A stretch of 46,306 nucleotides of DNA, from NCBI RefSeq assembly GCF_000177675.1, contig NZ_ADGX01000067.1, positions 1-46,306 on the forward strand, given 5' to 3'. Position 1 is the first letter of the stretch; every line of letters begins with the position of its first letter. The notes under the pieces were generated by a model that was not told the DNA's origin, ran no database searches, and saw nothing but the letters and a program-made list of their open reading frames with translations. The stretch is from Parafrankia sp. EUN1f (GTDB lineage Bacteria > Actinomycetota > Actinomycetes > Frankiales > Frankiaceae). The position numbers and the translations under genes are program-made. This document shows positions 1-46,306 of the stretch, piece by piece.

Positions 1-147
1 CGCCACCGGCGTCAACGATCAGGACCTGCAGGCCCCACCGGCCGGCGACGGCCACCATCTGGCGCGGCGCGTTCGGCGGCAGCTGGGCTTCGTACGGCGT
101 GGCGCAGTGGGAGTCGATGATGCCCCGCTGGGTGTCGACTGCTCGTA
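1..147 (-). other. unidentified coding-like segment joined to the ubiD gene
   Basis: The leftmost ~147 bases do not continue the UbiD protein. On the minus strand a second frame is open to the window edge and has strong GC bias at third positions. It reads VDTQRGIIDSHC, then ATPYEAQLPPNAPRQM, then VAVAGRWGLQVLIVDAGG. I do not recognise the family. It may be the inner part of a gene that continues beyond the window, left there by an insertion, deletion or assembly join. No inverted repeat or target duplication can be judged because only one side is visible. Confidence 0.35.
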
Positions 148-1443
148 GGAGGCGTGGTCGAGGTGGTCCACCGGCCCCACCGTGGTGACCAGGTCATGCG
201 CGTAGTCCACATTGCCGAAGGCCCGCCAGGCCACCTCGTGGTAGTCGTGCACGTCACAGTCGGCGTCGACGACGACGATCAGCTTCGACAGCGACAGCAG
301 GCCGGCCCCCCAGACCGCGTTCATGACCTTCTGCGCGTGCTTGGGGAAGCGCTTCTCGATCGACACGATCGCGCAGTTGTGGAAGACCCCGGCCTCGGGC
401 AGGTCGTAGTCGACGATCTCAGGGATCATCATCCGGATCAGTGGCAGGAAGATCCGCTCGGTGGCCTTGCCCATCGGCCCGTCCTCCTGGGGGGGACGCC
501 CGACCACGATGCTCTGGAAGACGGGGTCGCGCTGCATCGTCATCACGTCGATGTGCAGGGCGGGGAACGGCTCGATCGGGGTGTAGAAGCCGGTGTGGTC
601 GCCGAAGGGGCCCTCGGGGATCCGCTCCCCCGGCTCCAGCCAGCCTTCCAGCACGACCTGGGCGTTCGCCGGGACCTGGAGCGGAACGGTCAGGCAGTCG
701 ACCATCTCGACCCGCTCCCGGCGCAGGAACCCGGCGAAAAGGTACTCGTCGATGTCGGCCGGCAGCGGCGCCGAGGAGGCGTAGGTCACGGCCGGATCAC
801 AGCCGAACGCGATGGCGACCGGCAGCCGCTCACCGCGCCGCTCGGCGACCGCGTGGTGCGCGTTGGAGTCCTTGTGGATCTGCCAGTGCATCCCCACCGT
901 GCGGGAGTCGTGCTGCTGCAACCGGTACATCCCGAGGTTGCGCGCGCCGGTCTCCGGATGCTTCGTGTGGGTCAGCCCCAGGTTCAGGAACGGCCCGCCG
1001 TCACGGGGCCAGGCGTGCACGCCCGGCAGCAGGTCCAGATCGACGTCCGACCCCTTGAGGACGACCTCCTGGCAGGGAGCCGTCCGGACCTTGCGGGGCG
1101 GCAGCGAGGTGAGCTGGGCCGCCTTGCCCAGAGCCGAGCGCAGGCCACCGAGCCCCACCGGCAGCTCGGGCCGCAGCAGCTCGCCGATGCGGGTGCCGAT
1201 GTCGTCCAGGCGCTCGACGCCGAGCGCCGCCGCCATCCGTGCCTCGGTGCCGAAGAGGTTGATGGCCAGCGGCATGTCGGCGCCCTTGGGCTTCTCGAAC
1301 AGCAGCGCGGGCCCGCCGGCACGGACGACCCTGGTGACGATCTCCGTCACCTCCAGGCGGGGGTCGACGGGAACCCGCACTCGGCGCAGATCGCCGCCGC
1401 GGTCGAGATGCGTCAGAAACGCGCGGAGATCCGCCCAGGCCAT
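19..1443 (-). CDS. UbiD-family decarboxylase with replaced C-terminus
   Basis: UbiD enzymes use prenylated FMN to decarboxylate aromatic or unsaturated acids; in actinobacteria close relatives are annotated as menaquinone-pathway decarboxylases. The protein opens MAWADLRAFLTHLD and carries the conserved family stretches GPALLFEKPKG, PEGPFGDHTGFY and PHAQKVMNAVWG. I chose ATG at 1443 because homologues begin there; ATG at 1452 and GTG at 1566 are in frame. Similarity stops at DHLDHASYEQ (plus-strand 139-150), where the family normally continues with FWGGK and about 40 further residues. Instead the frame runs ~40 Arg/Ser/Pro-rich residues to a stop at 19-21. The natural C-terminal segment is therefore missing, and the gene is probably broken or misjoined. 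The loss could impair folding or oligomerisation. Confidence 0.8.
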   Translation of the reverse strand: MAWADLRAFLTHLDRGGDLRRVRVPVDPRLEVTEIVTRVVRAGGPALLFEKPKGADMPLAINLFGTEARMAAALGVERLDDIGTRIGELLRPELPVGLGGLRSALGKAAQLTSLPPRKVRTAPCQEVVLKGSDVDLDLLPGVHAWPRDGGPFLNLGLTHTKHPETGARNLGMYRLQQHDSRTVGMHWQIHKDSNAHHAVAERRGERLPVAIAFGCDPAVTYASSAPLPADIDEYLFAGFLRRERVEMVDCLTVPLQVPANAQVVLEGWLEPGERIPEGPFGDHTGFYTPIEPFPALHIDVMTMQRDPVFQSIVVGRPPQEDGPMGKATERIFLPLIRMMIPEIVDYDLPEAGVFHNCAIVSIEKRFPKHAQKVMNAVWGAGLLSLSKLIVVVDADCDVHDYHEVAWRAFGNVDYAHDLVTTVGPVDHLDHASYEQSTPSGASSTPTAPRRTKPSCRRTRRARWWPSPAGGACRS

Positions 1444-1837
1444 GACGTCCATCTTTGCAGCGTCGACCGGGAGCCGCCGGACGTACCCTGTCTGGAGACG
1501 CTTCAAGCGCCTGACGCGCCCCCCTTCGCGGCGAGTGAACATCGCCTTCGCCGACCGCTGGGACACGACATCCGGCCGGGAGGCACACTAGGGGCACACC
1601 AGGCGTCCATCTCAGGCCGCATGGATCCGGGACAGAACCGGCCGAACCTCGATGCGCGGTTGGGGGGCCACGGTCAGTGACCGGGGCTCGGAGCCGTCAC
1701 CGAGCCGGGGCCACGCGCTGCCTGCGGCGGCCGGGTGAAACCGGCAGATCTTCGACCATGGGCACGCCGCGCGGCGATGCCACGGGGAGCCGAGCCGCGT
1801 ACGCGGTCACGGCGTGAGGGAGAGGAGCGGTCGACCT
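1444..1837. other. intergenic region between divergent genes
   Basis: This 394-base gap lies between the divergently read ubiD-like and PLDc_N-like genes, so it should hold promoters for both. Long frames cross it but have codon bias unlike the real genes here. I could not identify a convincing -10/-35 pair or operator. Confidence 0.4.
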
Positions 1838-2257
1838 GTGCTTGGTCTCGCGCTGACATTCCTGGTCATCGGTGTCTGGGCGTTCTCGGTCATCGACGTG
1901 ATCGGCACACCCGCCCAGGCCGTGCGGGTCGTGCCCAAGCCGATCTGGTTGATCGCGCTGATCGTCTTCTTCTTCTTCGGCTCGGTCTGCTGGTTTCTGT
2001 TCGGTCGGCCGAGGGCCGCCTATGGCGTTCCCGGCTACGAACGCCACCGCGCGTCGGACCACCCGGCGTTCGGGGGCCGCGGGCCGTGGGGAACCGAGCG
2101 GCGAACCGCCGGCTACAGCCGCTCCGGGCTCTCCCGGGCCGAGATGCGTCGCCAGTCGATCCGCCCCGTCGGGCCTGACGACGACCCCGAGTTCCTGCGC
2201 GAGCTCTCCGACCGCATTCGTGGCGGGGACACCGAGCCCCCCAACGCACGGGGCTGA
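1838..2257 (+). CDS. small membrane protein with PLDc_N-like domain
   Basis: A short protein of 139 residues with two hydrophobic segments. The first is about residues 1-22 (LGLALTFLVIGVWAFSV) and the second about 34-55 (IWLIALIVFFFFGSVCWFLFG). They are joined by a short loop containing a Pro-Lys pair, as in the 'phospholipase D nuclease N-terminal' (PLDc_N) family of actinobacterial membrane proteins. The cytoplasmic tail is polar and Arg-rich and ends with an acidic helix (DDDPEFLRELSDRIR). I chose GTG at 1838 because GAGGAG lies about 10 bases upstream; an in-frame GTG at 1814 is also possible. No enzymatic domain follows, so its role is unknown. It converges on the cytochrome c assembly operon. 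Confidence 0.65.
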   Translation: MLGLALTFLVIGVWAFSVIDVIGTPAQAVRVVPKPIWLIALIVFFFFGSVCWFLFGRPRAAYGVPGYERHRASDHPAFGGRGPWGTERRTAGYSRSGLSRAEMRRQSIRPVGPDDDPEFLRELSDRIRGGDTEPPNARG

Positions 2258-2626
2258 AACCCGGCAGGTGGGCGGCGCCCCCTCGGCGCCTCTCGGCCAC
2301 CGCCCTGCTGCCCTTGCTGCCGGGCAGGAGTTGAGGATCGCGGTCGTTCTGGAGCCCGTCACAGCCTGGCATCGATCAAGATCGCTGGTCGGTGGACGGG
2401 GAGATTCACACTCCATGAACCTGACCGGGCCTTCGGTAGCCCGGCAGCCCCGCTTGGCGAGTCGCAAGTGCGAAGGATTTTGGTTGTTCCGACGACCGAA
2501 ATCCTTTACTCTTGCGGGTCATCGGGCGAATCTCTGCCCCTTTTGCCGCTCTTGATGTGAATTGCCGGCGCTGCGCGATGGTGCGGGATCCCCCGGTGGG
2601 TGGCCGTGGAGCCCGAAGATCTGGGG
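2258..2626. other. intergenic region between convergent genes
   Basis: This 369-base gap separates the 3' ends of the PLDc_N-like gene and ccsB. It contains the 52-nt hairpin repeat at 2464-2515. A possible degraded relative of one arm sits near 2332-2352 (GAGGAT, then CGGTCGTTC). No gene is supported here. Confidence 0.5.
2464..2515. repeat. 52-nt hairpin repeat, copy A
   Basis: The element begins GCAAG and ends CTTGC. Its core arms AAGGATTT-T-GGT-T-GT and ACGACCGAAATCCTT pair over 15 positions with two G-T type mismatches, around the loop TCCG. It aligns without gaps to copies at 11933-11984 and 41039-41090. It lies 112-163 bases beyond the ccsB stop codon, so it could serve as a terminator or mRNA-end element of the ccs operon. 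The same location also fits a REP-like or MITE-like mobile repeat. Confidence 0.75.
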
Positions 2627-3805
2627 TCAGACGCCCGCGTAGGAGTGCAGGCCGTTGATGACCAGGTTGACCAGGTAGTAGTCGACGAACAGGGCGCTGA
2701 ACGCCAGCAGCGAGACCGCCGCGGCCCGCCGCCCACGCCACCCGGCCGTCGCCCGCGCATGCAGGTAGGCCGCGTAGATGACCCAGGTGATGAAGGACCA
2801 GGTCTCCTTCGGGTCCCAGCCCCAGTAACGCCCCCACGCCGCCTCCGCCCAGATGGCTCCGGCGATGATGGCGAACGTCCAGATCGGGAACGCGAAGGCG
2901 ATGACCCGGTAGGTGATCGTGTCGAGCGTCGCCGAGGAGGGCAGCCGCATCACGATGCCACCACGGCTGCGCATCGCGCGCGACGTGTCGGCCCGGCCGG
3001 AAGCGACCTCGGCCAGGCGAGTCTCCCAGCGATCCTTGAGCAGGAACAGCACCGTCGTCACAGCGGACAACAGAAAGACACCGCTGGCGACGATAGCCCC
3101 GGCCACGTGGATCTTGAGCCAGTACGAGTTCAGCGCCGGGACGAGCGGGCCCGCGGCCACGTAGAGAACCGTCCCGGCGAAGCCCATCGAGAGCACGACC
3201 GGGACCATTACGAAGACCCCGAGCCACCGGACCGACTGGCGGGCCATCAGGACGAGGAACCCGGTCACCGTGATGAGGCAGATCATGGACGAGAACTCGT
3301 ACATGTTGCCCCAGGGGACCCGGCTGGCCGCGATCCCCCGCGTGACCACCGAGCCGAGGTGCGCCGCCCAGCCGACGATCGTCAGGACGACCGCGATCCG
3401 GCCGATCCACGTCGACAGCCCGGAGGCGGCGGGGTCCTCGTCGACCGCCCCGCGACGCCGGGACAGGGAGCCCCCGTCGGCCCCGTCGAGCGCACCACCC
3501 GCCTTCAGGCCGGGCCTGCCGTCGCCGGACGAACCGGGGGTCAGGACGTCGCTCCCACCGCCGGTGGAGGCCGCGCCGACCAGGACCGCCTGCTTCGTCA
3601 CAGCGGACGTCGGGCCGGCGACCTCCACCGATCCGGCGCCGTCGTCCTTCGCGGCCGCCTCCTCGGCGGTGGCGGGCCCGGCGGCCCGGCCCAGCCGGCT
3701 GAACGCGAACTCGGCGGCATAGCCGAGCATTCCGACTGCGTAGACGGCCATCGAGGTCCCGAACAGCACATCGGAAAGATTCGCCATGCCTTCATTGACC
3801 GGCAT
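2627..3805 (-). CDS. ccsB: cytochrome c biogenesis protein CcsB (CcsA/ResC type)
   Basis: System II heme exporter and ligase component, which with ResB delivers heme to apocytochrome c outside the membrane. The tryptophan-rich WWD signature is clear (WGRYWGWDPKETW), followed by hydrophobic helices and a C-terminal segment ending INGLHSYAGV. An internal hydrophilic stretch at about residues 40-120 is Gly/Ser-rich and separates the first helix from the rest. The ATG at 3805 overlaps the resB stop in TGATG, which indicates translational coupling; a second in-frame ATG lies seven codons in. It is the last gene of the tlpA-ccdA-resB-ccsB set. Length (392 residues) is normal for actinobacterial CcsB. 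Confidence 0.92.
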   Translation of the reverse strand: MPVNEGMANLSDVLFGTSMAVYAVGMLGYAAEFAFSRLGRAAGPATAEEAAAKDDGAGSVEVAGPTSAVTKQAVLVGAASTGGGSDVLTPGSSGDGRPGLKAGGALDGADGGSLSRRRGAVDEDPAASGLSTWIGRIAVVLTIVGWAAHLGSVVTRGIAASRVPWGNMYEFSSMICLITVTGFLVLMARQSVRWLGVFVMVPVVLSMGFAGTVLYVAAGPLVPALNSYWLKIHVAGAIVASGVFLLSAVTTVLFLLKDRWETRLAEVASGRADTSRAMRSRGGIVMRLPSSATLDTITYRVIAFAFPIWTFAIIAGAIWAEAAWGRYWGWDPKETWSFITWVIYAAYLHARATAGWRGRRAAAVSLLAFSALFVDYYLVNLVINGLHSYAGV

Positions 3806-6000
3806 CAAGGCTCCCGTTCGCTGGTGGTGCTGGTTGCCGCGTCCGTCCCGGCCGCGTCGGTTCCGGCCGTACCGGTTCCAGCCGTGCCGGTCTCGCCCGG
3901 CACGGCATCGGCCCCGGCGGCGTCATCCCGCGCGGTGCGGTCTTTCGCGGTGTGATCCTTCGCGGTCTCGTCCCGCACGTTCTCGTCCGGCGCTGTCTCG
4001 TCCGGCGAGTCCGGCGCGGACTCACCCTGCGCCGTCTCGTCCTGCGCCGTCTCGTCCTGCGCCGTGTCGTCACGGATCGCCTGGGCGACGGTGGCCAGCT
4101 CGGTGGCGAAGCCCTGGGCGTCCGAGCGGGACAGCCCGCCGATCTCCACGGTGCAGCCGCCGCCGGCCAGCGGCGTCGCCCGCACCCACACCCGCCGCCG
4201 CCGCACCCGCAGGCTCGCGATCAGGCCGGCGATGATCGCTATGGCTGCTCCCAGCACCAGCCCCTTGTAGGGGTCGGACTTGGTCTGGAAGGTGGCGAAC
4301 TCCCGCACGCCGTCCACCTCGAGAGACAGCCCGCCCGGCAGGCCGGTCAGCGTCCGCTGCTTCGGGTTGTTGGGCGCGACGACCTGGGCGATCAGGTTCT
4401 CGCCGGCCGGCCCGGTCATCGTGAACTGGGTCATGTCCCGGGTGTCGACGGTGTAGACGTTCTGCGGGATGCCCTCGTTGAGGTGCAGGTTGCCGACGAA
4501 TCCGGTGATGGTGAGCCCCGGGGCGCGGGCGGCCGGGTAGGTCGAGACGTAGCCGTGGCCCGGGTCGAGCACCGTCGTCGGGGTGAACACGCCGCTGAAC
4601 GCGAGCTGCTGCGGCTCCTTGAGCGCGCCGGTCGCGGGCAGCCCCGTGTCGGGAATCTTCACCGTGCAGGTCGAGGTGAACATGCCGTCGCGGGGGGTGC
4701 ACGGCACGTACGACTCCCAGACGACCTCGCCGGACTTGTCACGCAGGACGAAGTGCGGCGCGTACCCGTGGCCGACCAGATAGATCTTCGCGTTGCCGAT
4801 CTTCAGCGGATGGTTGACCCGCACCGTCGCGGTCTTCTTCGGAGAGTCGAGGTCCGCCGCATACGTGACGTCGGCTCTGAAGTCCGCCGGCTGGCCGTTG
4901 TCCTGGTACGTCGCCTCGAAGGTGTCGAGAGTCATCGAGAACGGCGGCAGATCCACCGGATCGACCAGCGCGCCGCCGCTGTAGGTGTCGTAGGCGATCA
5001 GCGTGTTGGCGAACCCGTTGCCGGTGATGACCAGGACGGAGCCCTGGTAGCCGAACCAGGAGCCGAGTCCCACACCGGCCAGCATCGCGACCAGCGCGAG
5101 GTGGAACACCAGGTTGCCGGTCTCGCGCAGAAAGCCCTTCTCCGCGGCCGCGGAGTGGTCGGGGCTTCCGTCGGGACGTCGGGCGTCAGCACCGGCGACC
5201 GCGACCCGGAAGCGGCGTTTACCCAGCACAACGCGGGCACGCGCCACCGCCTCGGCGGCGTCGAGCGAACTCGTCCAGGAGCTGCCGCCGGGCAGCCGAC
5301 CCGGGCGGGCCGGCGCCTTCGGTGGTGCGGTGAACAGCGCCCGGGCATGCCAGATCACCCGTGACCACAGGCAGCCGATCAGCGAGATGAACAGCAGCAG
5401 ATAGATGGCGGAGAACCAGGGCGAGCCGAAGACCCCGAACGCGGAGACCCGCTCCAGCCACGGAGCGATGGTGGGATGGTCGGCGATGTACTGCTCGACC
5501 CTCATCGGGTTGATGTTGCGCTGCGGGAAGAGCGACCCCCACACTGCGGCGAACGCCAGCAGGAACAGCAGCACCAGCGCCGTGCGCATGCTGGTGAGCT
5601 GGCGCCAGGAGCGCACGAGCAGCGCCACCGCGCCGGACCGGGTCCGCAGTCCCGCGGCGGCACCGGCGCCCGCCGCACCCGCACCCGCACCCGCACCCGC
5701 CGTGTCCACAGCCCAGGGGTTCCCAGCCGCCACGCCGCCGGCCGCCGGAGCGCCCGCGGCCGAAGCGCCTGGCGGGGCCGTGCCGGGCGGCGCCCACGGA
5801 CTGCCCGCCGTGTCGGATGCGTCCGGTGTTCCGGTGGACGCGTCCGACACGGCGGGCGGACTGTCCACACCGGGCGACGGCGTGCTTCGCGGGTCCCTCG
5901 GGGCCGGCGGGTCGAACGCCTCCGGTGCTTCCAGCACCGTCGGGTCGTCTGGCATCAGCCCGTCGACGTGTCCGGACGGGGCGGTGGGGCGTGCGGTCAC
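3805..6000 (-). CDS. resB: cytochrome c biogenesis protein ResB
   Basis: Partner of CcsB in system II cytochrome c assembly. The 731-residue product has an N-terminal ~115-residue Pro/Ala/Gly-rich cytoplasmic region. Transmembrane segments follow (ALVLLFLLAFAAVWGSLFP; FSAIYLLLFISLIGCLW; NLVFHLALVAMLAGVGL). Next comes a large extracytoplasmic ResB domain, then a last helix (GLVLGAAIAIIAGLIASL). The C-terminal tail is built from degenerate Asp/Glu/Thr-rich repeats (for example DETAQ). The GTG start at 6000 overlaps the ccdA stop as GTGA, so the genes are coupled. The acidic tail and Pro-rich head are not part of the conserved domain and are probably disordered. Confidence 0.9.
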   Translation of the reverse strand: MTARPTAPSGHVDGLMPDDPTVLEAPEAFDPPAPRDPRSTPSPGVDSPPAVSDASTGTPDASDTAGSPWAPPGTAPPGASAAGAPAAGGVAAGNPWAVDTAGAGAGAGAAGAGAAAGLRTRSGAVALLVRSWRQLTSMRTALVLLFLLAFAAVWGSLFPQRNINPMRVEQYIADHPTIAPWLERVSAFGVFGSPWFSAIYLLLFISLIGCLWSRVIWHARALFTAPPKAPARPGRLPGGSSWTSSLDAAEAVARARVVLGKRRFRVAVAGADARRPDGSPDHSAAAEKGFLRETGNLVFHLALVAMLAGVGLGSWFGYQGSVLVITGNGFANTLIAYDTYSGGALVDPVDLPPFSMTLDTFEATYQDNGQPADFRADVTYAADLDSPKKTATVRVNHPLKIGNAKIYLVGHGYAPHFVLRDKSGEVVWESYVPCTPRDGMFTSTCTVKIPDTGLPATGALKEPQQLAFSGVFTPTTVLDPGHGYVSTYPAARAPGLTITGFVGNLHLNEGIPQNVYTVDTRDMTQFTMTGPAGENLIAQVVAPNNPKQRTLTGLPGGLSLEVDGVREFATFQTKSDPYKGLVLGAAIAIIAGLIASLRVRRRRVWVRATPLAGGGCTVEIGGLSRSDAQGFATELATVAQAIRDDTAQDETAQDETAQGESAPDSPDETAPDENVRDETAKDHTAKDRTARDDAAGADAVPGETGTAGTGTAGTDAAGTDAATSTTSEREP

Positions 6001-7007
6001 AGCGGGGTCTCCGAGAATCCGGGCGCGTACGGACGCAGCTGGTCGACGAGGTCGGTCCAGGCTCCGGTGAGCTGAAGCGCTCCGACCGCGATCAGCAGGG
6101 CGCCGCCGGCCAGCGCGAGAAGCCGGGCATGGCGGCGAACCACCAGCAGTGCTCCTGCGGCGCGGCGGAAGGCGAGTCCGACGACGAGAAACGGCACGCC
6201 GAGGCCCAGGCAGTACATGGCGGAGAGGAAGGCCCCGCGCTCGGCGGTGGCACTCGTCGCGGCCAGGCCGAGCACGGCGGTTAGGGTCGGGCCGATACAG
6301 GGCGCCCAGCCGAGGCCGAACATCACCCCGAGAGCGGGGGCGCCGAGAAGCCCGGGCGAGGGCAGACGGTGGAACCGCCATTCGCGGTTGGCCCACGACA
6401 TCCGCGAGAACACGCCGGCGAACCCGAGCCCCATCACGATCGTCACCGCGCCGAGCACCTGGCTCAGGCCCACCTGATGGACCTTCAGCCACTGGCCGAG
6501 GCCGCCGAACGCGACCCCGTAGGTCACGAACACGATGCTGAAACCGAGGACGAACAATCCGGTGCCCGCCGTCACCCGGCCGGCTCGGCGGATGTCACCG
6601 ACCCATCGCGGCCACCGGGACGGGTCGGCGCGGCCCGCACCGGCCACCGCCGACGTGCCTGCCGGCACCGATGTCTGGCTGCCGGCCCCGTCGACCGCCG
6701 CTACCGTGGCGGCCGCCGAGCCCTCCGCGGCCGCAGAGACCCCCGCGGCCACCGGAACCGGCACCGTGCTCGCCGGCACCGTGCTCGCCGGCACCGTGCT
6801 CGCCGGCACCGTGCTCGCCGGCGCGGCTCGATCATCCGGCGCGGCTCGCCGCTGGAGGTCCTCACCCGACAGGCCGGTGATGAAGGACAGGTAGCCGGGC
6901 ACCAGGGGCAGGACGCAGGGCGACAGGAAGGACAACAGCCCGGCCGCGACGGCGACGGGTGCCGCGATCAGCAGCGGTCCGTCCGAGACGACGTCCACGA
7001 CACCCAT
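5997..7007 (-). CDS. ccdA: cytochrome c biogenesis transmembrane protein CcdA
   Basis: Moves reducing equivalents from cytoplasmic thioredoxin across the membrane to keep apocytochrome c and the TlpA-like partner reduced. The N-terminus (GLLSFLSPCVLPLVPGYLSF) carries the conserved Cys-Pro of the DsbD/CcdA family, and the second conserved Cys is in GLGWAPCIGPTLTAVLG. About six membrane segments are visible. Between helices one and two is an 80-residue Ala/Thr/Val/Pro insert with four in-frame copies of a 15-bp unit (6760-6819) encoding STVPA repeats. ATG at 7007 starts 7 bases after the tlpA-like stop, and the 3' end overlaps resB by 4 bases. Confidence 0.92.
   Translation of the reverse strand: MGVVDVVSDGPLLIAAPVAVAAGLLSFLSPCVLPLVPGYLSFITGLSGEDLQRRAAPDDRAAPASTVPASTVPASTVPASTVPVPVAAGVSAAAEGSAAATVAAVDGAGSQTSVPAGTSAVAGAGRADPSRWPRWVGDIRRAGRVTAGTGLFVLGFSIVFVTYGVAFGGLGQWLKVHQVGLSQVLGAVTIVMGLGFAGVFSRMSWANREWRFHRLPSPGLLGAPALGVMFGLGWAPCIGPTLTAVLGLAATSATAERGAFLSAMYCLGLGVPFLVVGLAFRRAAGALLVVRRHARLLALAGGALLIAVGALQLTGAWTDLVDQLRPYAPGFSETPL
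6760..6819. repeat. 15-bp tandem repeat, four copies, inside ccdA
   Basis: Four exact head-to-tail copies of GGCACCGTGCTCGCC. The period is a multiple of three, so the reading frame is preserved and the repeat codes for five-residue STVPA units in a cytoplasmic or loop insert of CcdA. Confidence 0.9.
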
Positions 7008-7014
7008 CGGGAGG

Positions 7015-7605
7015 TCAGGCCTCCGTCCGGAGCTGCGCGAGGATCTTGGTGAGGTCCTCGGGCACGACACCGCCGGTGAAACGCGCGGCGATGCGGCCCT
7101 CGGCGTCGAGTACGAGGGTCGACGGCAGCCCGATGGAGATCGGCCACCCCGCGGCGAGCGTGCCCAGCCGGTCGATGACGCTGTGGTAGGTGACCTTGAA
7201 GTCGCGGACGAACGCCCTGGCGCTGGCAGGCTCCTCCTTCTCGTCCACCCCCACGAAGGCGACATCGGGATTGTCGGCTGCCAGGGTCACCAGGTGCGGG
7301 GTCTCGGCCCGGCACGGCGCGCACCAGGAGGCCCAGAAGTTCAGCACGACGGGTTTGCCGCGCAGGGAAGCGAGGTCGAGCTGGTCGCCGTCGAGGGTCT
7401 CACCGGCGAGCTTCGGCGCGGCCCGGCGCTGAGCCGGGGCCACGAAGTCCTGCCCGGGGGCCTGTTGGACGAATCCGTAGCCCCCACCGCCGGTGGCGTC
7501 CACCTTGTTCGCGTCGGTGGAGCAGGCCGCCAGCCCGCCACCGGCGAGCAGCACGGCGGCGACGGCACCAGCCACCGTGGCGCGTGCCCGTCTTGTGTCC
7601 CGCAC
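7015..7605 (-). CDS. thioredoxin-like lipoprotein (TlpA/ResA family)
   Basis: Extracytoplasmic thiol-disulfide reductase that reduces the heme-binding cysteines of apocytochrome c, fed with electrons by CcdA. Using GTG at 7605, a 28-residue lipoprotein signal is seen (two Arg near the start, hydrophobic core, lipobox LAAC with Cys28). The thioredoxin fold follows with FWASWCAPC and the cis-Pro region GLPSTLVLD. A TTG at 7656 would add 17 residues in front of the signal and is less likely. The stop lies 7 bases before ccdA, so this is the first gene of the four-gene assembly operon. Confidence 0.88.
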   Translation of the reverse strand: MRDTRRARATVAGAVAAVLLAGGGLAACSTDANKVDATGGGGYGFVQQAPGQDFVAPAQRRAAPKLAGETLDGDQLDLASLRGKPVVLNFWASWCAPCRAETPHLVTLAADNPDVAFVGVDEKEEPASARAFVRDFKVTYHSVIDRLGTLAAGWPISIGLPSTLVLDAEGRIAARFTGGVVPEDLTKILAQLRTEA

Positions 7606-7868
7606 CCAGCCGAGGATGAGCCCGCTCCCTTCAACCCGCCGGAGTTCTACGACCAACTGTAGAACTACGTCTCCCAGAGTAGGTGCCCCGGAGGCCGCAT
7701 GGGCCGGGGCTTCGCCGTCCGACCCGGGGCCGTCCGTCCCGGGACCTTCGTCGCTCCCCGCCGCCGGACCGGCACCGAGGCCGCCGCGACGCCACTGTGC
7801 GTGGGACTTCGCCCACTGGGGCGTGGGGCTTTGCCCGCCGGGCCGGCGCGATCCTGGTCAGCCTGAGG

Positions 7869-8873
7869 TCAGGCTGAGGCCACCGGCGCGTGGTCGATGA
7901 CGAACGAGGCTGTGACATCCATCCCGGTACGTCCGGGTGACAGTGCGGTGGCGAGCCGGCGCCGGAGCTCGGCCGCGTCGGTGTGATGGCCGCTGGGGCC
8001 CATGCGAGCCAGCTCGACCAGTTCGTCCGCGGCCAGGTGGAGGGTGAAGGTCAGCGTCTCGGACGTCGGCTGGGCGAAGTGGCCGGCCAGCTCCGCCGCC
8101 AGGCGGTCCCGCTTGCCCGGGTGGATGCCGACCAGCCCGAGTGCGTCACGCAGCTCCACCAGATGATCGTCGCCAGGGGTCACCAGGAGCAGCGCGCCGC
8201 CGGGCCGCAGCAGCCGGCGCATCTCCGGCAGATTGCGCGGCGCGAACACGTCGAGCAGGACGTCGACGGAGGCGTCGGGCAGCGGCCAGCGGTCCGCGAC
8301 GTCGAACGCGACCGCGCCGATGCGCGGGTGGGCCCGGGCCGCCCGGCGCAGCGCGAACTTCGAGACGTCCGCGGCGAGCCCGAGCCGGTCAGGACAGTCG
8401 TCCACGATCGCCGCGAGGTGGTGCGCCGTTCCCGCGCCGATCTCGAGTGCCAGCTCGGGGCCAGCCGCTGCCCCCGCCGCAGGCCCGGTGGGGCGGGCGG
8501 GGCTCGTGCCGTGGGTCAGCCGGGCGAGCTGGGTGAGCCGGGCGGTGAGGGGCGCGAAGTGGCCACGGCCCAGGAAGTCCGCCCGGGCACGGACCATCTC
8601 CGCGGTGTCCCCGATGACCCGCCTGGCCCGGCCGGTCCGCAGGTTCAGGTAGCCGGACCGCTCGACGTCAAAGGAGTGGCCTTCGGCGCAACGGAGCGCT
8701 CCAGGCGCCCCGGACCCGCCGGATGAGGGCAGGCCCGGTACGCCAGCCCGGCCCAGTGCTCCCGCCGGACCCGGGGCTCCCGCCGGACCGTCGGCGCCCG
8801 CCGGGCTGGGAGCGCCGGCGAACGGGCTCGCGCAGACCGGGCACCGCAGGCACCACAACGCTGAGTGGATCAC
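7869..8873 (-). CDS. 23S rRNA (guanine-N1)-methyltransferase, RlmA family
   Basis: SAM-dependent methyltransferase of the RlmA(I)/RlmA(II) family, which methylates hairpin 35 of 23S rRNA; some members (TlrB, MyrA) protect producers from macrolides. The N-terminal zinc site is visible as CLRCPVC and, after a ~38-residue Gly/Ala/Pro insert, CAEGHSFD. The typical SGYLNL motif comes next. The SAM-binding motif is LEIGAGTAHHL, with FAPRNLPEMRRLLRPGG further on. The Gly/Ala/Pro insert inside the zinc domain is unusual. GTG at 8873 is chosen because it precedes the zinc motif by only a few residues and leaves a 19-base gap to the upstream stop; there is no strong ribosome-binding site. Specificity (G745 or G748 type) cannot be decided here. 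Confidence 0.82.
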   Translation of the reverse strand: MIHSALWCLRCPVCASPFAGAPSPAGADGPAGAPGPAGALGRAGVPGLPSSGGSGAPGALRCAEGHSFDVERSGYLNLRTGRARRVIGDTAEMVRARADFLGRGHFAPLTARLTQLARLTHGTSPARPTGPAAGAAAGPELALEIGAGTAHHLAAIVDDCPDRLGLAADVSKFALRRAARAHPRIGAVAFDVADRWPLPDASVDVLLDVFAPRNLPEMRRLLRPGGALLLVTPGDDHLVELRDALGLVGIHPGKRDRLAAELAGHFAQPTSETLTFTLHLAADELVELARMGPSGHHTDAAELRRRLATALSPGRTGMDVTASFVIDHAPVASA

Positions 8874-8892
8874 CGCCGAGGCGAACCGGCCG

Positions 8893-9537
8893 TCAGGCGC
8901 CGACGGAGCCGGCCGCGTTACCCGTGGGCCCGTTGGGCTCGGCGTAGTCCACCCGGACGAGCTGATCGCCCCGGTAGACCGCGGAGGTGACGCTCGCCAG
9001 GGCGCACTGCCGCCGGTCCGGGCGATGCCACAGGTGCTGGCCCTCCAGCGCGCGCCGGGCGGTCCACACCGGCAGCTGATGGCTGACCAGGACCACGTGC
9101 CGCCCTGGGAAGGCGTCCCGCCACTCGGCGACGCTGGCCAGCATCCGCTGCGCGATCTCCGTGTACGGCTCACCCCAGGACGGCTTCAGCGGGTTGCGCA
9201 GCAGCTTCCACATCCGGGGGTGGCGCAGGACGGCGGGCCCGGCCTCGAACGACCGGCCCTCGAAAGCGTTGCGGCTCTCGATCAGCCGCGGGTCGATCTG
9301 GAGCTCCACCCCGTGGGCTTCCGCGATCGGCGTGGCGGTCTGCCGGGCCCGTTCGAGCGGACTCGCGACGACCACCGCGACGTCCAGCGCGGCGAGGTGC
9401 TCCGCGGTGACCTTGGCCTGCCGCTCACCGGTCTCGGAGAGCCGGTAGCCGGGCAGCCGGCCGTAGAGCACCTTCTCGGGGTTGAAGACCTCCCCGTGCC
9501 GGACGAGATGGACCGTGGTGAGCTCCGGCCCGCTCAC
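8893..9537 (-). CDS. histidine phosphatase family protein (phosphoglycerate mutase-like)
   Basis: Branch of the phosphoglycerate mutase superfamily that forms a phosphohistidine intermediate. The RHG motif is at residues 13-15 (HLVRHGEV), with [13 protein letters not shown] and the second catalytic His in [12 protein letters not shown]. At 214 residues it lacks the insertions of true glycolytic GpmA, which is encoded separately at 35853, so a phosphatase role is more likely; the substrate is unknown. The GTG start overlaps the hemL stop as GTGA. Actinobacteria often keep this phosphatase directly after hemL, which suggests co-expression. Confidence 0.88.
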
Positions 9538-10886
9538 GCGGCACCGCCACCGGCCGGCTCCGAGCCGACGGCGACCGCCGCGGCGGCCCGGGCGGCCGCC
9601 GGGGCCGCGGCGGCTATCCGTTCGACCGCCTCGTCGTCGTGGGCCGCCGAGAGGAACCACGCCTCGAACGCCGACGGCGGAAGGTAGATGCCCTCGTCGA
9701 GCATCGTGTGGAAGAAGGCCGCGTAGCGCTCGCTCGCCTGCTCCTTCGCCCCCGCGTAGTCCACGACCGCTGCCGCCTCGGTGAAGAACACGCTGAACAG
9801 GGATCCGGCGCTGTTGACCAGGTGCGGGACGCCCTGCTCGGTGAGGGCGGTGGAGACGATGCCGGCCACATCGGCCGCCCGCGCGTCGACGGTCGCGTAG
9901 ACCTCGTCGGTGCAGGCGCGCAGCGTGGCGAGCCCGGCGGCCACCGCCAGCGGGTTTCCGGAAAGAGTGCCCGCCTGGTAGACGGGCCCGGCGGGGGCGA
10001 GCCGCGCCATCACGTCGGCCCGGCCGCCGAACGCCGCGGCGGGCAGGCCGCCGCCCATCACCTTGCCGAAGGTGAACAGGTCCGGCTCCCAGCCCTGCTG
10101 GGCGCCCTCCAGCCCCCACCAGCCGTCCCGGGAGAGCCGGAATCCCGTCATGACCTCGTCGAACACCAGCAGGGCGCCGTATTCGTCGCACAGGCGCCGC
10201 AGACCGGCGTTGAAACCGGGCAGCGGCGGGACGACGCCCATGTTCGCGGCGACGGCCTCGGTGATCACTGCCGCGATGGTGTCGCCGCGCTCGGCGAACG
10301 TCGCCTTGACCAGTTCGAGATCGTTGTACGGCAGGACGATGGTGTCGGCGGTGGAGGCCCCGGTGACGCCCGGGGTGTCAGGCAGGCCGAGGGTCGCCAC
10401 GCCGGATCCCGCGGCGGCGAGCAGCGCGTCGACGTGGCCGTGATAGCAGCCCGCGAACTTGACGACCGTGGACCGGCCGGTGAATCCCCTGGCCAGCCGG
10501 ATCGCACTCATCGTCGCCTCGGTGCCCGAGTTGACCAGGCGCACCTGCTCGACGGGCCGGATCCGCTCGACGATGAGTTCGGCGAGCTCCACCTCGCCCG
10601 GGGTCGGGGTGCCGAAGCTGGTCCCCCGGGCCGCGGCCGTGGTGATCGCCGCGACGACATCCGGATGGGCGTGGCCGAGGATCATCGGCCCCCAGGAGCA
10701 GACCAGGTCGATGTAGGACCGGCCGTCGGCGTCGACGAGCCGCGCCCCCTGGCCGCCGACCATGAATCGGGGAGTGCCACCGACAGCGCGGAACGCGCGT
10801 ACCGGAGAGTTCACTCCACCGGGAACAACCCGCTGGGCGCGCTCGAACAGATCCTCGGACGCCGGTGCGGCAGATGGAACCACCAT
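9534..10886 (-). CDS. hemL: glutamate-1-semialdehyde 2,1-aminomutase
   Basis: PLP enzyme that converts glutamate-1-semialdehyde, the product of HemA, into 5-aminolevulinate. Family motifs are plain: [14 protein letters not shown] near the start, [12 protein letters not shown], the PLP aspartate in [10 protein letters not shown], and the Schiff-base Lys275 in [11 protein letters not shown]. Length (450 residues) is normal. ATG at 10886 has GAGGA about 8 bases upstream. It sits apart from the rex-hemACDB operon and reads in the same direction. It heads a set with the histidine phosphatase and the RlmA-like gene. Confidence 0.96.
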
Positions 10887-11514
10887 GCTCCGATCCTCGC
10901 AGGTCTCGCCGGCCGGCACGCGTCCGGCGCGGCAACCGAATCCGGTACGACCCGGCCGCGCCCGCCCAGCGGCCGGCCTGCCTCCGAAAGCAGCGGGTGC
11001 GTGCACGCCGGCCCGATCCGCCGGTGAGGGCAGCGAGACCTGTGACGGGGCTGGCTTACCCGAAGGCCGCCGGCGGACGGGGGTCTGCCCCGGCCGCCCA
11101 CCGGCGGCGGCTCATGACGGCCAGGGCGCACCCGCGCTCCACGCGCCGAGGGAGCCGCGCGGATGACGCCGCGTGGGTTCCGCGACAGGCAGCCCTGGTC
11201 CGGTAACGGCCAGGAGCCTTGCCCGGCCGCTGGGTCGATGATATTCCGCCGCGCCGAACCCGGCTGAACGACGATGCCGCGCCCCGCCAGGCGAATGCGC
11301 TGGCAGAGCCGACCGCGGACGACGATACGGCCCGCCGGACAGTGATCGACAGGCATGGCTGTCCTAAGCGGCCTTCCTCACAGGAGCCACCCTGTAGGAG
11401 CTGGCTGCTTTCACCGGCGGCGGTTCCGTGGGCCGCCCCGGTTCACGGAACCGCCGCCGGAGCCTCCGCCTCCGCCCGCGCCCGCGCCCGCACCGGAGTC
11501 TCCGCCCGCGGCGG
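10887..11514. other. intergenic region upstream of hemL
   Basis: A 628-base gap between the copper chaperone 3' end and the hemL 5' end. Several frames cross it but they are Arg/Pro-rich with poor third-position bias and no family motif. It must contain the hemL promoter. I see no clear operator or RNA gene. Confidence 0.4.
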
Positions 11515-11739
11515 TCAGACGCGCCCGGCGAGGGTGTACCCGGCCTCCGCGACGGCGGCGCCGACCGCTGCGTCGTCGATCTCGCCAGTGCTGGTCACGA
11601 TCACCCGGCCGCTGGCGACCTCGATGTCGACCGAGCTCACCGCCGGCAGCTGGGAGATCTCCTCGCTGACGGCCGCGGCGCAGTGGCCGCAGGTCATCCC
11701 GGTGACGTTGTAGGTGGTCACGATGCTGGTGACGGACAT
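11515..11739 (-). CDS. heavy-metal-associated domain protein (copper chaperone CopZ-like)
   Basis: A 74-residue HMA-domain protein with the metal-binding motif GMTCGHC (Cys17 and Cys20) near the start of a ferredoxin-like fold. It ends in the usual VAEAGYTLAGRV. Such proteins bind Cu(I) and hand it to copper ATPases or repressors. ATG at 11739 follows GGGAGG at good spacing. The longer frame upstream to 11964 is rejected because it crosses an operator and a repeat. No copper ATPase lies nearby. The palindrome at 11814-11845 fits copper control. Confidence 0.9.
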   Translation of the reverse strand: MSVTSIVTTYNVTGMTCGHCAAAVSEEISQLPAVSSVDIEVASGRVIVTSTGEIDDAAVGAAVAEAGYTLAGRV

Positions 11740-11813
11740 GGCGACGCCTCCCGTGATGTGCTCGCGTGCCCCGGACGATTCCGCACGGGACCGCGGGTTG
11801 CCGACGGGGAAAA

Positions 11814-11845
11814 CCCTACGCCCATACCCTCCCCCCGTAGGGTAT
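11814..11845. promoter_or_regulatory. candidate CsoR-type copper operator
   Basis: Two nested inverted repeats lie 75-106 bases upstream of the copper chaperone start. ATACCCT (11824-11830) pairs with AGGGTAT (11839-11845), and CCCTACG (11814-11820) pairs with CGTAGGG (11836-11842). TACCC/GGGTA half-sites around a C/G-rich centre resemble known actinobacterial CsoR sites. No csoR gene is in the window, so the assignment rests on the sequence pattern and the neighbouring gene. Confidence 0.55.
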
Positions 11846-11932
11846 CGACCGGGGGTTGGCCCGGACACACGGCGCGTCGGCACCCGCTGGCGGTGCGCCT
11901 CAGCCCTCTTCCGCTGCCGCCGCCGCTTCCAA

Positions 11933-11984
11933 GCAAGGAGTGAGGATTCTGGCTGCTGCAGCAACCGAAATCCTCACTCCTTGC
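11933..11984. repeat. 52-nt hairpin repeat, copy B
   Basis: Outer arms GCAAGGAGTGAGGATT and AATCCTCACTCCTTGC are perfect over 16 bp, and pairing continues with minor mismatches to a CTGCAG centre. It aligns without gaps to 2464-2515 and 41039-41090. It lies 73-124 bases beyond the hemB stop, at the end of the rex-hemACDB operon, so it may act as a terminator or mRNA stabiliser. Confidence 0.85.
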
Positions 11985-12056
11985 GGATTGCCAAGCGACT
12001 CCGCGTCCCGTTTGCACCTGTTGATGCCCTGGTGGACGCCGGAGCTCGGACGGACC

Positions 12057-13121
12057 TCAGCCCCGGCTCGCGAGCAGGCCCGCGACCTCCGTCGCCCAGT
12101 AGGTGAGGATGACGTCCGCGCCGGCCCGGTGGATCGAGGTCAGCGTCTCCAGGATGGTCCGTTCACGGTCGAGCCACCCGTTGGCCGCCGCCGCCTCGAC
12201 CATCGCGTACTCCCCGGAGACCTGGTAGGCGGCGACGGGGACATCCACGGTGTCGGCGACAGCCCGAAGGATGTCCAGGTACGCCAGCGCCGGCTTCACC
12301 ATCACGGCGTCCGCGCCCTCGGCCAGGTCCAGCGCCACCTCGCGCAGCGCCTCGCCGACCGACCGTGCGGGATCCTGCTGGTAGCCGGCGCGGTCACCGA
12401 ACTGGGGGGCGCACAGGGCCGCCTCCCGGAAGGGGCCGTAGAAGCCGGAGGCGTACTTCGCCGAGTAGGCCATGATCGGGATGTCGGTGTGCCCACCACC
12501 GTCGAGCGCGGCCCGGATCGCCGCGACCTGGCCGTCCATCATGCCGCTGGGGGCGACCATCTCGACGCCGGCCGCGGCCTGGGCGAGCGCGATCTGGCCG
12601 TAGCGCTCGAGCGTCGCGTCGTTGTCGACGTCGCCCGCAGCGGTGAGCAGGCCGCAGTGCCCGTGGTCGGTGTACTCGTCCAGACAGAGATCGGCCATGA
12701 TCACAATGTCGCCGCCGACCTCGGACACCAGATCGGCGAGGGCGAGCTGGACGATGCCGGCCGGGTCGTCGGCGGCGGAGCCGCGGGCGTCCTTGTGCTC
12801 GGGCACGCCGAACAGGATGATCCCGCCGACGCCAGCCGAGACCGCCTCCGCGGCGGCCTTGCGCAGCGTCGAGCGGGTGTGCTGGACGACCCCGGGCATC
12901 GACGAGATCGGAACCGGCTCGGTCACACCCTCCCGGACGAACATCGGCAGGATCAGGTCGGCCGGGTGCAGGCGCACATCGGCCACCATCCGGCGCAGGG
13001 CCGCTCCGCGGCGCAGCCGCCGCGGGCGTGCCGCCGGGAAGCCGGCGGGAAGACCCGCGGGCGGGCGCCCGGGTGTGCTGCCGGTGCTGCCGGTGCTGCC
13101 GAAGCCGCCGGTGCCGCTCAC
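12057..13121 (-). CDS. hemB: porphobilinogen synthase (delta-aminolevulinate dehydratase)
   Basis: Condenses two 5-aminolevulinate molecules to porphobilinogen. The active-site lysines are Lys222 ([15 protein letters not shown]) and Lys276 ([12 protein letters not shown]). The metal motif reads [14 protein letters not shown], which keeps two of the three cysteines of zinc enzymes and has Asp in place of the middle one, so it is intermediate between the zinc and magnesium types. The first ~40 residues are Gly/Thr/Pro-rich and precede the conserved start of the barrel. GTG at 13121 overlaps the cobA/hemD stop as GTGA. Last gene of the rex-hem operon. Confidence 0.95.
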
Positions 13122-14938
13122 CGCCGGGAGCCTCGCCTCGGCTTGGGCAGCCGCGCGGCCAACGGGCCGACCTTCCCGAGCTCCTCCCGGTGCTCGGCGG
13201 CGAAGTCCGCCAGCGCGGTCACCAGCGCCGGCACGGACGCCTCAGCGGCCTGGACGTCCACCCGCAGCCCGAGCTCCTGCGCGGTGGCGGCGGTCGCCGG
13301 GCCGATGACCGCGATGACCGTCGTCTCGTGCGGCTTGCCGGCGATGCCGACCAGGTTGCGCACCGTGGAGGACGACGTGAACACGACCGCGTCGACCCTG
13401 CCCCCCTTGAGGGCCTCCCGGATCGGCGCCGGCGGCGGGGCCGCCCGCACGGTGCGGTAGGCGGTCACCTCGTCGACCTGCCAGCCGCGGTCCTTCACCC
13501 CGGCGACCAGGGTGTCGGTGGCGATGTCGGCACGCGGCAGCAGCACCCGGTCGAGCAGGTCCAGCGACTCGTCGAACTCGGGCCAGTCCTCGAGCAGGCC
13601 CTCGCTGGACTGCTGGCCGGAGGGGATGAGGTCGGGCCGGATACCGAAGGCACGCAGCGCGTCCGCGGTCGCCTCACCGATCGCGGCCACCTTGACGCCG
13701 GCGAACGCCCGCGCGTCGAGGCTGCGCTCCTCGACCTTCTCCTGCACGGCCTTCACCGCGTTGACCGAGGTGAAGGCAACCCACTGGTAGCGGCCGGAGA
13801 CCAGGCCGGTGATCGCCCGTTCCATGGGGGCGGCGGTACGCGGCGGTTCCACGGCGATCGTGGGCACCTCCAGCGGGCTCGCGCCGTGGGCACGCAGCGA
13901 GTCGGAGAGGATCGCCGCCTGTTCCTTCGTACGGGGCACCAGCACCGTCCAGCCGAACAGCGCGCGGGTCTCCCACCAGGACAGCTTCGGGCGGGACCCG
14001 ACCACCTGGCCGATCGAGATGACGACCTCGCTCGGCGGGGTCGCGGTAGCGTTCAGCATCGGGGCGGCGTCCGCCTCGATGCGGTCCAGCGTCGAGGCGA
14101 CGGTGCGCTGGTCGGTGGTCGTTCCGTCCACGGTGACCGCGACCGGGGTGTCACCTGGGCGCCCGTGCTCGACCAGCGCGGTGGCCACCTTGCCGATCTC
14201 GGCGGGTGAGGCGGTGACGATCAGCGTGCCGGGTGCCCCGGCCAGTGCGCCCCAGTCGACGTCTCCCGGCGTGCTGGGCACACCGAGGCCGCCGAAACCG
14301 GTCGGGGCACCGAGCCCGAGCGGTGCGCCGAAGCCGCCACCGACTCCCAGCGGGCCGCCTCCGAGGCCCGACATCGGCCGCGCGCCGACGCCGAGGCGGG
14401 AGGTGCCGAACGGGGGCGGCGTGAGCGGCCCGACCGGCTCGCTGCCCCCGAACGGGGAGCCGCTGTTCACCGAACCCGAGGACGAGAAGACACCCGACGT
14501 GCTCGCGAAGGTCACCGGCGAGCCCGGCGCCACACCGGCGTAGGTCGCCACCGCGGCCGACGTGGAGACACCCGGGACGACCCGGTAGGGAATCTTGGCC
14601 TTGGCCAGCGACTGCGCGTCCGCGGCGCCGATCCGCGTCAGCCACGGGTCGGACGCGTACAGCCGGACGACCTTCTCCCCGGCCCGCGCCCGGCTCACGA
14701 CCGCGGCGGTCGCGGCCTCGGCGTCCCGGACCGGCTTGGGAGCGTCGAGGTCGCCGATCTTCAGGACCTCCGCCGACAACGACTCGATCACGGCCGACGG
14801 TACGTCCGGGTCCGCGACCACCACGTCGGCGGCGGCGAGAGTCTCCACGGCAAGGACCGTGAGCAGCCCCGGATCATGGGGTCCGGCGCCCACCAGGGCG
14901 ACCGGGGACACGGGCTTCTTGGTACGTCGGGTGGCCAT
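13118..14938 (-). CDS. hemD: uroporphyrinogen-III synthase fused to a degenerate methyltransferase domain
   Basis: The C-terminal half (about residues 330-590) is uroporphyrinogen-III synthase HemD, seen from [26 protein letters not shown] and [14 protein letters not shown]. The N-terminal half is SUMT/CobA-like, as in the Streptomyces fusion protein. Its glycine loop reads [12 protein letters not shown], and the usual GGDPF motif is degenerate (RLYASDPWL), so methyltransferase activity is doubtful. A Gly/Pro/Ser-rich insert of about 80 residues (146-228) splits the SUMT-like domain. ATG at 14938 follows the hemC stop by 2 bases. Cyclises hydroxymethylbilane to uroporphyrinogen III. Confidence 0.92.
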
Positions 14939-14940
14939 GC

Positions 14941-16128
14941 TCAGCTTGTTCCCATCAGCGTCTGTGCTCCGGCGGACAACATCTCGTCCGCGAGGCGCTG
15001 CCCGAGCGCCTCCGGGTCGACGGCAGAACCGGTGAGTTCGCACCGCAGGACCCTGCTGCCATCCGGCGCCGCGACCACCGCCCGCAGGCGGAGGTCACCC
15101 ACGGCGGGCGCACCATCGCCGCCTGTGGTCGGGCTCGAGCCGGTACTCGGGAGGACCCGGCCCAGGGCACCCACCGGAGCGGTACAACCGGCTTCGATGC
15201 CCGCCAGGAAAGCACGCTCGGCTCTGACCGCGACAGAGGACGGTGCGTCGTCGAGCACAAACCGTAGCAGCTCCGCGAGCCCCCCATCGATCGCCTGGCT
15301 CAGATCTGGTCCGCTCCGGACGTAGGATTGTCCGCTTTCCGCCAGCCCGCCACCAGCCGACCCACCACCAGCCGACCCACCGCCCGCCGGCCGACCACCA
15401 GCCGACCCACCACCCGTCAAAGCACTACCCGCCAACGGAGCCACGGCGGTGCCCGCCGTCCGGACGCACTCGATCGCCAGCGCACCCTGGCCGGGGGCGG
15501 GCAGGATCACCTCGGAGGGGATGATCTCGGTCACGGCGTCGAGGCGGTCGAGCCGGGCGAGGCCCGCGTGCGCGAGGATGACGGCGTCCACCTCCCCGTC
15601 GATGGCCTTCTTGATCCGGGTGTCGACGTTCCCCCGGATAGGGACGACGTCGAAACCGAGCCCCATGGCGCGCAGCTGCGCCGCCCGGCGCGGCGCCCCG
15701 GTGCCGATACGCGCGTTCGGGCCCAGCTTGACCAGCCCGCGGCCGCTGGGCGAGACGAGGACGTCCCGGGTGTCGACCCGGGGTGGGACGGCGGCGAGCA
15801 CGAGCCCGTCCGGGGTGGCGGTCGGGAGATCCTTGAGCGAGTGGACGGCGAGATCGATCTCGCCGGACAACAGCGCCTCACGAAGCGCGCTCACAAAGAC
15901 GCCCGTGCCACCGATCTGGCTGATCGCCCCCTGCGACCTGTCACCGTCAGTCACGATCGGGACCAGTTCCACCTGGCAGCCGAGCCGGGCCCGCAGTGCC
16001 TCGGCCACGTGCCCCGACTGGGCGAGGGCCAGCGCGGAGCGCCTGGTGCCCAGGCGCAGCGGGCGACGTGTGAGCCAGGCGAACGACCGGGCGTGCGATC
16101 GGGCGTCGGGCTCTCGGGTGTCTGTCAC
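14941..16128 (-). CDS. hemC: porphobilinogen deaminase (hydroxymethylbilane synthase)
   Basis: Polymerises four porphobilinogens to hydroxymethylbilane. Motifs include [22 protein letters not shown], the substrate-binding stretch [11 protein letters not shown] and the cofactor-holding Cys315 in [10 protein letters not shown]. Compared with the usual ~310 residues it is long (395). Extra length comes from a ~20-residue N-terminal extension and a Gly/Ser/Ala repeat insert at about residues 238-262, encoded by 15-bp repeats. The GTG start overlaps the hemA stop as GTGA. It is co-transcribed with rex, hemA, hemD and hemB by position. Confidence 0.95.
15350..15409. repeat. 15-bp tandem repeat inside hemC
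   Basis: Unit CCACCAGCCGACCCA occurs at 15350-15364, 15365-15379 and 15395-15409, with one diverged unit between. The frame is kept, and the repeat encodes the Gly/Ser/Ala linker of HemC, placed between the second and third conserved domains where a flexible insert is tolerable. Confidence 0.85.
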
Positions 16129-17555
16129 GTTCTCTCCACCAGATCCAGGTCAGGTGCGGAGACAATGGCCGGCACGTCCCGTGGAAGGTCGAACAGCTCG
16201 CGCAGCGCCTCGGCGTAGCTGTCACCGCCCGGCGCCTCCGCGAGCTGCTGCACCCGCACAGTGGGCGCGTGCAGCAGCTTGTCGACGACTCTGCGCACCG
16301 TGCCGGAGACCATGTCCCACTCACGGTTGTCAAGATCGGGCAGGCGGGTGCGCAGCCGGTCGAGCTCGTCGCGCACCACAGCCGCCGCGTGTGCCCGAAG
16401 CGCCACCACGGTCGGGGCGACCCGCTCCGCGCGCCGCCGGTCGAGGAACCCGCCCACCTCGGCGGCGACCAGGGCTCGGACGGCCTCCACGTCATGGGAG
16501 ACCTGCGCCCCGTCCAGGGCGACCCTCAGTGCCTCGATGTCGATCAGGGTGACCCCGGGAAGTTCCCGAACCGCGGGGTCGATGTCCCGGGGAAGCGCGA
16601 GGTCGAGGAAGACCAGCGGGCGGCCGCCGCGGTCCTCGACGGCCGCGCGGACCTGGTCGTGGCTCACCACGTGCCCGGACGCCCCGGTCGACGAGATGAC
16701 CAGGTCCGCCCGACCGATCTCGTGGGCGATGTCGCTCAGCCCGACCGCGCGGGCGTCATGGGTCTGGGCCACCCGCGCCGCGTGGGCGGCCGTCCGGTTC
16801 GCGACGACGACCTCGCCGGCGCCGGCACGGCGCACGGTCTGCGTCGCCAGCGAGCCGACCGCGCCCGCGCCGATGATCAGAACCCGGGCTCCGGCGAGCG
16901 GTTCCGCGTCGGCGAGCTCGACCGGTGCGGTGAGCTCGGGTCGCAGCAGGTCCGCGACGGCGTCGGCGGGATCGGTGCCGATGCCCGAGACGGGCACGGC
17001 GAGCACGTCGGGCCGACGGGCCTGCAGGTCGAAGGCCGCCATCCGGACACCCACCGAGACGATCGAGGCTCCCGCCGCGTCGATGGATGTCTCGCTGTGG
17101 GCCCGCTTACCCACCCGCAGCGCGTTCTGGAACAGCGCGCCGAGCGCCCCGCTCGTCACCTCGGCCGCCTGGGCCGCCCGGAAGGCCACCCGGACCTGGC
17201 CGAGGATCTGGGCCTCGCCGACGAGCATCGAGTCCAGGCCGCACACCACCGAGAAAAGGTGGCTGACCGCACGTGCCTCGTGATGGACGTACAGATGCGC
17301 CGCGAGATCGTTCATGGGCACGCCGCACACCCGGCTGAGCTGGTCCGAGATGTCGGCCAGCCCACCGTGGAAGGTCTCCACCTCCGCGTAGATCTCGGTG
17401 CGGTTGCAGGTGGAGAGGATGACCGCCTCGCTCACGTGATCAGCGGCCACCAGGTCGTGGAGCACCTTCGGCGTCTCGTCGGCGGAGACGGCGGCCAGCT
17501 CCAGCAGCGACGTCGGCGCGGTCCGGTGGTTGAGGCCCACCGCGAGCAGACTCAT
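16125..17555 (-). CDS. hemA: glutamyl-tRNA reductase
   Basis: NADPH-dependent first committed step of C5 heme synthesis, giving glutamate-1-semialdehyde. The catalytic Cys50 lies in [11 protein letters not shown], followed by [18 protein letters not shown]. The NADPH loop is [11 protein letters not shown], and [12 protein letters not shown] is typical. The C-terminal dimerisation helix is present. An Ala/Pro-rich insert of about 30 residues precedes the NADPH domain. ATG at 17555 overlaps the rex stop as ATGA, so Rex and HemA are translationally coupled and Rex probably controls heme supply. Confidence 0.96.
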
Positions 17556-18508
17556 TCGGCCTCACTCCCGCCGGCGACCACGGGCAGGGACACCCGCGAC
17601 GGCCGCGCAGCCGGCGTCGCCTGCGCAGCCTGGGTCGGCTGCGTAACCTGCGACGACTGCGTAACCGGCGACGGCTGCGTAACCTGCGACGGCTGCGCAG
17701 CCTGCTCCGGCGCCACCCGTGACGGCGGTGACAGCACCCGACGAGTCATCCCCACGACCTCACCAGCCTCGTCATCCACGATTCCGCCCGGCCCCGGCTC
17801 ACCACCGACGGCCCGCACCCCCGGCCGGGGGGGCAGGCCTGGTGACGGACGTTTACGTGCTTCGTGAAAGGAGAGAATCTGCAGCTCCAGGGCAAGGTCG
17901 ACCTTACGCACATCCACTCCCTCGGGCACCGAAAGCACCGTAGGGGCGAAATTCAGGATGCTGGTCACGCCCGCTGCGACGAGTCGATCGCAGACACCCT
18001 GGGCCGCCGCCACCGGCGTACAGATCACGCCGATGGTCACCTGGCAGTCCTCGATGACCGCTTCCAGCTCGTCGGCCGGACGGACGACGACCGCACCGAC
18101 CCGCTCGCCCACCCGGGACGGATCGGCATCCACCAGGGCCGCGATCCGGAACCCGCGGGCGTGGAAGCCGCCGTACCCGGCCAGTGCATGCCCGAGGTTA
18201 CCCACGCCCACGAGCACCACCGAGCGGTCTTCGGTCAGGCCGAGCTCGGCCGAAATGCACTCCAGCAGGATGCCGACCTCGTACCCGACCCCGCGGGTGC
18301 CGAAGGATCCGAGCTGGGAGAGGTCCTTGCGGACCTTGGCCGAGGTGACCCCGGCAGCGGCGGCCAACGTGTCCGACGACACCGTCTCCACGCCACGCTC
18401 GCCGAGCCCGGTCAGCACACGCAGGTAGAGCGGCAGCCGGGCCACCGTCGCCTCGGGCATCGGCGATCTGCCCGCCAGCCGCCCGGTACCCCGCCGTGGT
18501 GAACCCAT
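17552..18508 (-). CDS. rex: redox-sensing transcriptional repressor Rex
   Basis: Winged-helix repressor that senses the NADH/NAD ratio. The DNA-binding part runs from IPEATVARL-like ([16 protein letters not shown]) through [25 protein letters not shown], here in two overlapping pieces. The Rossmann motif is [18 protein letters not shown], and the C-terminal domain-swap helix ends [13 protein letters not shown]. About 95 extra C-terminal residues follow, Gln/Pro/Val/Thr-rich with 6-residue repeats, which Streptomyces Rex lacks. ATG at 18508 has GGGAG about 8 bases upstream. The perfect operator at 18715-18732 suggests autoregulation of rex-hemACDB. Confidence 0.94.
17639..17710. repeat. 18-bp tandem repeat in the rex 3' end
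   Basis: Four units of about CTGCGTAACCTGCGACGR at 17639-17656, 17657-17674, 17675-17692 and 17693-17710, the last diverged. The frame is kept, giving repeated Gln-Pro-Ser-x-Val-Thr residues in the extra tail of Rex. Confidence 0.8.
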
Positions 18509-18714
18509 CCGCGGCTCCCGACATCCCTCGACAGTGCGGACGGATCGCCGTGCCGCTGGGCACCGACCAGATCCGCGTGCCGACGCATTCCGCCTGCCGA
18601 CACCCGAGCCTGCCGACACCCGACCGGGCGTGCACGCCCGGCCGGACGTCCACGCTCGACCCGGCGGCTACCACGGCCGACGACCGCGTCTGCGGACGCA
18701 TCGATTCTACGACT

Positions 18715-18732
18715 TCGTGAAGTGATTCACGA
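18715..18732. promoter_or_regulatory. Rex operator
   Basis: Perfect palindrome TCGTGAA-GTGA-TTCACGA. It matches the actinobacterial Rex operator pattern TGTGAA-N4-TTCACA except at the outermost positions. It lies 207 bases upstream of the rex start and overlaps the last codons of the glutaredoxin-like gene. The expected role is NADH-relieved repression of the rex-hem operon. Confidence 0.8.
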
Positions 18733-19161
18733 TGTTCTCGGAGCCTTCGGTCCACCATCGCGATCGGACCCGCCCCGCTGCCGGGAGCCATCGGCCCGCC
18801 CGGCCCGCCCGGCCCGCCACGACCAGCGGTCACCCGCCAGGGCGCGACGCAACCGCTCCTCCTCGACCCGCCAGTACCCGTGTTCCCGGCCGTCGACGAG
18901 GATCACCGGTAGCCGGTCGCCATAGGCGTCGGCGGTCTCGGGGTCGGCATCGGCGTCCATCTCCCGCCAGCCGACACCGAGCTCGGCGCTCACTTTCGCA
19001 ATCACCACTCGCGCGTCATCACACAGATGACAGCCCGCCCGGGTCACCAGGACGATCCGAATGCCGGACTCCCCCGCTCCGCCTCCCTCACCGGGAGCGG
19101 AGCCGACCGCGGAGCCGTCCTGGGGAGTCTGTGGGCTTCGACTGTGGTTCCGTTCGGACAT
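18727..19161 (-). CDS. glutaredoxin-like (DUF836) family protein
   Basis: Small thioredoxin-fold protein with a redox pair in RAGCHLCDD (Cys44 and Cys47), followed by an acidic stretch and DRLPVILVDGREHGYWRVEEERLRRAL in shorter pieces, as in the glutaredoxin family of actinobacteria. Its thiol partner is unknown. A disordered ~30-residue head and a Gly/Arg/Ser tail flank the fold. ATG at 19161 is used; GTG at 19182 is in frame and has a slightly better upstream GAGG. It reads toward rex, and its stop lies inside the Rex operator, so read-through into rex is possible. This neighbour is also beside rex-hem in streptomycetes. Confidence 0.82.
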   Translation of the reverse strand: MSERNHSRSPQTPQDGSAVGSAPGEGGGAGESGIRIVLVTRAGCHLCDDARVVIAKVSAELGVGWREMDADADPETADAYGDRLPVILVDGREHGYWRVEEERLRRALAGDRWSWRAGRAGRADGSRQRGGSDRDGGPKAPRTS

Positions 19162-19426
19162 CTGTGCACGGACGTCGATCACCTCAGCGACGATAGTGCT
19201 TCGACGCCGTCCGGTTACCTACCATCGGGTGACGATCCACTGCCCGGCGGCAATCAGGCGCGCCGACGGTGCCAGGTCTGGCGCGGATGGAGACCCGGCT
19301 ACACTCAGCTACCCGGCGGCTATGGTGGTGACGGTGACCAGGCCGTTTCCGGCATCAGCTCGGCCCGCGAAACCGTCTCCGCCCGCGAACCGTCTCCGCC
19401 CGCGACGTCCACGCTCGGGAGCCCGC
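19162..19426. other. divergent promoter region between glutaredoxin-like and bldN-like genes
   Basis: A 265-base region read out both ways. Its sequence is less GC-biased around 19185-19250 than nearby genes, consistent with promoter DNA. I could not assign definite -10/-35 elements. Confidence 0.4.
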
Positions 19427-20224
19427 ATGTGCGCCACGACGTGCCTCACTCCCAGCGGGCTACTCGCCGGCAGCCCACTGGCCGGTGGGCCACGCGCCGG
19501 CAACCCATCGGCCCGTCGTCTGCTCGGCCTGCTGCCACTGCTCGGCGCGGCCGTGGCCATGGCCCGGGCGACCGCCGGGAACACCACCAGCGTCGAGCCA
19601 TCCGACCTGCTCGCCCAGGCTTCCGACGCCCGCGGTGAGGAACTGGCCGGCCCGCGGGGGGAGGACGACCTCGTCCGGCGGGCCCGCCGCGGGGAGCGGG
19701 AGGCGTTCGGGCTCATCTACGACCAGCACGCCGACCTCGTCTTCCGCTATGCCTACTACCGCGTCGGCGGCAACCGCGCGGTCGCCGAGGACGTGGTGTC
19801 CGAGACGTTTCTCCGGGCCCTGACCCGGATCTCGAGCTTCGAGTGGCAGGGGCGCGAGATCGGCGCCTGGCTGATCACCATCGCCCGCAACCACATCGTC
19901 GACCTGGCCCGCTCAGGCCGCGCCCGGTTGGAGTTCCCGACCTCCGACCTGCTGGCGACCGCCGACGAGCGGGTGGGCTCGGGCACGGTGGTCCCCGGGC
20001 CGGAGGACACCGTGCTGTCCGCCATCGAGCTGCGGGAGCTGCTCCAGGCGCTGAGCTCGCTGGGCACCGAGCAGCGGGAGTGCGTCACGCTCCGGTTCCT
20101 CGAGGGGCTCTCCGTGCGCGAGACCGCGCTGGCGATGAACAAGAAGGAGGGCGCGGTGCGAGCGCTGCAGCTGCGGGCCGTACGTACCCTCGCCCGACAG
20201 CTGCCCGCGCCCCGCGGGGACTGA
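19427..20224 (+). CDS. bldN: ECF sigma factor, BldN/AdsA type
   Basis: Extracytoplasmic-function sigma factor close to Streptomyces BldN, which controls aerial development genes. Region 2 is clear (AFGLIYDQHADLVFRYAYYRVGG, then AEDVVSETFLRALTRIS, in adjoining pieces). Region 4 reads LGTEQRECVTLRFLEGLSV and ends LARQLPAPRGD. Before region 2 lies a ~90-residue N-terminal extension, the kind of pro-sequence that must be removed from BldN before it works. ATG at 19427 is preceded by GGGAG at 6-bp spacing and gives 265 residues, near BldN's size. Position beside the rex-hem operon and upstream of a HAD phosphatase matches the Streptomyces arrangement. Whether it has a developmental role here is inferred. 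Confidence 0.85.
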   Translation: MCATTCLTPSGLLAGSPLAGGPRAGNPSARRLLGLLPLLGAAVAMARATAGNTTSVEPSDLLAQASDARGEELAGPRGEDDLVRRARRGEREAFGLIYDQHADLVFRYAYYRVGGNRAVAEDVVSETFLRALTRISSFEWQGREIGAWLITIARNHIVDLARSGRARLEFPTSDLLATADERVGSGTVVPGPEDTVLSAIELRELLQALSSLGTEQRECVTLRFLEGLSVRETALAMNKKEGAVRALQLRAVRTLARQLPAPRGD

Positions 20225-20300
20225 CCCGCACGGTCAGCCGTTCCGTCCGTGGGCCGTCGCACGTCGTAGGCTGACTGCGCCGCTCGACGAGCCCGGACGG

Positions 20301-20356
20301 CCGGAGGCACTGCCAGCCGGAGGCCCGGAGGCAATGCCAGCCGGAGGCACTGCCAG
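20301..20356. repeat. 16-bp direct repeats upstream of the HAD gene
   Basis: Three copies of CCGGAGGCAYTGCCAG at 20301-20316, 20325-20340 and 20341-20356, with an 8-bp partial unit CCGGAGGC between the first two. The repeat lies in the sigma-to-HAD gap. The period is not a multiple of three. Confidence 0.85.
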
Positions 20357-20432
20357 GGGCAGCCGCGGGCGAGGCGCGGCGGGCCGGGCCGGAGGCCACT
20401 GGCGACGGTGATCGGACGGGGGCGGAGATGAC

Positions 20433-21317
20433 ATGAGGGTGCGACGACGCAAGGACCACCTGGATGGCCGGGAGGCGGCCGAGGTCGCGGCCACCGCCGC
20501 GTTGAAGGTCGCCGCCGAGGAAGTGGCGAAGGCTCCGCCGGACGAGTCCGCGGCGGCGTTCTTCGACGTCGACAACACCATGATGGCCGGCGCCTCGATC
20601 TTCTACTTCGCGCGCGGGCTTGCGGCCCGCGACTTCTTCGACTCGCGGGACCTGCTGAAGTTCGGGTGGCAGCACATCAGTTACCGGCTGCGCGGGCTGG
20701 AGGACCCGAACGGGATGCGGGACGCCCGCGAGGCCGCCCTTGCCTTCGTCGCCGGGCGCAACGTCACCGACATCGTCCGCTATGGCGAGGAGATCTACGA
20801 CGAGCGGATGGCGCAGCAGATCTACTCGGGAACGCACGCGCTCGCCCAGCAGCACCTCGACGCCGGGCAGCGGGTCTGGCTCGTGACCGCGACGCCGGTC
20901 GAACTGGCCTCGATCATCGCCCGGCGCCTCAGCCTGACCGGCGCACTCGGCACCGTCAGCGAGGTGGCGGACGGCTGCTACACCGGGCACCTGGTCGGCG
21001 AGCCGCTGCACGGGCCGGCCAAGGGGGCGGCGGTGCGGGCACTGGCCGAACGCGAGGGCCTGGACCTGTCGCGGTGCTGGGCCTACTCGGACTCGATCAA
21101 CGATCTTCCGATGCTCTCCCTGGTCGGCCATCCGGTGGCGATCAACCCGGACCCGGACCTGCGCGCCGTCGCCAAGGAACGGGACTGGCTGATCAAGGAT
21201 TTCCGCACCGCGCGCAAGGCCGCCCGGATCGGCATCCCGACCGCGGCCGGGCTGGGTGCTCTCGGTGGCGGTGTCGCGGCCGGAATGGCTCTGCGCCGCC
21301 GCTACGGCGGAACCTGA
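20433..21317 (+). CDS. HAD-IB family hydrolase (SerB-like phosphatase)
   Basis: Haloacid dehalogenase-fold phosphatase. The catalytic aspartates are Asp45 and Asp47 in FFDVDNTMM; motif II is LVTATP and motif IV is [11 protein letters not shown]. These residues indicate a phosphoserine-phosphatase-like HAD of subclass IB. The C-terminus has a Gly/Ala hydrophobic stretch that may be a membrane anchor. ATG at 20433 follows GGAG. In related actinomycetes this gene follows the BldN-type sigma factor and sits by a PlsC-type acyltransferase, so lipid phosphate is a plausible substrate, but that is inference. Confidence 0.9.
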
Positions 21318-21338
21318 ACGGGACTCGCGGACCTCGGC

Positions 21339-21364
21339 TGACCCGAATTCCGGGATTCGGGTCA
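21339..21364. terminator. bidirectional terminator hairpin
   Basis: Perfect inverted repeat TGACCCGAAT and ATTCGGGTCA around the loop TCCGGG, placed between the convergent HAD and acyltransferase genes and overlapping the acyltransferase stop codon. There is no strong T-run, so this is an actinobacterial-type hairpin terminator. Confidence 0.75.
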
Positions 21365-22483
21365 GAAGAACACTGACCGACGCTGCATCAGCAGGCCGTA
21401 CAACGTGTGCTGAATCGTCTCGCGAATGCGGTCGTTGAGCTCGAAGACGAGCATCGGGTCCTCGGCCGCCGCGGCGGTGTACTGGCTCGTGTCCACCGGC
21501 TCACCGAACTCGATGATCCATTTACTCGGCAGCGGGAGCAGGCCGAGCAGACCCAGCCACGGAAACGTCGGCGTGATCGGCACGTAGGGCAGCCCCAGCA
21601 CCCTCGCGAGGGTCCGGGCGTTACCGACCATCGGATAGATCTCCTCCGCGCCGACCACGGTGCAGGGAATGATCGGCGCACCGGAACGCAGCGCCGCCGA
21701 GACGAAACCACCGCGGCCGAAGCGCTGGAGCTTGTAACGCTCGCTGAACGGCTTGCCGATGCCTTTGAAGCCCTCCGGCCACACCCCGACGAGATGACCC
21801 GCGCCCAGCAGGCGTTCGGCGTCCGCGTGGCAGGCCAGCGTGTTGCCGGTCTTTCGGGCCAGCGGAGCCAGGAACGGAACGGCGAAGACCAGGTCGGCGG
21901 CCAGCATCCGCAGGTGGCGGTGGGCCGGGTGATGGTCGAGGACCGCCAAGGCGGTCATCAGCGCGTCCAGCGGAAGCGTCCCGGAGTGGTTCGACACGAC
22001 GAGCGCCCCGCCCCGGTCCGGAATGTTCTCCAGGCCGCGGGTCTCGACCCGGAAATAGCTGCGGTAGATCGGGCGCAGCAGCGGCGCCACGACATGCTCG
22101 GTGAGATCGACGTCGAATCCGTGCTCGTCGACCGTGTAGTCCCCGGTGATCCGGCGGCGGAGGAAGGCCAGCAGTTCGGCCAGGACCCGCTCCAGCTCAC
22201 CGGCATCGGCCGGCGGATCGCCGGAACCCGCCCCGGCGCCGGCGCCGGTCTCGGTGCCGCTCTCCGCCTCGGCCTCGGCGCCGGCCTCCGCACCGGCCTC
22301 AGCCTCGGTCTCGGCCGAGCTCGTCCCGGCGTTGCCCTCGTCGGGCTCCTCGCCGGTACCGACCACGCTTAGGCCGACCGCGCCGCCCCTGCCGTTCGAG
22401 TCGGACCGCCCGTTCGAGTCGGTCCGTCCGTGCGGTGTCAACGGCATCTCCGCCCCTCTCACCGGTCGCGGGCGTGCGGTCAT
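21362..22483 (-). CDS. 1-acylglycerol-3-phosphate acyltransferase family protein (PlsC-like)
   Basis: Lysophospholipid acyltransferase fold. Motif I is NHSGTLPLD (the NHxxxxD catalytic pair), with FPEG-like motif VWPEGFKG and a Pro-containing IIPCTVVGAEEIYP. The N-terminal ~95 residues are low complexity, rich in Glu, Ala, Gly and Thr, and precede the conserved domain by a helix (LERVLAELLAFLRRR). ATG at 22483 overlaps the SDR stop as ATGA. The substrate is unknown; synthesis of phosphatidic acid or a related lipid is likely from the family. Confidence 0.85.
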   Translation of the reverse strand: MTARPRPVRGAEMPLTPHGRTDSNGRSDSNGRGGAVGLSVVGTGEEPDEGNAGTSSAETEAEAGAEAGAEAEAESGTETGAGAGAGSGDPPADAGELERVLAELLAFLRRRITGDYTVDEHGFDVDLTEHVVAPLLRPIYRSYFRVETRGLENIPDRGGALVVSNHSGTLPLDALMTALAVLDHHPAHRHLRMLAADLVFAVPFLAPLARKTGNTLACHADAERLLGAGHLVGVWPEGFKGIGKPFSERYKLQRFGRGGFVSAALRSGAPIIPCTVVGAEEIYPMVGNARTLARVLGLPYVPITPTFPWLGLLGLLPLPSKWIIEFGEPVDTSQYTAAAAEDPMLVFELNDRIRETIQHTLYGLLMQRRSVFF

Positions 22484-23523
22484 CGAGACGTTCCCGCGGG
22501 CCGGTGGCCGGCCAGCAGGCCGCGAAGGCCGTGTTCGACCCGCTCGACGAGTTCGTGGTCGATGGTGAACCGCAGCTCCCGGTCATGCACGAAGCTGTCG
22601 AACGTCGCGACGGTCGAGTACCGCGGAACGTACCCGAACACTTCCTTGAGCTTCGTGGTGTCCACCGCGCGCCCGTGCGCGAGAAAGCCGAGCTGCTCGG
22701 ACGAGAAGTCGACGAGCCGCAGGCGGCGCGCGATGTTGCCCAGTGACCCGATCGCCGGAAAGGGAATCGGCAGCGGCGGACGCCCGGCCCGCCTGATCGC
22801 CTGCGACAGCAGGAGCACGCCGTCACCGGCGACGTTGAAAGTTCCCGCGTGGTCCTCCCGGGTGGCCTTCATCAGGACGGCCATCGCGTCCTCGGCGTGC
22901 AGCAGCTGGATGCGGGGATCGAAGCCGAGAACGGTCGGAACCACCGGCAGGTCGAGATAACGGGCGAGCGGGGAGTCGACTCCCGGGCCGAGCACGTTCG
23001 CCAGCCGAAGCACCGTCACGGCGATATCGGGCCGCCGGCGACCGAAGCCGCGAACATAGCCCTCGACCTCGACCGCGTCCTTGGCGTACCCGCCACCGGG
23101 AAAGCCGCGCGGCTCCATCTCCTCGGTGAACAGCGCCGGATCCCGCGGGGACGAGCCGTAGATCGACGTCGTGGACTTGACCACCAGCTTCCGCACCCCG
23201 GGCGCCTTCTGGCAGGCCGCGAGAAGCTGCATCGTCCCGATGACGTTGATCTCCTTCATCGCCGCGCGCCCGCCGGCGCCCAGCGGCGTGGCGAGCACGC
23301 TCAGATGCAGGACGGTGTCGATCGCCGCAGTGGAGATCACCTTCGCGATCAGGGGATTGCGGATGTCCACCCGGACGAACTGGGTCCGCCCCAGATCCTC
23401 CGCCGGCGCGATCGTGTCGACACCGACCACGTCGACGATTTCGGGATCAGCGGCCAGCGCCAGTGCCATCTCGGCGCCCAGCGGGCGTGACACCCCCGTC
23501 ACAAGCACGCGACGTGGCCTCAT
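22480..23523 (-). CDS. NAD-dependent epimerase/dehydratase (extended SDR)
   Basis: Rossmann-fold SDR protein. The nucleotide motif reads VLVTGVSRPLGAEM, and the catalytic-type region contains STTSIYGSSP with a later YAKDAVE stretch that supplies the Tyr-x-x-x-Lys-like spacing. Other regions include TVLRLANVLGPG and VHDRELRF. ATG at 23523 has GGGAGG at ideal spacing; an upstream start would add an unrelated head. It is translationally coupled to the acyltransferase. Function in lipid or sugar modification cannot be fixed from sequence. Confidence 0.85.
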   Translation of the reverse strand: MRPRRVLVTGVSRPLGAEMALALAADPEIVDVVGVDTIAPAEDLGRTQFVRVDIRNPLIAKVISTAAIDTVLHLSVLATPLGAGGRAAMKEINVIGTMQLLAACQKAPGVRKLVVKSTTSIYGSSPRDPALFTEEMEPRGFPGGGYAKDAVEVEGYVRGFGRRRPDIAVTVLRLANVLGPGVDSPLARYLDLPVVPTVLGFDPRIQLLHAEDAMAVLMKATREDHAGTFNVAGDGVLLLSQAIRRAGRPPLPIPFPAIGSLGNIARRLRLVDFSSEQLGFLAHGRAVDTTKLKEVFGYVPRYSTVATFDSFVHDRELRFTIDHELVERVEHGLRGLLAGHRPAGTSR

Positions 23524-23771
23524 GGACGCCTCCCGCGCAAAGCTCCCCAAGTCGACCGGCGGACGGACTTGCGGGGCCATCGTACGCCGGATGCGACCCC
23601 GCCAGCTGCACAGCGTCACAAAAAACTTCCAGATCAATACCTAGAGTAGCCAGATGTCGATCCCGTCCCCGCGGCGCCCTCGTCCGACCACTGACGTCAG
23701 AGCTTGGGACGGCGTCGAGATGAGGCGCCGCTGATGCCGCTGACGCCGCTGGGGTCGGCGGGGTCGGCGGA

Positions 23772-24632
23772 TCACCGCCGGCCGCGGGCCGCGACCGCGG
23801 CGGGACGCGGACCGTTGCGGGGCACCTGGGCGACCACGACCGCGTCACCGCGCCGCAGCCGCAGCACCTCCGCCGCCCGACCGCAGTTCACCGCGATCAT
23901 GACCTGGCGCAGCGCGTCCTCACAGAGCGCCGGCTCGCCGGGCGCGACCTCGCCGTAGGTGTGGGTGAACGGCATGGTGAGCTTCCGGGCGTCCGCCCGG
24001 ACCTCCACCGGATCGCCGAGCAGCACCCCGGCGGCCTCGAGCTCGGACCGGGTCATGTTGAGCGAGAGGTTCCCGAAGTGGTCCACCGAGACCACCTCGC
24101 CGTGGACGTGGTCGTCGTCGACATGGCATCCGCGCGGCTCCACGACCACCAGTTCGTCGGGGTCGAGCCGGGGGCCGACATCGGCAGGGGACAGCCCGAC
24201 CGCCAGTCGGGCCGCGACCGGCGCATACACGTCCCGACCACGGAACACCGCCGTCGGCAGGGGCAGCCACAGGTCCGGGTTGGAGATCTCGTAGGCCTCC
24301 TCGACCCCGCCGAGCAGCTCCCAGCCCAGCGAGGCGACCCCGTTGTCGGGCACGACGAACAGCGAGCCCTCAGCGGTGCGCACGACGATGCCACGCGTGT
24401 ATCCGCTGGCATCGAGCTGCTCGACGACGACGAGATGGATTCCGGACGGGAGGTAGCCGACCGCACCCACCAAAGTCACCGCCGCCTGGCCGACGTCCTG
24501 CGGCTCGATGGAGTGGCACAGGTCCAGCACCCGCGCCTCGGGCGCGTGCCTGGCGATGATCCCATGGCAGACACCGACGCAGGCGCCGTCCACTCCGTAG
24601 TCCGACATGAACGTGATCCACCCGCTGGCCAT
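23772..24632 (-). CDS. S-adenosyl-L-methionine hydrolase (DUF62, fluorinase-like fold)
   Basis: Member of the SAM hydroxide adenosyltransferase/DUF62 family, which cuts SAM to adenosine and methionine and is related to fluorinase and chlorinase. It begins ITFMSDYGVDGACVGVCHGII, in which the aspartates SDYG are typical. It continues HLVVVEQLDASGY, VVPDNGVASLGWE and the later VDHFGNLSLN motif. Length (286 residues) is normal. ATG at 24632 is preceded by a weak purine stretch GGGGG. The presence of VDHFGN is typical of hydroxide-using rather than halide-using members. The physiological role is unsettled. Confidence 0.88.
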   Translation of the reverse strand: MASGWITFMSDYGVDGACVGVCHGIIARHAPEARVLDLCHSIEPQDVGQAAVTLVGAVGYLPSGIHLVVVEQLDASGYTRGIVVRTAEGSLFVVPDNGVASLGWELLGGVEEAYEISNPDLWLPLPTAVFRGRDVYAPVAARLAVGLSPADVGPRLDPDELVVVEPRGCHVDDDHVHGEVVSVDHFGNLSLNMTRSELEAAGVLLGDPVEVRADARKLTMPFTHTYGEVAPGEPALCEDALRQVMIAVNCGRAAEVLRLRRGDAVVVAQVPRNGPRPAAVAARGRR

Positions 24633-24933
24633 AGGACCCCCTGCGCCCGGCCGGCGCCGTTGCCGGCCACGCGACCAGGGTGCCATACGGTCACCACATC
24701 GGCACGAACGAGCACACGGAGTGAAACAGCCTCGTTACACGGCTGCCGGCCGCCCGCGAGTCGCTCCGCGACACCAGGCGGAGGGCGACGACCAGAGGGC
24801 GACGGCAGGGGGGCGACAGCAGCCCCGCCCGGGGGCGCGCCAAGCGACCGCCGGGACCACCGAGACCGGCACCGCCCGGCGGCCGCGGGCCGCCCGCGGG
24901 TCGGTTGCCGGCCTGGGTCGCCCCCCGCGAGTG
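24633..24933. other. intergenic region
   Basis: About 300 bases between the SAM hydrolase start and the end of the small basic protein gene. Long open frames here lack family motifs. It likely carries the promoter of the SAM hydrolase gene. Confidence 0.35.
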
Positions 24934-25032
24934 CTACTTCTTGTTGCGGCGCTGGACCCGTGTCCGCTTGAGCAGCTTGCGGTGCTTCTTCTTGGCCATA
25001 CGCTTGCGACGCTTCTTGATTACGGAACCCAC
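24934..25032 (-). CDS. bS22-like 32-residue basic protein (AURKAIP1/COX24 domain)
   Basis: A tiny gene encoding [19 protein letters not shown], then [13 protein letters not shown] and a stop. Nearly every second residue is Lys or Arg. This matches the AURKAIP1/COX24-domain protein of actinobacteria, the bS22 protein seen in mycobacterial ribosomes. The initiator is GTG at 25032. It is below the length that most ORF searches keep, and is easily missed. Confidence 0.93.
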
Positions 25033-25155
25033 GTACCCGACCGATCTGTTGAAGATGTTTTTCCGAGCGAGCCTACCCGTCGAAACCGTGTGGCCCGGCA
25101 ACCGGTGCACGGTACCAGTGCCGGCGATGCCGGCCTGGCAACCACCGATTCGCCG

Positions 25156-25998
25156 TCAGGACGCACCGAGCTCGCGGGAGCGGGCGCACGCGGCCTCCAC
25201 CGCGTCCAGCACGGCGGCACGCACGGCGGCGCGGTCGAACTCCCGCAGGGCCGCGATGGTGGTCCCGCCCGGGGAGGTGACCGCCTCACGCAGCAGCGAC
25301 GGATGCTCCGCACCGGACGCACCGGAACCGTCCCCCGCACCGCCGCGGGCCATCAGCGCGGACCCGGCGGCGGTCTGCACCACCAGCTCGGCCGCCAGTG
25401 CCCGTGGGAGGCCCAGCAGCACCCCGCCCTCGATCATCGCCTCGATCAGGTAGAAGAAGTAGGCCGGACCGCTGCCGGACAACGCTGTCACCGCGTCGAG
25501 CTGGCTCTCGCTCACCCTGACCACCCGGCCGACCGGGCGGAGCATCTCCTCGACGGTCAGCAGGTGCTCGTCACCCGCGCCCGGCCCGGCGCACAGGGCC
25601 GACATCGCCTCGTTCACGAGCAGCGGCGTGTTCGTCATGACCCGCACGACGGGTGTGCCCGCCGGCAGACGCTGCGCGACGAAGGACGACGACACCCCGG
25701 CCGCGACGGAGACCACCAGCGTGCCGGGCTTGATGTGCGCGCTTATCTGGTCCAGGACGCTTCCCATGTCCTGCGGCTTGACGGCCAGCACGACGGTTCC
25801 GGCCGCCGCGACGGCCGCCGGCGGGTCAAGCACCTCGACGCCGTACTCCGCGGCGACCTGCGCGGCCCGGCCCGGATCGCGCTCCGCGGCGAGCACCTCG
25901 GACGGCGCGCGCCCGGCCCCCAGCAGCCCGGACATCAGCGCACCGCCAAGGCGCCCGACCCCGACGATCGCCAGAACGCTACTGCCCTGCACCACCAC
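25156..25998 (-). CDS. proC: pyrroline-5-carboxylate reductase
   Basis: NAD(P)H-dependent last step of proline synthesis. The Rossmann motif is VLAIVGVGRLGGALMSGLL. Further motifs are VVLAVKPQDM, VSVAAGVSSS, RVMTNTPLLV and the substrate loop ALSGSGPAYFFYLIEAM. The short 280-residue length and the last part GGTTIAALREFD are normal for ProC. The start is one of three consecutive GTG codons at about 25992-25998, preceded by GGGGAG. It is downstream of the OafA-like gene in the same direction but with its own start. Confidence 0.93.
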   Translation of the reverse strand: MVVQGSSVLAIVGVGRLGGALMSGLLGAGRAPSEVLAAERDPGRAAQVAAEYGVEVLDPPAAVAAAGTVVLAVKPQDMGSVLDQISAHIKPGTLVVSVAAGVSSSFVAQRLPAGTPVVRVMTNTPLLVNEAMSALCAGPGAGDEHLLTVEEMLRPVGRVVRVSESQLDAVTALSGSGPAYFFYLIEAMIEGGVLLGLPRALAAELVVQTAAGSALMARGGAGDGSGASGAEHPSLLREAVTSPGGTTIAALREFDRAAVRAAVLDAVEAACARSRELGAS

Positions 25999-26080
25999 TC
26001 ACTCCCCTTCACCACCGATCCGCCACCGCCCGTGGCGGCCACCGCTGCTGAAGGCTATGACCTCGGCGGACGGGCGCGGC

Positions 26081-28309
26081 CTACCAGTCGCCTCCGGCTC
26101 CGGGAATCGGTCCGAACAGCGGATCAGGCTGGGCCGACTCCCGCTCGGAGCGCCCGGCACGCGCGTCCCGACCGTCCCGCGCGCCGGCCGGTTGACGGCC
26201 CGCCGGGTACTCGTGGTCCGGGCCCTGCGCCGGTCCAGGGTGGCGATCCCGGCCTGGTCCGGGCCCGGGACGTCCCGCAGGGGGCCGCCCACCCGAGTCG
26301 TGCCCGCTGACCGGCCCGTGGGCGTGGCCGGGGCCCTGACCGCTGACCGGCCCATGCGCGAACGCCCGCCCGTGGTGCCCCGGGTCGTGGCCGGGCCGTG
26401 GCGTCGGTGTGGGCCGGCGGACCGGGTCGGCTCGCGGATCGGTGAGCGCCGGCAGCTGGAGGTTCATCGTCTCCCCGACGACGGACGCCGCCGCCCGCGG
26501 GTCCCCCGCCGTGGCGCGGTCGTCCGGACCGTGCCGTCCGGTGGACGGGTAGGCGGCCCAGTCCGGAACGGGCGTCGGTTCCATCGCGGCGGTGCGGACG
26601 GCACCGACCGCCGGACCGTGCTCGTACACCGCGGGCCCGTCCGGTCGGTCGTAGGTGACGTCGCCCGGTTGCGGTCGACCGAACCCGGAGGCCACCGGCA
26701 GGCCCGTGGCACCTCGCCACCCGCCCTGGGCCGGCAGCGGGTCCCGGTCGCGTTGTGGGTACCCCTCGTCCACCCAGTCGACGTCCCCGTCCGAGCGGTA
26801 CATCGCCGCGACCGGCTCCCGGTCCCACTCCCGGTCCCGCGGGTCCGGCAATTCCAACGACTCGGGAATTTCAGCTAGCTCAGGCAGTTCCGACAGATCC
26901 CGGGCATGCGCGCCGGGTGTGTGTCCGGAACGGTCCGCCCCGGAGTCCGCGCGGGCCGCGTCGGCCGGCGAAGGGCCCGCCATGCCGTCCTGTGGCCGGG
27001 CCGGCCCGCGCGGGGTGTCGGACCACTTCGGCCGGCGCGCCTGGATGGGCTTCTCCACGAAGCGGTTCGAGAGATAGGCGGCGATCGTCGTGCCCACCGC
27101 CGCGACGAACACCCCGGGCCACAGTCCGATCCGCGGGACGACCTGGCCCGCGGAGGCGGAGATGAACGGGTAGTGCCACAGGTAGATGCTGTAGGTGATC
27201 TTTCCGAGCCAGGCCATCTTCGGCGCGCCGATCAGTTTGACCCAACGGGCGTCCCGGTTGACGTCACACCCGAGGATCAGGATCGCCCCGAGCACCGCGG
27301 TCGGCACGTAGGCGGCGTAGTCGATCCAGTTGGGGTAGTACTCCTCCTTGCTCGGGCCGGCGAAGCACAGGACCAGCATCGCGATCCCGGCCGGCAGGCC
27401 GAGGACGGCCAGCCGGCGACCGGTCGTCCAGCGCCGCACGGCGGCCGTGGTCACCGCGGACGCGGCCCCGCGCGCCGGGCGCTCCCGCCCCTTCCCCTCG
27501 CCGCCGGCGGAGTCACCGGCCGACCCGGCCAGGGCGCGCAGGCGGTTGTCCCGCCAGATCGCGAGCATGCAGCCGATGAGCAGCGGCGCGATGTGCGTGT
27601 CCAGGCCGAAGTAGACGCGGGTGCGGACGGCCCCGCTCGCGGCGCAGACATACGTCCAGCCCAGCACGAGCCCGACCGAGGCGACCAGGAACATCAGCAG
27701 GTACGGCCGCAGTCTGCGGGAGCGCATGAAGAGCAGGAACGCCCCCGGCCAGACCAGGTAGAACTGCTCCTCCATCGACAGCGACCAGACGTGCGGCAGC
27801 CATCGGCCGCCGGCCTCCGGGTTAACCAGCCGGTACCAGTTGTTGACGTTGAAAAAGGTGCTGATCGCGGTTTTGAAGAAGTCGTCGCGGTACGGGATGT
27901 CATCCCATTTGAAGGCAACCGTGACGGCCAGGCCCACCAGGAGGTAGAACCACATCCCCGGCATGAGGCGGAAGGATCGGCGCACCAGGAACTTGCCGAT
28001 GGCGATCGTGCCCGTTCGGGCCTGCTCGGCGAGCAGCAGGGTCGTGATCAGGAAGCCGCTCAGCACGCAGAACATGTCCACGGCGACGTTGCTGGCGCGG
28101 ATCGCGCCCATGTGCCCCGCGAGAATGATGTAGATGCAGACCACGCGGAGGCCGTCGAGCGCCGGGTTGTAGGCGAACTTGGCCGCGGCCAGCGCCTCCG
28201 CCTCGGTCGGCCCATGTCGCGACGACTCTCCGGCTGCGGAACGTCGCGTGACCGCGGAACGCTCGGGCTTCGGAGGTCCGTCGGTCCTCGGCCGAGAACC
28301 AGCTCTCAC
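26081..28309 (-). CDS. OafA/YrhL-type membrane acyltransferase with long disordered tail
   Basis: Acyltransferase-3 family protein that moves acyl groups onto cell-surface sugars or antibiotics. The conserved start LDGLRVVCIYIILAGHMG has the catalytic-type His, followed by VDMFCVLSGFLITTLLL. About ten hydrophobic helices continue to roughly residue 425. The remaining ~315 residues are a Pro/Gly/Arg/His-rich tail with short repeats such as HGPVSG and no membrane helix or enzyme motif. The tail is far longer than usual. GTG at 28309 has GAGGAG upstream at about 10 bases. The acceptor is unknown. Confidence 0.85.
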   Translation of the reverse strand: MRAGSRPRTDGPPKPERSAVTRRSAAGESSRHGPTEAEALAAAKFAYNPALDGLRVVCIYIILAGHMGAIRASNVAVDMFCVLSGFLITTLLLAEQARTGTIAIGKFLVRRSFRLMPGMWFYLLVGLAVTVAFKWDDIPYRDDFFKTAISTFFNVNNWYRLVNPEAGGRWLPHVWSLSMEEQFYLVWPGAFLLFMRSRRLRPYLLMFLVASVGLVLGWTYVCAASGAVRTRVYFGLDTHIAPLLIGCMLAIWRDNRLRALAGSAGDSAGGEGKGRERPARGAASAVTTAAVRRWTTGRRLAVLGLPAGIAMLVLCFAGPSKEEYYPNWIDYAAYVPTAVLGAILILGCDVNRDARWVKLIGAPKMAWLGKITYSIYLWHYPFISASAGQVVPRIGLWPGVFVAAVGTTIAAYLSNRFVEKPIQARRPKWSDTPRGPARPQDGMAGPSPADAARADSGADRSGHTPGAHARDLSELPELAEIPESLELPDPRDREWDREPVAAMYRSDGDVDWVDEGYPQRDRDPLPAQGGWRGATGLPVASGFGRPQPGDVTYDRPDGPAVYEHGPAVGAVRTAAMEPTPVPDWAAYPSTGRHGPDDRATAGDPRAAASVVGETMNLQLPALTDPRADPVRRPTPTPRPGHDPGHHGRAFAHGPVSGQGPGHAHGPVSGHDSGGRPPAGRPGPGPGRDRHPGPAQGPDHEYPAGRQPAGARDGRDARAGRSERESAQPDPLFGPIPGAGGDW

Positions 28310-28786
28310 GATCGCGCGTCTCCTCGTCCAGCCAGGGACACCACGGCGAACCCGGCATGGGCGCCTGGCGATCCCTGGTCCGTCGTCTGTCCACGGCCGG
28401 CATCGGCGCCTGGCCCCGCGGACAGGGCACGGCCGAGCTCGACTGTCGTATGACTACGTCAGCGAACCGACCAGAACCCCACGAACCTGCTAGACGATAG
28501 CGGACAGGTTTTATCAGACTTTCATTGCGTACCGGACAGCGGCACCTATGGCTTTCTGATGAACTCGATCAGGACCCCGCGCCACCTATGGGCCATAACC
28601 AGGCCAGGAGCACCGGGGGGTGGGACAGATCGGGCCATTCTCACGCCACGTCAGGGTGGCGCACATACCCAATCGGCGTCACGGTGAGCGATGCGCGCTC
28701 AGCCGGGCGGGGGACGCCGTCAGTGCCGGAACGGTCGCGGTGTCGGAAGACCGACCACTCACAGCACCCGCGTCACGGCACCCGCG
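28310..28786. other. intergenic region
   Basis: A 477-base gap between the methyltransferase 3' end and the OafA-like 5' end. The part at 28485-28560 is relatively AT-rich (for example GGTTTTATCAGACTTTCATT), so it probably carries the OafA promoter. A 14-bp unit CACGGCACCCGCGT is repeated near 28765-28800. No gene is supported. Confidence 0.4.
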
Positions 28787-29536
28787 TCACGGCACCCGCG
28801 CGACGACCAGCATCGTGCGGAACGGCTCGATGACACGACCGTCGGGAAACGACCGGAGCAGCGAGCGACGTTCGGCGGCGAGGAAGTCGTCCAGCCGGTC
28901 CCCGATCGCGGCGACGAACGACTTCGAACGCAGCCAGGTCTCGTAGAGATCCACGTCGATCTCCCGGAACCACCGGCAGGTCACGGTGACGACCTCGGTG
29001 AACAGCCCGGTCCAGCGCAGCTCCTCCGCGAAGGGCCGGTTGCGGTAGTCCCTGGTGTAGCCCGGGCTCATGGCCTCCAGCCGGTCCTGCTGGCGCTGGT
29101 ACCAGTGGAACTCGCCGGCGTCGACGTCGTTCCACCACACGGCCAGCGAGCCGCCCGGGCGCAGCACCCGGGCCGCCTCCGCCGCCGCCACCGGGACCCG
29201 CATCCAGTGCCAGGCCTGGGCGTAGCTGACCAGATCGACGGTGGCGTTCCGCAACGGCAGTGCCTCACCGTCGCCACGCACCACGGGCAGGCCGGGGTTG
29301 TGCCGGCGAAGGCGGTCGAGCATCACCGGGCCGGGCTCGACGGGCAGCACCCGGGCCCCGCGGGCCAGCAGCGCCCGGGTCGCGATACCTGTGCCGGCCC
29401 CCACATCGACCACCCGGGCGCCGGCGACGGGCCGGCCGGCCAGCATCTCCAGATCGACGAAGAGCTGGTCCGGGTAGCCGGGCCGGGCCTGGTCGTAGGC
29501 ATCCGCCAATGGGTCGAAGAGTGATCCGGGGCTCAC
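28787..29536 (-). CDS. class I SAM-dependent methyltransferase
   Basis: A 249-residue methyltransferase. Motif I is VVDVGAGTGIATRALLARG, and motif II-like LPVVRGDGEALPLRNATVDLV is followed by AQAWHWM. Family members include UbiE/COQ5-like and 'methyltransferase type 11' proteins. GTG at 29536 is used, and MSPGSLFDPLADAYDQARPGY is the usual opening. The substrate is not recognisable. It reads in the same direction as the TIM-barrel isomerase but about 130 bases beyond its stop. Confidence 0.85.
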   Translation of the reverse strand: MSPGSLFDPLADAYDQARPGYPDQLFVDLEMLAGRPVAGARVVDVGAGTGIATRALLARGARVLPVEPGPVMLDRLRRHNPGLPVVRGDGEALPLRNATVDLVSYAQAWHWMRVPVAAAEAARVLRPGGSLAVWWNDVDAGEFHWYQRQQDRLEAMSPGYTRDYRNRPFAEELRWTGLFTEVVTVTCRWFREIDVDLYETWLRSKSFVAAIGDRLDDFLAAERRSLLRSFPDGRVIEPFRTMLVVARVP

Positions 29537-29665
29537 CCCCCGATAGTGGACCGCCGCGGCGGGTCATCGCCAACAACGCAGGCACGACCACGACCACATC
29601 GTTGCCCCGGGCCCGGACCGGCGTCACGGGGCCGGCGTAACCGGACCGATGTCGACCGGCCGGCG

Positions 29666-30625
29666 TCAACCGGCCGGCGTCACCTCGGCGGGGGCGGCGA
29701 GGTTGAGCCGGGTGAACGCGAGCGCCTCCGCGAGGTCCGCCTCCCGCTGGTCACGCGACTCCGCCCGCCTGGTGTTGATCTCGACCACGACCGTTCCCGC
29801 GAAGCCGTTGACCGCCAGCCGCTCCAGCAGCTCGGCACACGGCTGCGTGCCACGGCCGGGCACCAGGTGCTCGTCCTTGGCCAGCCCGGTCCCGTCCGCC
29901 ATGTGGATGTGCGCGAGCCGGTCACCCAGGTCGTCCGCCATGGCCAGGGCATCCGACCGGGAGACGCTGGTGTGGGAGAGGTCGAGCGTGACATGCCGGT
30001 AGCCGTCGTCGATCGGCGACCAGTCGGGCGCGTAGGCGGAGACCTCACGGCCACGGGCCCGCAGCGGGAACATGTTCTCCACCGCGAAACGGATGTCGGT
30101 CTCGCCGGCCATCCGATCGATCCCCGCGACGAACTCACGGGCGTAGTCCCGCTGCCAGCGAAACGGCGGGTGGACGACGACCGTCGGCGTCTCGAGGGAC
30201 TCGGCCACCGAGCGCGCCCGCTGGAGCTTCGCCCAGGGGTCACTCCCCCAGACACGTTGCGTCAGCAGGAGGCACGGTGCGTGAATGGCCAGGATCGGGA
30301 TGCCGTGGTAGTCACGCAGCTGACGCAGTGCCTGCGGGTCCTGGCTGACGGGATCCGTCCAGACCATGATCTCGACGCCGTCATAGCCCAGGCGGGCGGC
30401 CATCTCGAACGCGGTCGCCGTCGACTCCGGGTAGGTCGACGCCGTCGACAGCGCCACCAGGCCACCGGCCAGCGGCCTGGCCGCAGGCACCTGGGGGGCC
30501 ACAGCTGCGGCGGCCTCCTGACGCGGGGTCACCACCAGACCCGGCAGTGGCGTGGTCGGCGTGGTCGGTGCGGCCTCCACCGACGCCACGGGCACCGACC
30601 GCCTCCTGGCACCGCTTGGCTGCAC
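29666..30625 (-). CDS. sugar phosphate isomerase/epimerase (TIM barrel)
   Basis: Xylose isomerase-like TIM barrel of the AP endonuclease 2 superfamily. Visible parts are [53 protein letters not shown] and IHMADG, the last with metal-binding His and Asp. GTG at 30625 has GGGGAG at about 6-base spacing; 30724 would add a nonconserved head. The first ~55 residues are low complexity. Substrate unknown. It lies between the methyltransferase and the Ppx-like gene. Confidence 0.85.
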
Positions 30626-30874
30626 GTGGACTCCCCTGTCGCAGCTTCGGGGCACGGTGACCAGCTCGGCCAGCCGATCATCTCGGCCAGCCGACCAGCG
30701 CAGCCAGCCAGGACGGCCGCTCACGGACCTGCCCCGGACCGGTAAGGAACCGGGCCCGCCTTCCAGGCTAGGCCATACTCCTCGGACCGCCTCCCCGGCC
30801 GGGCCACGAAGATCTGTTCGCGGGCCGTCGGCCTCTGCGGCACCGGCTGGGCCGGTCCCACACCTTGACGAAGG

Positions 30875-31849
30875 TCATACCCCGCCGACCGGCGGCAGGG
30901 CCCGTGGGCCGTCCAGACCGGAGGTCAGCTGGTCGAGCCGGCGCAGGATCACACCCTCCCGCAGCGCCCAGGGGCAGATCTCCACCTCGTCGAGGTTGAA
31001 CAGGTCGAGAGCCTCGGACGCGACGACCGCGCCCGCGACCAGCTGGCCGGCCCGGGACGCGGACACCCCGGGCAGCGCCGCGCGCTCCTGCGCCGACATA
31101 CGGCACACCCGGGCCGTGACCTCGGCGAGATCCGCCCGGCGCAGGGACCGCCGCACAAAGGTGCCGCGCCCGTAAGGCGCCGCGCCGGCGATCCTGGCCA
31201 GCGAGCGGAACGTCTTGGACGTCGCGACCGCCCGGGTCGGCTCGCCCACGTGGTAGAGGGACCCGACCACCGGGGCGATCTGCGCCCGGACGTAGCGCCG
31301 CAGGGCGTTGAGCTCCGAGCGCTTGGGTGGGTCGTTCTCGCCGAGCCAGTTCCTGGTCAGCCTGCTCGCACCGAGCGGCAGCGAGGCGACGACATCCGGA
31401 TCCTCGTGCATGCCCGCGCCGATCTCCAGCGAGCCGCCGCCGATGTCCAGCGCGAGCAGGCGGCCCGCGCTCCAGCCGAACCATCTGCGCACCGCGAGGA
31501 ACGTGAGCCGGGCCTCCGCCTCGCCGGGCAGCACCGTCACTGCGAGCCCGGTGTCGGCACGCACCCGCGCGAGCACGTCGTCGCCGTCCGGTGCCTCCCG
31601 GACCGCCGACGTGGCGAAGGCCACCAGGTCGACCACGTTCAGGTTCTGCGCGTGCGTCCGCAGCTCGTGGATGCAGGCGGTCAGCGCGCGTTCACCGTTG
31701 TCCGCCAGCCGGCCTTCACCGTCCAGGAGCTCGACGAGCCGCAACGGGATGCGCACGCTCGCGGCCGGCTGCGGCTGGCCGCCCCGGTGCGCGTCGACCA
31801 CCAGCAGGTGCACGGTGTTCGACCCGATGTCGATGACACCGAGCCGCAT
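30875..31849 (-). CDS. exopolyphosphatase/guanosine pentaphosphatase (Ppx/GppA)
   Basis: ASKHA-fold phosphatase that cuts polyphosphate or pppGpp. The opening [18 protein letters not shown] is the phosphate loop. The later [12 protein letters not shown] is phosphate motif II, with [11 protein letters not shown] between. Length is 324 residues, normal for the short actinobacterial form. ATG at 31849 is the family-matching start. The frame is open to 32149 and would add a Pro/Gln/Asp-rich head with three in-frame 24-bp repeats; this head may be real. It is downstream of phoP-phoR in the same direction, which fits a link to phosphate control. Confidence 0.9.
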
Positions 31850-31993
31850 CGGCTCGTCACGCTGGGAGGCGTGGACCTGCGCCGGCCGGCCGCTGCCCTC
31901 CGGATCGTTCCCGGCGGTACCCGCGGGCGAGCCCGGCCCGGCGGCGGCACGGGACGAGCCCGGCACGGCACCGACAACCGGCACGAGTGCGCG

Positions 31994-32065
31994 GTCCTGC
32001 ATCACCGCCGGCGCCGGGTCCTGCACCGACACCGGTGCCGGGTCCTGCATGGGCGCCGGCGCCGA
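31994..32065. repeat. 24-bp tandem repeat upstream of ppx
   Basis: Three copies of a 24-bp unit beginning GTCCTGC (31994-32017, 32018-32041 and 32042-32065). The period is a multiple of three, and the unit encodes eight residues of the type PAPVSVQD in the frame of the Ppx-like gene. Confidence 0.8.
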
Positions 32066-32469
32066 GCCCCAGCCGACCTCGGCGGGCTCGGGGGCGTCGA
32101 CCTCGCCGCCACCCGGCCCGCGGCGGGACAACGCTGGCCTCAGCCGCACAGTCGATCACCGACCCGGTCCGGGCCGAAGCCGGCGGCCCGGCGGCAACCC
32201 ACTCCGTTGTCAGCTTCGTGCACGACTTCGCCGCCGCAAACCACTGCGCCGCCGCGAGCGACTGCGCGGCCGCGAACAACCGCACTGTCGCGGATCACTG
32301 CGCGAAATACCATTCCGTGACACCCCACTCCGTGACCAAAAGCCACCAAATGGTCACCCCCTGCATATGGTGCTGCTGACGTCCCGTGACCAGTACGCCG
32401 CGCAGCCGGCCAGCCCCGAGATCCGACCGGCGTGGAATCTGGCCGACCCGCGCACATGTCAAGGTAGCG

Positions 32470-32521
32470 GCACGTTGACCAGGCACGTTGACCAGGCACA
32501 TTGACCAGGCACATTGACCAG
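32470..32521. repeat. 13-bp tandem repeat, four copies
   Basis: Unit GCACRTTGACCAG at 32470-32482, 32483-32495, 32496-32508 and 32509-32521. The first two have G and the last two A at position 5. It lies 41 bases beyond the phoP-like stop. Its 13-base period does not match PHO boxes, which use 11-base units. Confidence 0.9.
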
Positions 32522-32561
32522 GCGTCGACGCCGGCCGTCAGACGCCGGGGGGAACGGCGGC

Positions 32562-33248
32562 TCAGGGCTCGAACTTGTAGCCCAGTCCGCGCACGGTCAC
32601 CAGGTGGCGCGGGGCCCCGGGCTCCGCTTCGATCTTGGTCCGCAACCGCTTCACATGGACGTCCAGGGTCTTGGTGTCGCCGACATAGTCCGACCCCCAC
32701 ACCCGGTCGATCAGCTGGCCGCGGGTGAGCACCCGGCCCGCGTTGCGCAGGAACATCTCCAGCAGCTCGAACTCCTTGAGCGGCAGCGACACCTGGTTGC
32801 CGTCGACGGTGACGACGTGCCGTTCGACGTCCATGCGCACCCGGCCGACCTCCAGGGTGGTGTCGGACACCTCCTCGGTCTCGACCCGACGCCGCAGCAC
32901 CGCGCGGATCCGGGCGACCAGCTCGCGCGCGGAGAACGGCTTGGTCACGTAGTCGTCCGCACCGAGCTCGAGCCCGACGACCTTGTCGATCTCACTGTCC
33001 CGAGCGGTCAGCATGATCACTGGAACGGTCGAACGGGCGCGCAGCGTCCGGCAGACCTCCGTGCCGGACAGCCCCGGAAGCATCAGATCGAGCAGGATGA
33101 GATCGGCGCCGCGCCGGTCGAACTCGGCCAGGGCACTCGGTCCGTCACCGACGACCGCGACCTCGAATCCCTCCCGCTCCAACATGAACGACAACGCATC
33201 GGAGAAGGACTCCTCGTCCTCGACCACGAGCAGCCTGGTCACCGTCAC
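32562..33248 (-). CDS. phoP: OmpR-family response regulator, PhoP-like
   Basis: Two-component regulator with receiver phospho-Asp54 in LILLDLMLPGLSG, acidic pair in VVEDEES, and TARD and TKPFSARE motifs around Thr and Lys. The winged-helix C-terminus ends TVRGLGYKFEP. GTG at 33248 follows GGGAGC. The partner kinase starts upstream with a 219-base gap. Similarity to Streptomyces PhoP, the neighbour PhoR-like kinase and divergent phoU support phosphate regulation. A GTG at 33242 is also possible. Confidence 0.88.
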   Translation of the reverse strand: MTVTRLLVVEDEESFSDALSFMLEREGFEVAVVGDGPSALAEFDRRGADLILLDLMLPGLSGTEVCRTLRARSTVPVIMLTARDSEIDKVVGLELGADDYVTKPFSARELVARIRAVLRRRVETEEVSDTTLEVGRVRMDVERHVVTVDGNQVSLPLKEFELLEMFLRNAGRVLTRGQLIDRVWGSDYVGDTKTLDVHVKRLRTKIEAEPGAPRHLVTVRGLGYKFEP

Positions 33249-33467
33249 GCTCCCTGTCTTCCCGCGTCCCCGGGTTTCTCCGGGAACAAATGTCACGCCG
33301 CGCGATCGCGTCGGCTCAGATTCCGGCGCCGGGAACAGGGGGCACCGGAAAAGCTGCCGGGTGAATCCGGCCGAAGGTCACGCTCCGAAAAGGTTCAGTG
33401 TCCAGCATTGTGGGCTCCGTGTACGCCGAACCGGTCCGATCGGACCACGGCGGCCCCACTTCACCGT

Positions 33468-34751
33468 TCACCGTGACCCAGGTGCCGAGCCGGCACCCAC
33501 GGCACCACTCACGGCGCCGCCTGTACGGTCTTCCGCCGCTCGGTCGTCGGCCGCCCGGCCGTCCGCCACGGCCGGATCGTCCGGCCCCGCCGGCAGCCGG
33601 AGCGTGAACGTCGAACCACGCCCCTCCGCGCTCCAAACACCCACCGACCCACCGTGATTGGTCGCTATGTGCTTCACGATCGCAAGTCCCAGACCGGTTC
33701 CGCCGGTAGCCCTGGAACGGGCCGGATCCGCGCGGTAGAAACGCTCGAAAACCCGCTCCAGATCCTTTTCCGCGATACCGATTCCCTCGTCCGCGACGGA
33801 GATCTCGACTATTTCCCCGACCTGCCGGACACCCAGCACCACCCGTGTTCCGCGCGGCGAGTAGCTGATGGCGTTGTCGAGCAGGTTCGCCACCGCGGTC
33901 ACCAGCTGGCCCTCGTCGCCGCGCACCCGAAGCCCGCCGGCACCGATGACCGCGACCGAGATCTCGTGGGCCTGCGCGTTGTACCGGTTCCGGTCGACCG
34001 CCTCCGCGAGCACCACCGACACCGGCACCGGCGCCAGCTCCGGCATCGGTTCGGCGCCCTGCAGCCGGGACAGATCGATGATCTCCTGGACCAGGCGGGC
34101 CAGGCGGGCGGACTCGTGCGTCATCCGCGAGGCGAAGCGACGCACGGCGACCGGGTCCTCGCTGGCCTCGCTGACCGCCTCGGCGAGCAGATGCAGTGCC
34201 CCGACGGGCGTCTTGAGCTCATGGCTGACGTTGGCGACGAAGTCACGCCGCACGGCCTCCACCCGCCGCGAGTCGGTGATGTCGTCCAGCAGAACCGACA
34301 CGTACCCGCTGTCACCGAGCGGCCTGGCATAGGCCCAGACCGCGAGTGCGGTCTGGTCGGGCCGGGCCCGGGTCAGCGGCGGCTCGGGCACCGGCGGAAG
34401 ATCCAGCTGGCGGTTGCGTTCCGCGCCGGCGAGCCGGCAGGCCGTCACCAGATCGGCCACGTCCGGGACGCCGAGCTGGTCCCCGGCGACGACGCCCATC
34501 CGCCGGGCGGCCGAGTTGACCAGCACGACGACATTGGTGTTGTTCACCACAACCAGCCCGGAGGGCAGCCCGGCGATCACCTGCCGGACCAGCGCGGCCG
34601 GCAACGAGTGCGGGCCGGTCGCCCCCGCGCGCGCCGCGGCACCGCCAGCGTGACGGTCGTCCGGGTCGGGTCGGGTCGCGGTCACCTTGCCGACCCCGCC
34701 ATGCCGCCCAGCCGCGCCGTGCCGGTCCGCTTCATCGTTCCGCCACCCCAC
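33468..34751 (-). CDS. phoR: sensor histidine kinase, PhoR-like, no membrane helix seen
   Basis: Histidine kinase with a PAS-like domain (residues ~55-165), the dimerisation box around His177 (FVANVSHELKTPVGALHLL), N box LLDNAISYSPRG and G boxes VADEGIGIAEKD and GGTGLGLAIVKHIATNHGG. The sequence beyond the PAS domain is very close to Streptomyces PhoR. The usual N-terminal membrane helix is absent: GTG at 34751 is preceded by an in-frame stop, and the first 50 residues are polar. The kinase could be soluble, or the N-terminus could be mis-sequenced. The tail is Ala/Asp/Gly-rich. Confidence 0.87.
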   Translation of the reverse strand: MGWRNDEADRHGAAGRHGGVGKVTATRPDPDDRHAGGAAARAGATGPHSLPAALVRQVIAGLPSGLVVVNNTNVVVLVNSAARRMGVVAGDQLGVPDVADLVTACRLAGAERNRQLDLPPVPEPPLTRARPDQTALAVWAYARPLGDSGYVSVLLDDITDSRRVEAVRRDFVANVSHELKTPVGALHLLAEAVSEASEDPVAVRRFASRMTHESARLARLVQEIIDLSRLQGAEPMPELAPVPVSVVLAEAVDRNRYNAQAHEISVAVIGAGGLRVRGDEGQLVTAVANLLDNAISYSPRGTRVVLGVRQVGEIVEISVADEGIGIAEKDLERVFERFYRADPARSRATGGTGLGLAIVKHIATNHGGSVGVWSAEGRGSTFTLRLPAGPDDPAVADGRAADDRAAEDRTGGAVSGAVGAGSAPGSR

Positions 34752-34936
34752 AACATGACCGTTTCACGAGGTCGAGTCCCACCATCAGGGATGCCCACCC
34801 GGGCACACGGAGCACAACTGCCGCGAAACAAGAGGTGACCAGCAGTCATCGCGACGCCCGACCTGTCCACCACGTGCCGAATGCTAGGCCTCGCCAGGTC
34901 GTTTGTGCTTTGTCATGAGTTGATTCACTGCCGATG

Positions 34937-34980
34937 GTCGCCAGCTGTTCATCCGGCCTATCGTCGATGTTCACCGTGCG
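34937..34980. promoter_or_regulatory. candidate PHO box (PhoP operator)
   Basis: Four adjacent 11-base units GGTCGCCAGCT, GTTCATCCGGC, CTATCGTCGAT and GTTCACCGTGC. The second and fourth match the Streptomyces PHO unit GTTCACC-N4 closely, with the first a weaker match and the third poor. It lies between phoU and phoR, 102-145 bases upstream of phoU. Confidence 0.55.
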
Positions 34981-35081
34981 GCGAGGGCTGCGCATCATCG
35001 TCGGACGTCAGCCCCCGAGGCCCACCGACCAACTGTGATCGAATGGTGCTCCGGACCTCGCCTAGTTGTAAGGAGCCGTCT

Positions 35082-35726
35082 GTGCGGGACGTCTTCCAGG
35101 AAGAACTGGACAGCATCAACCGGTCACTGATCGAGATGACCAACCTGGTCGCGTCCGCGATGGCCCGGGCCACCACGTCTCTTCTGGACGCTGACCTTCA
35201 GCTCGCCGAGAACGTCATCAGCGCCGACGAGACCGTCGACCTGCTCCGCAACGAGATCGAGGAACGCGCCTTCGACGTGATGGCGCGCCAGGCCCCGGTC
35301 GCGACCGACCTGCGCACGATGGTCACCACGCTGCGCATCGTCGCCGACCTGGAGCGGATGGGCGACCTCGCCCTGCACGTCGCCAAGGTCGCCCGCCGGC
35401 GCTACCCGGGGCGTGCGGTTCCGCCCGAGCTGCACTCCACGATTCTGCAGATGGGCCAGGTCGCCCAGCGGATCGTCGCCAAGGCCGGATCCGTGATCGC
35501 CAGCCGTGACACCGAGCTCGCGAAGGAGCTGGAGGCCGACGACGACGCGATGGACGGGCTGCATCGCGCCCTGTTCCACGTGCTCATCGAGAAGCCCTGG
35601 CCGCACGGCATGGAAGCCGCCATCGACATCACCCTGTGCGGGCGCTACTACGAGCGGTACGCGGACCACGCCGTGTCGGTCGCCCGGCGAGTGATCTACC
35701 TCGTCACGGGAGAAATGACGGCCTGA
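35082..35726 (+). CDS. phoU: phosphate transport system regulator PhoU
   Basis: A 214-residue all-helical protein with two tandem three-helix PhoU domains. Conserved parts include MTNLVASAMARATTSLL, the metal-type repeat ADETVDLLRNEIEERAF, and LRTMVTTLRIVADLERMGDLALHVA. PhoU couples phosphate transport to PhoR. GTG at 35082 has AAGGAG 6 bases upstream; the frame is open upstream, but the conserved sequence starts here. It is divergent from phoR with a candidate PHO box between them. No pst transporter lies nearby. Confidence 0.95.
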   Translation: MRDVFQEELDSINRSLIEMTNLVASAMARATTSLLDADLQLAENVISADETVDLLRNEIEERAFDVMARQAPVATDLRTMVTTLRIVADLERMGDLALHVAKVARRRYPGRAVPPELHSTILQMGQVAQRIVAKAGSVIASRDTELAKELEADDDAMDGLHRALFHVLIEKPWPHGMEAAIDITLCGRYYERYADHAVSVARRVIYLVTGEMTA

Positions 35727-35736
35727 CCGGCTTCGG

Positions 35737-35775
35737 CCGGGCCGGCCCCGGGTCGACCCCGGCCCGGCCCGGCCA
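35737..35775. terminator. GC-rich hairpin between phoU and gpmA
   Basis: The convergent gap holds strongly self-complementary DNA centred on GGGTCGACCCCGG, with flanking CCGGCC and GGCCCGGCC runs. It may end transcription from both sides. No T-run follows, and the exact stem is not unique. Confidence 0.45.
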
Positions 35776-35852
35776 ACGCGGCCGGTCCAGCCGGCACGGC
35801 TGAGCTGACCGGCCCCGTAGGACAGGCCAGCTCTCGCGCGTCCGGTGGGGCG

Positions 35853-36590
35853 CTACTTCTTCCTGCCCTGCGCCGCGACCGCGGCGGCGGCCGCCTCGGC
35901 CGCCGCCGGGTCGAGGTAGCCCGAGTCCACCACCTTCAGCTCCTCGTCCAGCTCATAGCGCAGCGGGATGCCGGTGGGGATGTTCAGACCCGCGATGTCG
36001 GCGTCGGAGATCCCGTCCAGGTGCTTCACCAGCGCCCGCAGCGAGTTGCCGTGCGCGGCGACCAGCACCGTGCGCCCGGCGCGCAGGTCGGGGACGATCG
36101 TGTCGTACCAGTAGGGCAGCATCCGGACGACCACGTCCTGCAGGCATTCGGTGAGCGGCACGACATCCGGTGCCAGGTCGGCGTAACGCTCGTCGACACC
36201 GCTGACCTGCCCGGGCTCGATGACCGGCGGGGGCGTGTCGTAGGAACGGCGCCAGAGCATGAACTGCTCCTCGCCGTACTTCTCCAGGGTCTCGGCCTTG
36301 TTCAGCCCCTGCAGGCCGCCGTAGTGCCGTTCGTTCAGGCGCCAGCTGCGCCGGACCGGGACCCAGTTCCGGCCGGCCGCGTCCAGGGCGAGCCACGCGG
36401 TGCGGATCGCGCGGATGAGCAGGGAGGTGTGGACGACATCCGGCAGGACACCGGCCTCGCGGAGCAGCTCACCGCCCCGTGTCGCCTCCTGCAGGCCCTT
36501 GTCGGACAGATCGACGTCCACCCAGCCGGTGAACAGGTTCTCGCGGTTCCAGGTGCTCTCGCCGTGGCGGAGCAGGACGAGCGTCGGCAT
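35853..36590 (-). CDS. gpmA: 2,3-bisphosphoglycerate-dependent phosphoglycerate mutase
   Basis: Glycolytic enzyme interconverting 3- and 2-phosphoglycerate. The phosphohistidine is His9 in [11 protein letters not shown], with [17 protein letters not shown] and [18 protein letters not shown] in place. Length 245 residues is normal. The tail is Ala-rich and ends QGRKK. ATG at 36590 is the only sensible start and has a weak upstream AGGA. It converges on phoU. Confidence 0.95.
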
Positions 36591-37046
36591 AAGTGAATCC
36601 TGCCCGCTCGGCACACTCCTCGGCCAGTGACCCCCACTCACGGCGAGTGCGCCGGCCGCCACGAGATGTACGGGCTGGCGCCACGGGCGGAGGGTGCGGG
36701 CGCTACGGGCGGCGGTCCGGAGTGCGCCCGGCCTGGGCGTCCACCCGGCCCGGAAAAGCAGTGACCCCCGGGTGCTCCACCCCGCCCAGGATGGGAGGGA
36801 TGGGCCGTCGGGACTGATCGACGGCACCCGGGGGTCCGGTGTCTGCCTGGTACTCGCCGGTGCCGGTGCCCGAGGGCCACCCGGCAAGAGGGTGAGGACC
36901 ACGAGACCGGCTAGCGGACAGTCACCTCACGAGTCCTATGTGCATACAAAGCTTGGACCACCTCCCTTCTCGTGTACCGGGAACGCTACGCGCGCAGCGG
37001 GGGCCGCCGCAAACTGTTTTTTCGAAATGATCGCCGCCGTCGCGCT

Positions 37047-37085
37047 CCGTGGTGGTGCTCCGTGGTGGTGCTCCGTGGTGGTGCT
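37047..37085. repeat. 13-bp tandem repeat, three copies
   Basis: Three exact copies of CCGTGGTGGTGCT at 37047-37059, 37060-37072 and 37073-37085. A partial CCGTG follows. It lies about 76-115 bases upstream of the Fur-family start. Confidence 0.9.
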
Positions 37086-37149
37086 CCGTGATCGCGCTCG
37101 CGCCCCGGGGGCCCGACCGCTGCGCCCCGACCGCTGCTGTGATCGGACT

Positions 37150-37155
37150 TAGACT
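37150..37155 (+). promoter_or_regulatory. candidate -10 element of a leaderless fur transcript
   Basis: TAGACT resembles an actinobacterial -10 hexamer and ends 6 bases before the ATG at 37162. Initiation at or next to the A of the start codon would make the mRNA leaderless. No good -35 is visible, and there is no ribosome-binding site before the ATG. Confidence 0.3.
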
Positions 37156-37161
37156 CGAGAT

Positions 37162-37596
37162 ATGACAGCCCACGTCGACGACTGGCACACCCGGTTGCGC
37201 GCGAGCGGTCACCGGCTCACCCCGCAGCGCCAGCTCGTGTTGGAGGCCGTGGCGAAGCTGGGGCATGCCACGCCGGAGGCGATCGTCCACGAGGTCCGGC
37301 AGACGGCGAGCGCGATCAACATCTCGACCGTCTACCGCACGCTCGACCTGCTGGAGGAGCTCGAGCTCGTCTCACACGCGCACCTCGGGCACGGCGCGCC
37401 GACCTACCACGTCACCGGGGTCGATCCACATGTGCACCTGGTGTGCGGCAGCTGCGGGGCGGTTCGGGAGATCTCGCCCGACCGGCTGGCCGCCGTCGTC
37501 AGTGAGCTGCGATCGGAGCTGGGCTTCGTCGTCGACATGGCCCATCTGACCCTGGCGGGCCGGTGCGCGGAGTGCACAGCCCTCGGCCGGCGTTGA
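37162..37596 (+). CDS. Fur-family metal-responsive regulator
   Basis: A 144-residue winged-helix repressor. The DNA-binding part contains LTPQRQLVLEAVAKLGHAT and INISTVYRTLDLLEELELV. Structural zinc is probably bound by Cys95/Cys98 (CGSC) and Cys135/Cys138 (CAEC). The sensing His-rich segment GVDPHVHLVCG is present. Whether it responds to iron, zinc or nickel is not fixed by sequence. It is followed 7 bases later by the YgfZ-like gene, so the pair is likely one transcript. Confidence 0.93.
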   Translation: MTAHVDDWHTRLRASGHRLTPQRQLVLEAVAKLGHATPEAIVHEVRQTASAINISTVYRTLDLLEELELVSHAHLGHGAPTYHVTGVDPHVHLVCGSCGAVREISPDRLAAVVSELRSELGFVVDMAHLTLAGRCAECTALGRR

Positions 37597-37603
37597 ACGG
37601 GTC

Positions 37604-38851
37604 ATGAGTACCGACACCCAGGACCTCCGTCCGGCCCCGGCCCCGTCCCCGCTGCTCGGGCGTCCCGGGGCCGTCGCCGCCCCCGAGCCGGACACGGCCG
37701 TCGCGGCGCACTACGGTGATCCGCTGCGGGAGCAGCGGCTGGCCGCCACCGGGGCCGCGCTGGTCGACCGCTCCAACCGCGAAGTGGTGCGGATCACCGG
37801 CGCGGACCGGCTGACCTGGCTGCACAGTGTCACCTCGCAGCACCTGTCCCAGCTCGCGCCGATGCATGGCACCGAGGCGCTGGTGCTGTCGCCGCACGGC
37901 CACGTCGAACATCACCTCGTGCTGGCCGATGACGGCATCGCCACCTGGATCGACGTCGAACCCACGACCGCCCCTCGGCTGCTGGCGTTCCTGCAGTCGA
38001 TGCGCTTCCTGATGCGGGTCGAACCGGTCGACGTCACCGCCGAGGTCGCGGTGCTCTCCCTGACCGGTCCGCGCGCCGACGAGGTCGCGGCGGCGGTGTT
38101 CGGGCCGGCGGCCCTGCCAGCGCCGCTGGCCGGTACCGGCACCGGCGGTGCCACCGGTGCCGTCCCGCGCACGAGTGCGGGAGTGGTGACGTCAGGCCCC
38201 TACCCGGTCAGCCACGCGGCGCCGGCGGGCACGCAGGCTGCGCCGGATGAGCAGAGTGCGCCGGACGCGCCGGCGGGTGGCCGGCTTCCACTGATTCGCC
38301 GGATGCCGCACGGGCTGGACCTGCTCGTCGCCCGCTCCGATCTCGCCGCGACCGCCGACCGGCTGACATCCGCCGGCGCGGCTCTCATCGGCCTGAGCGC
38401 GTTCGAGGCCCAGCGGATCGCGAGCCGCCAGCCCCGGCTGAACCGGGAGACCGACCACCGCACGATCCCGCACGAGGTCGGCTGGCTGGCGTCCGCCGTG
38501 CACCTGGACAAGGGCTGCTACCGCGGTCAGGAAACCGTCGCGCGGGTCCACAACCTCGGCCGGCCGCCGCGCCGCCTGGTGCTCCTGCACCTGGACGGCA
38601 CGGTCGCCGCCCAGGGCTGCCCGGTCACCGCGGCCGGGCGGACCGTCGGGTTCGTCGGCTCGTCCGAGATGCATCACGAGCTGGGCCCGATCGCGCTGGC
38701 CGTGGTGAAGCGGTCCGTCGCGCTCGACGTCCCGCTCGTCGTGACCGATCAGGACGGGGCTCAGGTCGCGGCGGCGATCGACCCCGACGCCGAGCCGGAG
38801 CAGCCGAGTCGCCCGGCCGGGCGACTGCACGGGCCGGGCAGCGACGGCTGA
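37604..38851 (+). CDS. folate-binding YgfZ/CAF17-like protein
   Basis: Tetrahydrofolate-binding protein of the GcvT-like fold that helps assembly or repair of Fe-S proteins. The signature KGCYRGQETVARVHN with its conserved Cys is present near residue 305. The GcvT-like core begins VRITGADRLTWLHSVTSQ. An insert of about 60 residues (Ala/Pro/Thr-rich) interrupts the middle of the fold, and the tail is acidic then Pro-rich. ATG at 37604 has only a weak purine stretch upstream. Linkage to a Fur-family regulator fits iron-linked control. Confidence 0.9.
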   Translation: MSTDTQDLRPAPAPSPLLGRPGAVAAPEPDTAVAAHYGDPLREQRLAATGAALVDRSNREVVRITGADRLTWLHSVTSQHLSQLAPMHGTEALVLSPHGHVEHHLVLADDGIATWIDVEPTTAPRLLAFLQSMRFLMRVEPVDVTAEVAVLSLTGPRADEVAAAVFGPAALPAPLAGTGTGGATGAVPRTSAGVVTSGPYPVSHAAPAGTQAAPDEQSAPDAPAGGRLPLIRRMPHGLDLLVARSDLAATADRLTSAGAALIGLSAFEAQRIASRQPRLNRETDHRTIPHEVGWLASAVHLDKGCYRGQETVARVHNLGRPPRRLVLLHLDGTVAAQGCPVTAAGRTVGFVGSSEMHHELGPIALAVVKRSVALDVPLVVTDQDGAQVAAAIDPDAEPEQPSRPAGRLHGPGSDG

Positions 38852-39009
38852 CCACTCTCCGGCAGGGGCCCGGTCTGACGGCGCCCGCAGCCGTGCACGC
38901 GCCGGCAACCACGGTCGTGAGCACGGCCCCGGCCGGGGCTGCGGCTGCGCGGGCCGCCGGTCGCAGGCGGCTGGCGCTGGCGGCGACGGCGCTCCACCCC
39001 CGGCCAACG

Positions 39010-39035
39010 GCCCGAGCCGCGGAACTGGCTCGGGC
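39010..39035. terminator. hairpin between convergent genes
   Basis: Inverted repeat GCCCGAGCC and GGCTCGGGC with loop GCGGAACT. It lies between the 3' ends of the YgfZ-like gene and the XRE-family gene and could end both transcripts. No T-run follows. Confidence 0.6.
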
Positions 39036-39064
39036 GCCAGCAGAGGATGGCACGCCGTCGCCGC

Positions 39065-40414
39065 TCAGGCGGTACGGGCGAGCAGCTGGTCCAGCTCCCG
39101 GGCCAGCGGGTCGGCCGAGTGCCGCCGCAGCCGGCGGCGGACCTCGTCGGCCCGCCGGCTGTTCCGCTTCGAGCGCGTCGCCTCCAGCATCGGCACCGCG
39201 TCCTTCGCGAGCTCGCAGCCGAGGTCGAGGTTGCCCAGGTCGATCTGGACCGCGGAACGCCGCAGCAGATAGGTGGCGCGGTCACGGGTCCGCTGGTGGG
39301 AGTGGATCGCCAGCGACCGTTCCAGCCAGCGATCGGCGTGCACGAGGTGGCCGAGGTCGATGTAGCAGCTTCCGACCTGGGCCTGGTACTCGGCCTCGTC
39401 GAAGTAGGCGGACCAGGCCGGGTCCTCGGCACGCGCCTCGAGGAACGCCGCCTCCGCGCAGGCGAGCGCCTGGGCGCAGGCGCTGGACTCGCCGAGCGCC
39501 GCGTGGGCACGTGCCCGGCGCATCTGCAGCATCGCCGCGACCCGCCCCGGCGCCCGCCGCGCGCTCGCGACCGCGGCCTCCGCCAGGTCCACGGCCTCCC
39601 GTGGCCGGGCGAAGTCGACGCACTGCAGGGACATGTTCTTCAGGACGTTCGCCCCGAGCAGCCGGTCTCCCGCGGCGTGCGCGGCGTGCAACGCGGTGAC
39701 CCAGTACCGCTGCGCCGCCGTCTGGAAGCCCGCGTCGAACGAGACCCAGCCCGCGAACCGGGCGAGCTCGGCGGCGACCAGATGCAGATGACGGCCGATC
39801 GCCTCGGTGTAGGAGCCGCGGGCGAGCAGGTCGGCGACCACACCGAGCTCGGCGTCGACCAGGCGGCGAACACTCTCGCCGCCGAGCCGCTCGTCCATCA
39901 CCCGCAGACCCGGGATGTTGTGCTCGATGCGGTTGACGATCTGCTCGTCCACCCGGCCGCCCGCGAGCGCCGCCTGCATGCGGGCCGGTTCCAGGCCGAG
40001 CCACTCCGCGGACAGGGAGGCGACACCGGTACCGGTGATCGTGAGGAAGCCACGCCGGTCGGTCAGCGCGTCCTCGACGACGTCCATGAGAGCGGTGACG
40101 CTGCCCGAGGACGTCCACGGGTACTCGGTGCGTACGGCGTCACCGGTGGGCAGCCAGGCCGGCCACGGGTGGGATTCCAGCCGGTCGGCCGGCACGCCGA
40201 GCTCGGCCGCGAGCGCCAGCTGGGACACCCGGTCGGGGACGACCCCGCGGTGCTCCCACCGCCAGACTTTCTGGCGTTCCGCGGCCATGTTCGCGACGCC
40301 GAGATCTCGGGCGCGACGCGCGACGACGCGGGCAAGCCGTTGGTAGGACCACCCACGCTGCGCGCGAACGAAGGCAAGTGGATGAGTGCAGGCATGGGCG
40401 TTATCCGTCAGCAT
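39065..40414 (-). CDS. XRE-family regulator with C-terminal TPR-like region
   Basis: N-terminal Xre-like helix-turn-helix (WSYQRLARVVARRARDLG to ERQKVWRWEHRG, residues ~20-65). A long helical region follows with repeated helix pairs such as AVDLAEAAVASARR and HADRWLERSLAIH, as in tetratricopeptide-type sensor domains of actinomycete regulators. ATG at 40414 has GGAG about 9 bases upstream; 40531 is too far. This class is common in streptomycetes and Frankia and the ligand is generally unknown. No obvious operon partner. Confidence 0.78.
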   Translation of the reverse strand: MLTDNAHACTHPLAFVRAQRGWSYQRLARVVARRARDLGVANMAAERQKVWRWEHRGVVPDRVSQLALAAELGVPADRLESHPWPAWLPTGDAVRTEYPWTSSGSVTALMDVVEDALTDRRGFLTITGTGVASLSAEWLGLEPARMQAALAGGRVDEQIVNRIEHNIPGLRVMDERLGGESVRRLVDAELGVVADLLARGSYTEAIGRHLHLVAAELARFAGWVSFDAGFQTAAQRYWVTALHAAHAAGDRLLGANVLKNMSLQCVDFARPREAVDLAEAAVASARRAPGRVAAMLQMRRARAHAALGESSACAQALACAEAAFLEARAEDPAWSAYFDEAEYQAQVGSCYIDLGHLVHADRWLERSLAIHSHQRTRDRATYLLRRSAVQIDLGNLDLGCELAKDAVPMLEATRSKRNSRRADEVRRRLRRHSADPLARELDQLLARTA

Positions 40415-41232
40415 CGGCGCATCTCCTCTGAGTCCCTGACACAGTCGATTGCGTGACCAGCTCGCAACGCTATGTCGCGACATCTTTGTGACCCAGGGGT
40501 GTGGAGAGTGCGATGTGCGCAGAGAGGTCACACGCGGACCACTTCAGCGGTGTGATTGCACGCTTCCCGCATCAACCGCGTGCGACGATGCCCGGCATCG
40601 TCCCGCAGAAGCGAGATGCGGCCCATCATTGGACAAGTCCGACGAAGATCCCGCCGCCGGATGCGCCGGAAAAGTTCGGGCGACGCACCCGCGGCACCGC
40701 CAAGCTCCCCTACCGGGAGTGGCGTTCCGAGCAAACCGGTGCAGTTGTTCCCGCCAGCCGCGCAGCAAGCCGCCTGCGATACGAGAACGCCGCCTTTGCC
40801 CGAAATAAGCCTTCATCATCGAAGGCCCGACCAACAGGGGCAAAGGTCCATTCCCGAGCCCGCCGACAGACACTTTGAACAACGGACGATCTCCACAGTA
40901 ACTCCGGAACACAAATTCCGGGCCGGAGGACCTCCGGGTCGCCGAGAGTCTTCGACAGGACAGGCCCCGGGCGACCAGGGTCCTCGGGATCTCACCTCGG
41001 GGCGGCCTGCCGGCCGGGCAACGCGGCGTTGCGACCCCGCAAGATCTGAGGATTTCGTCGCTGGAACGACCGAAATGCTCGGGTTTTGTCTGGAGGCAGC
41101 CGTGCGGCCCGGGTTAGCCCGCCAGCGGCGATCTCAGCCGCACCCGCCCACTCACCGATCTTGATCGGCTCGGTTCTGCCTGCTACGCGCTCCGGGACGA
41201 CGAAGGTCGCAACTCTTCGAGCTGGCTACGAG
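40415..41232. other. intergenic region between the XRE-family gene and the ABC operon
   Basis: An 818-base gap, the longest here. Part of it (40540-40930) has clearly lower GC than the genes around it, and frames across it lack codon bias. It holds hairpin copy C at 41039-41090. A CGATCTTGATC site at 41156-41166 is the reverse complement of GATCAAGATCG at 2374-2384. No RNA or protein gene is supported. Confidence 0.45.
41039..41090. repeat. 52-nt hairpin repeat, copy C
   Basis: Aligns without gaps to the other two copies. The inner arms GAGGATTTCGTCG and CGACCGAAATGCTC still pair with small mismatches around CTGGAA, but the outer arms have decayed. It lies 143-194 bases beyond the ugpC-type stop at the end of the ABC operon. 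Confidence 0.65.
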
Positions 41233-42588
41233 TCAGGACGGCTGCCGAGCGGCGGGAACGGGAAGGGAGCGGCCGTCCGCCCCGAAGCACAGCAACGCCG
41301 AGGCGGGCGCGGTCACCGTCACGACCTCGTCCGGCACCACCGGGACGCTGACATCCACCCGCAGGCCGAGCATGCCCGCCGCGGACCGCACGAACATGGT
41401 CCGTTCCGCTCCGAGCCGCTCCGCCACGACAACCTGCCCGTGCAGGCTCAACCCGCTGTCCGGCGCGTCCGGACCGGCGCCGTGGGCCGCTCTGTCCGCC
41501 GCCCGACCGGCCGCGCCGGCCGCGCCAGCCGCACCGGCAGCACCACCGGCTCCACCGGCTCCACCGGCTCCACCGGCAGCCTGGCCGGCCGCTTCGCCCG
41601 CCGCCCGGCCTCCAGCACCGCCGGCCGGCTGACCTGTCACCTCACCGGTCGACACCGCCGGGGCACCCGGGCCGGTGGACGAGCCTGGGACATCCCGAGA
41701 CGTCCCCGAGGAACCCCCGGATCGGACCAGCCGCAGGTGCTCCGGCCGAACGCCGACGGCGACCGCGGACGGCGGCGCCGCCACGGAGAAGCCCGGGCCG
41801 TTCAGACGGCCCTCGGCCCACGTGCCCTCGAGCACGTTCATCGGCGGACTGCCGACGAAGGTCGCCACGAAACGGGTGGCCGGCAGGTCGTAGATCTCGT
41901 CGGGCGTCGCGATCTGTTCGATGGCGCCCTGGTTCATGACCGCCACCCGGTCCCCGACGGCCATCGCCTCGGCCTGGTCGTGGGTGACGAAGACGGCCGT
42001 GGTGCCGAGCTGGCGCAGCAGGTCGACGATCTCCACCCGGAGCTCGACCCGCAGCTTCGCGTCGAGCCCGGACATCGGCTCGTCCAGCAGGACGACCCGG
42101 GCCCGGGTCGCCAGCGCCCGGCCGATGGCCACCCGCTGGCGCTGGCCGCCGGACATCTGGGCCGGCCGGCGGCGGGCCAGCTCCGCGATGCCGAGCATGC
42201 GCAGCGTCTCGTCGGCACGTGCCCGCGCCGCCGCGCGTGACATCCCGCGGCCGTAGCGCAGCGCCAGCACGAGATTGTCCAGCGCGGACAGGTGCGGATA
42301 GAGCGCGTAGTGCTGGAACACCATCGAGACGTCCCGCTGGTGCGGCGGCACGCCGAGCTGACTGCGTCCGTCGAAGCGCAGCTCGCCGGTGGTCGGCTGC
42401 TCGAGGCCGGCGAGGATGCGCAGCAGGGTCGACTTGCCCGAACCGGACGGGCCGAGCAGGGCGACGATCTCGCCCGCGGCGATCGTCAGGTCAACGCCTG
42501 CGAGCGCGCGCACGGAACCGAAGTCCCGGCCGATGCCGACCGCGTCGACCTGCGCGCCCGGGGTGGCGATGACCGCGTGTGTCGTCAC
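41233..42588 (-). CDS. sugar ABC transporter ATP-binding protein (MalK/UgpC type)
   Basis: Energy unit of the importer encoded by the next three genes. Walker A is LLGPSGSGKST, the signature is MSGGQRQRVAIGRAL and Walker B is VVLLDEPMSGLD. The C-terminal regulatory OB domain is MalK-like (ATPDEIYDLPATRFVATFVG). A Gly/Ala/Thr-rich insert of about 85 residues, built on 9-bp repeats such as CCACCGGCT, splits this domain. GTG at 42588 overlaps the solute-binding gene stop as GTGA. It is the last gene of the operon. Confidence 0.93.
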   Translation of the reverse strand: MTTHAVIATPGAQVDAVGIGRDFGSVRALAGVDLTIAAGEIVALLGPSGSGKSTLLRILAGLEQPTTGELRFDGRSQLGVPPHQRDVSMVFQHYALYPHLSALDNLVLALRYGRGMSRAAARARADETLRMLGIAELARRRPAQMSGGQRQRVAIGRALATRARVVLLDEPMSGLDAKLRVELRVEIVDLLRQLGTTAVFVTHDQAEAMAVGDRVAVMNQGAIEQIATPDEIYDLPATRFVATFVGSPPMNVLEGTWAEGRLNGPGFSVAAPPSAVAVGVRPEHLRLVRSGGSSGTSRDVPGSSTGPGAPAVSTGEVTGQPAGGAGGRAAGEAAGQAAGGAGGAGGAGGAAGAAGAAGAAGRAADRAAHGAGPDAPDSGLSLHGQVVVAERLGAERTMFVRSAAGMLGLRVDVSVPVVPDEVVTVTAPASALLCFGADGRSLPVPAARQPS

Positions 42589-44045
42589 TGGTTGAAGCTC
42601 TCCGCCTCTGCCTGGGCCGCTGCCAGGGTCTGGTCGATGTCCGCACCGCCCATGATGCGCACGACCTGGTTGTTGATGGCCTGCGGCAGCTCCGGGCCGC
42701 GGGCGCCGGCCCAGGACGGTGGCGCGACCAGCGACGGCGCCAGCTCGTTGAACGCGGCGAGCTGGGGGTACTGGCGGTAGAACGGCGCCAGCCGGGTCAG
42801 CGCGTCGGAGTCGACGGGCAGGTAGCTCAACGACTCGGTGCTCGCCGCGACGACGTCCGGGGCGAGCAGGGAGACGACCAGCTCGGTCGCCATCTCCCGC
42901 TGGCACCGGTCGGTGGCCAACACGGTCAGCGCGTTGCCGCGGGCGACCGGCGCCTGCTTGCCCGCGGGCAGCGTGGGGAACGGCACCGCACCGGCCCGGA
43001 AGCCACGCGCGCCCTGGTCCTGGATGAACTTCAGCCCGCCGGCGAGGGACTCGACCGTCATCACGGTCATCGCGGTCTCCTTGCGGTACCCGAAACGGAG
43101 CAGGCCCTGGTTCGTCGGATCGGTCGACTGTGGTCCGTAGGTGGCGGCCTTCGCGAGGAACTGCGCCGCCTCGCGGGCCTGCGGCGTGTCCAGCCGGGGC
43201 CGGCCGTCGTCGCCCTGGATCGGCGCGCCCTTGGAGCTGGCGAGGGTGTTCAGCACCCATTGCCCGAACTGCTGGCCGGTCGGGATGTCGATGGGCTGGA
43301 CGTCCTGCCCGGACGTCGCGATCTTCTCGGCCGCGGCGAGCACGCCGGCGGTGGTCGTGAGCGAGCCGGGATCAACCCCGGCCTTCTCCAGGACGTCGAG
43401 GTTGTAGACCAGCGCCAGGGTCGAGACCTGCTGGGGTATCCCGATCTGGCGACCGCCGATCTGGCCGAGCCCGACCAGCCGCTGGTCGTAGGAGGCTCGC
43501 AGCAGCCGCGGCGACAGCTCCTGCGCACCGAGCCGCCCGGCGAACTCCGGCAGCAGGTCGAGGCCGGCGACCGCGACGTCGGCCCGCTGGCCGGCGGCGG
43601 AGTCCGCGCTCAGTTGCTGGGCCAGCCCGGCGTAGCTGGTGGCCGACGTGACGAGTTCCACCGTGAGCCCCGGATGTGCCTTCTCCATGGCGGCCTTGCC
43701 GGATTTGGCGACGTTCTCGAGGTTCTCGATCGTGTACAGCCGCAGGGTTCTGACCGCGGCGGCGCACTGCGGCGACGCCTTCGAGCCCGTCGCGTCGTCG
43801 ACCCCGGTCGTCGCGGAACGCGCCGTCGGGCCGAGGCTCCGGGCCGGATCAGGCGATGCTGAGCCGCCTCCGCCGCAGGCGGCGAGGGTGAGCAGGGCGG
43901 CCGCCGCGATCGGCACCGCGCGTCGGCCGCAGCGAGTCCGGTCGCGCAGTGTCCGGCCGCGCAGTGTCCGGCCGCGCAGTGTCCGGTCCCGCATTGTCCG
44001 GCCGCGGAGAGCTCGGCCGCGGAGAGCTCGAATACCAGTGATCAT
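42585..44045 (-). CDS. extracellular solute-binding lipoprotein of sugar ABC transporter
   Basis: Family 1 substrate-binding protein for a carbohydrate. A lipoprotein signal peptide ends in LTLAAC, with Cys57 if translation begins at ATG 44045. Before the hydrophobic core there are repeats of about RTLRG encoded by 15-bp units; another in-frame ATG 17 codons in would shorten the head. The body has LRLYTIENLENV, VLATDRCQREMA and a C-terminal AAAQAEAESFNQ. ATG at 44045 overlaps the permease stop as ATGA. The sugar is unknown. Confidence 0.88.
   Translation of the reverse strand: MITGIRALRGRALRGRTMRDRTLRGRTLRGRTLRDRTRCGRRAVPIAAAALLTLAACGGGGSASPDPARSLGPTARSATTGVDDATGSKASPQCAAAVRTLRLYTIENLENVAKSGKAAMEKAHPGLTVELVTSATSYAGLAQQLSADSAAGQRADVAVAGLDLLPEFAGRLGAQELSPRLLRASYDQRLVGLGQIGGRQIGIPQQVSTLALVYNLDVLEKAGVDPGSLTTTAGVLAAAEKIATSGQDVQPIDIPTGQQFGQWVLNTLASSKGAPIQGDDGRPRLDTPQAREAAQFLAKAATYGPQSTDPTNQGLLRFGYRKETAMTVMTVESLAGGLKFIQDQGARGFRAGAVPFPTLPAGKQAPVARGNALTVLATDRCQREMATELVVSLLAPDVVAASTESLSYLPVDSDALTRLAPFYRQYPQLAAFNELAPSLVAPPSWAGARGPELPQAINNQVVRIMGGADIDQTLAAAQAEAESFNQ
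43944..44033. repeat. 15-bp tandem repeat in the solute-binding gene 5' part
   Basis: Six units based on GCGCAGTGTCCGGCC from 43944 to 44033, the first two exact and the later ones diverged. The frame is kept and encodes Arg/Leu-Arg-Gly-type repeats before the signal peptide. Confidence 0.8.
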
Positions 44046-44980
44046 GCCGCCTGCCCCGTGCCCGAGATCCCCGCCGACAGCCGCCGCTGGGCGACGACGA
44101 ACACGAGCAGCGTCGGCAGGCTGATGATCAATGATCCCGCGGCGAGCTGGGCGAAGTCGGGAAACGCCGAGTTCTTCGTGGCGAGCCCGGCCAGCGCGAG
44201 CGGCGGGGTGGCGATGTCGGGCGACCGCGCGACCAGCAGCGGCCAGAGGTACTCGTTGAACGAGAGCAGGAAGCTGAACACGCTGACCGTGGCAATCGCC
44301 GGTGCGCAGAGCGGGACGATGACCAGCCGCAGGGTGCGCCAGGTGCCGAGCCCGTCCATCCGTGCCGCTTCCAGCACCGACGCGGGAATCGTCGTCATGT
44401 ACTGACGCAGCAGGAAGATCGCGGCGGCATGACTCATGAACGGAAGGACCAGGCCGACCCGGGTGTCGGCGAACCCGAGCGCCGAAATCGTCACATAGTT
44501 GGGGACCGCCGTGACCTGCGGCGGGACGAGCAGGGTGGCAAGCACGACACCGAAGAGCACCGAACGGCCACGGAACGGCACCCAGGCGAACGCGTACGCC
44601 GCCGGGATCGCAGTGACCAGCTGCAGCGCCAGAATCGCCAGGCTGACCAGGACACCGGTGACGAGCGCCGGCCCCAGATCGGCCGCCGTCCAGGCGTTCT
44701 CGAACGAGTCGAAGCTGACCGACGACGGCAGCGGGTTGGACGAGAACGTGAGGGCGTTCTGTGGTGGGCCCAGGGCCGTGCGCAGCATCCACACGAACGG
44801 GAGCAGCGCGGCGGTGACGCCGACCGCGAGAAACGCGAACCGGGCCGTCGTCGACACCGCCCGCGCAGGGCGCAGCGGCGGGCTCACCACCGCACCGGTG
44901 CCCGCGCCCGAACCCACACTCGACCTCGCTCTCACCCTCGGCCTCGGCCTCGCGCCCGGACCCGCATCCCGGCCCGTCAC
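44042..44980 (-). CDS. sugar ABC transporter permease (MalG/UgpE type)
   Basis: Inner-membrane permease, 312 residues, about six helices after a ~40-residue Arg/Pro/Gly-rich head. The EAA loop that touches the ATPase is EAARMDGLGTWRTLRLVIVPLCAPA, here given in two pieces with the glycine preserved. GTG at 44980 overlaps the previous permease stop as GTGA. It pairs with the MalF-like gene at 44977. Confidence 0.93.
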   Translation of the reverse strand: MTGRDAGPGARPRPRVRARSSVGSGAGTGAVVSPPLRPARAVSTTARFAFLAVGVTAALLPFVWMLRTALGPPQNALTFSSNPLPSSVSFDSFENAWTAADLGPALVTGVLVSLAILALQLVTAIPAAYAFAWVPFRGRSVLFGVVLATLLVPPQVTAVPNYVTISALGFADTRVGLVLPFMSHAAAIFLLRQYMTTIPASVLEAARMDGLGTWRTLRLVIVPLCAPAIATVSVFSFLLSFNEYLWPLLVARSPDIATPPLALAGLATKNSAFPDFAQLAAGSLIISLPTLLVFVVAQRRLSAGISGTGQAA

Positions 44981-46044
44981 GATCGGCGTCCTTCCGCCGC
45001 GGAGGCAGCGCCGGACGAACCCGCACCGGAGGTCGCGGGGACGGTGACAGCCGGTGCCGGCGCGCCGGCGTCGGTACCCGCCGCGGCGTCCTCCCGGGCC
45101 GTTCTGAGCCGGCGGCCCAGCAACGCGCCAGCGGCGCCGAGAAGCACCACTGCCACCAGCAGCAGGAGAGCAATCATCGACGCGTAGCCGATCCGGTAGG
45201 AGCCTTTGAAACCGACCTCATAGATGTAGTAGATGATCGTGGTGCTGGAGTCCAGCGGTCCGCCTTCGGTCAGCACCGCCACCGTCTCGAATGTCTGCAG
45301 CGTCAGCACGGTGACGAATACCGCCAGGAACACCGTCGTCGGAGCCAACAGCGGCAGGGTGATGTGGCGCAGCCGGGCCAGCCCACGGATCCCGTCCACA
45401 TCCGCCGCCTCGTGGACGGACCGTGGAATCGCGGTGAGCCCCGCGAGGTAGACCACGAACACCAGGCTGGTCAGGCGCCAGCCACCGACGAGCGCGACCA
45501 CCGGCAATGCCGTGGCCTTGTCGCCCAGCCAGTCCACCGGGTCGATACCGACGACCCCGACCAGGGTGTTCGCGAGTCCGTCCGGGTTGCTGTCGAAGAT
45601 GTATTTGAAGACCACGGCCATCGCGACCATGTTCGCACTGGCCGGCAGAAACAGCGCGAAGCGGACCAGCGGGCGGCCCCGGGTGACCCGCTCCGCCGCC
45701 AGCGCCAGCAGCAGACCGAGCAGCACGGACGGAATTACCGTCAGCAGGCAGTAGACGAGGGTGTTACGGACAGCGCGCCCCAGATCCGGATCTGCCAGCG
45801 CTTCCCGCAGATTCGCCGTCCCGACCCAGTGGAAGTCGAGACCGGTCAGTTTCTTGTCGGTGCCTGCCACGAAGGCGGACACAAGTGCCGGCCCGATCAC
45901 GAACACGCACAGCCCGACAAATGCCGGCGCGACCAGTGCGGCCGCCCGCCAGCCATCCCGTCCGGCTCCCGTACCCTCCGCCACGGTTATGCATCTTGGC
46001 CCCGGCCGGAGCGACACGCACGCACCGGGGTGTGTGGAAATCAT
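44977..46044 (-). CDS. sugar ABC transporter permease (MalF/UgpA type)
   Basis: First permease of the four-gene importer. About six membrane helices start near residue 35 (ALVAPAFVGLCVFVIGPALV), and the EAA loop is EAADVDGIRGLARLRHITLPLL. Ser/Gly/Ala-rich residues follow the last helix. ATG at 46044 is used; GTG at 45984 or 46017 in frame are also possible, and none has a strong ribosome-binding site. The operon order is permease, permease, solute-binding protein, ATPase. Confidence 0.9.
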   Translation of the reverse strand: MISTHPGACVSLRPGPRCITVAEGTGAGRDGWRAAALVAPAFVGLCVFVIGPALVSAFVAGTDKKLTGLDFHWVGTANLREALADPDLGRAVRNTLVYCLLTVIPSVLLGLLLALAAERVTRGRPLVRFALFLPASANMVAMAVVFKYIFDSNPDGLANTLVGVVGIDPVDWLGDKATALPVVALVGGWRLTSLVFVVYLAGLTAIPRSVHEAADVDGIRGLARLRHITLPLLAPTTVFLAVFVTVLTLQTFETVAVLTEGGPLDSSTTIIYYIYEVGFKGSYRIGYASMIALLLLVAVVLLGAAGALLGRRLRTAREDAAAGTDAGAPAPAVTVPATSGAGSSGAASAAEGRRS

Positions 46045-46306
46045 GAACAGCCCGGGTCATTCCCGCCACAGCCTGGTGAGGCGCGGGCAGCACGGGCAGC
46101 GCCGGTGCCGGCGTGACGCTGCTCGCGGCATACGCCCACACCGCCAGGCCACCGCCGGCAACCACCGCCGACCCGCAACCAGCCCGCAACCAGCCCGCAA
46201 CCGGATCACCGCCAGCCACCGCCGAGCCACCGCCAGCCCGCTGGCGGGCCCGCAACCAGGCCCGCGGTCGGGCCACCGTCGGGCGCCCGAACGCCGCCAG
46301 GCCACC
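46045..46306. other. right-end noncoding or partial region
   Basis: The last 262 bases include three copies of an 11-bp unit CCCGCAACCAG at 46172-46204, the third diverged. Arg/Pro/Ala-rich frames cross it in all directions without a family match. It should hold the importer promoter. Confidence 0.35.

Follow-up and report, generated by a model that had tools for sequence, protein, structure and literature searches.

Among the Rex systems described so far, that of Streptomyces avermitilis is the closest to the locus studied here. According to the available part of PMC5355995, S. avermitilis Rex protects the sequence TTGTGCACGCGTTCACAA from -39 to -17, spanning the -35 and -10 regions and the interval that separates them. 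The same part of that account gives EMSA and ChIP support for S. avermitilis Rex, reports that transcription of its targets goes up in a rex mutant and that NADH lowers its binding, and lists nuo as a known Rex target (PMC5355995). For the Rex protein of T. maritima, 12 DNA-contacting residues are named in the accessible portion of PMC8836258. Among the papers listed by our literature search, whose coverage left out most subscription papers, the S. avermitilis work ranked first and no study of Rex in Frankia appeared; the one paper listed for Frankia and redox control concerns ferredoxins, as judged by its title and abstract. Here we analysed a stretch of 46,306 nt (the window; contig NZ_ADGX01000067.1 of Parafrankia sp. 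EUN1f, family Frankiaceae), in which a palindrome ahead of rex is very probably the Rex operator of a rex-hemACDB promoter, at which NADH would relieve repression, as judged from its sequence and by analogy with the described systems. The features of the region are collected in Table 1.

Table 1. Coordinates of the features in and around the palindrome (positions within the window).
Feature	Position	Strand	Basis
Predicted Rex operator core, TCGTGAA-GTGA-TTCACGA	18715..18732	none	Motif match, rarity, conservation at 30/30 rex loci
Predicted extended operator, 24 bp	18712..18735	none	Phylogenetic footprint; ACTT flanking each 16-bp core half
TGA stop of glutaredoxin-like gene	18727..18729	-	ORF reading; inside predicted operator
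Putative -35-like hexamer, TCGTGA	18727..18732	-	Weak match; 17 nt before -10
Putative rex promoter -10 box, TAGAAT	18704..18709	-	Conserved TANNNT-type box, fixed spacing
rex	17552..18508	-	NF003992 E 3.3e-109; PF06971 and PF02629; presumed start
hemA, glutamyl-tRNA reductase	16125..17555	-	NF000744 E 6.4e-170; overlaps rex end
hemC, hydroxymethylbilane synthase	14941..16128	-	TIGR00212 E 6.8e-78; overlaps hemA end
hemD region, uroporphyrinogen-III methyltransferase-like and synthase-like	13118..15043	-	Start uncertain
hemB, porphobilinogen synthase	12057..13058	-	NF006762 E 1.1e-138; PF00490; start chosen by us
Glutaredoxin-like gene upstream of rex	18727..19161	-	PF05768 E 3e-17
Divergent ORF with BldN-family ECF sigma factor	19061..20224	+	TIGR02952 E 1.5e-47, residues 204-381

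The palindrome and the genes behind it

A pattern scan of the window located the palindrome with 0 mismatches, its two exact 7-bp arms enclosing an N4 spacer, GTGA, that is not self-complementary. When up to three mismatches to the Rex pattern were allowed, the window contained 4 matches, against 0.78 expected from the mean of 100 shuffles, and 0/100 shuffles reached 4. The original prediction had placed an exact palindrome 207 nt before rex, overlapping the end of the preceding glutaredoxin-like gene. The scan and the ORF coordinates confirmed this placement, the distance being counted to the ATG at 18508, which we infer to be the rex start codon, and the TGA of the upstream gene does fall within the site. 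The site had also been called perfect; this holds for the inverted repeat GTGAA-N4-TTCAC, which is present here and at 30/30 fetched rex loci, but not for the outer bases, where C/G stands instead of the T/A of TTGTGAA...TTCACAA. As compared to the Streptomyces consensus TTGTGAANNNNTTCACAA, quoted in the available part of PMC5355995, these two positions differ, with C in place of T and G in place of A. The outer T/A is a preference of the consensus rather than a demonstrated requirement. Among the Frankiaceae sites both C and T occur at the outer position, and the Rex-protected site at atpI of S. avermitilis ends TTCACGA, as given in the part of PMC5355995 at hand.

The encoded Rex aligns to the solved T. 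maritima Rex (5zz5, 7wb3) with an E value of 1.1e-40. Read by eye, this alignment showed 9 of the 12 contact residues listed in the accessible portion of PMC8836258 to be identical (Arg12, Ser33, Arg48, Lys49, Ser52, Gly58, Arg60, Gly61 and Tyr64), while three differ from T. maritima to here (Glu34 to Asp, Lys43 to Thr and Gln46 to Lys). The same portion of PMC8836258 describes Arg60 of T. maritima Rex as contacting O2 of the thymine that immediately precedes the half-site G; since cytosine likewise offers an O2 for this contact, C may be tolerated in place of T at the outer base in Frankiaceae, by analogy with that structure.

Profile matches bore out the predicted order of hemA, hemC, hemD and hemB after rex. 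The hemD region matched NF004593 (E 3.1e-38) and NF004790 (E 3.1e-35), each under its curated cut-off, and the NCBIfam profile search gave no match for the glutaredoxin-like gene. The TIGR02952 match in the divergent ORF is likewise below its curated cut-off, and the true start of that gene lies further in. An Rfam search of 12000-20500 gave no match. Homology and gene order support NADH control of rex-hemA-hemC-hemD-hemB, by analogy with the described operons.

Conservation of the site and the putative promoter at rex

A protein search found rex in 32 of 35 Frankiaceae genomes. The 30 rex loci that were fetched had been selected by protein, independent of the site, and every one carried a perfect site upstream of rex. 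In a genome outside this set (G022), coordinates put the site ~130 nt before rex; in another (G016), the rex match begins only at residue 52, where the contig ends, and the upstream sequence falls outside the contig. No rex match was obtained in G006, G010 and G014. The assemblies of the first two are highly fragmented (in G006 only part of hemA is present, at the edge of a contig, and in G010 hemA was not found), and both keep the site before the nuo genes dealt with below; we read their missing rex as assembly gaps.

Information content at the 30 rex loci was 1.93 bits per position in the core halves, 0.86 in the N4 spacer and 0.40-0.43 in the flanks. The conserved block reads ACTTCGTGAA-N4-TTCACGAAGT, then CG, then a TA[ACG]A[AC]T box. 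The distance from the 16-bp core to this box is exactly 6 nt in 29/30 loci and 8 nt in the remaining one (L037). In the window, 5 nt separate the 18-bp core from the TAGAAT box, and the extended operator has one asymmetric pair (18714/18733). Arm positions 1, 2, 3 and 4 are paired in 30, 27, 28 and 30 of the 30 loci, respectively, and position 5 in 2/30. The -35-like hexamer, TCGTGA or TTGTGA across the loci, was assigned from the spacing seen in the Streptomyces loci and from the promoter description; a consensus promoter scan of 18400-19400 called no promoter. On the model of the Streptomyces work and the Rex structures, a Rex dimer would sit on the 18-24 bp site when NADH/NAD+ is low, covering the -35 element and part of the spacer and thereby blocking RNA polymerase, and a rise in NADH would release Rex and allow transcription of rex, hemA, hemC, hemD and hemB.

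Glutaredoxin-like similarity was present upstream of rex in 30/30 loci. The stop codon of this gene could be placed in 28 loci, L046 and L047 being those in which it was not found. It falls within the site in six of the 28 (L018-L022 and L042) and 28-283 nt before the core in the remaining 22. With overlap in 6/28 loci only, the stop-codon overlap was rejected as a functional device; it is probably incidental, set by where the upstream gene happens to end.

We also compared 80 named rex loci, in which the best site lay 238-463 nt before the codons of the Rex recognition helix and, in all 80, in the corresponding place and surroundings. This best site had no mismatch in the 12 Frankiaceae loci and one (GTGCA for GTGAA) in the 68 loci from Streptomycetaceae or Micromonospora. 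The second-best site in the scanned stretch of these 68 loci had 2-3 mismatches against 1 for the best, so that position and surroundings, not score, single out the site there.

Other sites in Frankiaceae genomes

A genome scan for TGTGAA-N4-TTCACA-like sites had been proposed together with the original prediction. In the 9.35 Mb genome of this strain (396 contigs), the strict pattern YGTGAANNNNTTCACR (YGTGAA-N4-TTCACR) was found at 3 places and its reversed control at 0. These are the rex promoter, a site (C383:21949) preceding a geranylgeranyl reductase-family gene (TIGR02032 E 1.1e-76) and then nuo genes, which were identified by eye among the ORFs, and a site inside an ORF (C391:87081). 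The strict pattern occurs in 34/35 Frankiaceae genomes, at 1-4 places each, and the control in none except for 2 places in G019. Among the matches listed, only two promoter sites recur under the strict pattern, rex and reductase-nuo.

Third strict sites were classed at 19 loci, 18 in relatives plus L003 of this genome, and at 15 of them the site is covered by a long stop-to-stop frame whose third-position GC is at least 0.81. At three others (L087, L092 and L094) no such high-GC3 frame covers the site (best 0.76, 0.68 and 0.69), and at L113 a 0.84 frame touches only the end of the site; these four showed no recurrence among the matches listed. The sites at L094:3065, L092:3027 and L113:1727 are each strict sites of a single genome, and one of them is followed at ~0.8 kb by an ORF that was judged ClpC-like by eye. 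Recurrence was seen for one third site, which seven genomes (L080, L083, L085, L089, L090, L091 and L118) share inside one homologous ORF pair, and the homologous stretch of this genome (L256) carries it with one mismatch. It probably reflects coding constraint, an intragenic Rex site being possible. As the strict pattern also recurs inside this ORF family of relatives, recurrence alone is no proof of an operator.

A relaxed pattern (0-1 mismatch) matched this genome at 37 places and its reversed control at 5. Apart from the site in the window, 35 of the 36 places were classed (C383:1071 was left out), and no high-GC3 frame was present at nine (L010, L240, L241, L242, L246, L249, L250, L257 and L259), a crude classing, since it also counts the nuo site as coding, owing to the stop-to-stop reductase frame that extends across it. 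Only L241 among the nine has an identical 16-mer in G017. The sequence at L241:1537 (G000:C374:19936), CGTGAATCGTCTCACG, lies outside high-GC3 frames and is part of a different palindrome, TGAATCG-N5-CGATTCA; it was not counted as a Rex site because of this overlap. Just before the first ATP-synthase ORF of this genome, the best match to the Rex pattern had 3 mismatches.

The site upstream of the reductase was recorded at 26 loci in 25 genomes (twice in G006), with 24 distinct sequences, a selected count, as most of these loci were chosen because the strict scan showed a site there. The count omits L113 (G026; no reductase or NuoA), L204 and L205, and the survey leaves out G002, G004, G011, G012, G030, G032 and G033. 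In a test free of this selection, the reductase was sought in eight genomes and matched in seven. The site was present in G006, G009, G010, G031 and G034; G014 has the reductase without the site, the gene start was not readable in G026, and G016 gave no reductase match; on these grounds L113, L204 and L205 had been kept out of the count. Information at the nuo loci was 1.98 bits per position in the core halves, 1.15 in N4, and 0.69 and 0.30 in the flanks. In 26/26 loci the core is preceded by a TA(C/G)ACT box that begins 18, 19 or 24 nt ahead of it, and given this box, the operator at nuo probably overlies the transcript start. This predicted position is unlike the Rex footprint at S. avermitilis nuoA1, which extends from -42 to -16 according to the available part of PMC5355995. 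Arm positions 1-3 are fixed at nuo and position 4 is paired in 15 of the 24 distinct sequences. The nuo palindrome of this genome (L004:6933-6979), just past a TACACT box, folds as RNA at -23.8 kcal/mol (z -4.17), and the nuo operator may double as a 5'-leader stem-loop.

G014, a Frankiaceae genome of 3.0 Mb and 94% completeness, presents a natural test, as rex and both promoter sites are absent together in this one genome. Its contig C280 (L209) carries the glutaredoxin-like gene, its stop, 191 nt and then hemA (start assigned by eye), and no Rex similarity better than E 0.21 was found on this contig. Against the 10 fixed core bases, the best match in G014 had 3 mismatches before hemA and 4 before the reductase. 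The single strict site of G014 is on a different contig, inside a long frame.

In Streptomyces, the first Rex target to be described was cytochrome bd. Over 850-900 nt ahead of cydA, the closest approach to the strict Rex pattern had 3 or 4 mismatches at 27 Frankiaceae loci, one per genome (30 had been fetched, and three were without the anchor motif); in this genome it had 4. A TCTAC-N4/5-GTAGA-like palindrome lies within 300 nt of cydA in 18 of the 27 loci and is absent in 9 (raw count). Before cydA at L097:2773-2893 (G000:C357) there are four TCTAC-N5-GTAGA-like palindromes, three of them at 19-nt spacing, and a divergent BlaI/MecI-family gene stands beside cydA of this genome, the only one for which it was recorded (PF03965 E 6e-24). 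Our guess is that this BlaI-family neighbour binds the cydA palindromes. It is conceivable, though on balance somewhat doubtful, that the Rex regulon of Frankiaceae has shrunk to rex-hem and geranylgeranyl reductase-nuo, with a C/G-flanked 24-bp operator, and that cytochrome bd has passed to a BlaI-like repressor acting at TCTAC-N5-GTAGA sites. If so, Rex would match the supply of heme and complex I to NADH, with the low-oxygen oxidase outside Rex control.

Alternative readings and comparison with described Rex systems

The Rex operator reading draws on the rarity of the pattern, its conservation at 30/30 loci, the positional identity with S. avermitilis, the site at nuo and the joint absence in G014. 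Counting against it are the outer bases off consensus, the weak -35, the empty promoter scan and the fact that the co-loss was seen in one genome. The CRP consensus is YGTGA-N6-TCACR. The palindrome fits this consensus too, and it might thus be bound by a CRP/GlxR-type regulator; palindromes of this form number 29 in this genome against 8 for the reversed control. However, the inner AA/TT is found in only 3 of those 29, whereas at the rex loci the inner A and T are kept in 30/30 while N4 varies, and the site is missing where rex is missing (G014). Moreover, the corresponding Streptomyces site was footprinted by Rex, as the part of PMC5355995 at hand describes, and we regard a CRP/GlxR-type regulator at this palindrome as very improbable.

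Alternatively, the palindrome could form a hairpin in the RNA, terminating or stabilising the mRNA of the upstream glutaredoxin-like gene, the stop codon of which lies inside it here. As RNA it folds at -9.8 kcal/mol (z -1.66), a value that 10/200 shuffles equalled. An intrinsic terminator (GC-rich hairpin and U run) was rejected, with 0 matches in a terminator scan of 18400-19400, and so was an extended hairpin with covariation, as the rex arms are unpaired past position 4. Conservation at rex fixes the sequence itself, beyond mere pairing, and the stop lies elsewhere in 22/28 loci. Furthermore, the same core precedes reductase-nuo, next to which a dienelactone hydrolase-family gene is oriented divergently. 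Taken with these points, the hairpin is the least credible of the explanations considered. An additional role is somewhat easier to accept: Rex on the site might, as the original prediction had it, form a roadblock to transcription coming in from the glutaredoxin-like gene, besides repressing the rex promoter, as the site is placed between two same-strand genes and similarity to the upstream gene is retained at all 30 loci. The distance from the glutaredoxin-like stop to the operator, however, ranges from overlap to 283 nt, and we consider such a roadblock unlikely.

Read as a Rex operator, the palindrome would place heme synthesis and complex I of the Frankia group under the NADH-dependent control already described in Streptomyces. 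Nitrogen fixation in this group depends on how respiration and oxygen are controlled, and the two promoters make a short target list for experiments. The new points are modest, namely the two recurring strict promoter sites, among the matches listed, and a cytochrome bd without a Rex site and often with BlaI-like palindromes.

The operator arrangement itself is already known from Streptomyces, and the present one is a Frankia-type example of an ordinary kind. It resembles the operator of S. avermitilis rex-hemAC1DB and S. coelicolor rex-hemACD in the leading gene order and in its position relative to the -10 box, and shares with it a GTG(A/C)A-N4-TTCAC core over the -35 and spacer; the spacing of the Streptomyces version, TTTGTGCACGCGTTCACAAAGACATAGCCT, to the -10 box equals that found here. 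It differs in having outer C/G instead of T/A and a distal half GTGAA, as against GTGCA in the 68 loci outside Frankiaceae, and in the upstream stop codon lying within the site in this lineage. Rex operators of S. aureus and B. subtilis are also quoted in the available part of PMC5355995. That of S. aureus, TTGTGAAWWWWTTCACAA, has the TGTGAA half-site and the 4-nt spacing, but its spacer and outer bases are AT-rich, and that of B. subtilis has the TGTGAA half-site with a looser second half. The Rex targets in S. aureus and B. subtilis also differ from those proposed here, being fermentation, nitrate and cytochrome bd genes in the same part of that account (PMC5355995).
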